Shown here in pieces: positions 1-64,000 of a stretch of 64,000 nt of DNA. Source of the stretch: Halorientalis sp. LT38. GTDB lineage: Archaea; Halobacteriota; Halobacteria; Halobacteriales; Haloarculaceae. The position numbers and the translations under genes are program-made. The notes beneath the pieces were generated by a model. It saw nothing but the letters and a program-made list of their open reading frames with translations, searched no databases and was not told where the DNA came from. The DNA is taken from the NCBI RefSeq assembly GCF_037031225.1, contig NZ_JAYEZN010000001.1, positions 248,001 to 312,000 on the forward strand. Direction: 5' to 3'. The first letter of the stretch is position 1. Each line of letters opens with the position of its first letter.

Positions 1-176
1 TCTCGAACCTGGACTTCTCGGACTCGGAGCAGACCAGCCTGACGGGGTTCGAGGGCGCCGACACCGGTTCGTCAGCGGACCAGTCGAACCACTCACTCGG
101 CGAGTTCGCCGGCTCCGAGGCGGACGGGGACGACGGTCCGAGCGCCGGACAGACGTCGCTGGGCGAGTTCGAGTAG
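1..176 (+). CDS. C-terminal tail of an unidentified protein with repeated PCNA-binding-like motifs (5' truncated)
   Basis: Only the last 57 codons are in the window; the frame runs from base 3 to a TAG at 174-176. The tail is acidic and low in complexity, as in a disordered haloarchaeal C terminus. It contains QTSLTGFE, a looser NHSLGEFA, and ends in QTSLGEFE. These resemble the PIP box (Q-x-x-L/I/M-x-x-aromatic-aromatic) by which replication and repair proteins bind PCNA, though the second aromatic is missing. The terminal copy is where many archaeal clamp-binding proteins keep their PIP box. The protein could be a polymerase, clamp-loader subunit, nuclease or ligase, but the visible part does not decide this. 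Confidence 0.6.
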   Translation, partial: SNLDFSDSEQTSLTGFEGADTGSSADQSNHSLGEFAGSEADGDDGPSAGQTSLGEFE

Positions 177-195
177 CGGCGGGGAGCCCCGTCGG

Positions 196-1887
196 TCACC
201 GCTCGATCTGCACGCCGGACACCTCGAACCGCGCCCCGCCGGAAGACGACTTCTGGTCGTCTTCCGAGCCCCCACTCGCTTCGCTCGCGGGGACGCCCGC
301 CTCGCTCTCGGTCACGGCGATCGACCAGTCGTGGGCGTCGGCGATCTCCTGCACGATCGCCAGCCCGAACCCGGTCCCCGACTCGTTGGTCGTGAACCCG
401 GACTCGAACACGTGCTCTCGCACGTCTTCGGGGATGCCCCGACCGTCGTCTTCGACGTAGAACCCGGCCGCGTCGTCGAGGGGGCCGACGCGGATCGTGA
501 GGTCGTCACCGCCGTGCTCGATCGCATTTCGAAAGAGGTTCTCGAGGAGCTGCTGGAGGCGGTCGGAATCGGCCTGCAGGACGAGATCCCCGTCGACGAC
601 GAGTTCGGCGTCGCCTGTCTCGACGAGGTCCCAGCACGCCTCCACGAGCGACCGTAACTCGACGCGCTCGGTTTCGTCGATCGGCTGGCCCTGGCGAGCG
701 AGCGTGAGCAAGTCGTCGATGAGCGCCTCCATACGGCCGTGCGCACCGGCGATCGCTGTCAGGTGTTCGTTGTCCCCGGCGGCGCGGGCGAGTTCGAGCC
801 GCGAAGTGGCCACGTTGAGGGGGTTCCGCAGGTCGTGGGAGACCATGTTCGCGAACTGATCCAGGCGCTCGTTCTGGCGTTCCAGTTCCCGGCGGTACTG
901 CTCGCGGTGCGTGACGTCGGTCAGTGTGATCAGCCGGCCGAGTTGCCCCTGATCGACGCCGAACGGGTTCTCGGTGAGGCGGAAGTAGCGCGTGTTCCCG
1001 TCACGCTCCATCTCGACGATCTCCGTCCCGTCCGCGAGCGAGTCGTCGACGACGGGCAACACCGCGGCGAGCGGTTCGCCGGTCGTCTCCGGCAGCCGTA
1101 GCACGGGGAACAACTGGGCCGCGCTTTCGTTGTAGTCGCGGATCCGGTCGTCCTCGTTGAGGAGGACAACTGGCTCGTCGTGTCCCGCCGCGAGCTGGAT
1201 GAGTCGGAAGTGATCGAGGTAGACGTACGAAAACCCGACGGCGAAGATGGCCACACCGAGCGGCTCGTAGGTGATGTCGACCAGATACGTGCTCTCGTAC
1301 CCGAGCACGTCGAGGACGATCGGCAGGCCCGTGACCCCGAGCAGGGCGACGAACGGCTTCGTGTCGTAACTGATCTGCATGAACAGCTCGAGGAGCATGA
1401 AGTAGCCCACGAGCGCCAGCGCGTAGGAGAGGCCCATCACCAGCCAGTGAAACAGCCCGGTCTCGACGGCGAGGTGTGGGAACGGCGTCGCGACGGCCCG
1501 GGTCGTGAAGTAGTAGCCGTGGAGCGGGTTCGTCAGTTTCACCAGGACGATCGCCAGGAAGACGGCGATGGCCGTGTGGCGGATCGTCACGTTCCGGTGC
1601 AGCGAGCGGCCGGTGAAGGCCGAGCAGAAGTAGAGCCACGGCCCGACGGTCGCGAAGCCGACGACCAGACCGAGCATGTAAAATGCGGTCTTCAGCGCCG
1701 GCGAGGGCGCGAGGAGGAAGCCGACGTGGGCGGCCGCCCAGGCGCCACTCAGGAGGAGGAGCCAGACGACGCCGCGTCGCGTGTCGGGGTCGTCGATACG
1801 CCGTGCGCGGCCGGCGCTCGCGATACAGGCGATCGCCGCCGCACCGAACACGAGGACGTAGCCCAGAAAGAGCCCGTCAACCGCCAA
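196..1887 (-). CDS. Membrane-bound sensor histidine kinase (7TM-PAS-HisKA-HATPase)
   Basis: About 563 residues. Residues 1-225 hold roughly seven hydrophobic segments, matching the N-terminal 7TM sensor region of haloarchaeal kinases. A PAS-like region follows (about 230-325). The HisKA box SHDLRNPLN holds the phospho-accepting His. The ATPase domain shows the N box (NLFRNAIEHG), G1 (DDGRGIP) and G2 (GTGFGLAI). The kinase should autophosphorylate and pass phosphate to a response regulator, but none is adjacent. The start is uncertain: no in-frame ATG lies near the N terminus, a stop lies just upstream, and TTG at 1885-1887 gives the full first helix; a GTG about 12 codons later is an alternative. 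The gene sits 42 bases after the small gene at 1930-2283 on the same strand and is probably cotranscribed. Confidence 0.9.
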   Translation of the reverse strand: MAVDGLFLGYVLVFGAAAIACIASAGRARRIDDPDTRRGVVWLLLLSGAWAAAHVGFLLAPSPALKTAFYMLGLVVGFATVGPWLYFCSAFTGRSLHRNVTIRHTAIAVFLAIVLVKLTNPLHGYYFTTRAVATPFPHLAVETGLFHWLVMGLSYALALVGYFMLLELFMQISYDTKPFVALLGVTGLPIVLDVLGYESTYLVDITYEPLGVAIFAVGFSYVYLDHFRLIQLAAGHDEPVVLLNEDDRIRDYNESAAQLFPVLRLPETTGEPLAAVLPVVDDSLADGTEIVEMERDGNTRYFRLTENPFGVDQGQLGRLITLTDVTHREQYRRELERQNERLDQFANMVSHDLRNPLNVATSRLELARAAGDNEHLTAIAGAHGRMEALIDDLLTLARQGQPIDETERVELRSLVEACWDLVETGDAELVVDGDLVLQADSDRLQQLLENLFRNAIEHGGDDLTIRVGPLDDAAGFYVEDDGRGIPEDVREHVFESGFTTNESGTGFGLAIVQEIADAHDWSIAVTESEAGVPASEASGGSEDDQKSSSGGARFEVSGVQIER

Positions 1888-1929
1888 TAGTGATCACCCG
1901 GGGTGGCAACCCGTACATCGAGGAGCGCA

Positions 1930-2283
1930 CTAGTCGAGCCCGCTCTCGAGGTTCTCGAGCAGTTTTCCGACGAACAGGCCCATCCGCGGCGAGAGGGCAT
2001 CTTCGACCCCCGCCGGTGGGTCGGCGGGGTGGGTGTGTAACATCTCGACGAACGATTCGCCGTGGGTCATCGCCTCCGTCATGTCGACGACGTCCACGAT
2101 CATCCCCTCGTCCCCCGTGTCGAGGTCCTCGTAGTACTCTTTCTCCCACTCGGAGTACTCGATGGTCCAGGCGTGCCCGCCCACCGCGTCGACGATCCGG
2201 TCGAGCGCGCCGACCTCCAGCAGTCCCTCGTCGGTCTCGACGTAGACGGTGTCGTCCTCCACGGTGGTTTCGTGGCGTCGCAT
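1930..2283 (-). CDS. Small conserved-type haloarchaeal hypothetical protein
   Basis: 117 residues, acidic, ATG start at 2283. It contains aromatic and acidic stretches (EYSEWEKEYYEDL) and DEGMIVDVVDMTEAM, with no membrane segment, signal peptide or cysteine motif. Composition and GC-rich third positions fit a real haloarchaeal gene, but I do not recognise a family with a known role. It lies upstream of the histidine kinase on the same strand with a 42-base gap, so the two may form an operon. Upstream, a short inverted repeat (GGGGT-GGTT-ACCCC, 2316-2329) could be a regulatory element of this gene. Function unknown. Confidence 0.75.
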   Translation of the reverse strand: MRRHETTVEDDTVYVETDEGLLEVGALDRIVDAVGGHAWTIEYSEWEKEYYEDLDTGDEGMIVDVVDMTEAMTHGESFVEMLHTHPADPPAGVEDALSPRMGLFVGKLLENLESGLD

Positions 2284-2426
2284 GGTCTGTGCACCCGGTC
2301 ACGCCCGGCACTGTTGGGGTGGTTACCCCCCATCAGGTAAATCGCTTCTCCCCGTTTCAGTCGTCGACTCGCGACCGTCCGTCCCCGCGCCCTCGTTCGA
2401 CTAAATTGGTTTACCGTTCGTTTCAG

Positions 2427-2434
2427 CTATATTA
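2427..2434 (+). promoter_or_regulatory. TATA box for the HhH/TULIP-like operon
   Basis: CTATATTA lies in an A+T-rich patch. Its centre is about 29 bases ahead of the ATG at 2461, the spacing expected when that ATG is at or next to the transcription start (leaderless mRNA). Position inferred from spacing only. Confidence 0.6.
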
Positions 2435-2460
2435 ATCGTCTCTGCCGACGTATCAACGGC

Positions 2461-2532
2461 ATGCACCGATACCGTCAGTGCCGTGCGGAGTCCCACACCG
2501 TGAACGCCGCGACCGTCGGAGACCGACCGTGA
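2461..2532 (+). CDS. Short leaderless ORF overlapping the HhH gene start (23 codons)
   Basis: ATG at 2461 lies where the TATA box predicts the transcript to start. The frame encodes 23 residues (starting MHRYRQC) and ends in a TGA that overlaps the GTG start of the next gene as GTGA (2529-2532). Such an overlap is the classic arrangement for translational coupling: ribosomes loaded on the leaderless ATG could reinitiate at 2529. The peptide is rich in Arg/His/Cys and matches nothing I recognise. It may be only a loading ORF, or chance. Confidence 0.4.
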   Translation: MHRYRQCRAESHTVNAATVGDRP

Positions 2533-3353
2533 CGGCCGAGGAGTTCGAGCGACTCGACGGCGTGGGCTCGGTCAGGGCCCGCCAGCTCGCGGAGGCGGGG
2601 TTCGAATCGCTCGCGCAGCTGGTGCGGGCGGATCTCGGCGACCTGACGGCCATCGACGGCATCGGCGACGCGACGGCGACGGACATCGTCGCCTCGGCGA
2701 CGGCCCTGCTCGACGAGAGCGACCCGGCGATCCGGCCCACCACGTCACTCCTGAAGACCCATCGCGACGCGGTCTTCGACGTTTACACGCCCGTCCTGGC
2801 GGAGCCGTACCGAATCGACGCGACGGTCGCTGATCGGCCCAGCCCTTCGGAAACCGATGCTACCCCCGAGCAGCGGGCCGAAACCGATCCGAGACCAGAC
2901 CGTCCCGAACGGGCGACCGGTGGTGACGGGAGCGCCGCCGCGGCCGCGAGCCGGCTGCTCGCAGCCGAAGCCGACGCCGACGGCCGCATCGGACGCGAGC
3001 CGCTGCGGGCGAGCGACTTCGACGTCGACGTCCGCCTCGGCGTCGCCCCGGCTGACGCGTTCGAGAAACGGGGGACGACGGCGCTGGCCGCGGCGGGCTT
3101 CGCGTCGGAAGACGCCGAGCGCATCGTTCGGGCCGGCGCGGCGGTGGAACGATGGCTCGCCGACGACGCGGATCGCGGTCGGCGACTCCTCACGGATCGC
3201 GCGGGCGCCGTCGAGGCGGCCCTGGCGAGAGAGGATGCGAGCGTCGAGCCCGCGTCGGTTCTCGACGCCGTCGACCCCGAACCCGCCCGGACCGGGCTGT
3301 CGAGCGTCGGGTTGCGATCGCTCACAGTGCGGCCCGCCAAGGGGGTGCGCTGA
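2529..3353 (+). CDS. Helix-hairpin-helix domain protein
   Basis: 274 residues from GTG 2529 (an upstream in-frame start at 2478 would add a basic, atypical extension and is disfavoured). Residues about 5-55 hold two HhH motifs: LDGVGSVRARQLAEAGF and IDGIGDATATDIV, the fold used for sequence-nonspecific DNA binding or protein contacts (RadA N-terminal-like, ComEA, UvrC). A Pro/Asp/Thr-rich linker follows, then an Ala/Arg-rich helical C terminus (about 150-274), again with hairpin-like Gly/Ala segments. The stop overlaps the start of the next gene (TGATG), so the two are almost certainly co-translated. The DNA-binding fold is inferred from motif; the biological role is unknown. Confidence 0.75.
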   Translation: MTAEEFERLDGVGSVRARQLAEAGFESLAQLVRADLGDLTAIDGIGDATATDIVASATALLDESDPAIRPTTSLLKTHRDAVFDVYTPVLAEPYRIDATVADRPSPSETDATPEQRAETDPRPDRPERATGGDGSAAAAASRLLAAEADADGRIGREPLRASDFDVDVRLGVAPADAFEKRGTTALAAAGFASEDAERIVRAGAAVERWLADDADRGRRLLTDRAGAVEAALAREDASVEPASVLDAVDPEPARTGLSSVGLRSLTVRPAKGVR

Positions 3354-5938
3354 TGCGAACCCCGTACGAGACCGGCGGGTACGATCTGGTCGTCCAGGTC
3401 AGCGAGCGGGAGTTCAACGACCAGCTCGCGGCGCTGTACGCCGCCGGCTCGTCGCAGTTCCCCCACCAGGTCCGACAGACGTTCTCGCTTTTGTCCTCGA
3501 CCGGGACGGTGAACTTCCTGTTCGACACGCCGTGGCTCCACCTGGGCACCGACCCCCAGCACCGGCGGGCCGTCTCCCGGTACGACTGGCGCGTCGCCGA
3601 CGACTCGCTGTCCGTGGCCGAGCCGGAGCAGCTGACGCTGTTTCTCCCATTCAGCGAGGCCTCGCTCGACATAGAGAGCGGAATGAGCGCCGCGGACGTG
3701 GACGGCTGCGTCATGGTCCAGCACCCGATCTCCGTCTGGTCGCCGCGCGGGCAGTCCGACCGACGGCAGGTGGGTCTCGACTTCGACGCGGGCGTCGAGC
3801 GCATCGAGGTCGGATTCACGCCCCAGACCGTCACCCGCCTCGAAACCGAGAACGCGCTGCTCCCGTCGCTCCTCCGCGGGAAGCTCCAGGGCGAAGTCGC
3901 GACGCTCCTCGAACGGGACGTGGGACGGGTCGAACTCGCTCCCGACGCCATCGCTGTCGCCGACGACGACGATCCGCTGACGCCGGCGACTGTCGAGCCG
4001 ATCCTGCTCCGCAGCGGCGTGCGCGGCCTCGCGCTGGCGCTACCGACCCAGCCGGACACGACCGGCGATCCAGACGCGTTCGGGGCGCCCAGCGCCGACG
4101 CGTCCGAACCGGTGGTCGCGCTGCTCGACGCCGACACGCTGCTCGCAGAGATCGTGCGACCGGCACTCGCCGGCGGCCTCGGCGTCTCCCCGAACGCGTT
4201 CGATCGACCCTGTCGGCTGAACCGGAGCGTGGACCTGGACACCTCTGGCATCTCTGAACTGGACGACCTCGACCTCCGCACCTTGCGCGCTCGCATCGAC
4301 GGCGATCACGTCCGGGTCGACGGAACCTTCGACGGCGAGGGGTCGGCCAAGGGCTTCCCGTTTACCGTCGAAGGCTCGTTCCGCGTCCGGATCTATCTGG
4401 AACTCGACGACGGCGACCTGGCGGTGCGTGTCGAGGCCGACGATCCCGAGGTCGACATCGACTTCCCGGCCTGGGTGTACGTCGTCGCGACGGGCATCGG
4501 CGTCCTCACGGGCGGGATCGGCGGTGCGGCGATCGGCGCGACGCTCGTGCTGATCGTCGAACTCCTCGTCGACGCGCTCTCAGATCCGATGAGCGGCGGT
4601 GCGCTGGCAGCCCAGTTCGGGACCGACGGGCTCGACGTGCCGCTCGGTCCGGCCGCGTCGGGGCTGACCCTCAGCGCGGTCGAACTGACGACCGACGCGC
4701 TCGCCATCGGGGGTCGCCCCGTGACCGACAGCGGGGCACCGGTCGCCGCCAGGTCCGGTGAGCGCACGATCACCAGCGGCACGGCCGTCGACCTCGACAC
4801 GGGAGACGTCGGCGCTGTCAGCGACGTCGCGGAGGCGGATCTCGCCTGGACGACTGGTCCACAGGGAGCGGGCGTCTACGCCCGGTCCGGTGCGATCTTC
4901 GCCCCGCTGGCCGGGCAGGCGTACCGGTCGCTGTCCGTCGTCGACCTCGAACAGGCGGAGTTCGAGGGGAGTTCACATCCGACGATGCTTCCGGCCGCGC
5001 TCGTCCCGCGGCCTGGCTGGCTCTGGGGCGGGATCGGTCCGCGACTGGTCTTCGCGGTTCGGACGAGCGAGAACCGCTACGCGAAGTGTCGCGTCGGGCG
5101 CCGCGCGGACGGTCGGCTGACCCTCGAGTACGTCACCTACGACCGGCCGACGCCGGGCGTGGAACCGGTCGTGCTGAGTTCGATCCGGGAGCGCGAATAC
5201 CTCGAATCCGGGACGGACTCCTGGCCCCACGTCACCTGTGCGGGCGGGTTCGGGTTCAACGGCCGCCGGTTCGGCGGCGGCGTGCACACCGAGTCCCGCT
5301 CCGGGGAGTACACGATCGACGAGGTATCCCGGGAGATCACCGCGACGACCCGGACGTCGCTGCTCGCCCACCCGATCCGGTCCGTCGAGTGGTCGCTCGA
5401 CGGCCACGTCCTCGCCGGGTCCGGAACCGTCATCGTCGGCGACGGTCACGAGGTCGAGTACGCCGTCCGCGACGACGGCCTCGAACTCGTCACGGAACTC
5501 GGAAAGGAACTCGCCGAACCACTGTCCGTGACCGTCGTCGACGACCGGGGGCTGACGGTCACCGGTCGGGAGTGGCTGCGCTTCGACGGCGTCGAGAAGG
5601 AGGGCGGCCGTTCGCCAGAGGACCTCGCCGCCGCGCGCGAGGCGATCGACCACTGCCTGCTCGCCCGGCGGGACGACGTCTTCGGACCCGGGGGCGTCCA
5701 GCCGGATCCGCTGCCCCCGTGGGCGGACCGGCTCGACCGGCTCGCGGGCGGACAGACGCTCCCCGATCCGGGGACAATACTGCCGGCAGAAGACGAGGCG
5801 GCCCATTTCGGACGGAACGACGGCTTCGCGCTCGGTGAGACGGACGCTCGACTGGCGGCGCTCAGCCTCGATCAGTCGGCCGTCGACCGGGCGCTCCGCC
5901 GCGGTCTGGACGGGAGCGAACGGATCGACCGGCTGTAA
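3353..5938 (+). CDS. Large beta-rich protein, possibly TULIP/P47-like lipid-binding
   Basis: 861 residues; ATG 3353 overlaps the upstream stop by one base. There is no signal peptide. The N terminus (YDLVVQVSEREFNDQLAALY) and long alternating hydrophobic strands recall TULIP-superfamily proteins (BPI/P47/OrfX type), which form tubes that bind lipids. One glycine-rich hydrophobic segment, about residues 370-410 (WVYVVATGIGVLTGGIGGAA onward), could be a membrane helix or the glycine-rich helix of P47-like proteins. The C-terminal third has WSLDGHVLAGSG-type strands and an Asp/Pro-rich end. The TULIP assignment is inference from pattern, not a match I can verify; an unrelated beta-rich family is possible. 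Partner: the HhH protein encoded just upstream. Confidence 0.55.
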   Translation: MRTPYETGGYDLVVQVSEREFNDQLAALYAAGSSQFPHQVRQTFSLLSSTGTVNFLFDTPWLHLGTDPQHRRAVSRYDWRVADDSLSVAEPEQLTLFLPFSEASLDIESGMSAADVDGCVMVQHPISVWSPRGQSDRRQVGLDFDAGVERIEVGFTPQTVTRLETENALLPSLLRGKLQGEVATLLERDVGRVELAPDAIAVADDDDPLTPATVEPILLRSGVRGLALALPTQPDTTGDPDAFGAPSADASEPVVALLDADTLLAEIVRPALAGGLGVSPNAFDRPCRLNRSVDLDTSGISELDDLDLRTLRARIDGDHVRVDGTFDGEGSAKGFPFTVEGSFRVRIYLELDDGDLAVRVEADDPEVDIDFPAWVYVVATGIGVLTGGIGGAAIGATLVLIVELLVDALSDPMSGGALAAQFGTDGLDVPLGPAASGLTLSAVELTTDALAIGGRPVTDSGAPVAARSGERTITSGTAVDLDTGDVGAVSDVAEADLAWTTGPQGAGVYARSGAIFAPLAGQAYRSLSVVDLEQAEFEGSSHPTMLPAALVPRPGWLWGGIGPRLVFAVRTSENRYAKCRVGRRADGRLTLEYVTYDRPTPGVEPVVLSSIREREYLESGTDSWPHVTCAGGFGFNGRRFGGGVHTESRSGEYTIDEVSREITATTRTSLLAHPIRSVEWSLDGHVLAGSGTVIVGDGHEVEYAVRDDGLELVTELGKELAEPLSVTVVDDRGLTVTGREWLRFDGVEKEGGRSPEDLAAAREAIDHCLLARRDDVFGPGGVQPDPLPPWADRLDRLAGGQTLPDPGTILPAEDEAAHFGRNDGFALGETDARLAALSLDQSAVDRALRRGLDGSERIDRL

Positions 5939-6039
5939 CCGCCATTCGAGGTCCGCTGCGCCGGGTCCGCCGGCGGGGCGCGTCTGACGGCTGGCTGACG
6001 GATGATTATGTCGTCGGAGCTACTCCCTCCGGACGAGCG

Positions 6040-7890
6040 ATGGGAGACGCACAAGAGACTATCACGGTCGCCGAGTTGAGCGACGGGCCGCCGATCGGCC
6101 AGACGCCGGACCAGTCGGTCGAGTTGCCCGTCGTGGAGATCCTGACGGGCCGCGGATTCGTCACCGGAAAGTCGGGCGGCGGGAAGTCGAACACGGCGAG
6201 CGTCATCATCGAGAAGCTGCTCGACGGGGGCTACCCCGTGATGATCGTCGACATCGACGGCGAGTACTACGGACTCAAGGAGGAGTACGAGATCCTCCAC
6301 GTCGGCGGTGACGAAGAGTGTGACATTCAGGTGACCGTCGATCACGCCGAGAAGATCGCGTCGCTGGCCCTGGAGAAGAACGTCCCCATCATCCTCGACG
6401 TCTCCTCGTTCCTCGACGAGGACGAGGCCGGAGAGCTCCTGACGGCCGTCTCCAAGCGGCTGTTCGCCAAGGAGAAGAAGCTGAAACAGCCCTTCCTGAT
6501 GCTCGTCGAGGAGGTCCACGAGTGGATCCCGGAGAAGGGCTCCGTCGGCGAGTGCGGGAAGATGCTCATCAAGATCGGCAAGCGCGGGCGCAAACACGGC
6601 CTGGGCATGGTCGGCATCAGCCAGCGCCCGGCCGACGTGAAGAAGGACTTCATCACGCAATGCGACTGGCTGGTCTGGCACCGGCTCACCTGGAACAACG
6701 ACACGAAGGTCGTCAGCCGCATCCTCGACAACGAGTACGCCGAGGCCGTCGAGGACCTGAACGACGGCGAGGCGTTCATGATGAACGACTGGTCCGAGTC
6801 GATCCAGCGCGTCCAGTTCCACCGCAAGAAGACCTTCGACGCCGGCGCGACCCCCGGCCTCGACGACGTGGAGCGTCCGGACCTCAAATCGGTCAGTTCC
6901 GACCTCGTCTCCGAACTCGAGGAGATCAGCGAGGAGGAGAAACGGACCGAAGACCGCATCGAGGAACTGCGGACGCAACTGGACGAGAAGAACTCCCGGA
7001 TCGCCGAACTGGAGAAGGAACTCCAGGACGCCCGCGACATGTCGCGGATGGCCGATCAGTTCGTCGACGCGCTACTCGACACCGTCAAGGGGGTCAACCC
7101 CGGCCGGACCGAGCAGGAACGGATGCGGCAGAAGCGACGGCTGGCCGCCGGCGAGGACGGCGCCGACGGCGCTGAGTCCGCACAGGTCCAGCAAGAGACG
7201 GCCGCCGCCGGTGACGGCGGCACGGTCGTGGACTCGACGGCCGAACCGCGATCCGGCGGCGAACCCCCGACCGCAGAGGCGAACGATGCCGAGGCCGCGA
7301 CTGCGGACGCAAACGACGCCGAGGCCCCGACTGCGGACGCCGGCGACGATGAAACCGCCGACGCGACGATGGGGCAGCAGGTGGCGACGGACTTCTTCGA
7401 CGGGCCGGCCGGAGACCCGGACCGGAACGGAACCGACGAGTCGGCCGACGACGGCGACGTGGCAGCCGCGATGGCGGCGGTCGGTGGCCAGGGCGACGTG
7501 ATCGACGGCGAATCCGGCGCCACCTTCTCGTTCGACGCCGAGGACCCCTGGCCGGGCGAGATCCCGGAGGAACGCCGGGAAGTCGTCGAGGGCCTCCGAC
7601 GGGCCGTCGAGGCCATGCCCGGGAAGACCCGCGGGATGTTGCGCTACTACCGGAAGGAGGGGCCGGCCAAGCCCCTGGACGCCCACTTCGCGGGCGGCGG
7701 CGACGGCGACCGGACGAAGGCATACGCGCACAACCGGACCCTGCGCACCCACGGCTTCATCGAACACGCCGGCCGCGGCTACTACGCCTACCGGCTGGCC
7801 GACCTGATCGAGGAGGAGGCCGGCGGCGAGTTCGAGGCCGAAGAACTGAACGCGCTCGTGACCGCCGTCGAAGACGCATTCGTGAAGTGA
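6040..7890 (+). CDS. HerA/DUF87-type ATPase with C-terminal winged-helix-like domain
   Basis: 616 residues, ATG 6040, with a weak TATA-like GATTATG about 30 bases upstream (leaderless). Walker A is TGKSGGGKSNTAS near residue 45; Walker B is FLMLVEEVHEW near 155; GISQRPADV and the Arg-rich RGRKHG segment are typical of HerA-like hexameric translocases. After the ATPase core (about 20-280) comes a coiled coil (EEISEEEKRTEDRIEELR and onward), a disordered acidic/Ala-rich linker with near-repeats (EANDAEAATADANDAEAPTA), and a C-terminal domain (about 500-616) that looks like a winged helix (LRTHGFIEHAGRGYYAYRL). No nurA nuclease gene is adjacent, so this is probably not the NurA-coupled HerA. Likely a DNA-associated ATPase. 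Confidence 0.85.
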   Translation: MGDAQETITVAELSDGPPIGQTPDQSVELPVVEILTGRGFVTGKSGGGKSNTASVIIEKLLDGGYPVMIVDIDGEYYGLKEEYEILHVGGDEECDIQVTVDHAEKIASLALEKNVPIILDVSSFLDEDEAGELLTAVSKRLFAKEKKLKQPFLMLVEEVHEWIPEKGSVGECGKMLIKIGKRGRKHGLGMVGISQRPADVKKDFITQCDWLVWHRLTWNNDTKVVSRILDNEYAEAVEDLNDGEAFMMNDWSESIQRVQFHRKKTFDAGATPGLDDVERPDLKSVSSDLVSELEEISEEEKRTEDRIEELRTQLDEKNSRIAELEKELQDARDMSRMADQFVDALLDTVKGVNPGRTEQERMRQKRRLAAGEDGADGAESAQVQQETAAAGDGGTVVDSTAEPRSGGEPPTAEANDAEAATADANDAEAPTADAGDDETADATMGQQVATDFFDGPAGDPDRNGTDESADDGDVAAAMAAVGGQGDVIDGESGATFSFDAEDPWPGEIPEERREVVEGLRRAVEAMPGKTRGMLRYYRKEGPAKPLDAHFAGGGDGDRTKAYAHNRTLRTHGFIEHAGRGYYAYRLADLIEEEAGGEFEAEELNALVTAVEDAFVK

Positions 7891-7906
7891 GCGAAGCAGC
7901 GGGCGG

Positions 7907-9247
7907 TCACGCCACGAGTTCTCCCACGCAATCGAGATAGCGGTCGGTGAACGCCGCGGCGGCGTCGGCGTCGAACGTCCCCCGATCGTAGCGGCCGGTG
8001 AGGTAGATCCGTCCGCTGACGGTGACGACCCCGATGCCGACCGCCACCGGCGGCGTGCTGGGCGGCGAGAACCAGAAGTTCCCCGGGTCCCCGTCGTCGA
8101 GCCGCGGCACCGGCTCGGGAACTCGCCCCAGGTTCGACAGCACCGCCGTGTCGAGGAAGCGTTTGCCGAGCCCGCGCAGCAGTTGCGGGAACTGCTCTTT
8201 GAGCGCGACGGGGGTGCCCGGCGGCACCAGTTTGAGCGCCTCGATGAAGAGCGTCGATCTGTCCCGGTCCTTGAGTCGCTGGGTCTGTTCGACGACCGTC
8301 TCGAGCGTCGCCGCCGGCTTCCGGCGATCCGAGGGCCGGGTCGCGATGCTGTCGAAGGCCGCGAACATGCCCACCACGTCGTAGAACCAGTCGCTCGGGC
8401 GCAGGTTCACCGGCATCATACAACTGATCTTCCGCGAGGACTCGCCGTGATCGCGGTTCCACCCATCGATACAGCGGTGCAGCGCCGCGAGGAGGACGTC
8501 GTTGACCGAGGCCTGCTCCGGCCGCCCGTTCAGTACCCGAGCCGTCAGCGCCTCGTCGAGTCGGCGGCGGTCGAACACCCAGCCATCGTCGCCGCCACGG
8601 TCGCCGCTGCCACCCGTGCCGCTCCCGTCGTCCCCGGCGATCCGGGTCGGCGGGTCGATCGCGTTCCCCAGGTAGGAGACGACGTCACCCACCAGTTCGA
8701 GGTCGTCGCTCGACGGCGTGACCGGTCCGTCGAAGATCGCGTCCCGGGCGGTCTCCGTGTCTACCGGATCGGGGTCGAGGGAGACGCCGCGGTAGGCCTC
8801 GCAGATCGACCGGACGAACCGTAGCGAGCCGATGCCGTCGGCGGCGACGTGGCTCGTGCAGACGAGCAGCGCGTCGCCGCCGTCGGCGCCGCCGCCCCGG
8901 ATCACGAGCAGGCGAAACGGCAACTCCTCGGTGAGGTCGATCCGTTGCCGGTAAAAGGGGGAGACGTTCCCGATAGGACCGTCCATGACGGTGATCACGC
9001 CGTCCGGGAGCCTCCCGATTCCAGTCGGGATCTCCCAGACGAACCGGGTGTCCGTCCCGGAGTTGGGCCGCTGGCGGGCTCTCGCGAGCGGATGCGCGTT
9101 GCAGGCCGTCAGGGTGGCCTCCCGGAGTCTGTCGACGTCGATCCGGGTCGCGGTCTCGACCTCGGACTGGACGTTCCAGGAGCCGAGTTTGCGTTCGATG
9201 TGGTGGACGGCCTCCTCGAGCGGCGTGAACGGGACCCTCGTCGTCAT
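7907..9247 (-). CDS. HxxxD-type acyltransferase / condensation-domain-like protein
   Basis: 446 residues. The catalytic signature SHVAADG (HxxxDG) is near residue 133, preceded by a typical N-terminal half (FTPLEEAVHHIERK). The C-terminal half has MPVNLRP and LSNLGRVP, as in WS/DGAT, PapA5 and condensation-domain enzymes, which move acyl groups from CoA or carrier proteins to alcohols or amines. A Gly/Ser/Asp-rich insert (about 220-235) separates the halves. No NRPS module, carrier protein or lipid gene adjoins, so the substrate is unknown. Start at ATG 9247; gene stands alone on the minus strand, facing the HerA-like gene tail to tail. Confidence 0.8.
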   Translation of the reverse strand: MTTRVPFTPLEEAVHHIERKLGSWNVQSEVETATRIDVDRLREATLTACNAHPLARARQRPNSGTDTRFVWEIPTGIGRLPDGVITVMDGPIGNVSPFYRQRIDLTEELPFRLLVIRGGGADGGDALLVCTSHVAADGIGSLRFVRSICEAYRGVSLDPDPVDTETARDAIFDGPVTPSSDDLELVGDVVSYLGNAIDPPTRIAGDDGSGTGGSGDRGGDDGWVFDRRRLDEALTARVLNGRPEQASVNDVLLAALHRCIDGWNRDHGESSRKISCMMPVNLRPSDWFYDVVGMFAAFDSIATRPSDRRKPAATLETVVEQTQRLKDRDRSTLFIEALKLVPPGTPVALKEQFPQLLRGLGKRFLDTAVLSNLGRVPEPVPRLDDGDPGNFWFSPPSTPPVAVGIGVVTVSGRIYLTGRYDRGTFDADAAAAFTDRYLDCVGELVA

Positions 9248-9317
9248 CGCTCACCACTGACCATCGTTCGTTGGAGACTTGCGGTCCCGGTAGGAAAACC
9301 GTTCCCTCGAGAGCCGA

Positions 9318-9965
9318 TCAGGCCACGGGTTCGACCAGGTCCTCCAGGGCCGCCTTCGGGTCGTCGGCCTTCGCGACGCCGCTCGCGAGCAGGACGCCCT
9401 CGGCGCCCAGTTCCCGGGCCGCCGCGAGGTCCTCGCCGGTCGAGATGCCGGCGCCACAGAGCACGTCCACGGAGTCGTCGACGGCGGCGGCCGCGTCGAC
9501 GGCGTCGCGGACCACGTCCGGGTCGGCCTTGCTGACTGGGGTTCCGGTGCCGATGAGTTCCGGCGGTTCGACGGCGACCGCGTCCGGACCGAGGGCGGCG
9601 GCCGCGCCGATCTGGTCGGGGTTGTTGGCGCAGACGATGGTCTCGAAATCGGCGCGCTCGGCCGCCGACAGCCCGGCGTCGACGTCGGCGAGCGTGCGGC
9701 GACGTTCGGAGTGATTCAAGAGCGTGCCGACCGCGCCGGCGTCGGCGGCGGCCTCCGCGAGCGTCGACCCGGTGTGACTGCCGTGGTCGACGGGGCTGAC
9801 GTGCTGGGCCCAGGTCTCGACGCCCGTGTCGGCGACGGCGTCGAGGTGTGCAGCCTGCGGTGCGATGGCGATGCGGACGCCCGTGGCCTCGCTGACGTCG
9901 CGGGCCGCCGTCGCGACGGCGACCGGGTCACAGGGATACGCCTTCAGGTTGACGAGAACGAACAT
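9318..9965 (-). CDS. tpiA: Triosephosphate isomerase
   Basis: 215 residues, the short archaeal form of the enzyme interconverting dihydroxyacetone phosphate and glyceraldehyde 3-phosphate. Catalytic residues are visible: Lys in NLKAYP (near residue 8), the His in LLNHSERR and Glu in [12 protein letters not shown]. The phosphate-binding GAGISTGED and LLASGVAKA loops are intact. A TTTAAG box about 27 bases upstream of ATG 9965 (minus strand) fits a leaderless promoter. The gene is divergent from the HalX regulator at 10058. Confidence 0.97.
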
Positions 9966-10057
9966 AGCGGGGGACCGACCGCGGCGGGCTTAAAGGGTGG
10001 GAGTTCGGCGCGGTGAACCGGAGGTCCGTTTTAAGAGCCCCGGGGAACTAGGCACGC

Positions 10058-10636
10058 GTGATAGGCGTGTCTTCAGGGACCCACACGCGGGCGACGGTGC
10101 TCGTCGCGGAGGACGAGCGGCACCTCGCCGACCTCTACACGGACTACCTCTCGGATGACTACGACGTCGTGACGGCCTACGGCGGCGAGGAGGCCGTCGA
10201 CGTCCTCCACGACCCGACGATCTCGGTCGACGTGGCCTTGCTGGACCGGCGGATGCCGGACCTCTCTGGCGACAAGGTGCTCGCGGACATCAACGAACAG
10301 GGGAACGACTGCCGGGTCGCGATGGTGACCGCGGTCAACCCCGGGTTCGACATCATCGACATGGGGTGTGACGACTACCTCGTCAAGCCCGTCTCGCGCG
10401 AGGACCTGCTCGAAGTGGTCGAGCGGCTGTTGAAGCTCTCGGAGTACAGCGAGAAACACCAGCAACTCACCTCGAAGAAACTGAAACGAAACGTGCTCGA
10501 AGTCGAGAAGAGCACCGCGGAACTGGAGCGCAGCGAGCGCTTCGAGCGGCTAACCGACGAGATCGACGGGCTCGAATCCGAGCTCTCGGAGATCGGTGCG
10601 GACCTATCCTTCGAGGACCTCCAGCGTCACATCTAG
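10058..10636 (+). CDS. HalX-domain response regulator
   Basis: 192 residues. The receiver domain spans about residues 12-125, with an acidic cluster (AEDE near 18-20), phospho-acceptor Asp63 in LLDRRMPD and Lys in DDYLVKP. The C-terminal third is a charged coiled-coil-like HalX domain (QLTSKKLKRNVLEVEKSTAELE), a haloarchaeal output module of unknown mechanism. Start GTG 10058 is about 27 bases after a TTTTAAG box, consistent with leaderless translation; GTG 10067 is an in-frame alternative. The stop codon shares its CTAG with the stop of the convergent MBF1 gene. Partner kinase unknown. Confidence 0.93.
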   Translation: MIGVSSGTHTRATVLVAEDERHLADLYTDYLSDDYDVVTAYGGEEAVDVLHDPTISVDVALLDRRMPDLSGDKVLADINEQGNDCRVAMVTAVNPGFDIIDMGCDDYLVKPVSREDLLEVVERLLKLSEYSEKHQQLTSKKLKRNVLEVEKSTAELERSERFERLTDEIDGLESELSEIGADLSFEDLQRHI

Positions 10637-11181
10637 TCCTTCCGCTGTACGACGTCGCCGAGCGTGTACTCACCCTCGCTCGACCCGCCGTCCCACTCCT
10701 CGTCGTCCGCGCTGGCGCTCCCCTCCGTCAGGACGATGTCAAGTTCCTTTTCGAGTTTCTTCTGGACCGAGTCGGCTGGGAGCGTGTCACCGCGTTCGAG
10801 CTTGCGGATGAGGCTCGCCTTCTCGTTGAGCTGGTTCGCCAGTTCCTCCTGGCTCAGCCCCTCGCGCTCCCTGGCCTGCCGGATGCGCTGGTCGTAGTCC
10901 TGGGCCACCTCGTCCATCTGGTCGAACATGTCGCGCCGGCGGCCGCCACCGCCACCGGAGGACCCGCCCGACGAACTCGAACTCGACCCGCTGCCGGAGC
11001 CCGAACTCCCCGACCCGGAGGAGCTGCTCGTCGAGTACTTCGTCGACGAACTGGAGCTTTTCTCCGTGCGGACCTCGGTGCCGAAGTCGGAACAATCGTC
11101 ACAGACGTCGAGCTCCGCGCCTTCGACTTTCACCGTGTTGGGCGAACCCGTCTCGGCGCCGCACATCTCACACTGGACCAT
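10633..11181 (-). CDS. Multiprotein bridging factor 1-type HTH protein
   Basis: 182 residues. N-terminal zinc ribbon with Cys4/Cys7 and Cys27/Cys30, then a long Ser/Gly linker (SSSGSGSSGSGSGSSSSSSG, about 43-75), then a Cro/C1-type HTH (SQEELANQLNEKASLIRKLERG). This domain order is the archaeal MBF1 (TIGR00270-like) plan. The archaeal protein binds ribosomes and may influence transcription and translation. The low-complexity linker is longer than usual. A TTTATA box about 27 bases upstream of ATG 11181 supports the start. Confidence 0.92.
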   Translation of the reverse strand: MVQCEMCGAETGSPNTVKVEGAELDVCDDCSDFGTEVRTEKSSSSSTKYSTSSSSGSGSSGSGSGSSSSSSGGSSGGGGGRRRDMFDQMDEVAQDYDQRIRQAREREGLSQEELANQLNEKASLIRKLERGDTLPADSVQKKLEKELDIVLTEGSASADDEEWDGGSSEGEYTLGDVVQRKD

Positions 11182-11258
11182 GAGAAGGGGTTAGCCATGC
11201 CTGCGTATAAATCGTACGCCAGGCGACACGCGCCCGGTCCGGTCCGCCGTCCGACCCG

Positions 11259-11885
11259 TCAGGACAGCGCCTGGTAGGCGCCGACGAACCGCTGGATCGC
11301 GGTGAAGTGCCCGACGACGGCGAAGACGACCAGCAGCCAGCCCACGGGCGTGAGTCCGGCGAGGGGGTCGGTGACGAAGACCGCCACCAGACCGATCAGG
11401 CCGATCAGGACGAGGCGGTCGGCCCGACCGAGGAGCCCGCCGTAGACGCGGTCGAGTCCGACGGCCTGGCCCTGCGTCCCGAGGTACGAGGTCATCAGCA
11501 CGCCCGTGATGGCCGCGAGCCCGAGGGGGTAGCGGTCGACCCCCGCCGCGAGGCCGACGATCATCAGGATGTCGGCGTAGCGATCGAGGACGTGATCCAG
11601 CAGGTCGCCGGCCCGGGAGTCCGTCCCGAGTCGCCGCGCGAGCGCGCCGTCGAGGAGGTCCAGCCACCCGTTACAGAACACGAACAGGGCACCGGCCAGG
11701 TACCAGAGCGGTTCCGCAGCGCCCGTCCCTCCCCCACCGCCGAGGTAGAAGGCACCACCGGCGGCCCCCGCCAGCAGGAAGGCGAACACGCTCACGGCGT
11801 CGGGCGTCACCCCGAAGCGGGCCGAGGCGTTCACGAACGGCGTCACGGCCCGATCGGCCAGGGGTCTGAATCGATCCAGCGTCAT
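11259..11885 (-). CDS. CDP-alcohol phosphatidyltransferase family membrane enzyme
   Basis: 208 residues from ATG 11885. The family signature D-G-x2-A-R-x8-G-x3-D-x3-D is visible as LDGALARRLGTDSRAGDLLD followed by HVLD near residues 85-105; the Asp residues bind metal and the CDP-lipid. About five or six hydrophobic helices. In archaea the family makes phosphoester-headed ether lipids (archaetidylinositol phosphate, archaetidylserine, archaetidylglycerol phosphate); which head group is used cannot be told. Its ATG overlaps the stop of the kinase-like gene upstream (ATGA, 11882-11885), the last gene of the hisC operon. Confidence 0.88.
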   Translation of the reverse strand: MTLDRFRPLADRAVTPFVNASARFGVTPDAVSVFAFLLAGAAGGAFYLGGGGGTGAAEPLWYLAGALFVFCNGWLDLLDGALARRLGTDSRAGDLLDHVLDRYADILMIVGLAAGVDRYPLGLAAITGVLMTSYLGTQGQAVGLDRVYGGLLGRADRLVLIGLIGLVAVFVTDPLAGLTPVGWLLVVFAVVGHFTAIQRFVGAYQALS

Positions 11886-12388
11886 AGGTACTCGATGTAC
11901 GAAACGTCGCCCGCGCTCGGTTCGCGCTCGCCGTCGATCGCCCGCTCGATCTCGCGGGCGACTTCCTCCGGCCTGCGGTCGGTCGCGTCGATCTCGTAGA
12001 CCGACCCCTCGCCGTGGCGCTCGACGGCCTCGGCGAGGATCACGTCCAGCGCCTCGCTCTCCGCGTTCTCCTCGGCCTTCGCCCGCGGTTCGCCCCGTTC
12101 GATGAGCCGGGCTTCGAGTTCCTCGGGGTGACACCGGAGGACGACGACCCGGTCGACGTCCAGCCGGTGGGCCAGGTGCGAATCGAGCAGCAGGTCGTCG
12201 CGGTCGCCGAGCCAGTCGGCCACGGCGTCCATGTCGGCGACGACGCTGTCGCGCTCCTCGTCGTGGCCCGCCGAGAGGTCAGCCTCGCGGATCACCTCGT
12301 TGAGGTGGACGAGTTCGAGTTCGGTCTCGACGAGTTCGGTCGCCGTGGTCTTGCCCGTCCCGGGCGTGCCGGTGACCACCACTCTCAC
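11882..12388 (-). CDS. Adenylate-kinase-like NMP kinase (AK6/Fap7 type)
   Basis: 168 residues from GTG 12388. P-loop GTPGTGKTT lies at the very N terminus. HLNEVIRE and LLLDSHLAHRL match the AK6/Fap7 group of small adenylate kinases, which in archaea and eukaryotes is linked to ribosomal small-subunit maturation as well as nucleotide balance. The start overlaps the hisC stop as GTGA (12385-12388) and its own stop overlaps the next start as ATGA, so three genes are tightly coupled. GTG rather than a later codon is chosen because the P-loop begins within five residues. Confidence 0.9.
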   Translation of the reverse strand: MRVVVTGTPGTGKTTATELVETELELVHLNEVIREADLSAGHDEERDSVVADMDAVADWLGDRDDLLLDSHLAHRLDVDRVVVLRCHPEELEARLIERGEPRAKAEENAESEALDVILAEAVERHGEGSVYEIDATDRRPEEVAREIERAIDGEREPSAGDVSYIEYL

Positions 12389-13458
12389 GCCGCGCTCACC
12401 TCGTTGAGCACGGCCGCGGCCCGCTCCATCTGCTCGGCCGTGCCGCAGGTGATCCGGACGCACTCGGGCAGGCCGAAACTGGAGCAGTCGCGGACGATGA
12501 CGCCCTCGCGCTGGGCGGCCTCGGAGACCGCGGTTCCGTCGCCGACCTCGGCCAGCACGAAGTTGCCGTGGCTCTCCCAGGTCGGCGCGTCGAGTTCGTC
12601 GGCGAGGTACGCACGGGCGTCTTCGACCATTTTCACTGTTCGCTCCAGGTGTTCGTCGTCGTCCAGTGCCGCCAGCCCGGCGCGGCAGGTGAGCTCGCCC
12701 GTATCGAACGGCGTGTGGACGCGGGCGTAGGCGTCGGCCCACTCCACCGGGATCAGGCCGTAGCCGAGGCGCATCCCTGCCAGCCCGTAGGCCTTCGAGA
12801 ACGTCCGGAGGACGGCCACGTCGTCGCGCTCGCGGACGAGCGACACCGCCGACGGGATCTTCGAGAACTCGGCGTAGGCCTCGTCGACGAGCACGAGGGT
12901 CTCCTCGTCGGTCCCCTCGGCGAGGGCTTCGACCTCGTCGATCGGCATCACCGACCCCGACGGGTTGTGGGGGCTGGTGACGTAGACGATCCGTTCGCCG
13001 TCGTAGTCGGAAAGCACCACGTCGGCGGTCTGGGCGAAGTCGTCGGCCTTCGAGAGCGCGTAGGTCCCGACCTCGCCGTGGTGGTTCCGGGCGCTCATGC
13101 CGTAGTAGGCGAAGCCGGGTTCGGGGACGAGCACGCGCTCGCCGGGGTGGAGGAGCGCGCGCGAGAGGCAGTCCAGCACGCCGTCGCCGCCGTTGGCGAG
13201 CCAGACCTGCTCGGCCGAGAGGTCCCAGTCGTCGGCCAGCCGCGCGGTCAGGTCCGTGTGGGAGGCCTTCGGGTACTGGTGGGCCCGGTCGGCGTACTCG
13301 CGGAGGGCGGCTGCGGCCTTCGGACTGGGACCCAGTACGTTCTCGTTCGAGGAGAGTTTCACCAGGTCGTCGGGATCCAGCCCCAGTTCCCGGGCGACTT
13401 CTTCGATCCCCCGGCCGGCCCGGTAGACGGCGTGGTCCGACAGGTCCCGTGGTTGCAT
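12385..13458 (-). CDS. hisC: Histidinol-phosphate aminotransferase
   Basis: 357 residues from ATG 13458 (MQPRDLSDHAVYRAG), the usual length. PLP-dependent fold type I: SSNENVLGPSP near the N terminus, TSPHNPSG, VDEAYAEF and the PLP lysine in TFSKAYGLAGMRLGYG. Converts imidazole acetol phosphate to histidinol phosphate. A CTTAAG box at 13482-13487 is about 27 bases upstream, supporting this start over longer in-frame extensions. First gene of an operon with the adenylate-kinase-like and CDP-alcohol transferase genes; no other his genes are nearby. Confidence 0.95.
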   Translation of the reverse strand: MQPRDLSDHAVYRAGRGIEEVARELGLDPDDLVKLSSNENVLGPSPKAAAALREYADRAHQYPKASHTDLTARLADDWDLSAEQVWLANGGDGVLDCLSRALLHPGERVLVPEPGFAYYGMSARNHHGEVGTYALSKADDFAQTADVVLSDYDGERIVYVTSPHNPSGSVMPIDEVEALAEGTDEETLVLVDEAYAEFSKIPSAVSLVRERDDVAVLRTFSKAYGLAGMRLGYGLIPVEWADAYARVHTPFDTGELTCRAGLAALDDDEHLERTVKMVEDARAYLADELDAPTWESHGNFVLAEVGDGTAVSEAAQREGVIVRDCSSFGLPECVRITCGTAEQMERAAAVLNEVSAA

Positions 13459-13558
13459 ACGCGAGGAAAGCGGACCGCGATTCTTAAGCCTGCTTGAATG
13501 ACGCGAGCCTGCGCCGGAACTCACCAGTTTCAAGAGCCGTTGCCACCACCCCACACCT

Positions 13559-14014
13559 ATGGCGTCTATCGACCTGACCATCGGGTACGTACTCCACATG
13601 CTGTTCGCCGGCCTGTGGACCGGCAGCGTCCTGTTCATGACCTACGGGGTCCTCCCGGTCGCCCGGGAGGGGAGCATCGACACCGACCCCTTCGCCGACA
13701 TCACGAGTCGCCTGCTGACGCTCTCGCGGGCCTGTGCGCTCGCGCTCTTCCTCACCGGCGGCCACCTCGCCGGCCGGATCTACACCGTCGGCACGCTGAC
13801 GGGGTCGACGCGGGGTTACCTCGTGCTCGCCATGATCGTCCTCTGGCTGGCGCTGGCCGCGCTCGTCGAGATCGGTACGAGCAAGATCAGTTCGGGCCTG
13901 GCCGAGCGGAAACTCCGCGAGCCCGCACAGAACGCCCGTCCCTTCTTCCTCGGCGCTTCCGTGGCCGCACTCGGCCTGCTCGTCGTCGCCGGCCTGCTCC
14001 TGGGCGGGGTCTGA
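13559..14014 (+). CDS. Four-helix integral membrane protein, CopD-like
   Basis: 151 residues with about four transmembrane helices (YVLHMLFAGLWTGSVLF; ALALFLTGGHLAG; LVLAMIVLWLALAAL; ASVAALGLLVVAGLLL). Histidines in the first and second helices (HMLFAG, GGHLAG) are reminiscent of CopD/DUF4149-type proteins, which are linked to copper handling or haem membranes. The exact function is not shown by the sequence. TTTCAAG about 30 bases ahead of ATG 13559 suggests a leaderless promoter. Divergent from hisC. Confidence 0.75.
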   Translation: MASIDLTIGYVLHMLFAGLWTGSVLFMTYGVLPVAREGSIDTDPFADITSRLLTLSRACALALFLTGGHLAGRIYTVGTLTGSTRGYLVLAMIVLWLALAALVEIGTSKISSGLAERKLREPAQNARPFFLGASVAALGLLVVAGLLLGGV

Positions 14015-14050
14015 GGACGAGCGCCTCTTCCGCTGCTTTCGAACCGCCGG

Positions 14051-16291
14051 TCAGCCGAACAGCCGCTCCCGGAGCGACCGGGGCCGCGGGCGTTCGGCCA
14101 GCAACACCGGCGTGTCGATCGACTCGAGCACGGACAGCGCCAGCGAACCGCGGACGACCCGGGTGAGCAGCCCCTCCTCGGTCGCGCCGATCACGACGAG
14201 CGAGCGGTCCGATGCCGCCGTCGCGATCGCCGACTCCACGTCGCCGGTCGCGACAGTGATGGACGCGTCGTCGAGTCCGTGCTCGCTCGCCCACTCGCCG
14301 ATGAACTCGCGGCCCGTCGACTCGTCGTCGGCGACGTAGAGCACCGTCACCTCGGCGTCGACCGTGTCCCTGAGAGCGCGGGCCACGTCGGCCGAGAGGT
14401 CCGAGGAGTAGCCGCCGGCGGTCGGGAGGAGCACGTCCGTGGCGTCGAACTCGTCGCCGTCGAACACCAGCACGTCACAGGGGAGGTCGTGCGTGAGTTC
14501 GTCGAGGGTCCCCTCGGCCCGCCCGCCGGCGAACTGCGCGCCCCCGTAGCCCATGACGAGCGTGTCGACGTCGTGCTGACGGGCGGCGTCGAACACCTCC
14601 GCGACGCCCTGGTGGGAGAGGATCGTCCGCGTCTCGACGGGCACGCCGAAGGCTTCGGCATCGGCCCGCGAGTCGGCGAGCAGATCCCTGGAGGTCGAAA
14701 GCAGGTCCTCGTCGCGCTCGGCGGCCGCGAGCGAGGTCTGGTCGGGCACCTGGACGACGTGGGTGGCGAGGACCGACCCGTCCTGGGCGCTGGCCATCGC
14801 GCCAGCGAGCGTCGTGAGGGCGCGCTCGGTCCGCGGGTTCGAGAGCGCGACCATCACCGTCGGTCCCTCAGAATCGGTGTCGCCGTCGGGGGCGACGGTC
14901 TCGGCCGCGCCGACCACGGAATCCGGCATCGCGTCCCCGCGCGTCCGGACGTACTCGGAGAGCAGGCCCTCCTCTGGCGCGTGGTTCCGGGCGTACGCGA
15001 AGTACCATATCACTGCCCCGACGACGAACACCCCCGAGAGGGCGAGTTCGCGGCTCCCGACGAACGCGAGTAGCCCCAGCGACAGCCCCATCCCGAGGAT
15101 CGGGGTGATCGGGTACAGTGGGACCGTGAAGTCGGGGTCGTACCCCGGCGCATCGGTCTCCCGGAAGACGATCAGCGCCGCGTTCATCAGCGCGTAGACG
15201 ACCAGGTGGAGGACGCTCGCAGCCTTCGAGAGCGCCTCGACGTCCTGCCCGAGGGCGGCGATGAAGACGACGATCATCCCACCGGTGACGAGAATCGAGC
15301 GGTAGGGGGTCGCGAAGTTCGGGTGGATCTCGTTGAGCCAGTCGGTGACGATCCGGTCCCGCCCCATCGCGAAGTTGATCCGAGCCGATGCCAGGATGGA
15401 CGCGTTGGCGCTGGAGGCGGTCGCCAGCAGTGCCCCCGCCGTAACGATCGTGACGGCGATCCCGGCGAATCCACCGGGGAACGCGATCTCCGTGGCCTGC
15501 GTCAGCGGTGCGCTCTCGCTCAGTTCCGGCCACGGCACGACGCCGAGCATGATGCTCACCAGGATGGCGTAGAGCACGGTCACGATGGCGACGCTCCCGA
15601 TGACGGCGATGGGGAGGTTCCGGCCCGGATTCTTCAGCTCCTCGGCGACCGTCGCGATCTTGGCGTACCCGAGGAAGGAGACGAACACGAGCGCGGTTCC
15701 GGGCAGGATCGCCCCGTACCCCATCGGCGCGAGGCCGCCGTCGCCCACCAGAGTCGCGTAGTCGAAGGAGAGCCAGCCCTGGATCGCGAACAGGCCCAGC
15801 ACCGCCATCAGTAGCGTCACGATGACGGTCTGGACGCCACCGGTCTCCTTCGCACCGACGTAGTTGACGAGAACGAACGCGGTACCGGCCAGCAGGGCGC
15901 CGATCTGGATGTCGGTCAGAATGAAGAAGTTGGGGATCGGTACCAGCGTCGTGAGGTACTGCCCGAACCCGATGCTGTAGAACGCCGAGGCGAAGGCCAG
16001 TCCCATCCAGTCGCCCATCCCGGCGATCGAACCGAACAGCGGTCCCAGCGCCCGGTTGACGTAGTAGTAGCCGCCGCCGGCTTTCGGCATCGCCGTCCCC
16101 AGCTCCGAGACGGAGAAGGCGTTGACCATGGCCACGACGCCGCCGACGACGAACGAGACGACGACGATCGGCCCCGCCGCTCGCGCGGCGACGCCGGGCA
16201 GGACGAAGATCCCGGCCCCGATCATCGTCCCGATCCCGATGGTCATCGCCGAGACGAGCCCGAGGTCCTTCGCGAGTTCCTCGTCGCTCAT
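14051..16291 (-). CDS. APC-family amino acid permease fused to tandem UspA domains
   Basis: 746 residues. Residues about 1-430 form a 12-helix APC transporter; the first helix carries the substrate-binding GIGTMIGAGIFVLPG. Residues about 470-740 are two cytoplasmic universal-stress (UspA) domains: one ending near VMGYGG/CDVLVFDGDEF, the second with VIGATEEGLLTRVVRGSLA and TPVLLAE. The UspA domains probably sense nucleotide or energy state and gate transport. Substrate is likely an amino acid or other amine. It lies 48 bases after the stand-alone UspA gene in one operon; a divergent Lrp-type regulator sits beyond. Confidence 0.92.
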   Translation of the reverse strand: MSDEELAKDLGLVSAMTIGIGTMIGAGIFVLPGVAARAAGPIVVVSFVVGGVVAMVNAFSVSELGTAMPKAGGGYYYVNRALGPLFGSIAGMGDWMGLAFASAFYSIGFGQYLTTLVPIPNFFILTDIQIGALLAGTAFVLVNYVGAKETGGVQTVIVTLLMAVLGLFAIQGWLSFDYATLVGDGGLAPMGYGAILPGTALVFVSFLGYAKIATVAEELKNPGRNLPIAVIGSVAIVTVLYAILVSIMLGVVPWPELSESAPLTQATEIAFPGGFAGIAVTIVTAGALLATASSANASILASARINFAMGRDRIVTDWLNEIHPNFATPYRSILVTGGMIVVFIAALGQDVEALSKAASVLHLVVYALMNAALIVFRETDAPGYDPDFTVPLYPITPILGMGLSLGLLAFVGSRELALSGVFVVGAVIWYFAYARNHAPEEGLLSEYVRTRGDAMPDSVVGAAETVAPDGDTDSEGPTVMVALSNPRTERALTTLAGAMASAQDGSVLATHVVQVPDQTSLAAAERDEDLLSTSRDLLADSRADAEAFGVPVETRTILSHQGVAEVFDAARQHDVDTLVMGYGGAQFAGGRAEGTLDELTHDLPCDVLVFDGDEFDATDVLLPTAGGYSSDLSADVARALRDTVDAEVTVLYVADDESTGREFIGEWASEHGLDDASITVATGDVESAIATAASDRSLVVIGATEEGLLTRVVRGSLALSVLESIDTPVLLAERPRPRSLRERLFG

Positions 16292-16339
16292 CGGTCGCCC
16301 CTCCGATCCAGCCGTCGACGCGAGTTCGTCACCATCGGA

Positions 16340-16771
16340 TTAGCCCTCTCCTTCTGGCGGTTTCGGCAGCGCGAGGACCGGCAGATCCGGGTCCGTGACC
16401 AGTCGCGTGGCCGTGTCGCCAGTCAGAAGCCGGACGATCCGACTGCCGCCCCGGGGGCGGATCGCGACCGCGGTCGCCCCCGCGTCTCGTGCCTCCTCGA
16501 AGATGGTCTGGACGATGTCGGTCCCGAACGCGGTCCGGTCGTCGACAGCGACGGCGTTGCTCAGTCGGGTGTCGACGACCGCGAGGAACTCGGCGGCGTC
16601 CTCGCGGCGCTTCTCCAGCGGTGCCTTGTCGACCGACCCGCCGCCCTTCTCGATCACGTGGACGGCCGTGACCCGCTCGATATCGTCGAGGTACGGCTCG
16701 AGCGCCTCGCACGTCGCGACGGCGTCGGCCTCGCTCGCGACCGGCACGACGAGGTGTGCGAGTACGGACAT
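16340..16771 (-). CDS. Universal stress protein (UspA family)
   Basis: 143 residues. A single Usp domain: LAHLVVPVASEADA at the N terminus and a phosphate-binding-type loop RPRGGSRIVRLLTGDTATRL ending in PVLALP. First gene of an operon with the APC-UspA permease, so it probably modulates the transporter. A GGAGG ribosome-binding sequence lies about 11 bases before ATG 16771, inside the preceding 12-codon ORF. Confidence 0.92.
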   Translation of the reverse strand: MSVLAHLVVPVASEADAVATCEALEPYLDDIERVTAVHVIEKGGGSVDKAPLEKRREDAAEFLAVVDTRLSNAVAVDDRTAFGTDIVQTIFEEARDAGATAVAIRPRGGSRIVRLLTGDTATRLVTDPDLPVLALPKPPEGEG

Positions 16772-16775
16772 CGGT

Positions 16776-16814
16776 CTAGGTCCCTCCGTAGTACGCGCGA
16801 ATCCGGACGGTCAT
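16776..16814 (-). CDS. 12-codon leaderless ORF ahead of uspA
   Basis: ATG 16814 is about 27 bases from the TATA element at 16838-16843, so the transcript should start on it. The peptide MTVRIRAYYGGT ends in TAG five bases before the uspA ATG. The uspA Shine-Dalgarno GGAGG is built into the codons for its Gly-Gly. Ribosomes on the leader would cover that site, so this ORF could set translation of the UspA-permease operon. Inferred, not proven. Confidence 0.4.
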   Translation of the reverse strand: MTVRIRAYYGGT

Positions 16815-16837
16815 AGGCGACGGTTGGACCGATCGAC

Positions 16838-16843
16838 GTATAA
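16838..16843 (-). promoter_or_regulatory. TATA box of the uspA-permease operon
   Basis: TTATAC on the minus strand (context GGTTATACG). Spacing predicts a start near 16814. The 196-base divergent region also holds A+T-rich sequence (16855-16880) between this promoter and the Lrp gene. Confidence 0.6.
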
Positions 16844-16936
16844 CCATTCCGATCAAATTAAGGAATGAGTAATATATCGGGCCGCAATTACTGATAGCTG
16901 AACAAATTGCGTATTCTCGCGGCACGAGCAGCAGCG

Positions 16937-16949
16937 GTGTAAAGTACAC
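16937..16949. promoter_or_regulatory. Inverted repeat over the TATA region of the Lrp/TrkA-C gene
   Basis: GTGTA-AAG-TACAC: perfect five-base arms around three bases, centred about 25 bases ahead of ATG 16968, where the TATA box should be. Lrp-family proteins bind short palindromes and often repress themselves, so this is a candidate autoregulatory site. Confidence 0.45.
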
Positions 16950-16967
16950 CCCCGTTCTACGTCGGGC

Positions 16968-17732
16968 ATGGACTACCGGCTCGACGACATCGACCGTCGG
17001 ATACTCTTCGAACTGATGCGTGACGCCCGGAACACGTCGGCCCCGACCATCGCGGAGCAGGTGAACGTCTCGCCGGGGACGATCCGGAACCGGATCTCCC
17101 AGCTCGAAGCCAACGGGATCATCCGCGGGTACACGGTCGGCGTCGACTTCGAGCGGGCCGACGGCCACCTGACGAATCTCTACGTCTGTAACGCGCCGGT
17201 CTCGGAGCGGAAGTCGCTCGCGCGGGACGCCTGTGCCGTCCCCGGCGTCGTCAACGTCAGGGAGCTGATGACCGGTCGACGGAACCTTCACGTCCTCGCC
17301 GTCGGGGAAGACACCGAGGCGCTGCGCCGGATCACGCGCGCCCTCTCGGAACTCGGGATCGAGATCGAAGACGAGACGCTCGTCGAGGCCGAGACGGACA
17401 GCCCCTACGGGTCGTTCGGTCCCGACGAGGCGGTGCCGACGACCGAGGCGACGGACTTCATCAGTCTGGCCGGCGACGCAAACGTCGTCGACGTGACCGT
17501 GCAAGAGGGGGCACCCATCGTCGACCGAACGCTCGAAGCGGCGGTCCGGGAGGGCGTCCTCGACGACGATTCCCTCGTCATCGCGATCGAACGCGGCGAC
17601 CGCGTGTTGACGCCCCACGGGACGACCGAAATCCGGCCCGACGACATCGTGACGGTCCTCTCCCGCAGCGGCGACACAGACGGTGTCCTCGAGGCGTTCG
17701 TCGACGGCGAAACCGTCGCGAACGAGGGGTGA
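16968..17732 (+). CDS. Lrp/AsnC-family regulator with TrkA-C domain
   Basis: 254 residues. N-terminal winged HTH (LDDIDRRILFELMRDARN, VSPGTIRNRISQLEANGII), a middle ligand-binding-like region (about 60-150), and a C-terminal TrkA-C domain (about 165-245: NVVDVTVQEGAPIVDRTLEAA and TEIRPDDIVTVLSR), which in other proteins binds small ligands. This architecture is typical of haloarchaeal regulators beside transporters. Divergent from the UspA-APC permease operon, which it probably controls in response to an amino acid or related ligand. Confidence 0.9.
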   Translation: MDYRLDDIDRRILFELMRDARNTSAPTIAEQVNVSPGTIRNRISQLEANGIIRGYTVGVDFERADGHLTNLYVCNAPVSERKSLARDACAVPGVVNVRELMTGRRNLHVLAVGEDTEALRRITRALSELGIEIEDETLVEAETDSPYGSFGPDEAVPTTEATDFISLAGDANVVDVTVQEGAPIVDRTLEAAVREGVLDDDSLVIAIERGDRVLTPHGTTEIRPDDIVTVLSRSGDTDGVLEAFVDGETVANEG

Positions 17733-17739
17733 GGAATCG

Positions 17740-19398
17740 TCACAGCCGCTCGTCGACGTGCTCGGCGCACTTCAGCGACAGCGCCGCGATCGTGAGGGTG
17801 GGGTTCAGCGCGCCCGGCGTGACGAAGACGCTACTAGAGGCGATCGAGAGGTTCGATACGTCGTGGGTCCGTAATCGGGGGTTCACCACGCTCTCGGCCG
17901 GATCGGCCCCCATCCGGGTCGTGCCCATGTGGTGGAAGGCCGGGCCGGTGTTCTCCGGGCCGACCGTCCAGCCCACGTCGACGCCGAGTTCGTCGAGGAT
18001 CGCGTGCTGGATCTCGTTGGCACGCCGGATCGTCCGCCGGGTGCGGTCGTCGAGCGACCAGTGGATATCGGGCACGGGATTCCCGTGGTCGTCCGTCCGG
18101 GATGTGTCGAGCGTGACTCGGTTTTCCTTCCTGGGCAACTGCCCGACCAGCCCGCCCATCGCGATGTTGTGGCCGTAGGCGTCCTGGAGCGAGTCGAGCA
18201 GGTCGTCGCCGAACTCCGCGGCGCCCATCGCGAGTTCGACGGGCGAGGGGCCGGCGTAGTTGAGGAACTCCAGTTTGATCGGCCCGAGGTCGGCGTCGCT
18301 GCCGGGAATCGAGCCGCCGGTTCCCTCGGTGGCCTGCCCGGGGTCGTCGTAGAACTGGTGGCACTCGCTCGTGAGGAAGCCGACGTGGTTCTGGCGAGTC
18401 TCGGCGTCGAGCAGCCCGCCGGCACCGCAAAAGAGGTGTTCGGTGAAGTACCGACCCACGAGTCCCGAACTGTTTGCGAGTCCGTCGGGGTGATCTGCGG
18501 ATTCAGAGAGCAGGAGGAGCCGCGGCGTCTCCACGCCGCCGCAGGCTACGACGAACTCGCGGGCGGCCTGGCGGTACTCCGATCCCCCTGGCGTTGCGTA
18601 GCGGGCGGTGGCGACCCGTCCCGACCGATCGGTCTCCAGGGCCTGAACCGGGGCGCGGTCGATGACGCGAGCGCCCTCGGCCTCGGCTTTCCGGACGTGG
18701 ACGTCGGCGCTGTACTTCGCGCCGGAGGGACAGACCGGTTTGCAGGTACCGTAGCCGACGCAACTCCCCCGGCCGTCGTAGGTCTCGGAGTTGCGTGCGT
18801 TCGGGACCGAGTGCATCGAGACGCCCAGGCGCTCGCAGGCCTCGGCGAACAGCGAGTCGCTGTAGGAGGGCTCGAACGCGGGCATCGGGTAGGGTTCGTT
18901 CCGTGGCGGCGCGAAGGGGTTGTCCGACGCGCCCGCGACCCCCAGTTCCGCCTCGGCATCGGCGTAGTAGGGCCTGAGGTCGTCGTACCCGATGGGCCAG
19001 TCGGCGGCGACGCCGTCCCGCGTCCGGCGCTCGAAGTCGGCCTCGTGGTTTCGCATCACCATCCCCTGCCAGTGCAGCGTCGATCCACCGATGCCCTTCA
19101 CGCGCGAGCTGTTGAGCGGATAGAACCGCTCGCCGCCCGAACTGTAGGCGTCCCGCTCGCCGCCCATGTCCCAGACCTCCGGGTCGGGGTGGGCCGGCCT
19201 GATCGCCCGCTCCATCCGTTCGATCCGCGAGTCGGGGTCGAAGCGCGGGCCGGCGTCGAGGATCACGACGTCGTGGCCCTCGCTGGCGAGGCGGTATGCG
19301 GCGAGCGCGCCCGCCGGGCCGGCGCCGATCACGCAGACGTCGGCCCGCGGTTCGGGCGTCCGCTCGGCGTTCGAGGGGTCCGATTCCGCACCGCTCAT
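17740..19398 (-). CDS. GMC-family oxidoreductase (gluconate/alcohol dehydrogenase type)
   Basis: 552 residues. FAD-binding Rossmann motif CVIGAGPAGALAAYRLASEG at residue 21 on, followed by a GMC signature region (GGSTLHWQGM), and the C-terminal catalytic region HHMGTTRMGADP and NPTLTIAALSLKCAEHV. The family oxidises sugars or alcohols with FAD. It follows the Tat-exported small subunit gene with a four-base overlap, the order seen for membrane-linked gluconate-2-dehydrogenase-type complexes. The flavoprotein itself has no signal peptide and could be carried out with its partner. A cytochrome subunit is not adjacent. Substrate unknown. Confidence 0.92.
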   Translation of the reverse strand: MSGAESDPSNAERTPEPRADVCVIGAGPAGALAAYRLASEGHDVVILDAGPRFDPDSRIERMERAIRPAHPDPEVWDMGGERDAYSSGGERFYPLNSSRVKGIGGSTLHWQGMVMRNHEADFERRTRDGVAADWPIGYDDLRPYYADAEAELGVAGASDNPFAPPRNEPYPMPAFEPSYSDSLFAEACERLGVSMHSVPNARNSETYDGRGSCVGYGTCKPVCPSGAKYSADVHVRKAEAEGARVIDRAPVQALETDRSGRVATARYATPGGSEYRQAAREFVVACGGVETPRLLLLSESADHPDGLANSSGLVGRYFTEHLFCGAGGLLDAETRQNHVGFLTSECHQFYDDPGQATEGTGGSIPGSDADLGPIKLEFLNYAGPSPVELAMGAAEFGDDLLDSLQDAYGHNIAMGGLVGQLPRKENRVTLDTSRTDDHGNPVPDIHWSLDDRTRRTIRRANEIQHAILDELGVDVGWTVGPENTGPAFHHMGTTRMGADPAESVVNPRLRTHDVSNLSIASSSVFVTPGALNPTLTIAALSLKCAEHVDERL

Positions 19399-19928
19399 TT
19401 CGGCCCTCGCTGGTAACTGTCGGCGCCGCCGGGGTGGCCCTGCGGGTTCTCGATGCCGACCAGTTCGCCCCCGGTGGGGGAGGCGTACAGTGCGAACAGC
19501 AGGTCGTTGACGACGTAGTAGCGGACGCGCTCCGCGGGGCCGCCGTCCGGGTCTGGGTCGTTCTCGTCGACGTTCGCCCGGTGGAGGACGGTGAGTCGCC
19601 GGTCCGCATCCAGGTCGACGTACCGCGGCACGTCGTAGAACGCGTCTGCGAACCTGTCGAGTTCGGCGACAGCGCCCTCGACTCCCGCCCGGTGCTCAGG
19701 CCGGGCCTCCAGCCGTCCGGACAGGTAGGTCTCGACGAACTCGGGGACGTTCGAGACCGCGGCGGGGTAGATCACCTCCGCCACCGCCGTCGCCGTCTCG
19801 ACTGTCTCCGCCGCCGGCGGCTCTCCCGTCGCCCCGTCGGCGTCGCGGCGGAGGACGGCCGCGCCGCTGGCGCCGACGACTCCGGCACCCGCGAGCGCAG
19901 CCAGGGCGTCCCGCCGCGTCAGCTCCAT
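19395..19928 (-). CDS. Gluconate 2-dehydrogenase subunit-3-like protein, Tat signal
   Basis: 177 residues. The N terminus [20 protein letters not shown] is a twin-arginine export signal. The rest (AVAEVIYPAAVSNVPEFVETYL, YYVVNDLLFALYASPTGGELVG) matches the small subunit of gluconate-2-dehydrogenase-type flavoenzymes. It overlaps the GMC gene by four bases and probably forms a complex with it. The promoter carries a DtxR-type iron box, so the pair may respond to iron. Confidence 0.88.
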   Translation of the reverse strand: MELTRRDALAALAGAGVVGASGAAVLRRDADGATGEPPAAETVETATAVAEVIYPAAVSNVPEFVETYLSGRLEARPEHRAGVEGAVAELDRFADAFYDVPRYVDLDADRRLTVLHRANVDENDPDPDGGPAERVRYYVVNDLLFALYASPTGGELVGIENPQGHPGGADSYQRGPK

Positions 19929-19939
19929 CTCGACGGAGA

Positions 19940-19953
19940 TTAGGTTAGCCTAA
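19940..19953. promoter_or_regulatory. DtxR-type iron box TTAGGTTAGCCTAA
   Basis: An inverted repeat (TTAGG-N4-CCTAA) lying 12-25 bases ahead of the ATG at 19928 and overlapping the minus-strand TATA-like TAAGTTTA. It matches 14 bases of the DtxR/IdeR consensus. A DtxR-family metal-responsive repressor bound here would block pre-initiation complex assembly. Confidence 0.7.
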
Positions 19954-20038
19954 ACTTATGGGTTCTGATGTCGGACGCCGGACACCGGCGGCTCCGGATC
20001 GAGGATGGACGCAGCGGGAAAACGAGCGTGTGTCGTCG

Positions 20039-20812
20039 TCAGGGGACGCGGACGGTGTTCCGGAGGGTTCCGACGCCCTCGACCTCGACTTCGACGGTGT
20101 CGCCGTCGGAGAGCGGCCCGACGCCGGCGGGCGTCCCGGTCGAGATGACGTCGCCGGGTTCGAGGGTCATGTAGGTCGTGATCTCCTCGATCAGTTCCGG
20201 GATGGAGAAGATGAACTCGTCGCGCGAGGAGTGCTGTCTGACCTCGCCGTTGACCCGGCACTCGACGGTGGCGTCCTCGGGGACGTGTTCGGGAGTGGCG
20301 ACCAGCGGGCCGATCGGCGCGGCGTCGTCGAAGGCCTTCCCGCGGACCCAGTTCTGTTCGACCTCCTGATCGTCCCGGTTCGAGAGGTCGTTGAGGCAGG
20401 TGTAGCCGGAGACGTAGTCCAGGGCCTCGTTCGCCGAGACGCCCTTGCAGCGCTCGCCGATGACGACGGCGAGTTCGGCCTCGAAGTCGACGCGCTCCTT
20501 GTTCGCCGGGACCGTCACCTCCTTGTTGTGGCTGGTGACCGTGTTTGGCGGCTTCAGAAAGAGTAGCGGTCGATCCGGGATCTCCGAGTCCCGTTCGGCG
20601 GCGTGATCGGCGTAGTTGAGACCGACGCAGACGATCTTCGTGGGTTCGCAGGGCGGCAGGATCTCGACGTCGTCCGGAGCGAACGTCTCGTCGCCGAAGG
20701 AGATGCGCCCGTACGGACCGGCCGCGGCCGTCACCAGTTCTTCCCCGTTCTCGACGGTCCAGCGGCCGCCACGTACGTTACCCGCGGAGTCCCGGAAGCG
20801 CACGCGTTTCAT
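20039..20812 (-). CDS. Fumarylacetoacetate hydrolase family protein
   Basis: 257 residues. FAH-fold core: [26 protein letters not shown], metal-binding [27 protein letters not shown] and [15 protein letters not shown]. Members hydrolyse or decarboxylate beta-diketo acids (fumarylpyruvate, oxaloacetate, 2-hydroxyhepta-dienedioate and others) with Mg2+/Mn2+. Start ATG 20812. No aromatic-degradation genes are adjacent, so a housekeeping oxaloacetate/fumarylpyruvate role is as likely as catabolism. Monocistronic as far as seen. Confidence 0.92.
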
Positions 20813-20968
20813 GTCCCGCGAATCGTAACGCCGCCTGATAAGCGTTTACAAGCGGCCATCGCTTGCGCGTTCGCGCCGTCTCCCTGTCCGGCGGACGACC
20901 GAACGAGTCGGTCGCATCTGCGGGCTTCTGTAGCATTAAGTGTGCTACGCCCGAACCGACGAGGTGCA

Positions 20969-21697
20969 ATGGAACTCACCTGGCTCGGACACGCGACCTG
21001 GCACGTATCGGTCGGAGACACGGACCTCCTGATCGACCCGTTCTTCGACAACCCGAAGACCGACGCCGACCCGGACGACTACGATCCCGACGTCGTCCTG
21101 GTGACCCACGGCCACGACGACCACGTCGCCGACGTCGGTGCGTTCCCCGACGCGACCGTCGCCGGCACGCCCGAGGTCGTCGGCCACCTCGCCGAGGAAC
21201 ACGGTCTCGGTGAGGACGCCGTCACCGGGTTCAACCTCGGCGGCACGGTCGAGTTCGGCGACGCCTACGTGACGATGCACCGCGCCGACCACACGAACGG
21301 GCTCGAAGGCGGGTTCAACGCCCCCAGCGGCGGCTCCTGTGCTGGCTACGTGATCAGCGACACGAAACCCACGCAGATCGAAGACGCCGACTCGTCGACC
21401 TTCTACCACGCCGGCGACACCGGCCTCATGACCGAGATGCGCGACGTGATCGGCCCGTACCTCGAACCCGACGCGGCCGCCCTGCCCGTGGGCGATCACT
21501 TCACGATGGGCCCGATGCAGGCAGCGATCGCCGTCGACTGGCTCGACGTCGACCACGCCTTCCCGATGCACTACGACACGTTCCCGCCGATCGAGATCGA
21601 CACCCAGGAGTTCGTCAACGAGGTCGCGGGCACCGGCAGCGACGCCGAGGTCCACGTCCTCGACGGCGACGAGTCGGTCACCCTGGAAGACCTCTGA
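20969..21697 (+). CDS. Metallo-beta-lactamase-fold hydrolase (UPF0173 type)
   Basis: 242 residues from ATG 20969. [13 protein letters not shown] is the family's usual start. Zinc ligands are visible in [11 protein letters not shown] (HxHxDH), in FYHAGDTG (Asp) and in MHYDTFPPI (His). The family (UPF0173) has no settled physiological substrate. An ATTAAG element about 32 bases upstream supports this start and a leaderless mRNA. Divergent from the FAH-family gene. Confidence 0.92.
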
Positions 21698-22037
21698 GTT
21701 TCGCCGTCGCGTTTTCTCGCGGGTCCCGTGGTCGCCCGGTGGTGTGTCACCGACGGGCACTGGTATAAACGCCCGTCCATAGCCGGCGATACTATCAGTG
21801 GGGATGGGCGGGTTGACTGACGTGCTACTTCGGTCGGGGGGTGGGACCAGCGACCGGGGGGCACCGTGTGACGACCCGCGGCCGTCGGACGACGCACCAT
21901 GGGTGGGGACCCAGTTGCCACGTGGGGGTGGCACCGCTTCGCCTCGTCCGCCGCGGATCACGTTTCTCGACGCCGACCGACCTTCCAGCGGCCGCGCCGT
22001 GACAACGCTCAAGCCCCCCGCGGACCACCACCCGGAC
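21698..22037 (+). other. 340-base gap: strong TATA box and possible structured RNA or 5' leader
   Basis: GGTATAAACG (21763-21772) is a good TATA box with a predicted start near 21795, about 240 bases ahead of the next gene. Downstream are hairpin-forming sequences, for example TGCCAC-GTGGGG-GTGGCA (about 21915-21932). An in-frame GTG at 21798 could extend the next protein, but the extension is Pro/Gly/Arg-rich and unlike haloarchaeal coding sequence. No SRP or RNase P consensus was recognised. It may be a long 5' leader or an unknown RNA. Confidence 0.35.
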
Positions 22038-22499
22038 ATGGAACACTGGACCGACAGGATCGTCGGTGACCGGATGGCCGTCGACGAGGCGTTCGTCGAC
22101 CGCGTCGCCGACTCTCAGTTCTCGCGCCAGCAGTGGGGTCTCGTCATGACCGCCGTCAGGTTCGACATCGAATCCCCGGCAGACGAAGAGGAAGCGCGCC
22201 TGGTCTCGGACACGAGCGACCTCCCCTCGATCATCTCCGAACTCGACTCGATCGAAGCGCAGATGGCGGGGCCGGGCGCCCCGGGCGGTCGGGGCGACGG
22301 CGGCGGGAGCGGCGTGGTCGACGGGATCAAACGCGCGCTGGGCATGGGCTCAGAGGAGGACGACGAGGACACCGACGAGGAGCGCCTCGCGGCCGCCGAG
22401 GAACTGACCCAGGCGTACGCCGACGAACTCCAGACGCATCTGGAGGAGTCTGGCAAGTGGGACGCCGTCCGGGCCGCGGCGGCCGAGGCCGATCAGTAG
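22038..22499 (+). CDS. Conserved haloarchaeal protein, DUF5799-like
   Basis: 153 residues from ATG 22038. Starts EHWTDRIVGDRMAVDEAFVDRV, then SRQQWGLVMTAVRFDIE, a pattern I associate (unverified) with the haloarchaeal DUF5799 family. The middle is a Gly/Pro linker and the C terminus an acidic helix (EERLAAAEELTQAYADELQTHLEE). No enzymatic motif. Its stop overlaps by seven bases the 3' end of the small minus-strand gene at 22493-22645. Function unknown. Confidence 0.75.
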   Translation: MEHWTDRIVGDRMAVDEAFVDRVADSQFSRQQWGLVMTAVRFDIESPADEEEARLVSDTSDLPSIISELDSIEAQMAGPGAPGGRGDGGGSGVVDGIKRALGMGSEEDDEDTDEERLAAAEELTQAYADELQTHLEESGKWDAVRAAAAEADQ

Positions 22500-22645
22500 T
22501 CCTCGTCGCTCCCGCGGAACAGCGTCAGCTCCTCGGCCTGGTAGATGTTGATGAGTTCGTTGATGAGCTCGTCGTAGCTCTCGTCTTCGACGCGGAGCCC
22601 GTCCAGCCGCTCGATCGTCTCCTCGTCGAGATCCAGGTTCGGCAT
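22493..22645 (-). CDS. 50-residue antitoxin-like / ribbon-helix-helix-type protein
   Basis: ATG 22645 to TGA 22493. The peptide begins MPNLDLDEETIERLDGLRV and continues with YDELINELINIYQ. This beta strand-helix-helix layout with IERLDGL resembles VapB/RHH-type DNA-binding antitoxins of haloarchaea. Acidic, no cysteines. No toxin gene is adjacent, so it may be an orphan regulator. Strong amino acid pattern supports it being real despite its size. Confidence 0.7.
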   Translation of the reverse strand: MPNLDLDEETIERLDGLRVEDESYDELINELINIYQAEELTLFRGSDEDY

Positions 22646-22772
22646 ACACGTAGACCGACTCCGCCCAGTCAGTTAAGTTCCACGTCCAGCCCCGCGTCCG
22701 TACCCCCCGCTACCCGCTCGGGACGGCCGTTGCGTACCCGACGCGTGACTGTTCGATCACACGTCGTCGTCA

Positions 22773-22782
22773 GGTAATTACC
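22773..22782. promoter_or_regulatory. Palindrome GGTAATTACC upstream of the Bat-type regulator
   Basis: Perfect ten-base palindrome in the 240-base gap before the regulator gene, about 105 bases from its chosen ATG 22888. It is the only A+T-rich patch nearby and could act as operator or promoter element. Nothing else was seen in this gap. Confidence 0.3.
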
Positions 22783-22887
22783 GGATGGCACCCGCGTCGG
22801 TGCCTGTCGCTCGATCGATGGCTATCGAATCAGGCAAGGATTTCCCCGCCCCTCCGCGAGGTGACCGCGAGCGCCGAGCGCAATCGC

Positions 22888-25800
22888 ATGAGCGAACGAG
22901 ACACACTGGTCCTGGTCGGATCGTCGGAGTGGCTCCCCTCGCCGGAGGCCGACGAGGAGTCGCCACTCTCGATCCGGCGGGTGACCGACGAACGGGCGGC
23001 CATCGAAGCCGTCAGCGACGACGTCGCCGGAGTGCTGATCGCGGATCCGACCGACGCCGCGAGGCGGGCGACGATCGACCGCCTCGCTGCCGCCGCCGGC
23101 GACGCGCCCGTCCTCGCCCTCGTCGAAGACCGACAGGCGACGGACGACGCCCTGCTCGACGCGGGCGCCACGGGCATCGTCACCCCCGAGAGCGTCCCCC
23201 GGCTGCTGGGACACGAGGGGCCGGAACTACTGGACGAGCAGGCCACACGGGAGGCGGCGGCCGCCGAAGCGGCAGCGGTCGACGGGACGTCGTCCGGGAG
23301 GGCGGACGACGCCCCGACGCGGGAGGCTGCTACCGGGGCGATCGACGGGGACGGCGTCATGCTCGATCGTGACCCGCAGACGAAGGCGGCGACGCTGGAG
23401 CGATACGACACGATCGTCAACACCGTCGAGGACGCGATCTACCTGATGGACGCCGACGGTCGGTTCGTCGCCGTCAACGACGCCAGCGAGGACCTCACGG
23501 GCTATCCCCGGTCGTACCTGGAAGGGCGACACGTCTCGACCGTACTCCCCGAAGCCGACGTCGAGGAAGGGCGGAAGATGATCCGCGAACTGCTGGACGA
23601 CGACGGCGAGGGGGTGAGCAGCCTCGAACAGACGGTCGTGACGGCCGACGGAACCGAGATCCCCTGCGAAAACCGCCTCGCGATACTGACACAGGACGGC
23701 GGGTTCGAGGGTTCGGTCGGCGTCGTCCGCGACGTGCGCGACCAGCGCGAGCGCGAACGACGGCTCCGCGAGCAACGCGCCCTCGTCGAGGGGATCTTCG
23801 AGGCCGTACCGGACGTGCTCTACGCGTTCGACGAGGCGGGCGAGTTCATCCGGTGGAACGACCGCGTCCCGGAACTGACGGGCTACTCCGACGCGGAGAT
23901 CGGACGGATGAACCCGCTGGATTTCCTCGCCCCGGAGGACCGCGATCGGGTCCGCGAGGCCCTCGGTGAGGTGATCGCGAATCGGCGGATCGAACACCTC
24001 GAGGCCACACTGGAGACCAGCGACGGCGGGCGGATCCCCCACGAGTTCAGCGGCGGGCCGATCGTCGGCGAGGACGGCGACGTGTTCGGCGTCGCCGGAA
24101 TGGGACGGAACGTCTCCGAGCGGGTGGCTCGCGAGGCCGAGATCGAACGCCAGCGCGACGAACTGGACGAACTGAACCGGATCAACGACGTCATCCGCGA
24201 GATCGACCAGTCGCTGATCCGGGCCACGAGTCGACGGGAGGCCGAACGCGTCGTCTGCGACCGCCTGGCCGAAGCCGACACCTACCGGTTCGCGACGGTC
24301 AGTCAGTACGACCCGGCGACCGACTCGCTGCGTCCCAGGAGCGGCGCTAGCGACGGGGACGGCCTCGAGACGATCTCGACCGTCGGCGCCAGCGAGCACG
24401 AACCGGCGCGCGAGGCGCTCCGGACCGGCTCGGTGCAGGTCGTGGCGAACCTCAGGGCCGGCGACAGCCTCAGCGCCTGGGAAACGGCGGCCTTCAGGTG
24501 CGGCGTCCGGTCCTTGGCGGTGATTCCAGTCGTCTTCGAGGACACCACCTACTGCCTCCTGACCGTCTTCGCGGACCGACCCGACGCCTTCGACGAGCGC
24601 GAGGAGGCCGTGCTCGGCGAACTCGGAGAGACCCTCGGGTACGCGCTGGCCTCGATCGAGCGCGAGGAGCGCGAGCAGTTGCTCACCACGCTCCAGGGGT
24701 CGACCGAACAGCTGATCGGCGCGGACTCGAAGGTCGAGGTGTGTGAGCGCGTCGTCGGCGCCGTCTCGGACGTCCTCGAGACCGCGAGCGTCGGCGTCTT
24801 CCGGTTCGACGCCGAGGCGGGCGAACTGGTCCGGGCCGGGGCGACCGACGGCTTCACCGACCTGTTCCCCGCCGACCGACTCCCGGATCCGGAAACCGTC
24901 GATCCGGTGGTCTGGACCGCGTTCCTCGACGACGAGACGGTCGTCTTCGACGGGACCGAACCCACGCCGCTCGCGCGCAACGGCATCCGGAGCGGGATGG
25001 TCGTCCCCCTCGGCGACCACGCACTGCTGGTCGCCATCTCGACCGAAGCGACCGGCTTCGACGGGGAACTCCGGCGGGTCCTCGAACTGTTCGCGACCTC
25101 CGCGGAGGCGGCCCTCGACCGGGTCGAGGGCGAGGCCGACCTCCGGGCCCGCGACGCGGAACTGGAGTCCCAGAACCGCCAGCTACGACGGCAGGTCAAG
25201 ATCAACGAGGTGATCCGCGGGGTCGACGAGGCGCTCGTCGACGGCACGACCCGCACCGAGATCGAGCGGGCGGTCTGTGAACAGCTCGTCTCCGAGGGGG
25301 CCTACCGGTTCGCCTGGATCGGACAGTACGACGCCGCGACCGAGGCGGTCGTGTCACGGACGTGGGCCGGCGAGGGCGTGGAGTACCTCGACGCGATCGG
25401 GGCGGACTCGATCGAACCGAGTCACCGGACGCTCGGGAACGGTGAGCCCGTCGTCGTCCCCAGGGTGTCGACGGACCTCCACGACGAGTCCTGGCGCCAG
25501 GCGGCGCTGCTCCGCGGATTCCGATCGGTCGTCTCCGTCCCCCTCGTGTACGAGAACTACACCTACGGCGTCCTCTCGGTGTACGCAGACGAGAGCGAGG
25601 CCTTCGGCGAGACGGAGCGTCCGGTCTTCGCGGAACTGGGCGATACGATCGGGAACGCCATCAACGGCATCGAGACCAAGCAGTCGCTGCTGGGCGACGA
25701 GGTCCTCCGGCTGAAGCTCCGCCTGGACGACGAGACCAGCCCGCTCGTGGCGCTGGCCCGGTCGCTCGACTGCACGATCAGCCTCGAGGGAGTCAACACC

Positions 25801-26382
25801 TGGACCGCCGAGGGACTCCACGCCTTCGTCGAGACCGCTGACGTCGCGCCCGAACGCGTGGATGCGGCGCTCGACGACGCCGTCGCGGTGGCCGGCTACC
25901 GCCACGTCACGGATCGGGCCGCCGGCGTCTACGAGATCGAGTTCGCCGACCAGACCGTCCTGAACACGCTGCTGGAACACGGTGGCCAGCCGCGCGACCT
26001 CACCGTCGACGCCGACGGCATGGTACTCGTCGTCGACGTCTCCCACGAGATCCAGGTCCGGGAGCTGATCGAGGCGATCCGCGGAACGTACCCGACGGTG
26101 GAACTCGTCGCGCGCAAGGACGTGACCCGCGAGCTACAGAGCGCCGAACAGCTTCGCGGCGACGTGCTCGGCGACCTGACGGACCGCCAGCGGGAAGTGC
26201 TGACGACCGCCCACCTGAGCGGGTACTTCGAGCGGCCGCGCGAGAGCACCGGCCAGGACATCGCGGACTCGCTCGACATCTCGCAGCCGGCGGTGAACCG
26301 CCACCTCCGGGTGGCACAGCGGACCGTCTTCGACTGGTTGCTCTCCGGGACGGTCCTCGACGACGGCGCCAGCGACTCGTGA
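22888..26382 (+). CDS. Large PAS/GAF signalling regulator with Bat-type HTH
   Basis: 1,164 residues from ATG 22888 (MSERDTLVLVG); GTG 22861 is an in-frame alternative. Order: a degenerate receiver-like domain (about 1-115; no phospho-Asp pattern), PAS1 (about 170-290), PAS2 (about 300-425), GAF-like domains (about 430-590, 600-760, 771-930), a bacterio-opsin-activator-type domain (about 940-1095) and an HTH (LTDRQREVLTTAHLSGYFE, then DISQPAVNRHLRVAQRTVF) at the C terminus. Two of the GAF repeats start almost alike (INDVIREIDQSLI, INEVIRGVDEALV), suggesting internal duplication. Proteins of this plan sense redox, light or small ligands and regulate transcription directly. Target genes unknown. 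Confidence 0.92.
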   Translation: MSERDTLVLVGSSEWLPSPEADEESPLSIRRVTDERAAIEAVSDDVAGVLIADPTDAARRATIDRLAAAAGDAPVLALVEDRQATDDALLDAGATGIVTPESVPRLLGHEGPELLDEQATREAAAAEAAAVDGTSSGRADDAPTREAATGAIDGDGVMLDRDPQTKAATLERYDTIVNTVEDAIYLMDADGRFVAVNDASEDLTGYPRSYLEGRHVSTVLPEADVEEGRKMIRELLDDDGEGVSSLEQTVVTADGTEIPCENRLAILTQDGGFEGSVGVVRDVRDQRERERRLREQRALVEGIFEAVPDVLYAFDEAGEFIRWNDRVPELTGYSDAEIGRMNPLDFLAPEDRDRVREALGEVIANRRIEHLEATLETSDGGRIPHEFSGGPIVGEDGDVFGVAGMGRNVSERVAREAEIERQRDELDELNRINDVIREIDQSLIRATSRREAERVVCDRLAEADTYRFATVSQYDPATDSLRPRSGASDGDGLETISTVGASEHEPAREALRTGSVQVVANLRAGDSLSAWETAAFRCGVRSLAVIPVVFEDTTYCLLTVFADRPDAFDEREEAVLGELGETLGYALASIEREEREQLLTTLQGSTEQLIGADSKVEVCERVVGAVSDVLETASVGVFRFDAEAGELVRAGATDGFTDLFPADRLPDPETVDPVVWTAFLDDETVVFDGTEPTPLARNGIRSGMVVPLGDHALLVAISTEATGFDGELRRVLELFATSAEAALDRVEGEADLRARDAELESQNRQLRRQVKINEVIRGVDEALVDGTTRTEIERAVCEQLVSEGAYRFAWIGQYDAATEAVVSRTWAGEGVEYLDAIGADSIEPSHRTLGNGEPVVVPRVSTDLHDESWRQAALLRGFRSVVSVPLVYENYTYGVLSVYADESEAFGETERPVFAELGDTIGNAINGIETKQSLLGDEVLRLKLRLDDETSPLVALARSLDCTISLEGVNTWTAEGLHAFVETADVAPERVDAALDDAVAVAGYRHVTDRAAGVYEIEFADQTVLNTLLEHGGQPRDLTVDADGMVLVVDVSHEIQVRELIEAIRGTYPTVELVARKDVTRELQSAEQLRGDVLGDLTDRQREVLTTAHLSGYFERPRESTGQDIADSLDISQPAVNRHLRVAQRTVFDWLLSGTVLDDGASDS

Positions 26383-26454
26383 GCCAGAGGGGTTATACTG
26401 GTAACCCCCGACCGGGAGCTGGGTTATCTATATCGCGGATATCCCCATAGGGGC

Positions 26455-26802
26455 GTGGGCGATACCCTACGAATGGGAAGCATGCGCGCCAGTTTGATCG
26501 ACACCAGTGAGCTAGAACAGCCGACCGAATCCATCGCCCAGCGGATCGTCGAGGCGGTAGCGACCTTCGAGAACGTCGATCCGATCGACCTCTCGGAACC
26601 GGTCTTCGAGTTCATCGATCCGGACGCGCTGGACGCCGTTGTCGCGTCCGCGACGGCCGACACGAACCTCTCGATCACCTTCGAAGCGTGGGGGCACGAC
26701 ATCGGCGTCAGCGGCGACGGCGACGTCAGCATCGACGGCGAAGTCCGGGACAGCGTGACGACGCCGGAGGGGACGGACACCGCGGATTCCGGCGGGTGGT
26801 GA
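26455..26802 (+). CDS. HalOD1 output-domain protein
   Basis: 115 residues from GTG 26455, about 27 bases after the TATA-like TATCTATAT (26425-26433), which fits a leaderless start; ATG 26473 or 26482 are alternatives. SIAQRIVEAVATFENVDPIDL and FEFIDPDALDAVVASA are the usual HalOD1 core, and ITFEAWGHDIGVSGDGDVSI its C-terminal strand. HalOD1 is a haloarchaeal output module normally found in signal transduction; stand-alone versions have unknown partners. One base separates it from the zinc-finger gene downstream. Confidence 0.88.
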   Translation: MGDTLRMGSMRASLIDTSELEQPTESIAQRIVEAVATFENVDPIDLSEPVFEFIDPDALDAVVASATADTNLSITFEAWGHDIGVSGDGDVSIDGEVRDSVTTPEGTDTADSGGW

Positions 26803-26803
26803 G

Positions 26804-27013
26804 ATGCGACCGCAGCGCGGCGTGACGCGCATCGAATCGGAGAGCCATCCGGAGCGCAGCGACGCGTCAGCCACCGATCGAACCTGTTCGAACTGCGGAC
26901 GAATACTGAAAACAGGCGAGTGGCATCCCGTCGGAACGGGGACCGATCCGGACGGTGGCCTCGTCCTCCACGTATTCTGCGACGAGGACTGTCAGACGAC
27001 CTGGACGGAGTGA
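26804..27013 (+). CDS. Small zinc-finger-like protein
   Basis: 69 residues, starting one base after the HalOD1 stop. TCSNCGRILKTGEWHPV and HVFCDEDCQTTW give a CxxC...CxxxC pattern plus His, a likely zinc site. It is similar in plan to small zinc-finger proteins often encoded beside HalOD1 genes in haloarchaea. Cotranscription with HalOD1 suggests a shared regulatory role. Confidence 0.8.
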   Translation: MRPQRGVTRIESESHPERSDASATDRTCSNCGRILKTGEWHPVGTGTDPDGGLVLHVFCDEDCQTTWTE

Positions 27014-27026
27014 ATCGACCGCGGGG

Positions 27027-28007
27027 CTAGAGCGCGTCGACGACGGCTCGCGTGACGTCCTCGGTCCCGGCGTCGCCGCCGAGATCGGGCGTCCGGGGAC
27101 CGTCTTCGAGCACTGTTTCGACGGCCGCGCGAACGCGCGCAGCCGAATCGTCGTAGCCGAGGTGGTCGCACAGCAATGCCGCGCTCAGGATCATCGCCGA
27201 GGGGTTGGCGACGCCCTCGCCGGCGATGTCGGGCGCGGAGCCGTGGACCGGCTCGAACAGCGCGTTGTCCGGGCCGACGTTCGCGCTCGGCAGCAGGCCG
27301 AGTCCGCCCACCAGGCCCGCCGCCAGATCCGAGAGCATGTCGCCGGCCAGGTTCGGACAGATCACGACCCCGTAGTCCTCAGGGTGCATGATCAGGTGCA
27401 TCGCGAGCGCGTCCATCAGCGCGTCGTCGAACTCGTGGCCGCCCTCTGCAGCGACGGCTTCACACGCCGCCAGGAACTTGCCGTCGGTCTTCTGCATGAC
27501 GTTTGCCTTGTGCGCGACCGTCACGTCCTCGAATCCGTTCTCCTCCGCGTACTCGAAGCCGAACTCGGCGATCCGCCGGGACGCCGACTCCGTGATCAGT
27601 CGCGTCAGCGTCGTGACGTCGTCGGTCAGGTCGTCCTCGATGCCGGCGTAGACGCCCTCCGTGTTCTCGCGGACGAAGACCAGATCGGTCTCCGGTTTGA
27701 CCGCGTCGACGCCCGGATAGGCGCGGGCCGGCCGCACGTTCGCGAAGGAGTCGACGGCTTCCCGAAGCGGGAGGATCACGTCGGCCGCGGTCTCGCCCGC
27801 CGCGCCGAACAGCGTCGCGTCGGCCTCGGCGGCCAGGTCGTAGGTCTCCTGGGGCAGCGCCTCGCCCCGCTCTTCTTTCACGTGGTCGCCGGCCTCGCCC
27901 TCGACGAACTCGAGATCCAGGTCGAGGGCTTCGAGCACTTCGACCGCCGCTGGCAGTACCTCGCCGCCGATCCCATCGCCGGGAATGACTGCAATCGTGT
28001 CTGTCAT
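27027..28007 (-). CDS. leuB: 3-isopropylmalate dehydrogenase
   Basis: 326 residues. [21 protein letters not shown] at the N terminus, [19 protein letters not shown], and the metal-binding [33 protein letters not shown]. The family includes isocitrate dehydrogenases; the leucine context and short length favour LeuB, which oxidises 3-isopropylmalate to 2-oxo-4-methylpentanoate. An 83-base gap separates it from leuD, and CTCTTTTCGG about 30 bases upstream could be its own promoter, so it may be expressed partly on its own. Confidence 0.93.
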
Positions 28008-28090
28008 GCCGGTACCTGCGAAGTGGCCCGAAAAGAGGGTATCGATCCGTCGAAATCGCCTGGCCTGCCGTCCCGTCCGCTGGTCGAATG

Positions 28091-28777
28091 TCAGCCGTCG
28101 ACGTAGGGCAGGCCGGCCGCCGTATCGGAGATGGCCTGCTGGTTGGCCTTCATCAGGGCCGTCGTGTCCCAGATGCCGTCGACGAGGGCCTTCCGCTGGC
28201 CCTCGTCGACCGTCACGTCGACCGTCTTGCCGTCGTAGGTAACGGTCTCGGCCGCGACGTCGATGTCGATCTCGGCGTCGGGGTTCTCGTCGACGAAGTC
28301 CTGCAGTGCCTCGACGGTCTCCTGGTCGGCGGTGACCGTCGGCATCCCGAGTGCGAGACAGTTGCCCGCGAAGATCTCGGCGAAGGACTCGCCGATGAAC
28401 GCGTCGATGCCCCAGCGCATGAGGGCCTGCGGGGCGTGCTCCCGGGAGGAGCCACAGCCGAAGTTCGCGTTGACGACCATGACGTTGGCGTCCTGGAACC
28501 GCTCCTCGTTGAGCGGGTGGTCCTTCTCGTTGTCCTCCTCGTCGAAGCGCTGGTCGAAGAAGGAGAACTCCCCGAGGCCGTCGAAGGTGACGACCTTCAT
28601 GAACCGCGCGGGGATGATCTGGTCGGTGTCGATGTCGTTCCCGCGGATGGGGACGCCGCTCCCGGAGACCGCCTTCACTTCGGGGATCTCGACTTCGTCG
28701 CCACCGTCAGTTCGCGGTTCCCTGCGGTCACCGCTCACTCGTTCCGAGGACTCGCTTCGCTCGTCCTCGCGCGTCAT
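28091..28777 (-). CDS. leuD: 3-isopropylmalate dehydratase small subunit
   Basis: 228 residues, longer than usual (about 200) owing to a charged N-terminal extension (about 35 residues, rich in Glu, Arg, Ser). The swivel domain is clear: [39 protein letters not shown]. With LeuC it isomerises 2- and 3-isopropylmalate. ATG 28777 overlaps the leuC stop by four bases (ATGA). A later start is possible but none lies exactly before the conserved domain. Confidence 0.93.
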
Positions 28778-30195
28778 ACGGAGACCACCTCTTCCAGGTC
28801 GCGCACGTCAGTCACTTCCCCAGTGACCGCCGCGGCGGCGACCATCTGCGGATTCATCAGGACCGTCCGGCCGTCCTTCGAGCCCTGGCGGCCGACGAAG
28901 TTCCGGTTCGAGGAGGAGGCACACGCCTCGTCGCCCTCGAGCTGGTCTTCGTTCATGCCCAGACACATCGAACAGCCGGCGTTACGCCAGTCGAAGCCGG
29001 CTTCCTCGAAAATGTCTTTCAGGCCCTCCTCCTCGGCGGCGCGCTGGACGCGCTGGCTGCCGGGGACGACGAACGCGCGCACGTCGTCGGGGACCTGTCG
29101 GCCCTCGACGATCTTCGCACCGCGTCGCAGGTCGGGCAGGCGAGCGTTGGTACAGGAGCCCAGGAACGCCACGTCGATGTCGTAGCCCTCCATGGTGTCG
29201 CCGGGTTCGACGCGCATGTGCTCCTGGGCGCGTCGAGCCGTGTCCTGCTTCTCCGGGGGCAGGTCCTCCGGGGCCGGAATGGGCTGGGTGACGCCGACGC
29301 CCTGGCCGGGCGTGGTACCCCAGGTGACGACGGGCTCCAGTTCGCCCGCGTCGATGGTGACGACGTCGTCGTACTCGGCGTCCTCGTCGCTGCGGATGGA
29401 CTCCCAGTAGGGCTTGAGCTCCTCGAACTTCCCGGGATTCTCCTGGAAGTAGTCCGTCTGCTCCAGCCACTCGTAGGTGGTCTCGTCTGGGTTGACATAG
29501 CCCGCGCGAGCGCCGCCCTCGATGGACATGTTACAGATGGACATCCGCCCTTCCATGCCCAGGTCCTCGATGGCCTCGCCGGCGTACTCGTAGACGTAGC
29601 CGACGCCGCCCTCGGTGCCCAACCGGCGGATGATCTCCAGGATGATGTCCTTGGCCTCGACGCCCTCGCCGAGTTCGCCGTCGACCTGGATCTTCCGCAC
29701 TTTCTGCTTCTCCATCGCGATGGTCTGGGTCGCCAGCACGTCGCGGATCTGGCTGGTCCCGATCCCGAACGCGAGCGCGCCGAACGCGCCGTGCGTGGAG
29801 GTGTGGCTGTCGCCGCAGACGATGGTCTTTCCGGGCTGGGTCAGCCCCTGCTCCGGGCCGATGACGTGGACGATGCCCTGCTCGCCGGTGTCGGGCGAGA
29901 GGAACTCGATGCCCGCGTCGCGGACGTTCTCTTCGAGTTCGGCCATCATCTCCTCGGCCGCGTCGTCGCTGTAGGGCCGGGACTGGTCGGCCGTGGGAAC
30001 GATGTGGTCCACGGTCGCGAGCGTCAGGTCCGGTCGGGCGACCTCCAGGTCCCGCTCCTGGAGCATGCCGAACGCCTGCGGGCTCGTGACCTCGTGGATG
30101 AGGTGCAGGCCCACGAACAGCTGATCCTGCCCGTTCGGCAGCGTGGTTACCTTGTGATTCTCCCAGACCTTGTCGTACAGTGTGCCTCGACTCAT
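28774..30195 (-). CDS. leuC: 3-isopropylmalate dehydratase large subunit
   Basis: 473 residues. Aconitase-family iron-sulfur enzyme: GTLYDKVWENHKV at the start, VCGDSHTSTHGAFG, and the [4Fe-4S] cysteines in LGSCTNAR and GCSMCLG. Acts with LeuD. Its ATG overlaps the stop of the 32-codon ORF upstream (ATGA, 30192-30195). Confidence 0.96.
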   Translation of the reverse strand: MSRGTLYDKVWENHKVTTLPNGQDQLFVGLHLIHEVTSPQAFGMLQERDLEVARPDLTLATVDHIVPTADQSRPYSDDAAEEMMAELEENVRDAGIEFLSPDTGEQGIVHVIGPEQGLTQPGKTIVCGDSHTSTHGAFGALAFGIGTSQIRDVLATQTIAMEKQKVRKIQVDGELGEGVEAKDIILEIIRRLGTEGGVGYVYEYAGEAIEDLGMEGRMSICNMSIEGGARAGYVNPDETTYEWLEQTDYFQENPGKFEELKPYWESIRSDEDAEYDDVVTIDAGELEPVVTWGTTPGQGVGVTQPIPAPEDLPPEKQDTARRAQEHMRVEPGDTMEGYDIDVAFLGSCTNARLPDLRRGAKIVEGRQVPDDVRAFVVPGSQRVQRAAEEEGLKDIFEEAGFDWRNAGCSMCLGMNEDQLEGDEACASSSNRNFVGRQGSKDGRTVLMNPQMVAAAAVTGEVTDVRDLEEVVSV

Positions 30196-30290
30196 TTTGT
30201 GTCGGATCGTCCCTCCGTGCCGCGCTCGAAGACGCGGTCGACGCCCTCGCCGTGGGGCGGCGTGTGGTCCACGTCGCGCATCTCAGTCAT
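30192..30290 (-). CDS. 32-codon ORF nested between ilvC and leuC
   Basis: ATG 30290 lies inside the end of ilvC (eight-base overlap ATGACTGA) and the stop overlaps the leuC start (ATGA). The peptide (starting [21 protein letters not shown]) is acidic and soluble. Without it there would be an unusual gap inside a tight operon. I believe similar small ORFs occur here in other haloarchaea, but this is unverified. It could be a functional microprotein or a coupling element carrying ribosomes into leuC. Confidence 0.6.
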
Positions 30291-31323
30291 CCGCGCGCAC
30301 CTCCTCCTGTTCGGCCTCCTCGGCGTCCTCCTCGGCCTGCCAGTCGAACAGTTCGCGGAGCCGTGCCCCGACCTCCTCGATCTGGTGGTTCTCTTCTGCC
30401 TCCCGAAGCTGTTTGTACGAGGGCCGGTGGGCCTGATTCTCGGCGATCCACTCGCGAGCGAAGGTGCCCTCCTGGACCTCTTCGAGGATCTGTTCCATCC
30501 CCTCGCGGTTGATGACGTCTTCGCCGCGCGTGAGACCGCCGTACTCCGCGGTGTCGGAGACGGAGTTCCACATCTCCATGTGGCCGCCTTCGTACATCAG
30601 ATCGACGATGAGCTTCAGTTCGTTCAGACACTCGAAGTAGGCCATCTCCGGGGAGTAGCCCGCGTCGACGAGCGTCTCGAAACCGGCCTTCACGAGGTCG
30701 GTCACGCCGCCACAGAGGACGGCCTGTTCGCCGAACAGGTCTGTCTCGGTCTCCTCGCGGAACGTCGTCTGGATGGTGCCGGCACGCGTACAGCCGATTG
30801 CTTTCGCGTAGGCCAGGCCCTCTTCCTTCGCGTCGCCCGTCGCGTCCTGGCAGATGGCCAGCAGACCGGGCGTCCCTTCGCCTTTCTCGTAGTTACGGCG
30901 GACCAGGTGACCCGGCGACTTGGGCGCGACCATCGTGACGTCCACGTCTTCCGGGGGCTCGATCTGGCCGTAGTGGATGTTGAACCCGTGGGCGAACTGG
31001 AGCGTGTCGCCCGCGTCGAGTTCGTCCCGGATCTCCTCGAACACCGCGGGCTGCACGGTGTCGGGGACCAGCATCTTCACGATATCCGCGCGGGCGGCGG
31101 CCTCGACGGGCGTCGCGACCTCCAGCCCCTCGTCCTCGGCGGCCGCCCGAGAGGCGGAACTCTCGCGGAGGCCGACGACGACGTCGACCCCGCTGTCGTG
31201 AAGGTTCAGCGCGTGTGCGTGGCCCTGGCTACCGTAGCCCAGCACGGCCACGGTCTTGTCGTCGATGTGTGATACGTCCGCGTCCTCGTCGTAGTAGATC
31301 TCGGTGGTGAATTCGTCAGTCAT
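30283..31323 (-). CDS. ilvC: Ketol-acid reductoisomerase
   Basis: 346 residues. NAD(P)-binding [21 protein letters not shown], then [17 protein letters not shown] and the catalytic helical domain ([38 protein letters not shown]). Converts acetolactate or acetohydroxybutyrate to dihydroxy acids with Mg2+ in valine, isoleucine and leucine synthesis. The C terminus is a long acidic tail ([16 protein letters not shown]). ATG 31323 overlaps the ilvN stop by eight bases. Confidence 0.96.
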
Positions 31324-31963
31324 CGTCGGCTGGTGTCTCCGTCTCCGCAGTCAGTTTCACTGTCTCTTCGACCTCGGCGGTCTGCTGTTCGCCCCGTGAG
31401 AGCGCCGCGTAGCCGGTCCGGACGATCTCGCGGATGCCGAACTGCTTGTACGCGTCGATGGCGTCGTCGATCTTCTGGACGTTGCCCGTGATCTCGACCG
31501 TGATCGTCCGCGGCCCGGCGTCAAGCGTCTCACCGCCGTACATCTCGGTGATCGCGTGGACCTTGTCCGGCTCGTCGCCGTTTACCTTCACGATCACCAG
31601 TTCGCGCTGGATCGAATCGTGATCCAGTTCCCGCACCGAGACCACGGGGATGAGCTTCCGCAGCTGCTTTTTGGCCTGCTGGATCCCCGGCCGCGTCTCC
31701 TCGATGACGATCGTCATCCGGGCGCGGCTCTCGTCGACCGTCGTGCCGACGGTGAGACTCTCGATGTTGAACTGCCGCCGGCTGAACAGGCCGGAGACCT
31801 CCGCCAGCACGCCCGGCTGGTGTTCGACCAGCGCCGACAGCACGGCGCGGCGCGGCTCGTGTCTGGCCTCGGCTTCGGGGTCGATGCGAATACCGTCCTC
31901 GTTGCGCCGGCCCTCGGGACGCATCCGTTCGCCCGGGCCCGGCCCTGGGAGTTTTCCTGTCAT
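31316..31963 (-). CDS. ilvN: Acetolactate synthase regulatory subunit
   Basis: 215 residues. ACT domain at about 35-110 ([20 protein letters not shown] and [12 protein letters not shown]) which binds valine in the family, followed by the ALS small-subunit C-terminal domain ([28 protein letters not shown]). The N-terminal extension is charged. The stop of ilvB is two bases upstream, so the subunits are coupled. Inhibits or modulates IlvB on valine binding. Confidence 0.95.
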
Positions 31964-31965
31964 CG

Positions 31966-33759
31966 TTAGATCTCGTCCAGATCGGCTTCCGAGAGCGCGA
32001 ACAGGCTGTTGTCACCGCCGCTGGGCACCATCGGATACACGTTCTCTTCGGGGTCGATGATCGCGTCGACGACCGACGGGCCGTCGTACTCCATCGCGGC
32101 CTCGATGACCTCGTCGACCTCTTCGTAGTCCTCCAGCCGGAAGCCGCGAGCGCCGTAGGCCTCCGCCAGCTTGTCGAACTCCGGAACCCACGGGTACTCC
32201 GAGGCCATGTGCCGGCCTTCGTAGAAGCCGTCCTGCCACTGGCGAACCATCCCGATCGCTTCGTTGTTCAGGACGACGATGGTGATGTCGAGGTTCTCCC
32301 GCACCGCCACCGACAGTTCCTGACTCGTCATCAGGAAGGAACCGTCGCCCTCGAAGGCGACGACCTCGCGGTCCGGCTCCGCGATCTTCGCGCCGATGGC
32401 CGCGGGGAACCCGTAGCCCATCGTCCCCAGACCGTGGGAGGTGACCCACGTCCGGGGTTCGGTCCAGGTCCAGTACTGCCAGGCCCACATCTGGTGCTGG
32501 CCGACGCCCGCCGTGACGATCGTGTCGTCCGGCATCGCCTCGTCGAACTGCTCGACGACGTACTGGGGCTTGAGCGGGCGATCCTCGGGCATCTCGTAGT
32601 CAAGCGGGTACTCGTCCTTCCAGGTCTGGCACTGCTCGCGCCAGGCCTCGGCCTCGGGGGAGTCGGTCATCGCGTCGCCCAGCTGGTCGAGCACCGCCTT
32701 CGCGTCGCCCAGCAGGGGGTAGTCGGCCTCGATGTTCTTGCTGATCTCGGCCGGGTCGATGTCCACGTGGACGACGTCGGCGTCCGGCGCGAACGTCTTC
32801 ACGTCGCCGGTCAGCCGGTCGTCGAAGCGCGTCCCGATGGCCAGCATGCAGTCGGTCAGCGTGATGGCCATGTTGGCGTAGCCGGTGCCGTGCATTCCGG
32901 CGATGCCCATCGACAGCTCGTGGGTCTGGTCGAAGGCACCGGTGCCCGGCATCGTCGTCATGACCGGAATCTCGTGTTTCTTGGCGAACGCGCGCAACTC
33001 GTCGCTCGCGTTGGCCTTGATGACGCCGCCGCCGGCCAGGATCACAGGTTTATCGGCGTCGGAGATCACGTCGGCCGCCTCGGAGACGGCGTCTTCGTCG
33101 GCCTTCTCCGGCGGGTTGTACGTGTCCGGGGTCTCCGGCTTGCCCGGTTCCACGTCGGTCTCGGGCTGGGTCACGTCCTTCGGCAGGTCGACCAGCGTCG
33201 GGCCCTGACGGCCCTCGTCGGCCAGCGCGTAGGCCGTGCTCACGTCGTCGCCCACCTCGTCCGGCGAAGCGGCGAAGTGGTTGTACTTGGTGATCGGCTG
33301 GGTGACGCCGATGGTGTCGGTCTCCTGGAAGGCGTCGTTGCCCACCAGGTCCGTCGGCACCTGCCCCGTCAGGGCGATCAGCGGGTCCGAGTCCATGCTG
33401 GCGTCCGCGATGCCGGTCACGAGGTTCGTCGCGCCCGGGCCAGAGGTCGCCATGCAGACCCCCGGATCGCCGGTGACGATGCCGTATGCGTCGGCGGCGT
33501 GGACCGCGCCCTGCTCGTGGGCCATCGTGACGTGAGTCATGTCCGTCTCGCTGTAGAGCGCGTCGTAGACGGGCATGATCGCCCCGCCCTGGACGCCGAA
33601 CAGGTAGTCGACGCCGGCGTTCTTCAGCGCCGCGACGACGGCGTCCGCGCCGTTCTCGATCGGTTCGACGTGGCTCTCGCCCTCGGGCTGGCCGGGTTTC
33701 TCGTCGGTCGCTTCCGCCTCGACTTCGTCCGCGTGCGGTGTCTGTGCGCTATCGCTCAT
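31966..33759 (-). CDS. ilvB: Acetolactate synthase catalytic subunit
   Basis: 597 residues. ThDP-dependent enzyme: GADAVVAALKNAGVDYLFGVQGGAIM with YDAL, HEQGAVHAADAYG (catalytic Glu), GPGATNLVTG, and the ThDP/metal motif GDGSFLMTSQEL to NN. Acidic N-terminal extension of about 35 residues. Catalyses the first common step of branched-chain synthesis. A strong GGAGG lies seven bases before ATG 33759 (33767-33771). It is the first structural gene behind a two-ORF leader. Confidence 0.97.
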   Translation of the reverse strand: MSDSAQTPHADEVEAEATDEKPGQPEGESHVEPIENGADAVVAALKNAGVDYLFGVQGGAIMPVYDALYSETDMTHVTMAHEQGAVHAADAYGIVTGDPGVCMATSGPGATNLVTGIADASMDSDPLIALTGQVPTDLVGNDAFQETDTIGVTQPITKYNHFAASPDEVGDDVSTAYALADEGRQGPTLVDLPKDVTQPETDVEPGKPETPDTYNPPEKADEDAVSEAADVISDADKPVILAGGGVIKANASDELRAFAKKHEIPVMTTMPGTGAFDQTHELSMGIAGMHGTGYANMAITLTDCMLAIGTRFDDRLTGDVKTFAPDADVVHVDIDPAEISKNIEADYPLLGDAKAVLDQLGDAMTDSPEAEAWREQCQTWKDEYPLDYEMPEDRPLKPQYVVEQFDEAMPDDTIVTAGVGQHQMWAWQYWTWTEPRTWVTSHGLGTMGYGFPAAIGAKIAEPDREVVAFEGDGSFLMTSQELSVAVRENLDITIVVLNNEAIGMVRQWQDGFYEGRHMASEYPWVPEFDKLAEAYGARGFRLEDYEEVDEVIEAAMEYDGPSVVDAIIDPEENVYPMVPSGGDNSLFALSEADLDEI

Positions 33760-33802
33760 GTCGATTCCTCCGTCGTGTCCGCGTGGTGTGTGGTCGTTGC
33801 AT
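33749..33802 (-). CDS. 17-codon basic ORF overlapping the ilvB start
   Basis: ATG 33802 is preceded by its own GGAGG (33809-33813) six bases away. The peptide (MQRPHTTRTRRRNRHER) runs into ilvB by 11 bases. Its Shine-Dalgarno could pair inside a CTCCG/CGGAG hairpin. The placement suggests translational coupling with ilvB. May be chance, but the two SD elements in a row are notable. Confidence 0.4.
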   Translation of the reverse strand: MQRPHTTRTRRRNRHER

Positions 33803-33809
33803 GTGTGGC

Positions 33810-33845
33810 CTCCGGAAATCTATCGGCTGTACCGCAGAATCGGAG
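33810..33845 (-). promoter_or_regulatory. Possible hairpin sequestering a leader ribosome-binding site
   Basis: On the minus strand CTCCG (33841-33845) can pair with CGGAG (33810-33814), overlapping the GGAGG at 33809-33813. Short five-base stem, so weak alone. Confidence 0.3.
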
Positions 33846-33860
33846 TTGTGGCAGGTTGCA

Positions 33861-33876
33861 GGGGCTATACGGCCCC
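33861..33876 (-). promoter_or_regulatory. GC hairpin over the leader-peptide stop codon
   Basis: GGGGC-N6-GCCCC (one further A-T pair outside) lies on the last codons and the TAG of the leader ORF. A ribosome translating or stalled in the Val/Ile/Leu run would melt or block it. There is no T tract, so it is not a simple intrinsic terminator. Confidence 0.5.
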
Positions 33877-33948
33877 TACGATACCCGCGAGAATCACGAG
33901 CGCGCGGCTGGTGAACGGATCGGATCCGGTCCCGAGCGGCGCGGTCAT
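33865..33948 (-). CDS. Leaderless leader peptide of the ilv-leu operon (27 codons)
   Basis: ATG 33948 is about 29 bases from the centre of the TATA box at 33975-33980, so the mRNA should begin on it. The peptide ends in ALVILAGIVGAV: seven of its last twelve residues are Leu, Ile or Val. It uses ATT and GTA codons, unusual in this GC-rich genome, and the run stops at a hairpin over the TAG. This has the layout of bacterial ilv/leu leader peptides that sense charged branched-chain tRNA. About 105 bases separate its stop from ilvB. Inferred; expression not shown. Confidence 0.6.
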   Translation of the reverse strand: MTAPLGTGSDPFTSRALVILAGIVGAV

Positions 33949-33974
33949 CGTGTGCCGAAATCTCCCGGCCAGCA

Positions 33975-33980
33975 GTATAA
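33975..33980 (-). promoter_or_regulatory. TATA box of the ilv-leu operon
   Basis: GAGTTATACTG on the minus strand; the TTATAC centre is about 29 bases ahead of the leader ATG 33948. Confidence 0.6.
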
Positions 33981-34046
33981 CTCTTCCGAGTCGTGGCGGG
34001 CTGTACCGGCCGCTGGCGAACGCTTGCGTCCGAAGCGGAGGTCATC

Positions 34047-35276
34047 TCAGACCCTGACCTCCTCCTCGGTGACGCCGACTTCGCGGGCGAACTTCTCCAG
34101 CACGTCCATGGTGACCCGCTTTTTCTCGGCGCCGTAGTCCTTGACGCGGCGGGTGACCTCGCGGACCTCGTCCTCCGAGGGATCGAACCCGGCGTCGATC
34201 AGCCGCTCCCTGACGGAGTGCTGGCCGGTGTGTTTCCCGAGGACGAGTTCGCGCTCGGCGCCCACCATCTCCGGCGTCATGACCCCCGGCTCGAACGTGT
34301 CCGAGTTCTCGATGACGCCAGCGGCGTGGATGCCGCTCTCGTGTGAGAAGGCGTTCTCGCCGACGACCGGCTTGTTCGCCGGCACCGGGATCGACGACCG
34401 GTCCTCTACGAGCCGCGACAGCTCGGTGATCCGGGTCGTGTCGATCCGCGTGTCGACGTCGTACAGACTCTCGAGGGCCATCACGACCTCCTCGTAGGCC
34501 GCGTTGCCCGCCCGCTCGCCGATCCCGTTGACCGACACCTGCGACTGGCTCGCGCCAGCTTCGAAGCCCGACAGCGCGTTCGCTGCCGCCAGCCCGAAGT
34601 CGTCGTGTGTGTGGACGTCCACGCGCGCGTCGATCGCGTCGACGACGTTCCCGACCATGTCGTAGAACCGCCGCGGGGTCGCGACGCCGCAGGTGTCCGG
34701 AATGTTCACCCAGTCGGCGCCGGCCTCGTCGGCGGCCTGGACGACCTCGATCAGGAAGTCCTCGTCCGTTCGCGTGGCGTCCATCGGCGAGAACATGCAC
34801 TCGACGCCGGCCTCCGTCACGCGCTCGACGGACTCGACGGCGGCCGCCTTGGCCTCCGCGCGAGTGGCGTGCATGGAGTCTTCAAGCTGGACGTCGCTGG
34901 TGGACACGAACACGTGTACCAGGTCGACGCCGCTGTCGAGTGCAGCCTCGACGTCCTCGTCGACCACGCGCGCCAGCCCACAGACCTCGCTGTTCTGTGC
35001 GGACTCGGCGATGTCGCGAACGGCCTCGAACTCGGCGTCCGAGTTGACCGGGAACCCCGCCTCGATGACGTGGGTGCCCATGTCGTCCAGCACGGCCGCT
35101 ATCTCGCGTTTGTCTTCGTACGAGAACGACGTGCGTGGCGACTGTTCACCGTCGCGCAGCGTGGTGTCGAAAATGCGTGCTTCTGTTATCTCAGAAGTGG
35201 AATCCAGTGTGCCCTGGAAGAACTCGATCCGCCGGGGATCCCGACGTGCCCTCTGTATCGTTGGACATTGTAGCAC
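34047..35276 (-). CDS. leuA: 2-isopropylmalate synthase (LeuA/citramalate synthase family, no C-terminal regulatory domain)
   Basis: About 409 residues. Catalytic TIM barrel: FDTTLRDGEQSPRTSFSYEDK (residue about 37 on), HVFVSTSDVQLE, VHTHDDFGLAAANAL (metal His) and SVNGIGERAGNAAYEEVV. The family's allosteric LeuA dimer domain is missing or reduced, so leucine inhibition may differ from the bacterial form. It probably makes 2-isopropylmalate given its neighbours; citramalate synthase activity cannot be excluded. GTG 35276 fits the TATA box at 35298-35305; TTG 35285 is an alternative. It lies upstream of the ilv promoter on the same strand and is probably a separate unit. Confidence 0.9.
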   Translation of the reverse strand: MLQCPTIQRARRDPRRIEFFQGTLDSTSEITEARIFDTTLRDGEQSPRTSFSYEDKREIAAVLDDMGTHVIEAGFPVNSDAEFEAVRDIAESAQNSEVCGLARVVDEDVEAALDSGVDLVHVFVSTSDVQLEDSMHATRAEAKAAAVESVERVTEAGVECMFSPMDATRTDEDFLIEVVQAADEAGADWVNIPDTCGVATPRRFYDMVGNVVDAIDARVDVHTHDDFGLAAANALSGFEAGASQSQVSVNGIGERAGNAAYEEVVMALESLYDVDTRIDTTRITELSRLVEDRSSIPVPANKPVVGENAFSHESGIHAAGVIENSDTFEPGVMTPEMVGAERELVLGKHTGQHSVRERLIDAGFDPSEDEVREVTRRVKDYGAEKKRVTMDVLEKFAREVGVTEEEVRV

Positions 35277-35297
35277 TTGGTTCAAAGCCGCGTATCA

Positions 35298-35305
35298 TAT
35301 ATAAA
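35298..35305 (-). promoter_or_regulatory. TATA box of leuA
   Basis: TTTATATA on the minus strand; spacing of about 25 bases to GTG 35276 suggests a leaderless start. Confidence 0.6.
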
Positions 35306-35377
35306 CCTGTCCGTGTCCCGGCGATTTCCGCCCCCGTCTCGGGAGGATTTTTGAACGAAGCGGCAGAACTGACGGCC

Positions 35378-36067
35378 ATGTCCCCCGTCCCGCGCCCCCT
35401 CGTCCTCCTCCGGCGGTACGCGCTCGTGCTGGAACTGGCGGGGACGGCCACAGCCCTCCTCGCCCTCTGGAACTTCACAGCCCTCCTCGCCCTCTGGAAC
35501 TTCACAGCCCGCTCCAAGGACGCCCTGCTCGGGGCCGGCGTCGGGATCACCGCGGCCACGGTGTGGCCGTACGTCCGCCGCCGCTACGGGGTCAACCGAG
35601 GCTGGGGGAAACTACCCGTCGGCCTCGCCCTGGCCGGGCTCGGCGTGTTCACGTTCACCTTCGCGGACGGGGCCATCCTCCTGCAGCTCGCCTTCGTCCT
35701 CGTCGGCGGCTGGCTCGCCCTCGACGGCGCGTACGACCTGCGGTCGGGGGCCGGTCGGACCCGACGGGGCGAACCCGGGCCGATGGACCGGTTCGGCGAC
35801 GCTGCCATCGTCGGGCAGGCGCTCGAAGACGGTCCCCGCGCAGCCGCGGAACTCGAAGCCGAAGTGGACCTTCCACGCTCGCGCATCGACGAAGCGCTCG
35901 ACACGCTCCAGGAGGCGAACGTCGTCGAGAAACGCGGCGACCAGTACGAGGCGACGCACGAGGATCGACGTATCACCGACGCGCTCCGGGACGTCCCGGG
36001 CCGAACGAGAGAGCGCGTAGACGGCGTCCTCGGTCGTATCCGCCGACCCTTCCGGCTGTTCGGCTGA
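35378..36067 (+). CDS. Membrane protein with C-terminal winged-helix-like domain
   Basis: 229 residues from ATG 35378. Two or three transmembrane segments in residues 1-120 (LVLELAGTATALLALWNFTA; LPVGLALAGLGVFTF; ILLQLAFVLVGGWLALDGAY). Residues about 145-229 form a soluble helical domain (GDAAIVGQALEDGPRAAAELE, RSRIDEALDTLQEANVVEKRG) that looks like a winged helix, so it may be a membrane-anchored regulator. The first helix contains a tandem duplication of nine residues (ALLALWNFT twice). Function unknown; divergent from leuA. Confidence 0.75.
   Translation: MSPVPRPLVLLRRYALVLELAGTATALLALWNFTALLALWNFTARSKDALLGAGVGITAATVWPYVRRRYGVNRGWGKLPVGLALAGLGVFTFTFADGAILLQLAFVLVGGWLALDGAYDLRSGAGRTRRGEPGPMDRFGDAAIVGQALEDGPRAAAELEAEVDLPRSRIDEALDTLQEANVVEKRGDQYEATHEDRRITDALRDVPGRTRERVDGVLGRIRRPFRLFG
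35449..35510 (+). repeat. Perfect 27-base tandem duplication inside a coding region
   Basis: Units 35449-35475 and 35476-35502 are identical, with the first eight bases of a third copy (35503-35510). The unit is in frame and adds ALLALWNFT to the first membrane helix of the gene at 35378. Identity at every base, including third positions, indicates a recent event. Confidence 0.9.
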
Positions 36068-36122
36068 CGCGGGCGTGTCGACATGGCGAGGATTTTTGCC
36101 GACCGGGTGCGAGGGACCCGGT

Positions 36123-36413
36123 ATGAGCGATTTCGACCTCGACCTGCAGGCGGTCGAGGACCAGATGGACGACGAGGAGGGCGAGGGCCGGCGAATCGTG
36201 CTCGGCATCCTCGACGGGTCCACGGCCGACGAGGAGTGGGTCGCCGCCGTGGACGGGGGCGCGGTCCTCGCGCTCTCGGTGGAAGGCGACGTGAACGAAC
36301 TGGCCGCCGGCTTCGCCCGCCAGGTCACCGAACTGGGTGGCGAACTGATGCGCTTCCGGGACTTCCTGCTCGTGACGCCCCCCGGCGTCGTCATCGACAC
36401 CGAACGACTCTGA
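36123..36413 (+). CDS. Small conserved haloarchaeal protein, DUF5779-like
   Basis: 96 residues from ATG 36123, about 29 bases after GATTTTTG (leaderless-type promoter). SDFDLDLQAVEDQMDDEE, then RRIVLGILDGSTADEEWVAAVDGG and FLLVTPPGVVIDTERL. Mixed alpha/beta, soluble and acidic. I associate it (unverified) with the haloarchaeal DUF5779 family. No known role. Faces cspA tail to tail. Confidence 0.75.
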   Translation: MSDFDLDLQAVEDQMDDEEGEGRRIVLGILDGSTADEEWVAAVDGGAVLALSVEGDVNELAAGFARQVTELGGELMRFRDFLLVTPPGVVIDTERL

Positions 36414-36515
36414 ACCGGTTGCCGGCCGGCGCCTCTCTATGCGACGGAGCCACGACCTGCTATCTTCTCGACAGGGCTACCGCTCGGGAGTGAGTCGTCG
36501 ATAAAATATCTGGGT

Positions 36516-36548
36516 CCGTCCCGATCGCCGGAGGCGACCGAGGGACGG
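36516..36548 (-). terminator. Hairpin terminator after cspA
   Basis: CCGTCCC (36516-36522) pairs with GGGACGG (36542-36548); an inner TCGCC/GGCGA stem adds five pairs. It begins two bases after the cspA stop and on the minus strand is followed by ATATTTTAT. Confidence 0.65.
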
Positions 36549-36550
36549 TG

Positions 36551-36757
36551 TTACTTGCGGACGAGGTTCGTCGCGCGGGGGCCTTTGTCGGCCTGTTCGA
36601 TGTCGAACTCGACTTCCGTTCCCTCTTCGAGGTCCGGGCCGCCGACGTCCTCCATGTGGAAGAAGACGTCCTCGTCGTCGTCCACGTCGTCGTCGTCAGT
36701 CTCGATGAATCCGTAGCCGCCTGTGTCGTTGAAGAAATCAACCGTACCGTTTGCCAT
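36551..36757 (-). CDS. cspA: Cold-shock-domain RNA chaperone
   Basis: 68 residues. RNP-like motifs GGYGFIET and DVFFHMEDV, with the usual end GPRATNLV. The acidic insert DDDDVDDDEDV is typical of haloarchaeal Csp. Binds single-stranded nucleic acid. A hairpin terminator follows directly. ATG 36757; TTATCC about 30 bases upstream (36785-36790) is the probable TATA, with the IR CCCCC-GAGT-GGGGG (36771-36784) between it and the start. Confidence 0.95.
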   Translation of the reverse strand: MANGTVDFFNDTGGYGFIETDDDDVDDDEDVFFHMEDVGGPDLEEGTEVEFDIEQADKGPRATNLVRK

Positions 36758-36848
36758 TACACCCTACCTACCCCCGAGTGGGGGATAACCCTTCCGAGGG
36801 TCGAGGTACCACGACCCCCGGCCGGAGATCGGCGGCTCGTCGCTTCCC

Positions 36849-36865
36849 GTGTCAAAGTTTGACAC
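36849..36865. promoter_or_regulatory. 17-base palindrome between cspA and the zinc-ribbon gene
   Basis: GTGTCAAA-G-TTTGACAC, perfect eight-base arms, about 10-25 bases upstream of a TATTTAG box of the gene at 36914. It has the size and placement of an operator for a dimeric regulator; the regulator is unknown. Confidence 0.6.
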
Positions 36866-36913
36866 AGGGGGCAGGTATTTAGCAGCCGAGTGCCTCGTCC
36901 GAGAAGCATCGCC

Positions 36914-37183
36914 ATGAAACCGTGCCACAGCTGTCAGGCGGTCATCGACGAGTACGTCCTGGACAAACAACTCGAACCCCTGCGTGAGCTCACAGTCGAC
37001 GACTTCAACGTCTGTGCGGACTGTGCGACCGTGGTCGCGGACGCGTGCGTGGACTGCGGCGGCGCGGTCTACGTTCCCCGGAGCGAGTCGGGCACTCCGG
37101 ACCGGTGTCCGGCGTGTCGGTCGGACCACATCGAGCGGACCGGCCGGGACCCCGGCTGGCACGCCGGTCCGACGACGACCTGA
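36914..37183 (+). CDS. Small zinc-ribbon protein
   Basis: 89 residues from ATG 36914. Four CxxC motifs: PCHSCQ, NVCADC, ACVDCG and RCPACR. The pattern suggests two zinc sites. DEYVLDKQLEPLRELTVDDFN lies between the first two. No other domain. Could be a nucleic-acid-associated or protein-contact zinc protein; not assignable. Confidence 0.8.
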   Translation: MKPCHSCQAVIDEYVLDKQLEPLRELTVDDFNVCADCATVVADACVDCGGAVYVPRSESGTPDRCPACRSDHIERTGRDPGWHAGPTTT

Positions 37184-37298
37184 CCGGCGACGCGCGTCGC
37201 CGTGGCGCTGTCATCCGCCGACTCGCCGACGGACGATCCGTCGGCCGGGTCGAGACGGCCCGTGCGAACCTGTTCTGCGAGAACCGTCTCTTTCACCG

Positions 37299-38036
37299 TC
37301 AGCGAAGCGTCAACTGGTGCCCGTCGGGATCCTCGATCCGGACGCCGTCGTCCAGTTCCGTTATCGACCGTGCCCGGTCGGCCACCGCGTCGACGGCAGC
37401 CGCCGGATTCTCCGCCCCCAGTCCCACGTCCACGTGGACGCCGCCGCGGCCGTCCGCGAGGCCCAGCTGGGGCTCCCACAGCTCGAAGTCGAAGGGGCCG
37501 GCCGTCAGGCGAACGCGCTTGCGGTCGTCGCCCCGCCCCATGAGGTCCAGCCCGAGGTCGCGGTAGAACGATTCGGCCCGCTCGAGGTCGGCCACCTCGA
37601 ACACGACCTCGAAGATGCCGGTGATGCCGTCCGCCGGGACGTCGTCCATCTCGCGGTCGGCGGCTTCGCCGCCTCCGTTCCGAGACGCCTTCGGCGTCTC
37701 GCGTTGCCCGATCTCCACGCAGTTGCCCTCCACGTCGTAGAAGTACAGCGACTTCGCGTCGCCGAACTGGTGTTCGACGAGGTCGAAGGACTCCGAGAGC
37801 CGGTCCCACCAGCCGTCGTACGCGCTGGGCGGCGTCGAGAAGGCGTAGTGGGTGTGGACGCCGCCGCGCGGAACGGCAGTGGGGCGCCGGAGGAGCAGGT
37901 CGGTGTCCCCCGCCGCCAGCGCGACCTCCCCCTCGCTCTCCCGACGTACGTCGAGGTCGAGGAACGACTCGTAGAACGACTGCGCGCGGTCGAGGTACTT
38001 GGCTTCGAGCGCCAGCCACCGCAGGTCGGTGAGCAT
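37299..38036 (-). CDS. VOC-family (glyoxalase/dioxygenase-like) protein, two modules
   Basis: 245 residues. Two vicinal-oxygen-chelate repeats (about 5-110 and 135-245): YLDRAQSFYESFLDLDV...LYFYDVEGNCVEIGQ and LERAESFYRDLGLDL...RIEDPDGHQLTLR. The metal sites are partly preserved (THYAF, GNCVEI Glu). The family includes glyoxalases, ring-cleavage dioxygenases and antibiotic-binding proteins; the substrate is unclear. A TTAAGA element about 27 bases upstream of ATG 38036 supports the start. Confidence 0.88.
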   Translation of the reverse strand: MLTDLRWLALEAKYLDRAQSFYESFLDLDVRRESEGEVALAAGDTDLLLRRPTAVPRGGVHTHYAFSTPPSAYDGWWDRLSESFDLVEHQFGDAKSLYFYDVEGNCVEIGQRETPKASRNGGGEAADREMDDVPADGITGIFEVVFEVADLERAESFYRDLGLDLMGRGDDRKRVRLTAGPFDFELWEPQLGLADGRGGVHVDVGLGAENPAAAVDAVADRARSITELDDGVRIEDPDGHQLTLR

Positions 38037-38190
38037 ACGCCACCTTGGCTCCGTCCGGTCTTAACGGTGGGCGACGTCGCTGGACCGAGAGATCACGACT
38101 CGCCCGGGCGGTTAACACTGGTAGCCAACGGGCTGCGTTTCGTTGCCAGTTTACGGTTCTTTTTGGGCTCGGACCCCATAGGCCGTCCAC

Positions 38191-38871
38191 ATGCCGATGA
38201 AAGGCTCGGGGGCGGCCACGGAGTACCGGGAGATCGACCGTCGCGAACACGGCGTCGGCTGGCTCGCCTACCCGAACGAGCGGATGCAGCGTGCCAGTCA
38301 CGCCTTCGAGGTGGACGGCGACGTGTGGGTCGTCGATCCGGTCGACGTCGAGGGACTGGACGAGTTGCTCGCCGAGTTCGGCGAGGTCGCGGGCGTCCTG
38401 ACGCTGCTTGATCGACACAAACGCGACTCGGCGGCGATCGCGAATCGCCACGACGTGGCGGTCCACGTCCCAGACTGGATGGACGGCGTCGCCGAGGAAC
38501 TGGACGCACCGGTCGAGCGGATCCACGTCGAACTCGACGACACGGGGGTCGGCGTGCACAAACTCGTCGACAACCGGTTCTGGCAGGAAGCGGTCGTCTC
38601 GATCGAGGAGCAGGACACGCTGATCGTCCCCGAATCGGTCGGCACGGCGAGTTACTTCCTGTCGGCGACCGAAAAGCTGGGCGTCCACCCCATGCTGCGG
38701 CTGAAACCGCCGACGAAGCTCCGGCGGTTCTCCCCTGACCGCGTCCTCGTCGGCCACGGCGCCGGCGTCCACGAAGACGCGGCCGAACACCTCCACGAGG
38801 CCGTCTCCGGCTCCCGGTCGCGGACGCCGGCGCTGTACGCGAAGATCGGCAAGGAACTGGTCCTCGGGTGA
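38191..38871 (+). CDS. Metallo-beta-lactamase-fold-like protein with degenerate metal site
   Basis: 226 residues. The architecture follows the MBL fold: FEVDGDVWVVDPVDV, VAGVLTLLDRHKRDSAAIANRHDVAVHVP and VLVGHGAGVHEDAAEHLHEA at the end. The usual HxHxDH is replaced by DRHKRDS, leaving one His, so zinc catalysis is doubtful. It may be a non-enzymatic or altered-metal member. ATG 38191 or 38197. Ends one base from the PadR-like gene on the other strand. Confidence 0.7.
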   Translation: MPMKGSGAATEYREIDRREHGVGWLAYPNERMQRASHAFEVDGDVWVVDPVDVEGLDELLAEFGEVAGVLTLLDRHKRDSAAIANRHDVAVHVPDWMDGVAEELDAPVERIHVELDDTGVGVHKLVDNRFWQEAVVSIEEQDTLIVPESVGTASYFLSATEKLGVHPMLRLKPPTKLRRFSPDRVLVGHGAGVHEDAAEHLHEAVSGSRSRTPALYAKIGKELVLG

Positions 38872-38872
38872 G

Positions 38873-39166
38873 CTACGCGGTGGCGATCTCGACGTCGTCG
38901 AGATAGGTGTTCTCCCACTCGCGACGGTCGCTGATCGCCTCCGTGCCGGTGTCGGTCAGTTCGTAGGAGTTCGTCCGGCGGTCGATCTGTCCCTTGTCGA
39001 CGAACCCACGCTCGACCAGATCGTCGAGGTTCGGATAGAGTCGTCCGTGGTTGACCTCACCTTCGTAGTAGTCCTCGAGTTCCGCTTTGATGGCCAGTCC
39101 GTAGGCCTCGTCGAGGCCGGCCAGGACGTACAACACGTCGCGCTGGAACGCGGTCAGGTCGTGCAT
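38873..39166 (-). CDS. PadR-family transcriptional regulator
   Basis: 97 residues from ATG 39166. A winged HTH of the PadR type: FQRDVLYVLAGLDEAYGLAIKAELEDYY, then GRLYPNLDDLVERGFVDKGQIDRRTNSYELTDTG. Lacks the long C-terminal helix of bacterial PadR proteins. The ligand is unknown. Convergent with the MBL-like gene; a longer in-frame extension upstream is not supported by composition. Confidence 0.9.
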   Translation of the reverse strand: MHDLTAFQRDVLYVLAGLDEAYGLAIKAELEDYYEGEVNHGRLYPNLDDLVERGFVDKGQIDRRTNSYELTDTGTEAISDRREWENTYLDDVEIATA

Positions 39167-39322
39167 CGTCGGTAATCGTTCCGTTCTGACGGAGAAAAAC
39201 GTGTTGGCAGGGAGACACCATCTTCCAGTCGATTGGTAGCGGGTTCCCTGTCGCCCGCCCGCGCTCGCCCCGCTACCACGGTCCGGCGATGCAGTTAAAC
39301 CGCCGTATCCAGAACGTCCACC

Positions 39323-39733
39323 ATGGTCTACATTACGCGGGGGCTGGCCGAGACGTTGCTCAGGCTGGGCGAAGAGCGCGACCCGGATTCGGTCACCATC
39401 CGGCTCTCGGTGACCCGCGCCGGGGACCTCGACGGCGCCGACCTCCCGCCGGAGCTCCCCGTGTTCACGCACTTCTACATGCCGGAGGCGGGCGGATCGG
39501 TCCGCGCCGTGTTCGGCATAGACCTCGGGACGCCCGCCGGCCAGACCCAGGGGGTGTTCGTCTCGCACCCGGTCGGGGAACTGTCCATCTCGGAGCGCGA
39601 CGACCTCGCCGAGGTCGTCTTCGTCGGCGTGCCGCCGTGGGACGAGGCCTCCTTCGCTGCCTTCGACCGGAGTGGCGACCGGGAGGACCTGACCGTCGTC
39701 GACGCCGAACCGCCGGAGGAGACGGTCGCCTAG
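39323..39733 (+). CDS. Conserved hypothetical protein
   Basis: 136 residues, ATG 39323. Mixed alpha/beta: VYITRGLAETLLRLGEERDP, LSVTRAGDLDGADLPPELPVFTHFYMPEAGGSV, then DLAEVVFVGVPPWDE. Slightly reminiscent of an MBL-like or JAB-like fold, but no catalytic motif is seen. Proteins of this kind occur in haloarchaea without a known role. Its stop overlaps the CopG-like gene's stop by four bases (convergent). Confidence 0.7.
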   Translation: MVYITRGLAETLLRLGEERDPDSVTIRLSVTRAGDLDGADLPPELPVFTHFYMPEAGGSVRAVFGIDLGTPAGQTQGVFVSHPVGELSISERDDLAEVVFVGVPPWDEASFAAFDRSGDREDLTVVDAEPPEETVA

Positions 39734-39939
39734 TCCAGATAGCCCAGGTCCTGGAGCTGTTCGGTGATCTCCTGGAACTCCGATTCGGTGAGCTCCCCGC
39801 GTTTCTCGTGCTGGATGACGATGCTTCGGAGGAGGAATCGCACGAGGTCGCTCGTGCTCGAGAAGCTGGTGCCTTCGATGGTCTCCTCGACGCGCTCGGC
39901 GAGGTCCTGGGGGATCGAGACGGTGGTGTAGTCGGTCAT
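39730..39939 (-). CDS. CopG/RHH-family small DNA-binding protein
   Basis: 69 residues from ATG 39939. TTVSIPQDLAERVEETIEGTSFSSTSDLVRFLLRS is the ribbon-helix-helix pattern (beta strand TTVSIP plus two helices). A charged C-terminal helix follows (GELTESEFQEITEQLQDLG). Probably a dimeric transcription factor or antitoxin; no toxin adjacent. Confidence 0.85.
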   Translation of the reverse strand: MTDYTTVSIPQDLAERVEETIEGTSFSSTSDLVRFLLRSIVIQHEKRGELTESEFQEITEQLQDLGYLD

Positions 39940-40074
39940 ACACGCAGGCAGGGCCACCGGCCGGATAGGGGTTGTGTTGTCGACGGTCCGCCGGGGAGGC
40001 TCCCGCTGCACGGATGCGCCCCGACGAGCGCCGAGGGATAGGGTTTTCGGGGCTGGAATCGATAGTGGGGTACG

Positions 40075-40401
40075 ATGGGAGTTCGGCCACCACAACAGGA
40101 CGACGACGAACCGGATGCCATCGCATTCGGCATCGCGGCGCTGGACGCCCGGCTCTCCGAGACCGGGGTGTCGTTCCCGGCCGATAGAGACACCCTGGTC
40201 GCGGCGCTCGGCGACCGGAAGATCCCCTACAACGCGGCCGGCAACGAGGTCGCCATCGGCGAGGTGATCGACCGCGCCGGCCGGGAGACCTTCGAGTCCG
40301 AACAGGAACTGCTCAACGTCCTCCACCCCGTGTTCGAGGACATGCGCGAGTCCGCCTCCTCGAGCGTCATCATGCAACTGCGCGCGCTGGTCCCCTTCTA
40401 G
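40075..40401 (+). CDS. Small haloarchaeal protein, DUF5789-like
   Basis: 108 residues, ATG 40075. AIAFGIAALDARLSETGVSFPADRDTLVAALGDRKIPYNAAG and LLNVLHPVFEDMRES. I associate this pattern (unverified) with the haloarchaeal DUF5789 family, which is all-helical and of unknown function. Thirteen bases beyond it ends the AglJ-like gene on the other strand. Confidence 0.75.
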   Translation: MGVRPPQQDDDEPDAIAFGIAALDARLSETGVSFPADRDTLVAALGDRKIPYNAAGNEVAIGEVIDRAGRETFESEQELLNVLHPVFEDMRESASSSVIMQLRALVPF

Positions 40402-40414
40402 CTCGACGCCCGTT

Positions 40415-41446
40415 CTATCGATCGCCGGTCGAGGCCACTTCGTCCGGTTCGGCGTCGGCCTCCGTCTCGACGGCGGAGGGGCGCTCCGACACCGGTTCGG
40501 CGCCGGCGCCCGAGTCGTCTCCGCCCAGCTGTTCGGCCAGATCCTCCAGTCGGCGGGTCTGTTCGCGGTTCAGCGTGACGATCATGTCCGAGAGGACGCC
40601 GAAGATCAGTAGCTGAATGCCGACGATGATCGTGAACACGCTCACGATGGCGATGACCTCGTGGGAGGTCCGGGGCGGGACGAACCAGTCGTAGGCGACG
40701 TAGGCCCCGAGGACGACGCCGACGAGCGAACTGAGCGTGCCGACGCTCCCGAAGTAAAAGAGCGGGTTGTTGGTCTTGGCCATCCGGTAGAGCGTGAGGA
40801 TGATCGTCGCGCCGTCGCGGAACGGGTGGAGGTTCGTCTCCGAGTCGTCGGGACGTGCCTCGTAGCGGATCGGGACGACCTCGGTCCGGACGCCGTGTTT
40901 GACGCACTCGACGGCCATCTCCGTCTCGATGCCGAAGCCCGAGGCGGTGAGCGAGAGGCGTTCGGCCGACTCGAGTGTAAACGCGCGATACCCGCTCAGG
41001 ATGTCCGCCAGGTCGCGGCCGTGGATCCAGCGGAACGCGCGGTTGATGACGCGGTTGCCGGTCTGGTTGAGCCGCGACATCGCCCCCGCTTCCATGTCGG
41101 CGAAGCGGTCGCCGATGACGTGTTCGGCGCGCCCCTCGAACAGCGGTTCGAGCATCGCGTCGGCGTCCTCCGCCCTGTAGGTGTCGTCGCCGTCGAGCAT
41201 CAGGACGTAGGGGGCCTCGACGTGCCGGAGGGCTTCTCGGACGGCCTGGCCCTTCCCCGATCCGGACTGCCGGATCACGCGAGCGCCGTGCTCGCGGGCG
41301 ATGTCGCGGGTCCCGTCGGTGGAGTCGCCGTCGACGACCAGCAGGTTCTCGAACCCGTGCTCGGAGAACGACTCGAGCACCGTGGCGATGGTCTCTGCCT
41401 CGTTCAGCGTCGGCACGAGTACACAGACCTCCGAGCGATCGGGCAT
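40415..41446 (-). CDS. aglJ: Glycosyltransferase family 2, AglJ-type (first sugar of N-glycan)
   Basis: 343 residues. GT-A fold: VCVLVPTLNEAETI, VVDGDSTDGTRDI, MLDGDDTYRAEDADAM (metal-binding Asp pattern), VIGDRFADMEAGAMSRLN, ILSGYRAF and ETEMAVECVKHG. Two membrane helices near the C terminus (SSLVGVVLGAYVAY, VIAIVSVFTIIVGIQLLIF), then an acidic tail. This matches haloarchaeal AglJ, which adds the first sugar to dolichyl phosphate in S-layer protein N-glycosylation. Located at the edge of a glycan gene island. Confident as GT2; AglJ orthology is likely. Confidence 0.85.
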   Translation of the reverse strand: MPDRSEVCVLVPTLNEAETIATVLESFSEHGFENLLVVDGDSTDGTRDIAREHGARVIRQSGSGKGQAVREALRHVEAPYVLMLDGDDTYRAEDADAMLEPLFEGRAEHVIGDRFADMEAGAMSRLNQTGNRVINRAFRWIHGRDLADILSGYRAFTLESAERLSLTASGFGIETEMAVECVKHGVRTEVVPIRYEARPDDSETNLHPFRDGATIILTLYRMAKTNNPLFYFGSVGTLSSLVGVVLGAYVAYDWFVPPRTSHEVIAIVSVFTIIVGIQLLIFGVLSDMIVTLNREQTRRLEDLAEQLGGDDSGAGAEPVSERPSAVETEADAEPDEVASTGDR

Positions 41447-41512
41447 CGTCGCCCACTCCTCACGGCGAGCGCAAAAAGGTACGGTTCCCGACGCGGACCC
41501 GTCCCCCGACGG

Positions 41513-41626
41513 TCAGTCCTCGTCGCGTTTCTCGCTCATGTGCTCCCACATCTCGGTACACCCGCACCCGTCGGTCACGTCCTGTAGATGCTCGTCCGCG
41601 TCGTCCGGCGTCCGGTTGTCCGACAT
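41513..41626 (-). CDS. 37-residue Cys-containing acidic microprotein
   Basis: ATG 41626 to TGA 41513. SDNRTPDDADEHLQDV, then DGCGCTEMWEHMSEKRDED. The CGC plus His/Glu suggests a metal or redox site. A 21-base palindrome sits just ahead of its ATG. It is divergent from the TrmB-family gene. Size and acidic composition fit a haloarchaeal small protein; function unknown. Confidence 0.65.
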   Translation of the reverse strand: MSDNRTPDDADEHLQDVTDGCGCTEMWEHMSEKRDED

Positions 41627-41627
41627 G

Positions 41628-41648
41628 GTTACTCAGACTCTGAGTAAC
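41628..41648. promoter_or_regulatory. Perfect 21-base palindrome matching the TrmB motif
   Basis: Arms GTTACTCAGA and TCTGAGTAAC around a single C. It contains TACT-N8-GAGTA, the motif described for TrmB of Halobacterium. It lies 2-22 bases ahead of the microprotein ATG and in the divergent region of a TrmB-family gene. Confidence 0.75.
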
Positions 41649-41715
41649 TCTATACGCAAGCAGCATTAAATACCTTTCGGCGGGTTTACAAGGCCGGCCG
41701 GCCAATTCGGCCGAC

Positions 41716-42564
41716 ATGAGCGACGAAGCGGCGGGCCTGCTGGATCGGCTCGGCCTCACCGAGTACGAGGCGACGGCCCTGCGGGAGCTGTTGACCCTGG
41801 GGCGAACCACGGCCCCGAACCTGGCCGAAGCGACGGGCATCCCGAAAGCGCGGATCTACGGCGTGCTCGACGCGCTGTCGGACCGTGGGTTCATCAAGAC
41901 GATTCCCGGCCGACCGAAGGAGTACCAGCCAAAGCCCCCGGACGAAATCCTCGATCGCGCGCGGGAGAATCGCCGCCAGGAGTTCGAGCAGTTCGCCCAG
42001 GAGATCGAAGACCTCCGCGAGTCGTTCCTGGCGGAGTTCGGACCGCGCTTCGAGCGCGCGAGCGAGGATATCACCCCCACCGAGGAGCTGTTCCACGTCG
42101 TCGACGTCGGCCAGCCCAGCGAGCGCGAGACTCGCCAGCTCTACGGCGACGCCGCGGAGCGAATCAGCGTCATCACCAAGAGTTTCGAGTACTTCGGCTC
42201 GGTCCGGCCGGCCTTCGAGGACGCCATCGACCGGGGGATAGACGTCGACGCGCTCTTTCTCCACCCCGACCTGCTGGAGCCGGAGAATCGACCGATCCAG
42301 TCGGAGATGGTCGAGCGGATGCGGGAGTCGTATCCCGCCGTGGACCTGCGGTTCAGCGAAGAACCGCTCCCCTGGCGCGGCACCGTCGCCGACCCGAGCA
42401 TGGACTACGAGACCGGGCGGGCGATCATCCTCGTCGAGGAGAAGGAGGTGCCGCTGCACATGCGCCAGGCCGCGATCACCGACAACGGGTCGTTCGTCGC
42501 CGGCCTCTCCCGGTACTTCGAACTGGTCTGGGAACACGAGAGCGTCCCGCCGACGGATCTCTGA
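41716..42564 (+). CDS. TrmB-family transcriptional regulator
   Basis: 282 residues. N-terminal winged HTH: LLDRLGLTEYEATALRELLTLGRTTAPNLAEATGIPKARIYGVLDALSDRGFIK, then a coiled-coil linker and a C-terminal domain (ISVITKSFEYFGSVRPAFEDAI, VDALFLHPDLLEP). Haloarchaeal TrmB proteins sense sugars and control central metabolism. This protein is shorter than the well-studied Halobacterium TrmB (about 355 residues), so it may be a paralogue with a different ligand. A TTTACAAG box is about 28 bases upstream. Confidence 0.9.
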   Translation: MSDEAAGLLDRLGLTEYEATALRELLTLGRTTAPNLAEATGIPKARIYGVLDALSDRGFIKTIPGRPKEYQPKPPDEILDRARENRRQEFEQFAQEIEDLRESFLAEFGPRFERASEDITPTEELFHVVDVGQPSERETRQLYGDAAERISVITKSFEYFGSVRPAFEDAIDRGIDVDALFLHPDLLEPENRPIQSEMVERMRESYPAVDLRFSEEPLPWRGTVADPSMDYETGRAIILVEEKEVPLHMRQAAITDNGSFVAGLSRYFELVWEHESVPPTDL

Positions 42565-42576
42565 GGACGACACCCC

Positions 42577-44001
42577 TCAGAGCGTGACGTTCTGCCTGAC
42601 AGTGGTTCGAAACCGGGCCGAGAGGACGACCAGGACGGCGAAGTACACCGCCGCGCCGACGGAGACGAGCAGGATCGCCTCGACCAGTCCGCGCTGGGAG
42701 AGCTCCAGCACCACGTCACGGACCGGGAACAGGACGCCAGCCATGACGAGCGCGGCGAGCAACTGTCGAGCGAGTTCGCCCCACGGGATCGGGAAGGCGA
42801 CGAAGCCCGTCAGCGCGTAGTAAGCGATCACGAGGCTGATGAGGGCAGCTGTGGCCGTCCCGACCGCGGCGCCGATCCAGCCGTAGAGAGAGACGAGCGC
42901 GACGTTGAGCACGACGTTGGCGGCGACGAAGACGAGGTTGATCCGGAAGGCCACGTCGGGCTCGTTGATCGCGTTCAGCGTCATGATGAACTGGGCCCCG
43001 TAGGCGTATATCAGCCTCGCGAGCACGAGGATCGCGAGGACGGTCGCGGCCCGCTGGAACTCCTGTCCGTAGAGCCCGAGGACGGACTCGCCGACGACGA
43101 GGACGCCGACGAACCCGGGGATCAGAAAGAGACCTGTGTAGGCCAGACCGTTGCCGAGGAGTTCGCCCACGGCGTCGCGCTCGTCAGAACTGTCGAGTTC
43201 ACTGATCGTCGGGAAAAGCGACTCGGAGATGGAGTTGCCGAAGATGGCGAGCAGCGAGGCGAGGTTCCACGCCACCTCGTAGTAGCCGATAAGACTGGAG
43301 CCGACGAACACGCCCAGAACCACCGTGTCCATCGCCGAGAAGGACCGCTGCTCGATCCCTGACAACCAGGAGTACTTGGTGAACCCGAGCACACTCTCCA
43401 AGTGCTCACGGGAGGGAAGCCGGGGTCGGGTCGACAGCAGCAGGAGGCCGGCGAGGATCGCCACGACCGCGCCGGCGACGTAGCCCCAGACGAGGCCGGC
43501 GACGCCGCCACCGATGATCCCGAGGAAGACCACGGCGAGTTGCACGCCGCTCCGGACCACTCGGTCGATCGGTCGGAGCAGTGCGGCGTAGTGGACCTTC
43601 TGCTCACCGTGGAGCGTCGAGGAGACGAGCGAGAACGCGAGGACGGCGGCCAGCGCGACGATCAACAGCAGCGTCCCCTCGAACCCGAGGTAGTCGTCGA
43701 GGTACGGGCGGCCCGCGATGAGGAGGGCGACGACCACGGCGTACAGCGCCCCCTGGATCAGGATGCCGGCGCCGAGGTAACGGTCACCATCGCCGACCTC
43801 GCTCACCCGCTTGATGACCGCCTGGTGGAGACCGGAGCCGAAGCCCGTCCGCAACCAGACGAGGACGGCGATGAAGAGGGCGTAGGTCCCGAGGGTGGCG
43901 CTGCCGAGCTCGCGGGCGATATACAGCGTCGCGACGAAGCCCGCGAGCGAGGCGAGCATCTCGGACCCGAAGTGAACCACCGAGGTCTGGCCGATTCGCA
44001 C
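42577..44001 (-). CDS. Polysaccharide/lipid-linked sugar flippase (Wzx/AglR-like)
   Basis: 474 residues with about 12-14 hydrophobic segments. QTSVVHFGSEMLASLAGFVATLYIARELGSATLG at the start is the typical MOP/Wzx first helix pair. In haloarchaea AglR-type members move dolichol-linked sugars across the membrane. GTG start at 44001. Ends just beyond the TrmB gene on the opposite strand; 79 bases from the deacetylase gene upstream. It probably serves the neighbouring glycan genes. Confidence 0.9.
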   Translation of the reverse strand: MRIGQTSVVHFGSEMLASLAGFVATLYIARELGSATLGTYALFIAVLVWLRTGFGSGLHQAVIKRVSEVGDGDRYLGAGILIQGALYAVVVALLIAGRPYLDDYLGFEGTLLLIVALAAVLAFSLVSSTLHGEQKVHYAALLRPIDRVVRSGVQLAVVFLGIIGGGVAGLVWGYVAGAVVAILAGLLLLSTRPRLPSREHLESVLGFTKYSWLSGIEQRSFSAMDTVVLGVFVGSSLIGYYEVAWNLASLLAIFGNSISESLFPTISELDSSDERDAVGELLGNGLAYTGLFLIPGFVGVLVVGESVLGLYGQEFQRAATVLAILVLARLIYAYGAQFIMTLNAINEPDVAFRINLVFVAANVVLNVALVSLYGWIGAAVGTATAALISLVIAYYALTGFVAFPIPWGELARQLLAALVMAGVLFPVRDVVLELSQRGLVEAILLVSVGAAVYFAVLVVLSARFRTTVRQNVTL

Positions 44002-44080
44002 AGGTCACTTGGCACGGGCCTCCGTAATAAGCGTCGTGAAACATCCGACCGGACGGTTCCCCACCGCGGTTCCCAGGCGA

Positions 44081-44965
44081 TCACCCGACCCGCCGAACCA
44101 GCGATCGGAGCCGGGCGGCGACGTCCGTCACCTCGAAGGCGACCGTCGAGGCGGGGAGACAGGCGTCGAGTCGCGGGATCGCGAGCGGGTTCGGCGAGGG
44201 ACCGACGAGTGACGGCTCGGAGGTGACGGCGATTTCGTGGGTCTCGGCGACCACTTCCGCCGCGCGCTCGTCGAACCCTCCGTAGGGGTAGCTGAAGCAG
44301 TCGACTGCCACGTCGAGGCGGTCTTCGAGCCACTCCTTCGCGTCCAGGATCTCGGCTGCCACGGCGCCCCGGTCGGGCAACTCCGCGAGGTTGGCGTGGG
44401 AGAACGTGTGGTTCCCGATCGTATAACGGTCCTGGGCGGCGATCTCCTGGAGCTGGTCGGTCGTCAGCGATACATCGTGTGCCGCCGCGCCGAGGTCGTG
44501 GCGCTCCCGTAACCGATCGAGATTCTCGTCGTCGACGAACGCGGAATTGACGAAAAGCGTCGCCGGCGCGTCGAACTCCGAAAGGACCGGGAGGGCGTGT
44601 TCGTAGACGTTCCGGAAGCCGTCGTCGAACGTGATCGCGACGCGTTTCGTCGACGTTTCGGTCGTCGCCAGCGTCTCCAGGTCGACGAGTTCGTACCGGG
44701 CCGCGATCCGACGGATCTGGTCGCGGAACACGTGCACCGGGACGTCCCAGCGGTAGTCGATGCCTGGGACGCCGCCGACGGAGTGGTAGAGGAGCACCGC
44801 GTCACGACGGTTTCCGAACAGTGACGCGAATCGGGTGCGCTGTTCGAGAGACGCTAGCGCGTGCCAGGCCCCGGGCCGGGACTCGGGCCACGACCGCGAA
44901 TCGGCGGACTCGGCGAACGGGGCCGGAACTGGCGTCACGGGTCGATTTCGGCAGGATGGCCACAT
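44081..44965 (-). CDS. Polysaccharide deacetylase (NodB-like)
   Basis: 294 residues. Catalytic motif 1 AITFDDGF, motif 2 GNHTFSHANL (HxxxH metal site) and motif 3 SYPYGGFD. An N-terminal segment of about 60 residues precedes the domain (AVLLYHSVGG begins it). Removes acetyl groups from sugars, here probably from a glycan precursor or exopolysaccharide. No clear signal peptide, so it may act inside. ATG 44965 is the likely start but an alternative further in is possible. Confidence 0.9.
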   Translation of the reverse strand: MWPSCRNRPVTPVPAPFAESADSRSWPESRPGAWHALASLEQRTRFASLFGNRRDAVLLYHSVGGVPGIDYRWDVPVHVFRDQIRRIAARYELVDLETLATTETSTKRVAITFDDGFRNVYEHALPVLSEFDAPATLFVNSAFVDDENLDRLRERHDLGAAAHDVSLTTDQLQEIAAQDRYTIGNHTFSHANLAELPDRGAVAAEILDAKEWLEDRLDVAVDCFSYPYGGFDERAAEVVAETHEIAVTSEPSLVGPSPNPLAIPRLDACLPASTVAFEVTDVAARLRSLVRRVG

Positions 44966-45164
44966 AATTCTTCGGTCGGCGAGGGTCCGGACGACGTCCT
45001 GCCCCCATCGTCCGCCGAGCGTTCCATCAGGGAGGAATGTAGGTCGTGTTTAGGTAATCAATTCGTGCCGACTGGGGTGTGCGAGCAGAACCACATGCTT
45101 CCAGAGGAGGGTGATCGAGAGTGTTCCCAGCCCAAGCGGGCAAACGACTCACCTGTTCCGTGAT

Positions 45165-46352
45165 TTAGGACGTATGGGCGTCGACGATACGCGAGAACCG
45201 CTGGAACTGACGATCGACGGTACACTGCTCGGCATTCTTCACCGCCGCGGTGGCTAACTCGTTCTGTCGATCGGAGGATTCCACGATAGCGGCCACAGTC
45301 GTAGCGAGGTCGGCGCCGTTGGAGTAGGACAGCGCCGCGCCATCCAACTCGTCGGGAATAGAGTAACGGTCCGGAAGAATCATGGGACAGGGGTGCATGA
45401 GCACGTCGAAGAGGACGCCGGAGTTCCAGGTCAGCCCCCAACGTTCAGCTCGTTCACCCTCGTCCTTGGAAATCGGATTGAGCAGGAGATCCGACCCCTG
45501 AAAGACTTCCGCGTAGGTGTCGGTCTCGATCCATTCTGTGAAATACTGGACATCGTAGCCCCGGTCCGCGAGATCTGCTGCCCGTTCAACGATCCGCTCG
45601 CCATAATCACCTTGCGGCCGACCCAATAACGTAAGTCGGATATCGTCACCGAATGTAGGAAGCAGTTCGGTACCAAATGCGTCCAAGACGACATCGTAGT
45701 CGCGACGATCGACGATGCTCCCTGGGATAGTTACCCGGACCGGACCGTCGTCGGTTGCTGCCGATGTCGTACCGGAGTTTGCTCCCTCGTCAGTCTCGAC
45801 GGGGTCGTACACCGACGGCGAGAGCGCATGAATAGACTGTGATAAAGTGTAGGTAGATTCGATATGTCGTCGTGACTGCTCGAACGGGACGAGGATCCCG
45901 TCCATCCGCTTCAGGATGGGCGGTCGAAAAATGTTTTTACAGTTCGTACTGATTGTCGTGGTCAATCCACCCCCCGTAGAGAAGACGAGCTGGCGTTCAA
46001 ACCAAGCGCGCGCATTGTGGGGCCAGAGTACAGTCGCGCAGTCGGGGTTGAACCGTAGGTATTTCACGTAATCTCCGATGGTTCCCTCAATCGTGTTGAT
46101 GAACAAAACGTCGAGGTCCCGTTTACACCGGCGTTCGATTCGGTCGAAGAACTCTCGACTGGGCTCGCCGACGACGGTCTCGATGTCGTCAGTAGGGACG
46201 TTCTCATCGACCTTCTCCATTCCCACTTCGGTGGTAAATAGCGTTGGCTGACCGTCACCGTGGGCGGCGATACGAAGATACCGGGTGAGCAGTTCCTGGT
46301 GCCCGTGGTTGTTGGTAAGTTCCAAAAAGCCAACTCTGGAGACATCCTGCAT
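45165..46352 (-). CDS. Glycosyltransferase (GT4-like fold)
   Basis: About 395 residues from ATG 46352 (GTG 46376 is an in-frame alternative). GT-B pattern: VGFLELTNNHGHQELLTRYL at the N terminus; the C-terminal half has RLTLLGRPQGDYGERIVERA, YFTEWIETDTYAEVFQGSDLLLNP and GVLFDVLMHPCPMILPD. Substrate unknown. Codon use here is richer in A+T at third positions than in flanking genes, suggesting transfer. The 200 bases downstream hold no gene. Confidence 0.8.
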   Translation of the reverse strand: MQDVSRVGFLELTNNHGHQELLTRYLRIAAHGDGQPTLFTTEVGMEKVDENVPTDDIETVVGEPSREFFDRIERRCKRDLDVLFINTIEGTIGDYVKYLRFNPDCATVLWPHNARAWFERQLVFSTGGGLTTTISTNCKNIFRPPILKRMDGILVPFEQSRRHIESTYTLSQSIHALSPSVYDPVETDEGANSGTTSAATDDGPVRVTIPGSIVDRRDYDVVLDAFGTELLPTFGDDIRLTLLGRPQGDYGERIVERAADLADRGYDVQYFTEWIETDTYAEVFQGSDLLLNPISKDEGERAERWGLTWNSGVLFDVLMHPCPMILPDRYSIPDELDGAALSYSNGADLATTVAAIVESSDRQNELATAAVKNAEQCTVDRQFQRFSRIVDAHTS

Positions 46353-46416
46353 TAGTAGCCCGGAATCGTGCCCCACAGATCAAAATTTCGGGAGGTTGAC
46401 GGCGTTGGACTCAGGT

Positions 46417-47673
46417 TCAGTCGTTAGCCGGCGGAGACTCGGTCCGGGTGAGAGGCCCACTTCCGATTCGTTCGACTCGACCGCCGAGTTCGAAGGCACC
46501 CCATAAGTCAACGATCAACCCATCCGACAGATCTCGAATCATGGACTCGCGATCGCGGAAGTACGTGTGATCGACGGCGAGAATGACTGCATCGGAACCT
46601 GGGATGGCCGTTTTCAAGGCCGCGTCGCGTTCGCTGGGTTCGATCGAGAGGGGCTCCACCGATTCGACGTCGATGCCCGCCCGTTCCAAATCGGAGATGA
46701 TATCGATCGTAGGCGAGGCGACTTCGTCGGGTACGTCACGCTTGAACCCGCGTCCAAGAACTACGACGGAGGACGGATCCAATTCAACGACGCGATTTAC
46801 CACCAGGTCCGCGTAGGCATCGTTCGCTGCGCGGGCCTCCGAAAAGAGGTCCGCTGGCAGGTCATCGACCCACTCTTCGGTTACGAAGTAGGGATCCTTC
46901 GTCAGGCACTTCCCACCGACAGTCCCGGGTGTCGGGATGTCGTTACGGGGGTACTCGTCATTGGCGAGCGCGATAGCACGATGAGCGTCGACGCCGAGGC
47001 GGTCGGCTGCGAGTGCGAACTGATTGGCGATGGCGAAACGCGCGTCGCGGTAGGCATTGTCGATCAGTTTGATGAACGCGGCCGTTTCGTGGTCTACGTA
47101 CCGCGGGTTCCCAGGGAGATCTTCCAGCAATACGTCGATAACGGCGTGAGGTCGTCCATTATTCGTCCCAACGATCTTCGGGAGCGACCGCAACTCCTCG
47201 ATTGCACGTCCCTCCGCCAACCGTTCAGGGAACGTAACGTAGTCGAGGTTGGCGGGTTCCGTGCCGACACCGTCTGCAATCATGACTCGGGTTCGCTCTG
47301 TGATCGCTACTGGAAGGGTAGTCCGATTGATAATCGTCTGGTCCGGATCGATGTGCTCACAGTAGCCAGTCAGGACATCGAGATAGGACTCGATCTGGTC
47401 TGCGGGCGCGTTCAGCGTCACGCCGACGACGTTTGCGTCGGCGACCCGACTCCGTTCAGTCGTCGCGGTTAGCTGGCCCTCTGCCACTGTTCTGGAGATT
47501 AGCTCGTCGAGGCCCGGCTCTTCGAAGGGTGCATCGCCGGCCATGATCGCATCAACGATCTCCTCGTCCACGTCGACACAGGTGACGGTGTGACCCTCAT
47601 CGGCCAGCACGGCCGCCCAGGGAAGCCCAATTCGCCCGGCTCCGATCACACAGATGTCGGTGTTATTCGTCAT
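46417..47673 (-). CDS. Nucleotide-sugar 6-dehydrogenase (UDP-Glc/UDP-GlcNAc/GDP-Man type)
   Basis: About 418 residues from ATG 47673. Rossmann DICVIGAGRIGLPWAAVLADEGH, catalytic cysteine in PGTVGGKCLTKDPYF, C-terminal VVVLGRGFKRDVPDEVASP. Oxidises a nucleotide-sugar C6 to the uronic acid. Its ATG overlaps the epimerase stop by eleven bases, so the two act together. AglM of Haloferax does the same kind of step, though the substrate here is not established. Same A+T-richer island. Confidence 0.9.
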   Translation of the reverse strand: MTNNTDICVIGAGRIGLPWAAVLADEGHTVTCVDVDEEIVDAIMAGDAPFEEPGLDELISRTVAEGQLTATTERSRVADANVVGVTLNAPADQIESYLDVLTGYCEHIDPDQTIINRTTLPVAITERTRVMIADGVGTEPANLDYVTFPERLAEGRAIEELRSLPKIVGTNNGRPHAVIDVLLEDLPGNPRYVDHETAAFIKLIDNAYRDARFAIANQFALAADRLGVDAHRAIALANDEYPRNDIPTPGTVGGKCLTKDPYFVTEEWVDDLPADLFSEARAANDAYADLVVNRVVELDPSSVVVLGRGFKRDVPDEVASPTIDIISDLERAGIDVESVEPLSIEPSERDAALKTAIPGSDAVILAVDHTYFRDRESMIRDLSDGLIVDLWGAFELGGRVERIGSGPLTRTESPPAND

Positions 47674-48637
47674 AGCGAGTCCTGTAGGCATCGATGTACC
47701 ATTCAAGCGTTTCTTCCAGGTCGTACTCAGGCGTCCAATTCAGGAGCCGTTCAGCTTTCGAACAGTCAGGCACGCGACGCGTTACGTCCTTCTCGAAACT
47801 GGATTCAGTATCGATTCGGGGCTCCCCGGATCGGCCGACCTTGTCCCAGACCAGTTCGATTAGTTCGATGATGCTGGTCTCACGTGTAGCTCCGATATTG
47901 ATCGCTTCATTGGCGGCCGATGATGCCTCCATGCAACGGTAGAGTCCCCGCACGGTGTCGCGAACATCAGTGAAACAGCGAGTTTGCTGTCCGCTCCCTT
48001 TCACTACGACGGGATCCTGTTCCTCGGTATCAATCTTGCGCACCATGTCAGGAATGACGTGTCCATGCCCGACCTCGTCGGCAGGCCAATCGCGCGGTCC
48101 GACCGCGTTAAAGATTCGCGGGGCGACATACTCGAGGCCATACTCGCGGTGATACGCGTCGCAGTAGTATTCTCCGTTGAGCTTTTGGAACCCATAGCTA
48201 CCTGGCGGCGGTGGAATCTCAGTAGTCATCGTTTCCGGCGTCGGGAAACGCTCGGCTTCGGCGTACAGCATGGACGAACTGGCAAACAGGAAACGATCGA
48301 TGTCGGCATCGACGCAGGCTTCGATGAGACGATGGTTGAGGCGGTCGTTTTCGGTGATGATCGTGGCCGGTTTCTCGCGGAGGTAGCCGACACCGCCGAT
48401 ACGGGCGGCGAGGTGATAGACCTTCGAGTGATCAGCGACGAGACTCTCCAGGTCCTCGTACGTCGTCAAATCTGCGTCGATCACCGTCAGGTCTGGGTGG
48501 TCGGCAACGGTGGCGAGGTTCTCCGGAGCTCCCCGCGACTTGTCGTCAACGACCGTGATCGTATGGTCCTCAGACAACAACAACTCAACGAGGTGTGAAC
48601 CGAGAAAGCCGGCCCCCCCTGTCACTAACGTACTCAT
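47663..48637 (-). CDS. NAD-dependent nucleotide-sugar epimerase/dehydratase
   Basis: About 324 residues from ATG 48637. Extended SDR: TLVTGGAGFLGSHLVELLL, LAARIGGVGYLRE and the catalytic SYGFQKLNGEYY (Tyr-x3-Lys). TRCFTDVRD and NIGATRETSI are family landmarks. Makes or interconverts a nucleotide sugar for the adjacent dehydrogenase or glycosyltransferases. First gene of the epimerase-dehydrogenase pair. Confidence 0.9.
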   Translation of the reverse strand: MSTLVTGGAGFLGSHLVELLLSEDHTITVVDDKSRGAPENLATVADHPDLTVIDADLTTYEDLESLVADHSKVYHLAARIGGVGYLREKPATIITENDRLNHRLIEACVDADIDRFLFASSSMLYAEAERFPTPETMTTEIPPPPGSYGFQKLNGEYYCDAYHREYGLEYVAPRIFNAVGPRDWPADEVGHGHVIPDMVRKIDTEEQDPVVVKGSGQQTRCFTDVRDTVRGLYRCMEASSAANEAINIGATRETSIIELIELVWDKVGRSGEPRIDTESSFEKDVTRRVPDCSKAERLLNWTPEYDLEETLEWYIDAYRTRYDE

Positions 48638-48962
48638 AGAAATGTAAGGGAGGTCGACACCCATAGCAATTTCGCTATTATCAAACAGGTCTCTTTCCGT
48701 TCGTTGCTACATAGGTTTCGATCCTACTCTTCGGTCGATCAGGAAACATTCCTCTCCGCCTGGATCACTGGGGCTGGGGTGGTTCGTGCCTCGCTGGGGA
48801 ATGTAACCTGCATGACCGCAAGGCACTGGATCGAATCCGTCGATCGGCCGGGCTAGATGCGGGCCAGCTGAGTCGGGAGAGCTGACACCCGTCGACCGCC
48901 AACCTAGACACCGCCACTGTCGAACCCAAACAGACTAACCTCGGGACGCGATACTCGGACCC
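48638..48962. other. 325-base gap between divergent glycan genes
   Basis: The sequence is less GC-rich than its surroundings, particularly 48655-48760. No convincing ORF, tRNA, insertion-sequence end or repeat was seen. It should hold the promoters of the epimerase operon (minus) and the sulfatase-fold gene (plus; GATACTC about 15 bases before ATG 48963 is a weak candidate). Confidence 0.5.
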
Positions 48963-50408
48963 ATGAACGTAGTGGTGGTCGTCGTCGACGCGCTCCGGGC
49001 GTCCGACGTGGGGTGTTACGGGCGCGACGCCGACATCACGCCGAACGTCGACGCGCTCGCGGAGGAGTCGATGGTCTTCGAGCACTGCTTCGCGGCCTCG
49101 AACAAGACCGACGTGAGCATGTCCTCGCTCATGTCCGGGAAGTACCCGCGAGAACACGGCATCACGCACCACGGCACCCGCCACAACGAGGGGAACCTGC
49201 AGCGTCTGGAGGAGCGGTCGCCGAAGTTCCTCCCCGAACTGCTTCAGGACGCGGGGTACGAGACCATCGGCGTCGACTGGATGGGGCGCTGGCACGAGTG
49301 GGGCTACGACGACTACGGCGTCGAGAGCGGCGGACGCAACGTCCAGGACACCGGTGACACCCTCGCCGAGAAGGCGTTCAACCACGCCAAGGACGCCGTT
49401 CTCGAACTGCCCGACCCGCTCCTGACGCCGATCATGAAGCAGTACTACCGACGCATGGGCTACGACGACTTCCGCGTCGACTGCGAGGGACTGACCGACA
49501 TCGCCATCGACCGCATCGACGACGCCGACGACCCCTTCTTCACCCTGCTGCACTACTGGGACGTCCACCCGCCCTATCTCCCACCGGAGGAACACCAGGA
49601 GCAGTTCGAGTACGACGGAGAGGACGAACACCTATCGAAGTACTTCGGCGATGGCGCGAAGGGACCGCTCTCGGCGGCGTTCCAGGCCTACGCTCGCGGC
49701 GAGCAGACCCACATGAGCGACGCGAAGGAGGCCTACGACGGGGCTATCTCCTGGGTCGACGAGCAACTCGGTCGGCTGCTCGACTACCTCCGCGAGGAAG
49801 GCCTCAAGGAGGAGACGCTGGTCGTCGTCACCGCCGATCACGGCCACAACTTCGGCGAACACGACATCTTCTCGGACAACGTCGGCCTCTACGACACGTC
49901 GATTCAGGTCCCCCTTATCGTCTCCCACCCGGAGCACGACCCCCACCGAATCGACGGGATCGTCCAGTTGACCGACGTCGCGCCGACGATCATGGATTAC
50001 GCTGGCGTCCCGATCCCCGACGACGTGCGAGGGAACGTCCTCCCGGAAACCCGGGAGTACGCGTTCGCCGAGAGCATCGAACACCGGATGCAGATGATCC
50101 GGACGGACCGCTGGAAGCTGATCGTCCCCCGCGACGTGGACTACCTGCAGAGCCGCCGGTGGTACGACGGCGACGGCACCCCAGAACTCTACGACCTGGA
50201 GGCCGACCCGGGCGAGACCACGAACGTCGCCGCCGAGAACCCCGAGGTGCGCGAGCGACTGGAGGGGATGCTCACCGACGAACTCGACCGGCAGGAGGAG
50301 AACGCCCGCTCGGGGAGCAGCCGTGACGTCGACATCGAGGACGACGACATGGACGACATCAAGTCCCGTCTCAACGCGCTCGGGTACGCCGACGACGGGA
50401 ACGTGTAG
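48963..50408 (+). CDS. Sulfatase/alkaline-phosphatase superfamily protein with Thr at the nucleophile site
   Basis: 481 residues. NVVVVVVDALRASDVGCYG (metal Asp) and VVVTADHGHNFGEHD (DH metal site) mark the superfamily. The usual C/S-x-P-x-R is replaced by TDVSMSSLMSG, placing Thr where the nucleophile belongs; there is no formylglycine-type Cys. This is like phosphoethanolamine/phosphotransferases of the same fold, so it may act on a phospho-linked glycan rather than a sulfate. The end has acidic DDDMDDIKSRLNALGY, typical of haloarchaeal members. Cytoplasmic as seen. Confidence 0.85.
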   Translation: MNVVVVVVDALRASDVGCYGRDADITPNVDALAEESMVFEHCFAASNKTDVSMSSLMSGKYPREHGITHHGTRHNEGNLQRLEERSPKFLPELLQDAGYETIGVDWMGRWHEWGYDDYGVESGGRNVQDTGDTLAEKAFNHAKDAVLELPDPLLTPIMKQYYRRMGYDDFRVDCEGLTDIAIDRIDDADDPFFTLLHYWDVHPPYLPPEEHQEQFEYDGEDEHLSKYFGDGAKGPLSAAFQAYARGEQTHMSDAKEAYDGAISWVDEQLGRLLDYLREEGLKEETLVVVTADHGHNFGEHDIFSDNVGLYDTSIQVPLIVSHPEHDPHRIDGIVQLTDVAPTIMDYAGVPIPDDVRGNVLPETREYAFAESIEHRMQMIRTDRWKLIVPRDVDYLQSRRWYDGDGTPELYDLEADPGETTNVAAENPEVRERLEGMLTDELDRQEENARSGSSRDVDIEDDDMDDIKSRLNALGYADDGNV

Positions 50409-50423
50409 GACTGGGAGCCGAGC

Positions 50424-51530
50424 TCACTCCTCGTCGGTCGCGTCGGCCACCGCGTTCAATGCTTCCAGATACGCGTCCAGGCTGTGGCTGCGCGTGAACC
50501 GCTCGACGTCGGCCTCGTCGGGAGCGTACTCGAACTCGCCGCTCCGGATCCGCTCGAGGGCGTCGGCGACGCCGGCGTGGTCGTCGGGATCCACGACGAT
50601 GCCGAACCCGTTCTCGGTGATCACGTCGGCGACCCGGAAGCTCGGGTCCACGATGGCGACGATCGGCCGACGCGCGCCGATGTAGTCGTACAGCTTGGAG
50701 GGGAGGTTGTGCTCGTTCCGCGGGTCGTCGCCGCCGACGTATAGAAGCGCGTCCGAGCCCTTCAGCTCGGCGACGATCTCCTCGTGCGGGACGAAGTCGT
50801 GTGGTTCGACGTAGTCCGTGACGCCGTGATTCGCGGCCGCTTCGGCGTAGGACTCGTTCCAGTCGCCGAAGAAGTGAGCCCGGACGTCAGCGTGCTCGCC
50901 GCGGGATTCGACGTAGTCGCTCAGCCCCCGGAGGAACGTGTAGGGCTCGATCCAACCCTCGTAGAACGACCCGGCGTAGGTGACGGTGAACTCCTCGTGA
51001 CTCGCGGGGTCGACCGACTCGAAGCTCTGCTCGTCGAACCCGATCGGGGGGAGCTTGCGAACTCGATCACTCGGCACGTCGGGATACGTCTGTTCGAAGT
51101 AATCGTCGGGGATCTGGATACCGTCGTACCAGACAACGCGGTCCGCGTGTGTGAGGATGTAGCCTTCCAGCCGCCGGCGGATCCGCGCCGCGACGGAGTC
51201 GGGTTCGACGTCGGGGTTCTCGACCAGTGGGTCCCGGAACTCGGCGATCCATGGGGTGCCGGTCAGACGCGCGAGAATCCCGCCGGCGATCTGGAGTTGG
51301 GGCGGATTGCTGACGGAGTTGATCACGTCCGCCCGTCGGGCCGCCCGGAGATTCCGTACGATCCCGAGCGGCGTCCCGACCGGAGTCGGCTCGACGTACC
51401 CGACTCGCAGGTTCCAGCCGCGCTCGGCCAGCCGTTCCGCCCGGGTCTGGAACTTGGCCGCCCGGCCGGAGTTCTCGTCGAGTCGGCGGTTCGAGACGAG
51501 CAGGACGGTCCGGGAGTCGTCGGCACTCAT
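50424..51530 (-). CDS. Glycosyltransferase family 4-type
   Basis: 368 residues. GT-B fold: TVLLVSNRRLDENSGRAAKFQTRAERLAERGW at the N terminus; FTVTYAGSFYEGWIEP, then KGSDALLYVGGDDPRNEHNLPSKLYDYIGARRPIVAIVD and ITENGFGIVVDPDDHAG (donor-binding Glu region). Follows the second sulfatase-like gene by 19 bases on the minus strand. Adds a sugar in the surface-glycan pathway; donor and acceptor are unknown. Confidence 0.88.
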   Translation of the reverse strand: MSADDSRTVLLVSNRRLDENSGRAAKFQTRAERLAERGWNLRVGYVEPTPVGTPLGIVRNLRAARRADVINSVSNPPQLQIAGGILARLTGTPWIAEFRDPLVENPDVEPDSVAARIRRRLEGYILTHADRVVWYDGIQIPDDYFEQTYPDVPSDRVRKLPPIGFDEQSFESVDPASHEEFTVTYAGSFYEGWIEPYTFLRGLSDYVESRGEHADVRAHFFGDWNESYAEAAANHGVTDYVEPHDFVPHEEIVAELKGSDALLYVGGDDPRNEHNLPSKLYDYIGARRPIVAIVDPSFRVADVITENGFGIVVDPDDHAGVADALERIRSGEFEYAPDEADVERFTRSHSLDAYLEALNAVADATDEE

Positions 51531-51549
51531 CGAATCGGCCCCGCCATCC

Positions 51550-52905
51550 TCACTCCTTGTATCCCAGGTCGCGGAGTCGCGCTTTCACGTCCTCGTCCAT
51601 CTCGACCTCGACGAGGTCCGAACCCGTCTCGTCGATGGCCCGGACGTGGTCGTCGATCGTCTCGCCCAGTCGCTCGGCGACCTCGGGGTGGTCGTCGATC
51701 ACGTTCCGGTTCTCGTCGGGGTCCGCCTCGAGGTCGTATAGCTCCTCGCCGGAGTCGCGGCGGACGAACTTCCACTCCTCGTCGCGGTAGCCGAACCGGT
51801 TCTCCCCCTGTCGGTCGCTCCAGTCGCCGATGACGTGAGTCCGGGGCCAGTCGCCGCCCTCGACGATGGGCCTGACGCTCCACCCCTGGAAGGCATCGGG
51901 GACCTCGAGTCCCGCGTAGTCGACGAGAGTTGCCGGGACGTCCTGCAGGCCCACGAGTTCGTCGTACCGGCCCGAGCCCTCGATCCCGCCGAGGAAGAGC
52001 GGCACCTGCATCACCTCGTCGTAGAAGTGCGTGTAGTGGCTGAACTGGCCGTGATCGAGGAACTCCTCTCCGTGGTCGGCGGTGATCGCCGTCACCGGCT
52101 CTTCGCCCCAGGCCTCGGTGACCTCCTCGATCAGCCGGCCGATCTCGGCGTCCGTGTACTTGATCTCCGCGTCGTAGAGGTCGACGATCTCTTCGAGCTC
52201 CGAATCCGTGACGTTCTCCGGTTCCTCGATCATCTTCCGGCGGAGCTTGATCGACCGGTTCTCGGAGATGGGGTCGTCGCGGAACTCCCGCTGGTACTCG
52301 GCGGGCGGGACGTACGGGTGGTGGACGTCCATGTAGTGGACCCAGAGGAATCGCGGGCCACCCTCGTCTGCCGTCTCGACCCACTCCAGCGCGTTGTCCG
52401 TGATCTCCGTGGCGGTGTCGTAGGCCGACCCGACGTTAATGCCGGCGGTCCGTTCCGCGGTGTCGAACGCGGAGGCGAGGAGCTTGTAGAGCAGACCGTC
52501 CTGATCGAGTCGGTCCTTGACGAACTGTCGGATCCGGGCCGTCGTCCCCGGGTCGGTCTTCGAGTCGTAGAAGAAGTCGAAGCCGCGGTCGTAGCCGAAG
52601 TCGGCGGAGAGATAGAGATTGGAGTGGAAGCCGGCCGTCTGGTAGCCGCCGTCGTCGAACACCTCGGCGACCATCGTGCGGCCCTCGGTCATCATCTCGA
52701 AGCCGCCGTGCATGAGGGCGTGCGAGGACGACATGATGGAGGGGAAGGAGGGGCGCGTGCTGCAGGCGTGGGCGAAGGTCCGCTCGAACGTGTGCCCGTC
52801 GGCGGCGAACTCGTCGATCACCGGCGTCGTGTCCCGATCGTACCCGAAACACCCGACGTGATCCGCGCGCAGAGAATCGATCGTGATCAGCAACACGTCT
52901 TTCAT
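51550..52905 (-). CDS. Second sulfatase/alkaline-phosphatase superfamily protein (Thr variant)
   Basis: 451 residues. DVLLITIDSLRADHVGCFGYDRDTTP with TRPSFPSIMSS as active-site segment: a Thr sits at the nucleophile position (T-R-P-S-F), and a Cys three residues before it is probably not the nucleophile. VTAITADHGEEFLDHG supplies metal ligands. About 35% longer in the middle than minimal members. Operon partner of the GT4 gene. Likely a phospho- or sulfo-transferase/hydrolase on a glycan; not settled by sequence. Confidence 0.85.
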   Translation of the reverse strand: MKDVLLITIDSLRADHVGCFGYDRDTTPVIDEFAADGHTFERTFAHACSTRPSFPSIMSSSHALMHGGFEMMTEGRTMVAEVFDDGGYQTAGFHSNLYLSADFGYDRGFDFFYDSKTDPGTTARIRQFVKDRLDQDGLLYKLLASAFDTAERTAGINVGSAYDTATEITDNALEWVETADEGGPRFLWVHYMDVHHPYVPPAEYQREFRDDPISENRSIKLRRKMIEEPENVTDSELEEIVDLYDAEIKYTDAEIGRLIEEVTEAWGEEPVTAITADHGEEFLDHGQFSHYTHFYDEVMQVPLFLGGIEGSGRYDELVGLQDVPATLVDYAGLEVPDAFQGWSVRPIVEGGDWPRTHVIGDWSDRQGENRFGYRDEEWKFVRRDSGEELYDLEADPDENRNVIDDHPEVAERLGETIDDHVRAIDETGSDLVEVEMDEDVKARLRDLGYKE

Positions 52906-52997
52906 GGGACTACGGTGTTACGGGGAGTATTTTACGGTTGTGATACCTCGAATGCACCGCGACGCCCCCGCAGTCCGCGGATTCTTCGATCGGCCGA

Positions 52998-54164
52998 TCA
53001 CTCGATCACGCCGTCCTCGCGAAGCGCGTCCAGCCGGTCCCGATCGTACCCCACCGCGGACAGGACGGCTTCAGTGTGTTCGCCGTGGCCCGGCGCCGGG
53101 CCGGTTTCGCGATCCGATCCCTCGGAACACTGCGCGGGGAAGCCGACCCGGGGGACCGGTCCGGAGCGGTCGAGCAGATCACGGGCCGTGGCGTGCTCCG
53201 AGTCGAGAGCCTCGGCCGGTGTGTGCACGGGAGCGACCATCGCCTCCACGTCCCCGAGCGCGTCTTCCCACTCGTCCCGAGTCCGGTCGGCGAACAGCGC
53301 CGTTAGTTCCTCGCGCAGGGCCTCGCGTTCGGCCGGGTCCATGGTCATGTGAGCGTCCGCGAGGTCCTCGCGCTCGACGGCCTCGCAGAACGACTCCCAG
53401 AACTTGGGTTCGAGGGCGGCGAGCGTGACGTACCCGCCGTCCGCGGTCTCGTAGACGTCGTACCAGGGGAGGTCACCGGTGAGTTCCGTCTCGCCAGGCC
53501 TCGGGTCGCCGCCGGTGAGTGCGTCGTGGGCGACGGCCTGTGAGAACGACGCCACCACGTCGGTCATCGCCACGTCGACGTACTCGCCGCCGGTGTTGCC
53601 CAGTTCCCGCGAGAGCAGCGCGCCGACGATAGAGAAAGCGGCGAACAGTCCGCCGGCCATGTCGCCGACGGGGTAGCCGGGCATCTGGGGTTTGTGCTCC
53701 TCGTCCGCCCGAGTCATATCCAGCAGGCCGGCCATGCCGACGTAGTTGAGGTCGTGGCCCACCCGGTCGGCGTACGGGCCCTCCTGGCCGAAGCCAGACA
53801 ACGAGCAGTAGACGACCTCGGGGTTGCGCTCGCGAACCGAGTCGTAGTCGACGCCGAGGCGGTCGACGACGCCGGGCCGGAACTGCTCGAACACCACGTC
53901 GGCCTCGGCCGCCAGATCCAGGAACGCCTCGCGGCCCCGGTCGGACTTGAGGTCGAGAGCGACGCTTCGCTTCCCCCGGTTGACCGCGTCGAAGATGGCG
54001 CCGACGCCCTCGTCGGTGTAGGGCGGGAGCATCCGGGCGTAGTCGCCGCCTTCCGCGTCCTCCACCTTGATCACGTCGGCACCGGCGTCTGCGAGCAACT
54101 GGGTCGCGTAGGGACCGGGCAACAGTCGGGAGAGATCGAGAATCCTGACTCCGTCGAGTCGCAT
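52998..54164 (-). CDS. CaiB/BaiF family CoA transferase
   Basis: 388 residues. Family III CoA-transferase: LDGVRILDLSRLLPGPYATQLLADAGADVIKVE, YCSLSGFGQEGPYADR, VDVAMTDVVASFSQAVAHDALTGG and VMAPVHTPAEAL-like MVAPVHTPAEALDSEH. Moves CoA between acids through an anhydride on a conserved Asp. Substrate unknown; an acyl-CoA dehydrogenase and acyl-CoA synthetase gene lie within 10 kb. Confidence 0.93.
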   Translation of the reverse strand: MRLDGVRILDLSRLLPGPYATQLLADAGADVIKVEDAEGGDYARMLPPYTDEGVGAIFDAVNRGKRSVALDLKSDRGREAFLDLAAEADVVFEQFRPGVVDRLGVDYDSVRERNPEVVYCSLSGFGQEGPYADRVGHDLNYVGMAGLLDMTRADEEHKPQMPGYPVGDMAGGLFAAFSIVGALLSRELGNTGGEYVDVAMTDVVASFSQAVAHDALTGGDPRPGETELTGDLPWYDVYETADGGYVTLAALEPKFWESFCEAVEREDLADAHMTMDPAEREALREELTALFADRTRDEWEDALGDVEAMVAPVHTPAEALDSEHATARDLLDRSGPVPRVGFPAQCSEGSDRETGPAPGHGEHTEAVLSAVGYDRDRLDALREDGVIE

Positions 54165-54309
54165 ACCGACGTTCCCGAGGCCACCACCTTAAGCCTGGGT
54201 CACGGTCACGTCCGGTCACCTTGAACGACCTCCGGCGTCCGCGGAAAGGCGGGCTTACGCGCGAACGGTTTCGCCGGATACCACTGCCGGCGTGCAACGG
54301 TCGGCCGGA

Positions 54310-54315
54310 TTTATT
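54310..54315 (+). promoter_or_regulatory. TATA box of the repeat-protein operon
   Basis: TTTATT, centred about 28 bases before GTG 54341. Confidence 0.5.
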
Positions 54316-54340
54316 CGCCGGTTCGGTGTACGGGCGTGCT

Positions 54341-54448
54341 GTGCCGTTTCTGCTCACACCCCACGGTGAAGTCACGATGTCCACAGAAGCCCACCAAACA
54401 GAGGGAGTACGGCTGCGCCCCCGACCGAGTCGGGGTGACCAGACATGA
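54341..54448 (+). CDS. 35-codon leaderless ORF coupled to the repeat-protein gene
   Basis: GTG 54341 lies at the predicted transcript start; ATG 54377 is a second in-frame start with GGTGA seven bases before it. The stop overlaps the next ATG as ATGA (54445-54448). The peptide ends GVRLRPRPSRGDQT and has no recognised domain. Position and overlap suggest translational coupling to the repeat protein. Confidence 0.4.
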   Translation: MPFLLTPHGEVTMSTEAHQTEGVRLRPRPSRGDQT

Positions 54449-56565
54449 GAGCACACACGGCAGTCCTGGGAGCCGCGATTCTGGTCCTGGGCGGCCTCGC
54501 GATACTCGCCCTGGGCGGTCCGGCGACGCTCCTCGACGGCCAGGGGGACGAGGCCGTGGCCGACGGTCAGGGCGACGCCGACGGGGAGGCGGCGATCCAG
54601 CGCTACGACGACGAGTTGCGCGACCTCGCGGCAGTCAGCAGTCAGGGATCGGCCGGGGAGTCGGCCGCGGACGGGCAGGAAGGGCCCGACGCCGCGCAAG
54701 CGGGCGCGCGAGCCGGCGCCCAACTCGCGCAGGAACAGGGCGTGAACGTGAGCCAGGAGCAGATCGACGCGGCGGCCGACGCGGCCGCGACGGCCGCGAG
54801 CCAGCGCCAGGACGCTGACGTCGAGCAGATCCAGGCCGCCGCGAAGGGTGCGACGCACGGCGCCCTCGTCCAGCGGCAGGACGCCGACGTCGAGCAAATT
54901 CAGTCCGTCGTCTACGGCGGCGCGGTCGGTGCGCTGTCGCAGACGCAGAACGCCGACGTCAGACAGGTGCAGGCTGCTGCCCATGGCGCCAGCCACGGCG
55001 CGCTCGCACAGCGCCAGAACGTGACCGTCGACCAGCGGCAGTTCGTCGCGGCGGGGGCCGCCGCTGGCGCGGTCGAAGCGGCGGTCCAGAAGCAACAGGT
55101 CGGCGTCAGTCAGATCCAGGAAGCTGCCCAGGGCGGGGCCTACGGCGCCCTCGTCCAGACCCAGCGGGTGACTGTCGAACAGTTGCAGGCCGCAGCCTTC
55201 GGGAGCGCGGGCGGCGCCGTCACCGACGACGAAGCGGACCCCAAGAAGGTGCAGGACGCCGCCATCGGCGGCGCGAAGGGCGCGCTCGTCCAGAGCCAGC
55301 GGGCCAGCGTCGAGCAGGTGCAGGCCGCCGCACGCGGCGGGACCGAGGGCGCGATCGTGCAGCGACAGCGCGTGACGATCACCCAGCTGCAACAGGCCGC
55401 GGCGGGTGGGGCCGAAGGGGCGATCTCCCAGCACCAGTCCGCCACGGTCGAGCAGATCCAGGCCGCGGCGTCGGGCGCCGCGCGGGGCACCCTGACGCAG
55501 GTGCAGGTCGTCAACGTCGTCCAGATCCAGCAGGCTGCGACCGGTGCGGCCGCCGGCGCCGCGGCCGCCGCGAGTCAGCAACAGGCCGCCACCGTCGAGC
55601 AGATCCAGGCCGCGGCGGCGGGCGCAGGTGAGGGCGCCGTCGTCCAGATTCAGGTCGTCAATATCGTCCAGATCCAGGCCATCACGCAGGGCGCAGCCGA
55701 GGGGGCGCTCTCCCAGGCACAGGACGCGAGCGCCGAGCAGATCCAGGCCGCCGCACGAGGGGCCTGTGCGGGTGCGACGGAACTGAGTCAGCGCCAGGAG
55801 GTGAGCGTCACTCAGCTCCAGGAGATCGCCAGCGAATCTGCCGCATCGGCGGCCGACGAGGCAGCCCAGGAGGGGATCACCGACACGGAGGAGATCGCCT
55901 CGAACGCCGAATCGGCCGTGACCGACGACGCCGAGGCCGAGGACGAGCAGGAACTCGAGAGTCTGAACCTGACCCAGGACGAGGCGAACGTGACCGTCGA
56001 GAACCCCAACGACGTGGCGGTCGTCGTGACGGTGACGAGGACCGACGGGACGGGCGAGCCGCTCTTGCTCGACGTGCCAGCGGGAGAGAACGTGACCGAC
56101 CTGCTCGATCCCGGCGAGTACGAGGTGACCGCCGAGACCGAAGCCGGCGATCCCGTCCCGGTCAATGGCGAGGAACGGCTGGTGATCGAGATCGAGGAGC
56201 CGACGACGCCGACGACTACTGAGACCCCGACCGAAACCGAGACGCCAACGGAGACACCGACGGAAACTGAGACGCCGACGGAGACGCCGACGACCACTGA
56301 AACCCCGACCGAAACCGAGACTGAAACCCCGACCGAGACACCAGTCGAAGAAGAGACGCCGACCGAACCCACCGAACCGGAGACGGAGGAGCCGGTCGAA
56401 CCCGAAACCGAAGAGCCCGAAGAGCCCGTGACGGAGGAGCCCGTCGAACCCGAAACCGAAGAGCCGGAACCCGAGGAGCCCGCGACGGAGGAGCCCGAGG
56501 AGCCCGAAACCGAGGAACCGGAACCCGAAGAACCCGAGGAAACCGAGCCACCGGAAGCGGAGTAA
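54445..56565 (+). CDS. Exported repeat protein with about fifteen 23-residue Q/A/G repeats
   Basis: 706 residues. N-terminal hydrophobic signal (AVLGAAILVLGGLAILALGG). Residues 125 to about 462 are 23-residue units of the form VEQIQAAAxGAxxGALVQxQ; Q-x-Q pairs flank each Ala/Gly stretch, and only unit 14 has a Cys (GACAGA). A degenerate first unit (VSQEQIDAAADAAATAA) precedes. A beta-rich segment (VTVENPNDVAVVVTVTRTDG) and a long Thr/Pro/Glu tail (TETPTETETPTE and similar, about 590-706) end the protein with no membrane anchor. Probably secreted and glycosylated on Thr. The repeats could build a solenoid or amyloid-like fibre; this is inference. Confidence 0.85.
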   Translation: MRAHTAVLGAAILVLGGLAILALGGPATLLDGQGDEAVADGQGDADGEAAIQRYDDELRDLAAVSSQGSAGESAADGQEGPDAAQAGARAGAQLAQEQGVNVSQEQIDAAADAAATAASQRQDADVEQIQAAAKGATHGALVQRQDADVEQIQSVVYGGAVGALSQTQNADVRQVQAAAHGASHGALAQRQNVTVDQRQFVAAGAAAGAVEAAVQKQQVGVSQIQEAAQGGAYGALVQTQRVTVEQLQAAAFGSAGGAVTDDEADPKKVQDAAIGGAKGALVQSQRASVEQVQAAARGGTEGAIVQRQRVTITQLQQAAAGGAEGAISQHQSATVEQIQAAASGAARGTLTQVQVVNVVQIQQAATGAAAGAAAAASQQQAATVEQIQAAAAGAGEGAVVQIQVVNIVQIQAITQGAAEGALSQAQDASAEQIQAAARGACAGATELSQRQEVSVTQLQEIASESAASAADEAAQEGITDTEEIASNAESAVTDDAEAEDEQELESLNLTQDEANVTVENPNDVAVVVTVTRTDGTGEPLLLDVPAGENVTDLLDPGEYEVTAETEAGDPVPVNGEERLVIEIEEPTTPTTTETPTETETPTETPTETETPTETPTTTETPTETETETPTETPVEEETPTEPTEPETEEPVEPETEEPEEPVTEEPVEPETEEPEPEEPATEEPEEPETEEPEPEEPEETEPPEAE
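54817..55830 (+). repeat. About 15 tandem 69-base coding repeats
   Basis: The repeated unit is roughly 69 bases (23 codons) and diverged at DNA level, with several longer units (for example after unit 4 and unit 11). The variation argues for old protein-level selection rather than recent slippage. Confidence 0.85.
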
Positions 56566-56695
56566 CCGCGACCGTCGATGATCGGATGGCCGCGGTACCT
56601 ACCGGGATCGGTTTCCATGCGTTCTGCGGTCCCGTGATCCGACCGCCCAGCAGAGAGGCAGTGGTTTCAAGCACCGTCGGCCGCACGGTCGGTGC

Positions 56696-57922
56696 ATGCC
56701 AACGTCAGACACGGGCGGGGACGGCGGGGTCGGATTCGGGACGACGGAAGAGACGCGCCTGATCCTCGACAGCCTCGACGAGTTCGTCGCACAGGAGGTC
56801 GAACCGCTCGCGGACGAACTTGGCGACACCTGGTCGAACCCGCGACGGCGGCACGAAGCGGACGGGCGACTCGTCCCGGAGGTGCGCGAGGCCATCGAGA
56901 CGATCCGGAAGAAGAGCGCGGACGCGGGCTATTACGCGATGAACCTCCCGGAGGAGGTTGGCGGGGAGGGCGTCTCGAACGTCACCTGGTACCGGGCGAA
57001 AAAACGCGTCGCGAGTCACGGCATCGGGTTGACCGAGTACGTCCTGGCGGGTCCCGAGGGCCCGAAACCGCTGCTCATGCAGGCAGAGGGCGAGCAGATC
57101 GAGAAGTACCTGAAGCCGGCCGTCGCCGGCGAGAAGTCGACCGCGTTCGCCCAGACCGAACCCGGCGTGGGGTCGGACTCGCCCAGCATGAGCACGCACG
57201 CGGAGCGAGACGGCGACGAGTGGGTGCTGAACGGCCGCAAGCAGTGGATCACGAACGCCCCGTACGCTGACTTCGTGCAGGTCTTCGCGCGGACGACGCC
57301 ACAGGAGGAGATGGGCCGCTACGGCGGGATCACCTGCTTCGTCGTGGAGGCCGACGAGTTCGAGCTGGGGTCGATGAACAACGCGGTTGGGTTCGAGGGG
57401 ATGCAGGCCGAGTTGCTGTTCGACGACGTGCGCCTCCCCGAGGATCGGGTGCTCGGCGAACCCGACGCCGCCTTCTACAACGCGATGGACTTCCTCTCGC
57501 TGGGGCGACTCGAACTCGGGGCCGAGGCGGTCGGGTACACCGAACACCTCCTCGAACGGGGCGTCGAGTACGCCAACGAGCGGGAGGCCTTCGGGCGCCC
57601 CATCGGGAAGTTCCAGGGCATCTCTCACAAGCTCGCCGAGGGCCGGGCACGGAACTTCGCGGCCGACGCCGCGGGGCTGAAGCTCGCCTGGCTGATGGAC
57701 GACGGCGAGCAGGCCATCGAGGCCTCGTCGATCTTCAAGTACCTCGCGACGAACGTCTACTTCGACGTGGCAGACGACGTGGTGCAGGTCCACGGCGCGA
57801 ACGGCCTCTCCGAGGACAACCCGTTCATGGATCACCTTCACATCGCCAGGATCCTGCGGGTCGTCGAGGGGACGGACGAGATCCAGCTCAACACGATCGC
57901 CAAACAGCTCGGCGTGTCCTGA
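56696..57922 (+). CDS. Acyl-CoA dehydrogenase
   Basis: 408 residues. FAD-dependent: FAQTEPGVGSDSPS (FAD/substrate loop), LNGRKQWITNAPYADF, the C-terminal helix region REAFGRPIGKFQGISHKLAEG and QVHGANGLSEDNPFMDHLHIARILRVVEGTDEIQ. The N terminus has an extension ahead of EETRLILDSLDEFVAQEV. Oxidises an acyl-CoA at C2-C3. TTTCAAG about 30 bases upstream fits a leaderless start at ATG 56696. Specificity is not evident. Confidence 0.93.
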   Translation: MPTSDTGGDGGVGFGTTEETRLILDSLDEFVAQEVEPLADELGDTWSNPRRRHEADGRLVPEVREAIETIRKKSADAGYYAMNLPEEVGGEGVSNVTWYRAKKRVASHGIGLTEYVLAGPEGPKPLLMQAEGEQIEKYLKPAVAGEKSTAFAQTEPGVGSDSPSMSTHAERDGDEWVLNGRKQWITNAPYADFVQVFARTTPQEEMGRYGGITCFVVEADEFELGSMNNAVGFEGMQAELLFDDVRLPEDRVLGEPDAAFYNAMDFLSLGRLELGAEAVGYTEHLLERGVEYANEREAFGRPIGKFQGISHKLAEGRARNFAADAAGLKLAWLMDDGEQAIEASSIFKYLATNVYFDVADDVVQVHGANGLSEDNPFMDHLHIARILRVVEGTDEIQLNTIAKQLGVS

Positions 57923-58023
57923 TCGGATCGAGCGGCTGGACGACCGCCACGCTCCACGGGAACGCACCGTTCGGTCTGGGTACCTGGCGAATGATTGAAG
58001 GGTCACAGGCGTCAGGAGAGCGC

Positions 58024-58416
58024 ATGGAGGCGCTGGCAAACGACGTCTGGGACGAGCTGTACGAACGCGTCCAGCACGACCTCAGGGCGGTCGTCCGGTT
58101 CACGCCGACGGATTACGATGGGCAACTGCGATCCGACGTCGCGGAGACCTACGACAGCGACGAGCGGGAGCGTATCATCGACGAGACGATAATCCGGCAG
58201 CTCGGCCTGACGGGCGAGGAGAGCGACATGAAGGTCGGCGAGCTCTCGGCGTTCGTTCGACAGTTCGATCGGGCCTGGGTGATCTCCTGGCGGGAACCGG
58301 ACGACGTGAAGTCGGGCTTTTTCGTCTCCATCCAGCGGGACGGGTACGACGCGACCATGGCCGACGTCGAGTACTGTATCCAGTATCTGAACGAGGAGAT
58401 CGAACCCCGGCTGTAA
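58024..58416 (+). CDS. Conserved small haloarchaeal protein
   Basis: About 130 residues from ATG 58024, preceded by AGGAG with seven bases between; ATG 57991 is an in-frame alternative giving 141. ALANDVWDELYERVQHDLRAVVRF, DERERIIDETIIRQL, and AWVISWREPDDVKSGFFVSIQRDG. The pattern resembles an uncharacterised haloarchaeal family. Mixed alpha/beta, acidic, no signal. Function unknown. Confidence 0.72.
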   Translation: MEALANDVWDELYERVQHDLRAVVRFTPTDYDGQLRSDVAETYDSDERERIIDETIIRQLGLTGEESDMKVGELSAFVRQFDRAWVISWREPDDVKSGFFVSIQRDGYDATMADVEYCIQYLNEEIEPRL

Positions 58417-58453
58417 CCCCGTCCGGAGTTCTACTGGGTCCCAGGACGGTCAC

Positions 58454-58702
58454 TCAGTGCCGGAACAGGAGGATCCGGTCTTCCTCGTGCCGGATGCAGA
58501 AGGGCGTGGCCGACGACGGGGTGAAGGCGTTGTGGGTCTTCTCGGAGACGAACAGCTGTTCGAAGGGCTCGTCGCAGCCCGGACAGGCGTATGGCTTCTT
58601 GTTCGCCCAGTGGCTCGTCTCGCGGGTCTCCTTGAGGAGTTTGAGGCCGTGCCGGTAGTCGTGGACGTCGATCGGGCCCGTGTCGTCGCCCAGTCGCTCC
58701 AT
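58454..58702 (-). CDS. Small Cys/His protein, DUF7385-like
   Basis: 82 residues from ATG 58702. HGLKLLKETRETSHWANKK, YACPGCDEPFEQLFVSEKTHNAF and TPFCIRHEEDRILLFRH. The CPGC plus FCxxH pattern suggests one zinc site. I associate it (unverified) with the DUF7385 proteins sometimes annotated as flagella-cluster proteins. No archaellum genes are nearby. Confidence 0.7.
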   Translation of the reverse strand: MERLGDDTGPIDVHDYRHGLKLLKETRETSHWANKKPYACPGCDEPFEQLFVSEKTHNAFTPSSATPFCIRHEEDRILLFRH

Positions 58703-58802
58703 GGGGCGGTGCTGGACCTGCAGTGGTATCAATGTGCGGACGGACTCGCGTAGCGTTGCCGGGTTCCGCGGCGTTAAGGCCGGGGCTGCGGAAGGCCGAT
58801 AC

Positions 58803-59252
58803 ATGACGGTTCTTGTCCCGTTCGACGACTCGGCGCTGTCACGAACGGCGCTCGAACGTGCCCGCGAATTCGCCGAGTACCGCGGCGAGGACGTCGTCGT
58901 GCTCACGCTCGTCCCGAGCGACGAGGAGTTCGCCGTCGAGCGCGGCTGGATCGAGGAAGGGGAGGACTACGACCCGGAGGCGGTCTGCGACGACTTCGAG
59001 GAGGCGGTCGCGGCGCTAGCGCCGGACGCGACCTACCGGTGTGAGCACCCACGCACGAGCGATTCTATGACCGCGACCCTCATCGACGACATCACGCGGA
59101 CGATCAGGGAAGTCGCCGCAGACGTCTCGGCCTCCATCGTCTTCATCGGCAGCGAGAACGCGGGCCGCGTCTCCACGCCCGTCACGAGCGTCGGGAACCC
59201 CGTCTCCGAGGACCCGCGGTACGACGTACACATCGTCCGGCACGCCGAGTGA
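58803..59252 (+). CDS. Universal stress protein (UspA-like)
   Basis: 149 residues from ATG 58803 (TATA-like GTTAAG about 28 bases upstream). TVLVPFDDSALSRTALERAREFA at the start and VSASIVFIGSENAGRVSTPVTSVG near the end; the nucleotide-binding G-x2-G pattern is incomplete, so ATP binding is doubtful. Stand-alone gene. Confidence 0.85.
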   Translation: MTVLVPFDDSALSRTALERAREFAEYRGEDVVVLTLVPSDEEFAVERGWIEEGEDYDPEAVCDDFEEAVAALAPDATYRCEHPRTSDSMTATLIDDITRTIREVAADVSASIVFIGSENAGRVSTPVTSVGNPVSEDPRYDVHIVRHAE

Positions 59253-59518
59253 CTCGGTGCAGGACGCGTCCGGCTCCTGCCCCGTTTCGTTCGACGTGAC
59301 GGCAGGATCATTTAATTGACCGATGATATCGTGAAGAAGCCTCAACCAGTTAGGGGGCGTTCGTTCAGTTGCGGTTCGCTCCCAATCCCGAACCGGTTTT
59401 CCCCCTCCCTCTTTCCGCTCCCCCTCCCTCACACGCTTCCGTGGTCGATCAGTGCTCGTCACCGACGGATCCGTCCGGCGACCGAAACCACTAGTGGGTC
59501 CCGCTGCTACGGGCGAGC
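59253..59518. other. 266-base gap with possible short RNA and a palindromic promoter
   Basis: ATTTAATTG (59308-59316) is a TATA candidate. About 55 bases on, CGGTTCG (59372-59378) pairs with CGAACCG (59389-59395), followed by GTTTT: together they could make a short terminated RNA. CCACTAGTGG (59488-59497), a ten-base palindrome, lies 22-31 bases ahead of the next ATG. No protein gene was seen. Confidence 0.3.
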
Positions 59519-59788
59519 ATGACCAGCGCGCTCGACGGACTGGCGGGCAGAGAGGGGTGGCGCGTCGAGAACGGCGCCGCACGGGTGCACTACGACGGCG
59601 GAACCGACCGGTACAGCATCGAGTACTACGAAGCGAGCGACTGCGTCGTCTACTGGAAGGTCGCACCCGAGGGCGACGTCGCGGTGCCGGTCGGCCGGGA
59701 CACCGTGCCGACGCCGCTCAGAGAGCGGATCAGGCAGGACCTCGCCGCCGCCGACGTGGATCCCGAGGTCGAGCGCCGGTCGCTCTGA
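59519..59788 (+). CDS. Small conserved hypothetical protein
   Basis: 89 residues. REGWRVENGAARVHYDGGTDRYSIEYYEASDCVVYWKVAPEGDV, then an acidic helical end. Beta-rich N terminus and helical C terminus. No known motif. ATG 59519 has the palindrome CCACTAGTGG over its likely promoter. Confidence 0.7.
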   Translation: MTSALDGLAGREGWRVENGAARVHYDGGTDRYSIEYYEASDCVVYWKVAPEGDVAVPVGRDTVPTPLRERIRQDLAAADVDPEVERRSL

Positions 59789-59890
59789 CCGGGAGACGGC
59801 TCCCGCGACAGTCACGCGGCCTCGCCAGCCCGCTCGTGTGAGGTGTCTGCGGACGGGACGCTTTTCTGCCTCGCCGCCGCACCCGGTCGT

Positions 59891-60655
59891 ATGAACGTCG
59901 ACGAGTCGGACGTGCGGGAACTCGCGACGGCGATTCGGGAGGCGGACTCGGTCGTCGCACTCACGGGGGCCGGCGTCAGTACGGCCTCCGGGATCCCGGA
60001 CTTCCGCGGCGAGGACGGCATCTGGGAGCGACACGATCCGATGGACTTCCACATCGACCGGTTCAGGGCCGACCCGGCCGGGTTCTGGGCCGATCGCGTC
60101 GAATTGCAGGCCGCTGCGTTCGACGACGGCGACGTCGAACCCAACGCCGCCCACGAGGCGATGGCCGCCCTCGAAACCGACGGCCACCTCGACGCCGTCG
60201 TCACCCAGAACATCGACGGCCTCCACCAGGACGCCGGCTCCGAGTCGGTGATCGAGATCCACGGCTCGGCGGCCCGCGTCGTCTGCCGTGACTGCGGCGG
60301 CAGGTCGGACGCCGAACCCGCGATGGATCGGGCGCGGGACGGGGAACTGCCCCCGACCTGCGAGGAGTGCGACGGGACGCTCAAGCCCGACACCGTCCTC
60401 TTCGGCGAGCAGTTGCCCGAGCACGCGCTCATGCGCTCGCAGGCGAAGGCGGAGAACGCCGACGTGTTCCTCGCGGTCGGGTCGTCGCTGACGGTCGAAC
60501 CGGCCGCCTCGCTCCCCCGGGTCGCCGCCGAGCGAGGGGCGACGCTCGCGCTCGTCAACCTCGAATCGACGCCACTGTCAGAGCGCGCGGACTTCGATTT
60601 CCGGGCGGACGTGACCGACGCGCTCCCGCGACTGCGCGACGCCGTCGCCGAGTGA
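59891..60655 (+). CDS. Sir2-family NAD-dependent protein deacylase
   Basis: 254 residues from ATG 59891. NAD-binding LTGAGVSTASGIPDFRG, TQNIDGLHQDAG, catalytic His in EIHGSAAR, zinc cysteines in CRDCGG and CEECDG, and VGSSLTVEPA. Removes acyl groups from lysine with NAD+. In archaea it can act on chromatin and on acetyl-CoA synthetase; the target here is not known. CTTTTC about 30 bases upstream fits a leaderless promoter. Confidence 0.95.
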   Translation: MNVDESDVRELATAIREADSVVALTGAGVSTASGIPDFRGEDGIWERHDPMDFHIDRFRADPAGFWADRVELQAAAFDDGDVEPNAAHEAMAALETDGHLDAVVTQNIDGLHQDAGSESVIEIHGSAARVVCRDCGGRSDAEPAMDRARDGELPPTCEECDGTLKPDTVLFGEQLPEHALMRSQAKAENADVFLAVGSSLTVEPAASLPRVAAERGATLALVNLESTPLSERADFDFRADVTDALPRLRDAVAE

Positions 60656-60685
60656 GGCCCGGCGGTTCGGATTCGGCAGCGTGCC

Positions 60686-60714
60686 CCCACGCTTTTGGGG
60701 CAACCCCGCGTGGG
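60686..60714. promoter_or_regulatory. Nested inverted repeat between the sirtuin and cupin genes
   Basis: CCCACGC (60686-60692) pairs with GCGTGGG (60708-60714) with GGGG-CAA-CCCC inside. It covers the TATA-like CTTTTGG of the cupin gene, so it may be an operator or a terminator of the sirtuin. Confidence 0.45.
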
Positions 60715-60724
60715 TTCCGTCGGT

Positions 60725-61123
60725 ATGGAGTACGAAGTGCTCGACACCGAGGACGTACCGGTCACCGACCTGTCCGAAGTCGAGGGCGTGCCACCGGATC
60801 TGGACATCCGCCCGGTCGGTCGGACCATGGGCCTTGAGAACATGCACCTGACGCTCTGGTACTTCGACCCGGGCGAGGAGATCCAGTATCACGCTCACAG
60901 CGAGCAGGAGGAGCTCTACTACGCCATCGAGGGCGAGTTCTCGCTGAAACTCGGCCGCTCGGGCGAGGAGGAGTTCGTCGAAGTCGGCCCGGGCGCGTTC
61001 TGGGCGGCGGGGCCGGAGACCGGCCACGGCCACCGCTATATCGGCGACGATCAGGGCGTCGTCCTGGCCGTCGGCGCGCCGCCCGTCGAGGACCCCGGAC
61101 TGGACCCCCACGAACTGGACTGA
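60725..61123 (+). CDS. Cupin-domain protein
   Basis: 132 residues. Cupin motif 1 IQYHAHSEQEELYYAIEGEFSLKLG (two His, Glu) and motif 2 GPGAFWAAGPETGHGHRYIG (His). Metal-binding beta barrel; members include dioxygenases, isomerases and sensors. Activity unknown. ATG 60725 follows the nested inverted repeat. Confidence 0.9.
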   Translation: MEYEVLDTEDVPVTDLSEVEGVPPDLDIRPVGRTMGLENMHLTLWYFDPGEEIQYHAHSEQEELYYAIEGEFSLKLGRSGEEEFVEVGPGAFWAAGPETGHGHRYIGDDQGVVLAVGAPPVEDPGLDPHELD

Positions 61124-61127
61124 GCCG

Positions 61128-61367
61128 TCAGGCGTAACTCCGATCGAGGTACTCGAGGATCCGCTCGGACTCGGCCATCGTGATCCCGCGGTCGTCGTCG
61201 ACGACGACCGGGACCTGTCGCTGGCCGGAGACCCGCGCCACTTCGTTGCGCCGGGAGTGGAGCCCCTCGACCCAGACGCTCTCGTAGTCGACGTCGAGTT
61301 CCTCGAGGCGGTCGACGACGAGTTCGCAGTACGGACAGCCCTCCAGACGGTACAGTGTCATCGACAT
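61128..61367 (-). CDS. Glutaredoxin/GST-N-like redox protein
   Basis: 79 residues from ATG 61367 (ATG 61361 also possible). LYRLEGCPYCELVVDRLEEL holds the CPYC redox site; cis-Pro region RQVPVVVDDD follows. A small thiol-disulfide protein, glutaredoxin-like. Ends four bases from the convergent cupin gene. Confidence 0.9.
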   Translation of the reverse strand: MSMTLYRLEGCPYCELVVDRLEELDVDYESVWVEGLHSRRNEVARVSGQRQVPVVVDDDRGITMAESERILEYLDRSYA

Positions 61368-61480
61368 GCCAGTCCATAGGCGGGCGGTCGGCAAAAGTCT
61401 GCGGCTGTCCCGCCGCTGGGGCGCGGAGGGATCGCCAGCGCTCGCCAGGGGTTTTTGGGGGTCGCGTGCGATGCCCGGGT

Positions 61481-61960
61481 ATGCCACCCGCCGAGGGCGA
61501 CGAACTCCCCGACTTCGAGGCACTGTGCTGTGACGGCGAGACGTTTCGGTCGACCCACCTCTCGGACGCGGTCGGCGACCGGGGCGCGGTCCTCGTCTCG
61601 ACCGGCTTCGTCTACAGCGCCATCGCGCAGAACTGGTGGAAGCGCTTCCAGAAGTACGGCTGGGAAGACTTCGAGGACGTCCAGGTCCTGGGAATCAGCC
61701 GGGACGGCCCCTACGCGCAGAACGACTTCCTCCGCTGGCTCGGCCGCCCGCCCTTCGAGATGTTCGCCGACGTGAACGGCGGCGTCTCCGAGGCGCTGGA
61801 CCTGCTGACCGAGCGCGAGCACATGGCGAACGTCGCCACGCCCTGGCGGTCGGTGTTCGTCGTGGACCCGGAGCTGAACGTACAGTACGCCTACGTCGCC
61901 GACGAGTGGATCGGGCCGCTGCCGCACGAGGACGTGGAGGACGCCGTCGCGCAGCTCTAA
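61481..61960 (+). CDS. Peroxiredoxin/thioredoxin-fold protein without the usual catalytic Cys
   Basis: 159 residues from ATG 61481, with TTTTTG about 30 bases upstream. DELPDFEALCCDGETFRS then GAVLVSTGFVYSAIAQNWWKRFQKYGW, where a peroxiredoxin would have its TxxC motif, and a typical AhpC-like second half (LGISRDGPYAQNDFLRWL; FVVDPELNVQYAYV). Two adjacent Cys near the N terminus (residues about 16-17) could give another redox function. The enzyme role is uncertain. Confidence 0.8.
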   Translation: MPPAEGDELPDFEALCCDGETFRSTHLSDAVGDRGAVLVSTGFVYSAIAQNWWKRFQKYGWEDFEDVQVLGISRDGPYAQNDFLRWLGRPPFEMFADVNGGVSEALDLLTEREHMANVATPWRSVFVVDPELNVQYAYVADEWIGPLPHEDVEDAVAQL

Positions 61961-62490
61961 TCGGTTCGGGTTTCGAGACCGGCTGTGGTCGCCGTGTCGG
62001 TAGCGGTCGGCCGATGTGACGCCGGATTCAGAGTGACCGTCGAGACCACGACGTCCGACGCCCTGTATTCCAGCCCGTAGAGGTCGCCGTCGTACTTCAG
62101 GTAGGCCGACTGTGCGACCCACTTCGGGGGATCGCCCGGGTAGGCCTCGGCCTGGCGTTCCAGGGCGTCACGGATCGTCCCCGCCAGAGCACCCATCCCC
62201 CGGTCGACCGCTGCCGTCACAGTCCCCTGCAGACACACGATGTATTCCCCTTCGTGCATCGTAGTCCGGAGCACGTCCCGTACCGCCTCCGGTTGTTCAG
62301 AATACGCTATCGGGAACAGATGTCGTCGCCGTTGCCGTGACGGTGAGACCCGCTCCGCCGAGAGTCGGTGGGGCATCACCTGCCGACAGCCGGGTGTTCG
62401 GCCATCCCCGGCCGACTGGTCCAGGCCAAGACAGCCCGCGCTTCCCAGTGTAGTTACGGCCAGGCTCACGAGCAACTCACGTCGGTTCAC
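61957..62490 (-). CDS. Tat-exported lipoprotein, unknown function
   Basis: 177 residues from GTG 62490. NRRELLVSLAVTTLGSAGCLG is a Tat-type lipoprotein signal with lipobox LGSAGC. The mature part starts with a basic stretch (QVMPHRLSAERVSPSRQRRR), then EGEYIVCLQGTVTAAVDRGM and YLKYDGDLYGLEYRASDVVVSTVTL. It is a cell-surface lipid-anchored protein. Stop overlaps the end of the redoxin gene by four bases (convergent). Confidence 0.8.
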   Translation of the reverse strand: MNRRELLVSLAVTTLGSAGCLGLDQSAGDGRTPGCRQVMPHRLSAERVSPSRQRRRHLFPIAYSEQPEAVRDVLRTTMHEGEYIVCLQGTVTAAVDRGMGALAGTIRDALERQAEAYPGDPPKWVAQSAYLKYDGDLYGLEYRASDVVVSTVTLNPASHRPTATDTATTAGLETRTD

Positions 62491-62531
62491 GTCGGCGAAA
62501 CAACTGGTCCTGGAATGGGTCTTGTGGTCTC

Positions 62532-64000
62532 TCAGTCCGCGCTGGCTTCCTCGCCGTAGATGGCCTGGACTTTGTGGAAGAACTCGTCGCGGATGTTCCG
62601 GCGCTTGAGCTTCATCGAGGAGGTCAGCATGTCGTTCTCCGGCGTCCACTCGACGTGGACCAGTTCGAACTGCTTGATCTGCTCGTGTTTCTCGAACCCC
62701 TCGTTGACCTCGTCGACCGCTTCGGCGACCCACTCCCGGACGCGCTCGTCGTCGCAGATGTCGTCCGGGTCTTCGGGCAGGTCGATCCCCGCCTCGTCGG
62801 CCCAGCGCTCGATGGCCTCGAAGTCGGGGACGATCAGCGCACTGACGAACTTCTGCTCGTCGCCCATGACCATCACCTGATCGACCCGCTCGCTGGTCGC
62901 GAACGCGCCCTCGATGGGGCCGGGCGCGACGTTCTTCCCGGTCGAGAGGACCAGCAACTGCTTGAGTCGGTCGTGGTAGATCAGGTAGCCGTCCTCGGTC
63001 CGCTCGACGATGTCGCCGGTGCGGAACCACTCGGGGTCGGCGTCCTCGGGGTCGTCAGGGATCGTCGTGAACGCGTCCTCGGTCGCCTCCGGCCGGTTCC
63101 AGTAGCCCTGCGTCACGTTCGGGCCCTTCACGAGGAGTTCGCCGATCTCGCCGTCGGCTTTCTCTTTCCGGTCCGGGCCGATCACGGTGTCGTCGAGGTA
63201 GGTCTCCATGTCGACGACCGGCGGGCCGAGGGTCCCCGGGCGGGGGTCCTCGGCGGGGTTCGTGGAGACGACCGGCGACGTCTCGGTGAGGCCGTAGCCC
63301 TCGAAGATCTCCAGTCCCATCCCGCGGAACAGCTCGGCGAGGTCCTTGTTGAGGCTGCCGCCGCCGCTGACGAAGTAGTCGATGTTGCCCCCGAGCTGGT
63401 CTTTGACCTGCTGGAAGACCAGTTTGTTCGCGACGTAGTACTCCAGCTTGAGTCGCTTGCTCGGATCGTCGGTCCGACCGTACTCCCGGCCGATCTCGAG
63501 GGCGCGATTGAAGATCTTCTCCTTGAGGTCCGAGGAGGCCGCCTGCTCGCGCATGGCGTCGAACACCTTCTCGTAGACCCGTGGCACGCTCGTCGCCGTC
63601 GAGGGCTGGACCGCCGCCATGTCCTCCTGGACGGTGTCGGGACTCTCGGCGTAGGCCACCGTCGCTCCCGCACCGAACATGGAGAAGTGGCCCGCGGTCC
63701 GCTCGAAGACGTGGGCCAGCGGGAGGAAGGAGAGCGTCTTCACGTCCGAATCCAGCACCGGAAGGTCCTCGTCCTTGTCCGGTCGGGGCCCGAACCGCTT
63801 GCGGATCTGCGAGACGTTCGCCCGGAAGTTGGCGTGGGTCAACTGGACGCCCTTGGGTTTCCCCGTCGTCCCGGACGTGTAGATGAGACTCGCCAGGTCT
63901 TCGGGCGACTGCTGGTCGAGCCAGGACTGGTACTCGGCCTCGTCGAAGGCTTCGCGCCCCAGTTCGTGGACTTCAGCCAGCGTGTAGATGTCGTCGTTCT
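62532..64000 (-). CDS. Long-chain acyl-CoA synthetase (AMP-binding), 5' end beyond window
   Basis: 489 residues visible; the frame is open to the window's right edge. Adenylation motifs: LIYTSGTTGKPKGVQLTHAN (P-loop A3), GYGLTETSPVVSTNP (A5), WFRTGDIVERTEDGYLIYHDRLKQL (A7-A8). Long-chain members share IFEGYGLTETSP and LVVSTGKN-type LLVLSTGKNVAPGPIEG. It activates fatty or other carboxylic acids to acyl-CoA. Archaea lack bulk fatty acids, so it may work with the acyl-CoA dehydrogenase at 56696. Confidence 0.95.
   Translation of the reverse strand, partial: NDDIYTLAEVHELGREAFDEAEYQSWLDQQSPEDLASLIYTSGTTGKPKGVQLTHANFRANVSQIRKRFGPRPDKDEDLPVLDSDVKTLSFLPLAHVFERTAGHFSMFGAGATVAYAESPDTVQEDMAAVQPSTATSVPRVYEKVFDAMREQAASSDLKEKIFNRALEIGREYGRTDDPSKRLKLEYYVANKLVFQQVKDQLGGNIDYFVSGGGSLNKDLAELFRGMGLEIFEGYGLTETSPVVSTNPAEDPRPGTLGPPVVDMETYLDDTVIGPDRKEKADGEIGELLVKGPNVTQGYWNRPEATEDAFTTIPDDPEDADPEWFRTGDIVERTEDGYLIYHDRLKQLLVLSTGKNVAPGPIEGAFATSERVDQVMVMGDEQKFVSALIVPDFEAIERWADEAGIDLPEDPDDICDDERVREWVAEAVDEVNEGFEKHEQIKQFELVHVEWTPENDMLTSSMKLKRRNIRDEFFHKVQAIYGEEASAD

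Follow-up and report, generated by a model that had tools for sequence, protein, structure and literature searches.

The locus considered here raises the question of what is controlled by a perfect palindrome lying between the divergent genes of a TrmB-family regulator and a microprotein, and by which protein it is bound. The window, by which we mean the whole stretch of 64,000 nucleotides of Halorientalis sp. LT38 that was analysed, contains the following features at this site:

41513..41626, minus strand: gene of the 37-aa microprotein, its ATG beginning 1 base past the operator
41628..41648, no strand assigned: operator GTTACTC-N7-GAGTAAC, a perfect palindrome with 10-base arms (from sequence and genome searches)
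41666..41679, minus strand: putative BRE/TATA of the microprotein promoter, CGAAAGG-TATTTAA as read on the minus strand
41685..41691, plus strand: putative TATA-like box TTTACAA of the regulator promoter, 25-31 bp before the ATG, assigned by sequence
41716..42564, plus strand: TrmB-family regulator of 282 aa (profile search, structure model, orthologs)

The original prediction described a palindrome containing TACT-N8-GAGTA within an 89-base divergent region. Both are present exactly as described, since GTTACTCAGA-C-TCTGAGTAAC forms a perfect 21-bp palindrome at 41628-41648 with this motif inside it, and the divergent region extends from the microprotein ATG at 41626 (minus strand) to the regulator ATG at 41716. 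The motif fits the Halobacterium TrmB form, which the accessible text of the source gives as TACT-N7-8-GAGTA (PMC4158304). With up to three mismatches allowed, the 21-bp palindrome has no second match in the window, none in 100 window shuffles, and remains a single match across the 3.58-Mb genome. By itself the short TrmB motif is weak evidence, since it occurs at 13 places of the genome against 6 control rows. Its N7 spacing gave 7 rows in the window, none of them at the palindrome, and 7 of 100 shuffles equalled this; N8 is the correct spacing here. The palindrome is one instance of the longer operator GTTACTC-N7-GAGTAAC, for which a genome search allowing up to two mismatches returned exactly two perfect places and no controls. 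It is very probably a genuine operator.

The second perfect operator (G000:C1:1479251-1479271, locus L117) lies 2 bases before the ATG of a 389-aa enzyme, so that the possibility of the site being found nowhere else in the genome can be discarded. The enzyme is of the NAD-dependent epimerase type and is called sqdB-like here. Its best NCBIfam model is the UDP-sulfoquinovose synthase NF041015 (E 1.1e-107, 360 bits, nearly the full model), below the equivalog cut-off of 575 bits that is reached in none of the 391 class genomes, and among solved structures Arabidopsis SQD1 is the closest (E 9e-74). The translation carries YHLTK, which fits YxxxK, the signature of short-chain dehydrogenases. By these matches the sqdB-like protein resembles the maker of a sulfur-bearing surface sugar. 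A gene for a 314-aa sugar epimerase begins one base past its stop. In the window genome the microprotein gene adjoins the regulator gene, and the sqdB-like gene is 1.19 Mb away from it; because of this distance, regulator and sqdB-like gene are linked there through the operator only. The surroundings of the regulator gene (40415-51530) are, judged by gene content, a surface-glycan cluster: the regulator gene is flanked by a family-2 glycosyltransferase and a flippase, and after the flippase follow genes for a polysaccharide deacetylase, UDP-glucose dehydrogenase, an epimerase, a sulfatase and a group-1 glycosyltransferase.

The combination of operator, short regulator and the two putative target genes is found in many other salt-loving archaea. 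Exact operators were found in 115 of the 391 class genomes, with one to three in each, while the reversed-pattern control gave 0 in every row. A regulator ortholog (E<=1e-40, including a few fragments, e.g. in G012 and G050) is present in 137 of these genomes and an sqdB-like gene (E<=1e-60) in 155; both occur together in 133, the regulator alone in 4, the sqdB-like gene alone in 22 and neither in 232. These counts were taken over related genomes with kinship uncorrected, and a Fisher value calculated from them is no true probability. All 115 genomes with an exact operator encode the regulator and none of the 254 regulator-less genomes has the operator; the site is associated with the short regulator and not with full-length TrmB. 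Of the 137 regulator genomes, 22 lack an exact operator; a form with one mismatch is present in 20 of them, and at each of the 20 loci read, with one locus taken from every genome, it stands at the start of an sqdB-like or microprotein gene. In the other two, G351 and G353, the regulator is present and no operator was found within one mismatch. G012 holds a regulator fragment only, with internal stops (G012:C1:2351645-2352118), and has kept one operator before its sqdB-like gene, possibly due to recent loss of the regulator.

A search with the alignment of the regulator returned 57 loci from named haloarchaea, at which we scored a microprotein within 900 bp and an operator with at least 12 of the 14 arm bases and a spacer of 7. 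Microprotein and operator were found together at 42 loci, neither at 13, the microprotein only at 1 and the operator only at 1, and the regulator-microprotein pair is conserved in relatives together with its palindrome. In 12 of the 13 genomes lacking both at the regulator, a whole-genome search detected operators with at most one mismatch. Nearly all of the 18 places read there are directly before an sqdB-like gene (with an ambiguous start codon in L130) or a microprotein gene, the exceptions being L136, ahead of another epimerase, and L137, each with one mismatch. Since the operators of these unpaired regulators precede the sqdB-like gene or a distant microprotein gene, the site appears to belong to the targets, and autoregulation would be at most a by-product of divergence. 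The proposed autoregulated module is therefore not borne out as a conserved feature.

In total, 150 distinct operators were read out of about 187 (a hand sum over the class table). With 83 operators before sqdB-like genes (start 1, 2 or 4 bp away) and 63 at microprotein starts (55 with a divergent regulator, 8 at the microprotein alone), the microprotein cannot be called the sole main target, as had been suggested; the sqdB-like gene is at least as frequent. The remaining 4 are at neither target. At L197 the operator stands ahead of a 79-codon frame, by eye the first sqdB-like codons fused to another frame and probably an sqdB-like remnant. L186 (1501-1521, G366) has an exact operator ahead of a 420-codon ORF, a possible third target, while in L238 and L239 (1301-1321; G054 and G056, one genus) exact operators follow a TATA-like stretch with no recognised gene behind. 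Microprotein and sqdB-like genes are direct divergent neighbours in several genomes, with one operator between them in L298, L299 and L305 and two in L310 and L312. Outside the window's family, 53 of the 62 regulator copies compared have an sqdB-like gene at most 10 kb away; in L108 the order is sqdB-epimerase-epimerase-regulator in a single direction, and L093 and L112 have the same genes together.

Seen from the gene, the BRE/TATA of the microprotein sits upstream of the operator, a position conserved over the 63 microprotein sites. From the TATA-like element to the start of the operator there are mostly 11-18 nt at sqdB-like genes and mostly 20-26 nt at microprotein genes. Since the distance from TATA to transcription start is about 26 nt in archaea, as stated in the accessible part of PMC10817205, the operator would cover or touch +1 at both targets. 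According to the available sections of two studies, TrmB-family proteins repress when bound downstream of the TATA and activate when bound upstream (PMC4158304, PMC10817205). We propose repression of both targets because the operator is downstream of the TATA and over the putative start, and by analogy with this rule repression is the likeliest mode. The regulator, presumably as a dimer, would bind GTTACTC-N7-GAGTAAC over the transcription start of the two genes and, when bound, repress the microprotein and the UDP-sulfoquinovose synthase homolog. The PLD-like C-terminal domain would sense the signal for release, for which a sulfosugar, a nucleotide sugar or a sulfur cue is plausible. We are fairly confident that the palindrome is the operator of the adjacent short regulator, which represses the microprotein and sqdB-like genes until such a signal releases them. 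Most likely, the locus encodes a local repressor of the TrmB family, with sulfosugar synthesis and a co-regulated microprotein under its control, and not a part of the glucose TrmB regulon.

The same regulator could also use these sites to activate at least one target or to act both ways. Both directions are known for haloarchaeal TrmB proteins, and HAH_0188 breaks the position rule in the accessible text of PMC10817205; furthermore, the promoter of the regulator gene itself has the operator on the upstream side of its TATA-like box, which leaves the effect there uncertain. In both classes of conserved targets, however, the operator is downstream of the TATA and over the putative start, which makes activation unlikely.

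Binding by the full-length TrmB of the same genome (L009, PF11495-positive) would place the site in the canonical glucose/gluconeogenesis regulon. The core TACT-N8-GAGTA does fit the Halobacterium TrmB motif, but the presence of the operator tracks the short regulator, whose HTH (PF01978, E 5e-19, 68.4 bits vs a gathering score of 25.6) is only 29% identical to the full-length TrmB HTH over 99 residues. In genome G013, which we take to be Haloarcula hispanica, the full-length TrmB genes fall where four HAH tags predict. One of its two operators precedes the sqdB-like gene (469 kb), the other stands at the microprotein/regulator pair (1153 kb); these positions calibrate to about HAH_0497 and HAH_1214. 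For Har. hispanica TrmB, 15 ChIP peaks are given in the accessible part of PMC10817205 (Table 2), HAH_0497 and HAH_1214 not among them, and the missing peak at either operator speaks against binding by full-length TrmB, as far as the assumed genome identity and tag calibration hold. In G013, fbp is the one TrmB target with a known strong peak whose gene was located close to its predicted tag; its 20-kb stretch contains no TACT-N6-10-AGTA, and TACT-type sites were likewise not found in the 20-kb stretches fetched for gapII and ppsA (fbp and a ppsA-like gene were located by motif, gapII was not located). In favor of TrmB, two small proteins, HAH_0188 and HAH_2805, are listed as its targets in Har. 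hispanica (PMC10817205, accessible part). Altogether we consider binding by full-length TrmB very unlikely, and the short regulator is probably the binder.

That the palindrome acts as an RNA hairpin within the microprotein mRNA leader, as the perfect inverted repeat immediately before the start codon might suggest, is hardly credible, since identical arms stand before sqdB-like genes, where the putative start site falls within the palindrome, since one-mismatch variants break the symmetry of the arms (paired compensation was not seen, though exact-arm searches could not reveal any), and since presence of the palindrome depends on a DNA-binding gene.

If the short regulator binds the operator, which signal could it perceive? 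The sugar-binding domain PF11495, for which full-length L009 scores 216 bits, was not matched, and in NF047392, the haloarchaeal TrmB equivalog, the regulator reaches 35.6 bits in the HTH only, below the cut-off of 500 bits. Its predicted architecture comprises a winged HTH (residues 9-75), a long helix (75-115) and a PLD-like C-terminal domain (about 124-280). The AlphaFold2 model has a pLDDT of 80.9 and a pTM of only 0.52. The closest whole-chain structure is TrmBL2 (Z 16.9), and the rmsd of 12.8 over 253 residues indicates that the domains are arranged differently in the model. Because of this arrangement, whole-chain Foldseek TM-scores were low (about 0.4), and we relied on comparison per domain. 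The modelled C-domain superimposes on the TrmB sugar-binding domain 2f5t with Z 14.0 and rmsd 2.5 over 128 residues, the alignment being confined to 2f5t residues 110-242. G320 and E326, the sugar residues of TrmB, belong to its distal part according to the accessible sections of PMC4158304 and PMC10817205. Since both lie past TrmB residue 242, where the alignment ends, the known sugar pocket cannot be complete in the regulator as modelled. The regulator has no PF11495 sugar domain and is predicted to retain the PLD-like half of TrmB, and a changed ligand, as supposed in the original prediction, is compatible with the absent distal part. Among the C-domain residues conserved at >=95% in 54 orthologs are R212, R221, D226, H248 and R250; our guess is an anionic ligand bound in a positively charged pocket. 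An OxsR-like cysteine redox switch was ruled out for the window regulator, which has no Cys (of the 54 aligned orthologs, 36 have none and 18 have one), as was PLD-type catalysis, the HxKxxxxD motif being absent from the C-domain. The same genome encodes another short TrmB-family regulator with a DUF7436 C-domain (L008 1492-2295, G000:C1:2815.4 kb).

The window microprotein, 37 codons with a CGC motif, has no match in Pfam or NCBIfam. The two C(P)XCG motifs of haloarchaeal zinc-finger microproteins are not found in it, as it has a single CGC. Operator-linked microproteins and their relatives share the pattern HL-x3/4-DG-x-GC-x-E. In the 63 operator-linked proteins the second Cys is always present, while the first position is C in 35, A in 27 and D in 1, and in an alignment of 58 distinct sequences H, DG and G, E, S and R are also invariant. 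We found relatives in 138 of 146 family genomes; among the 18 family genomes listed as regulator-less, 17 have them, and judged from this distribution the microprotein family is not dedicated to the regulon. Given how much more widely these relatives are distributed, it is the regulator, and not the microprotein, that the operator follows. Operator-less paralogs carry other elements upstream, which suggests that they answer to different regulators; in L037-L039, L041, L042 and L053 a conserved repeat of the GTAACT-N3/4-AGTAACTAC type stands just before the start of an operator-less paralog. Membership of HAH_0188 and HAH_2805 in this family was not shown, with tag positions being estimated: no family member was found at 165-185 kb of G013, and the member at 2706 kb is not divergent from any recognisable ribC. 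Its neighborhood alternates between the regulator and the sqdB-like gene, and this context suggests that the microprotein takes part in the same process. As a tentative and rather unlikely extension, it could be a dedicated partner of UDP-sulfoquinovose synthesis, for example a factor for sulfur/sulfite handling or a brake on the enzyme via the invariant cysteine, with the regulator sensing sulfosugar or sulfur supply. If true, the module for sulfosugar control would be complete and would include a microprotein.

In the literature searched, which mostly excludes subscription journals, we found no description of this regulon and none of a regulator of archaeal sulfosugar synthesis; the paper in which both TrmB and UDP-sulfoquinovose synthase occur treats the two separately. 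For probable sulfosugar synthesis in a large archaeal group, our data name an operator together with a regulator and two kinds of targets. They also link a strongly conserved microprotein with a definite pathway, which opens its function to testing. Moreover, they set apart two TrmB-type regulons with common half-sites, but different extended operators and domain content, and this pair could be used to study how cross-talk between paralogous regulators is avoided in archaea.

With respect to known systems, the sqdB-like enzyme is a homolog of the SQD1/Agl3 UDP-sulfoquinovose synthases (NF041015, Arabidopsis SQD1), but stays under the NCBIfam equivalog cut-off, and its function is read from homology. 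OxsR of Haloferax volcanii is, like the window regulator, a haloarchaeal member of the TrmB family. It is described in the accessible part of PMC9426492 as a thiol sensor with one domain, for which C24 is required and which uses a CG-rich motif; it depends on cysteine, while the window regulator has none. The TrmB proteins of Halobacterium salinarum (VNG_1451C) and Haloarcula hispanica (HAH_1548) share with the regulator the PF01978 HTH and palindromic TACT/AGTA half-sites in a spacing that fits its operator. In contrast to them, the regulator has no PF11495 and its site is extended to GTTACTC/GAGTAAC; its operators overlap no Har. hispanica TrmB peak as far as the estimated coordinates allow, and instead of gluconeogenic genes its putative targets are the sqdB-like and microprotein genes. 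The regulon thus probably consists of sulfosugar synthesis, by homology, and the microprotein, unlike the TrmB glucose regulon. The best match of the regulator in sequence and fold is TrmBL2 (PDB 5box, 5bqt), which likewise has a short architecture, with an HTH and a C-domain that lacks the distal sugar-binding part. However, TrmBL2 is titled a chromatin protein, whereas the regulator goes with a specific palindromic operator at few sites per genome.

Follow-up and report, generated by a model that had tools for sequence, protein, structure and literature searches.

The window analyzed here, a stretch of 64,000 nucleotides from Halorientalis sp. LT38, contains a gene for a 706-residue protein whose tandem 23-residue repeats are predicted to form a stack of helices. 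We propose that this protein is a cell-surface alpha-solenoid scaffold, borne on a stalk and presenting a conserved putative binding face; the proposal leans on the modelled fold, and we put its probability at roughly one half. The protein would be exported via its N terminus, and each 23-residue unit would then form one helix, with consecutive helices antiparallel and two units making up a 46-residue hairpin. About 16-18 of these helices are predicted to stack into an alpha-solenoid by packing of Ala and Gly, with conserved Gln at helix ends and turns, while a strip comprising H138, H184, E226/Q229/Y233 and K267 may bind an extracellular partner or ligand. The beta domain and the Thr/Pro/Glu tail that follow would serve as a stalk or spacer.

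A broader claim, on which we would sooner bet against than for, is that the repeat family constitutes an undescribed, haloarchaea-specific class of extracellular alpha-solenoids, whose 23-residue Ala/Gly/Gln units each form a single helix and pair up antiparallel, and in which the H-H-E/Q/Y-K strip, running along one face of the eight N-terminal helices, is a family-wide site of ligand binding or assembly. The family occurs in about a quarter of the sampled haloarchaeal species and has no name, structure or assigned function. Acidic residues are usually thought to be required for solubility at molar salt. If the fold is right, this would be an extracellular helical-repeat scaffold that is soluble under such conditions while poor in acidic residues, with Gln in their place, and it would permit a test of halophilic protein design. 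The five conserved residues offer an immediate handle on function.

Layout of the gene and its product

The gene and the segments of its product are listed in Table 1. Of the window's four TTTATW sites, just one is on the forward strand, the possible promoter element upstream of the start codon. Export is putative and is read from the N terminus (MRAHTAVLGAAILVLGGLAILALGG), where hydropathy reaches a maximum of 2.65 over 16 residues, in keeping with the signal-like segment that a sequence-only reading of this DNA had described. Twin arginine, lipobox and a clear AxA site are all absent from residues 1-26; conventional Sec-type signals are present in relatives such as L064 and L053. The helical domain consists of a capping helix, 16 units of 23 (22-26) residues from residue 99, and C-terminal helices. 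It is followed, at about residues 503-580, by a beta domain where a beta-rich segment had been anticipated, and then by a tail of 130 residues, 42% of them Asp or Glu, with Thr and Pro besides. Hydropathy revealed no C-terminal hydrophobic segment, which bears out the description of a Thr/Pro/Glu tail without a membrane anchor.

Table 1. Features of the repeat gene and its product, by position in the window
Feature	Position	Strand	Basis or remark
Whole gene, 706-residue secreted (putative) helical-repeat protein	54445..56565	+	ATG start; 61 relatives with open frames
TATA-like TTTATT, possible archaeal promoter	54310..54315	+	Consensus only; 135 nt upstream of start codon
Signal-like hydrophobic N-terminal segment, residues 1-26	54445..54522	+	Hydropathy
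Linker, residues 27-78	54523..54678	+	Low model confidence; pLDDT <61 over the modelled part, residues 51-78
Helical domain (predicted), residues 79-500	54679..55944	+	AlphaFold2 with 59 relatives, pLDDT ~77-98; unit parsing
FN3/Ig-like beta domain (predicted), residues 503-580	55951..56184	+	Model strands; VIA comparison
Thr/Pro/Glu tail, residues 577-706	56173..56562	+	Ends without anchor
His138, unit 2 position 16	54856..54858	+	91% conserved
His184, unit 4 position 16	54994..54996	+	Invariant
Unit 6 signature QEAAQGGAYG, residues 225-234	55117..55146	+	Glu226 97%, Gln229 100%, Tyr233 88%
Lys267, unit 8 position 5	55243..55245	+	99% conserved

Repeat units and their predicted fold

Sixteen units can be anchored on VxQxQ, spanning residues 99-476; most are 23 residues long and a few are 25-26, and the family consensus is x-[VA]-x-V-[ET]-Q-[IVL]-Q-x-A-A-x-G-A-A-x-G-A-L-x-Q-x-Q. 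The earlier count of about fifteen 23-residue units holds insofar as the repeats are real and 16 are recognizable, but three of these (1, 8 and 16) are degenerate. Composition was compared within the window, against its 41 other ORFs: the repeat domain is 17.5% Gln, whereas those ORFs average 2.4% and none exceeds 5.1%, an excess which argues that the repeats are not due to chance. The 69-nt units share 60-81% DNA identity, TRF reported no 69-nt array for the gene, and comparison with the Halorientalis pallida orthologue gives a dN of 0.19 and a dS of 0.73, for a ratio of about 0.25. These values agree with the suggestion that the units have diverged in DNA and been kept in protein by selection.

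The order of the units is also preserved. Against the same orthologue (L011), the colinear unit is the best match for 16 of 16 units, and in more distant members this is true of 5-11 of 13-16 units, where about 1 is expected by chance. This colinearity between species points to an old array of individually distinct units. Units at even lag are more alike than those at odd lag (permutation p 0.004 over all positions); over the variable positions p is <5e-5 for a position set picked after looking, and 0.001 without position 16. Given this similarity between every other unit, a 46-residue hairpin of two helices is probably the structural repeat. In Natrialbaceae members, eight-residue insertions of the form VEQRQRVT around residues 261 and 311 of the window protein lengthen the inter-helix segment, repeating QxQ. 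The 35 repeat domains contain 80 N-glycosylation sequons, a number that exceeds shuffles in some species only.

When given an alignment of 59 sequences of relatives, AlphaFold2 predicted one helix per unit, 18 helices in all between residues 79 and 500, and a C-terminal domain of six strands (mean pLDDT 90.3, pTM 0.79, four of five models above 86). An eight-helix fragment modelled alone reached a pLDDT of 89.4 and a pTM of 0.88, its five models spanning 89 to 24 and three of them being poor. The arrangement of the helices was deduced from DSSP strings together with helix and linker lengths, for example an 18-residue helix with a 5-residue linker, or one of 22 with a linker of 4. Linkers of 4-6 residues are too short to return along helices of 17-22 residues, and neighbouring helices should therefore be antiparallel; a parallel one-helix solenoid was dropped because such linkers could not span the length of a helix. 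The prediction thus describes tandem helix-turn units packed in register, as seen in unit-period helices, lag-2 similarity and colinearity. It supports the solenoid-like option that the sequence-only reading had held plausible, and the disorder that would have spoken against it was not predicted, the helices having a mean pLDDT of 90.

Alpha-solenoid repeat proteins such as TPR, HEAT, ARM, ANK and TAL effectors have been reviewed (PMC11514114), and the window protein resembles them as a predicted stack of helix-turn-helix units. It differs from TPR and TAL effector repeats, which are of about 34 residues, in having one helix per 23 residues and a 46-residue hairpin, and from the known alpha-solenoids generally in being putatively secreted, in its Gln ladders and Ala/Gly packing, and in the lack of a sequence match. 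Foldseek returned nothing below 0.001 for the helical fragment; for the full model its top rows were TAL effector repeats, weakly matched at a TMq of about 0.1-0.4, and VIA scored TAL effectors against the fragment at a Z of about 3.4. The solved arrangements closest to the eight-helix fragment are de novo designed helical repeats, of unrelated sequence and with scores within the range of common arrangements: the flat helix-turn repeat FD15 (8ugc; Z 7.5, 6.8 A over 180 residues) was the best VIA row, and DHR5/8/10/18 scored Z 6. No natural solved fold stands out for the helical repeats in these structure searches, which is no proof of a new fold.

Neither the repeats nor the whole protein matched a family in Pfam (E up to 1 for the window protein) or NCBIfam, no PDB sequence was related to the repeats, and no characterized family was matched, an outcome that would have refuted the sequence-only reading. 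Scanned against Pfam, the window protein together with 35 repeat domains gave only two weak or overhanging matches, neither to a solenoid family, and no paper on the repeat family was found in the literature searched. Helical tandem-repeat surface proteins are already known; the repeat family itself is absent from Pfam, NCBIfam, PDB sequences and the papers searched, so the earlier statement that no named family could be recognized stands.

A conserved face and competing explanations

By a weighted count over the modelled repeats, the only residues other than Q/A/G/V/I/L that are conserved above 80% are H138, H184, E226, Y233 and K267. The conserved residues sit at position 16 of units 2 and 4, at positions 9, 12 and 16 of unit 6 (E226, Q229 and Y233), and at position 5 of unit 8. 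The exposed stripe of each unit (positions 5, 9, 12, 16 and 20) is variable except on even helices 2, 4, 6 and 8. Most of 61 proteins, short TSP3 forms included, share the QEAAQGxxYG motif and two HG dipeptides spaced by 46 residues. The even-unit pattern was noticed after the fact, and four of four falling on even units has a chance probability of about 0.04; it is best explained by one putative functional face on the N-terminal half.

The main rival to the scaffold reading is a self-assembling helical envelope fibre, in which low-charge, Gln-rich solenoids would join laterally or end to end at high salt to give a filament, sheath or accessory lattice, and the conserved residues would be the assembly interface. 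The repeat domain has 9.3% D/E and 4.8% K/R, where D/E averages 17.3% in the other window ORFs, which is unusual for exposure to high salt and would suit such a matrix, as would the absence of an anchor from the window protein and from 55 of 62 proteins. However, the order of units is fixed, there is usually one copy per genome, and the position-specific residues of the N-terminal half look more like those of a defined domain than of an extensible polymer; we judge this assembly rather unlikely. A curli-like cross-beta fibre had been suggested by the alternating VxQxQ and QxQ segments, and raw entropy in the repeats does show a strong competing periodicity near 165 degrees, which arises from I/V/L exchange and the alternating QxQxVxV inter-helix linker. 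Within unit positions 4-20, reduced-alphabet conservation and hydrophobicity instead both peak at a helical 95 degrees per residue, and the predicted helices are of high confidence. Like the curli subunits CsgA and CsgB, the window protein appears to be secreted, with repeats of about 22-23 residues carrying conserved Gln and small residues, but it is predicted to be alpha rather than beta, and Curlin_rpt (PF07012) matched neither the protein (E up to 1) nor the genome (0 matches), whereas an E. coli control was positive. Nor do the adjacent genes, for a CoA transferase and an acyl-CoA dehydrogenase, have a curli link. The proposed likeness to curlin and the beta-fibre interpretation thus find no support, the repeats being predicted all-helical, and a cross-beta fibre is very improbable.

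The strip could also be read as a catalytic or metal-binding site supported by the helices, given that exactly these polar H/H/E/Y/K residues are near-invariant amid a Q/A/G/V/I/L core and are kept in short TSP3-type members. No enzyme family or fold was matched, however, and the residues would lie across four even-unit helices at about 10 A per step, in a strip rather than a pocket, so we regard an enzyme as improbable. Hardly credible, finally, is a degenerate low-complexity protein with no fixed fold: the biased composition and the sporadic occurrence within the genus, with clean empty sites where the gene is absent, would fit one, but the dN/dS of about 0.25, the invariant positions over 59 proteins, the confident model and a tree that tracks host families all weigh against it.

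Relatives, domain partners and genomic setting

Among 84,980 prokaryote species scanned, 62 loci were found, all of them haloarchaeal; neither this pattern scan nor a phylum sample gave relatives outside Halobacteria. With a repeat-only profile at 1e-25, matches were found in 109 of 391 Halobacteria genomes and 35 of 86 genera, usually as one copy each. Most matching genomes belong to one family, identified as Natrialbaceae through named loci, and the repeat family is present in most of its sampled members. Sequences group in the tree by host family (Haladaptataceae, Haloarculaceae, Natrialbaceae), with several long branches, which is consistent with mainly vertical descent. The genome of the window contains no paralogue: a profile search returned two weaker matches, and the one listed covers only profile positions 501-600, which are the DUF7282 part and not the repeats. 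Viral contigs and phage records held no relative, speaking against a viral origin, and plasmid mobility was likewise rejected, with two haloarchaeal megaplasmids only.

In relatives the helical module stays N-terminal and the remainder varies, the partner modules being tandem copies of the beta domain, TSP3 repeats, a right-handed beta helix, DUF7282, CAP and Thr/Pro-rich linkers. In VIA comparisons, the beta domain of the window protein is similar to FN3/Ig-like structures (Z up to 9.1, with 2.2 A over 67 residues for 7skn), and that of relative L005 matches PF05506, the C-terminal beta domain of phospholipase C, at 7.9e-14; relatives carry this type of module in tandem copies. The window protein, unlike phospholipase C, lacks the catalytic phospholipase part and has no Pfam match. 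In L059, L066, L067 and L071, a short helical module leads straight into long Ca-binding-type TSP3 stalks and retains most of the conserved residues.

As judged from domain order, this architecture matches that of a surface protein on a stalk, of which the window protein appears to be a short form. Fibrillar adhesins (PMC9210967) are similarly long, with an N-terminal distal module, repeated stalk domains and, in some family members, a C-terminal anchor; the likeness is one of architecture, whereas the N-terminal module here is a helical repeat and the window protein carries just one beta domain and ends unanchored. C-terminal hydrophobic segments trailed by basic residues occur in 7 of 62 proteins, including the Halorientalis pallida orthologue, through which some relatives may be tethered. 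In the members scanned, these anchors fall below the PGF-CTERM model, and the window protein, having no NCBIfam match, does not carry the PGF-CTERM signal TIGR04126; at least eight PGF-CTERM proteins are encoded elsewhere in the genome. Since it has no C-terminal anchor, a scaffold of the kind we favor would leave the cell, stay attached through its N-terminal segment, or dock onto the cell envelope.

The repeat gene lies between a CoA transferase III gene (52998-54164, reverse strand) and an acyl-CoA dehydrogenase gene (56696-57922, forward strand). Its occurrence is patchy within the genus: in four species without it, the same two genes are adjacent and divergent, leaving an empty site of roughly 80-200 bp, and such clean sites suggest that the repeat gene comes and goes as a single gene. 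There are no conserved operon partners, the neighbours varying by lineage. At many Natrialbaceae loci (L022, L032 and similar), divergent upstream genes resemble a biotin ECF transporter (BioY, ATPase, EcfT), as named by eye from sequence. Elsewhere in the window, sulfatase-family genes at 48963-50408 (forward) and 51550-52905 (reverse) surround a glycosyltransferase-like gene at 50424-51530 (reverse); they adjoin a lower-G+C stretch at 46-50 kb, and this looks like a surface polysaccharide region. A Sir2-family deacylase gene lies at 59843-60655 on the forward strand.
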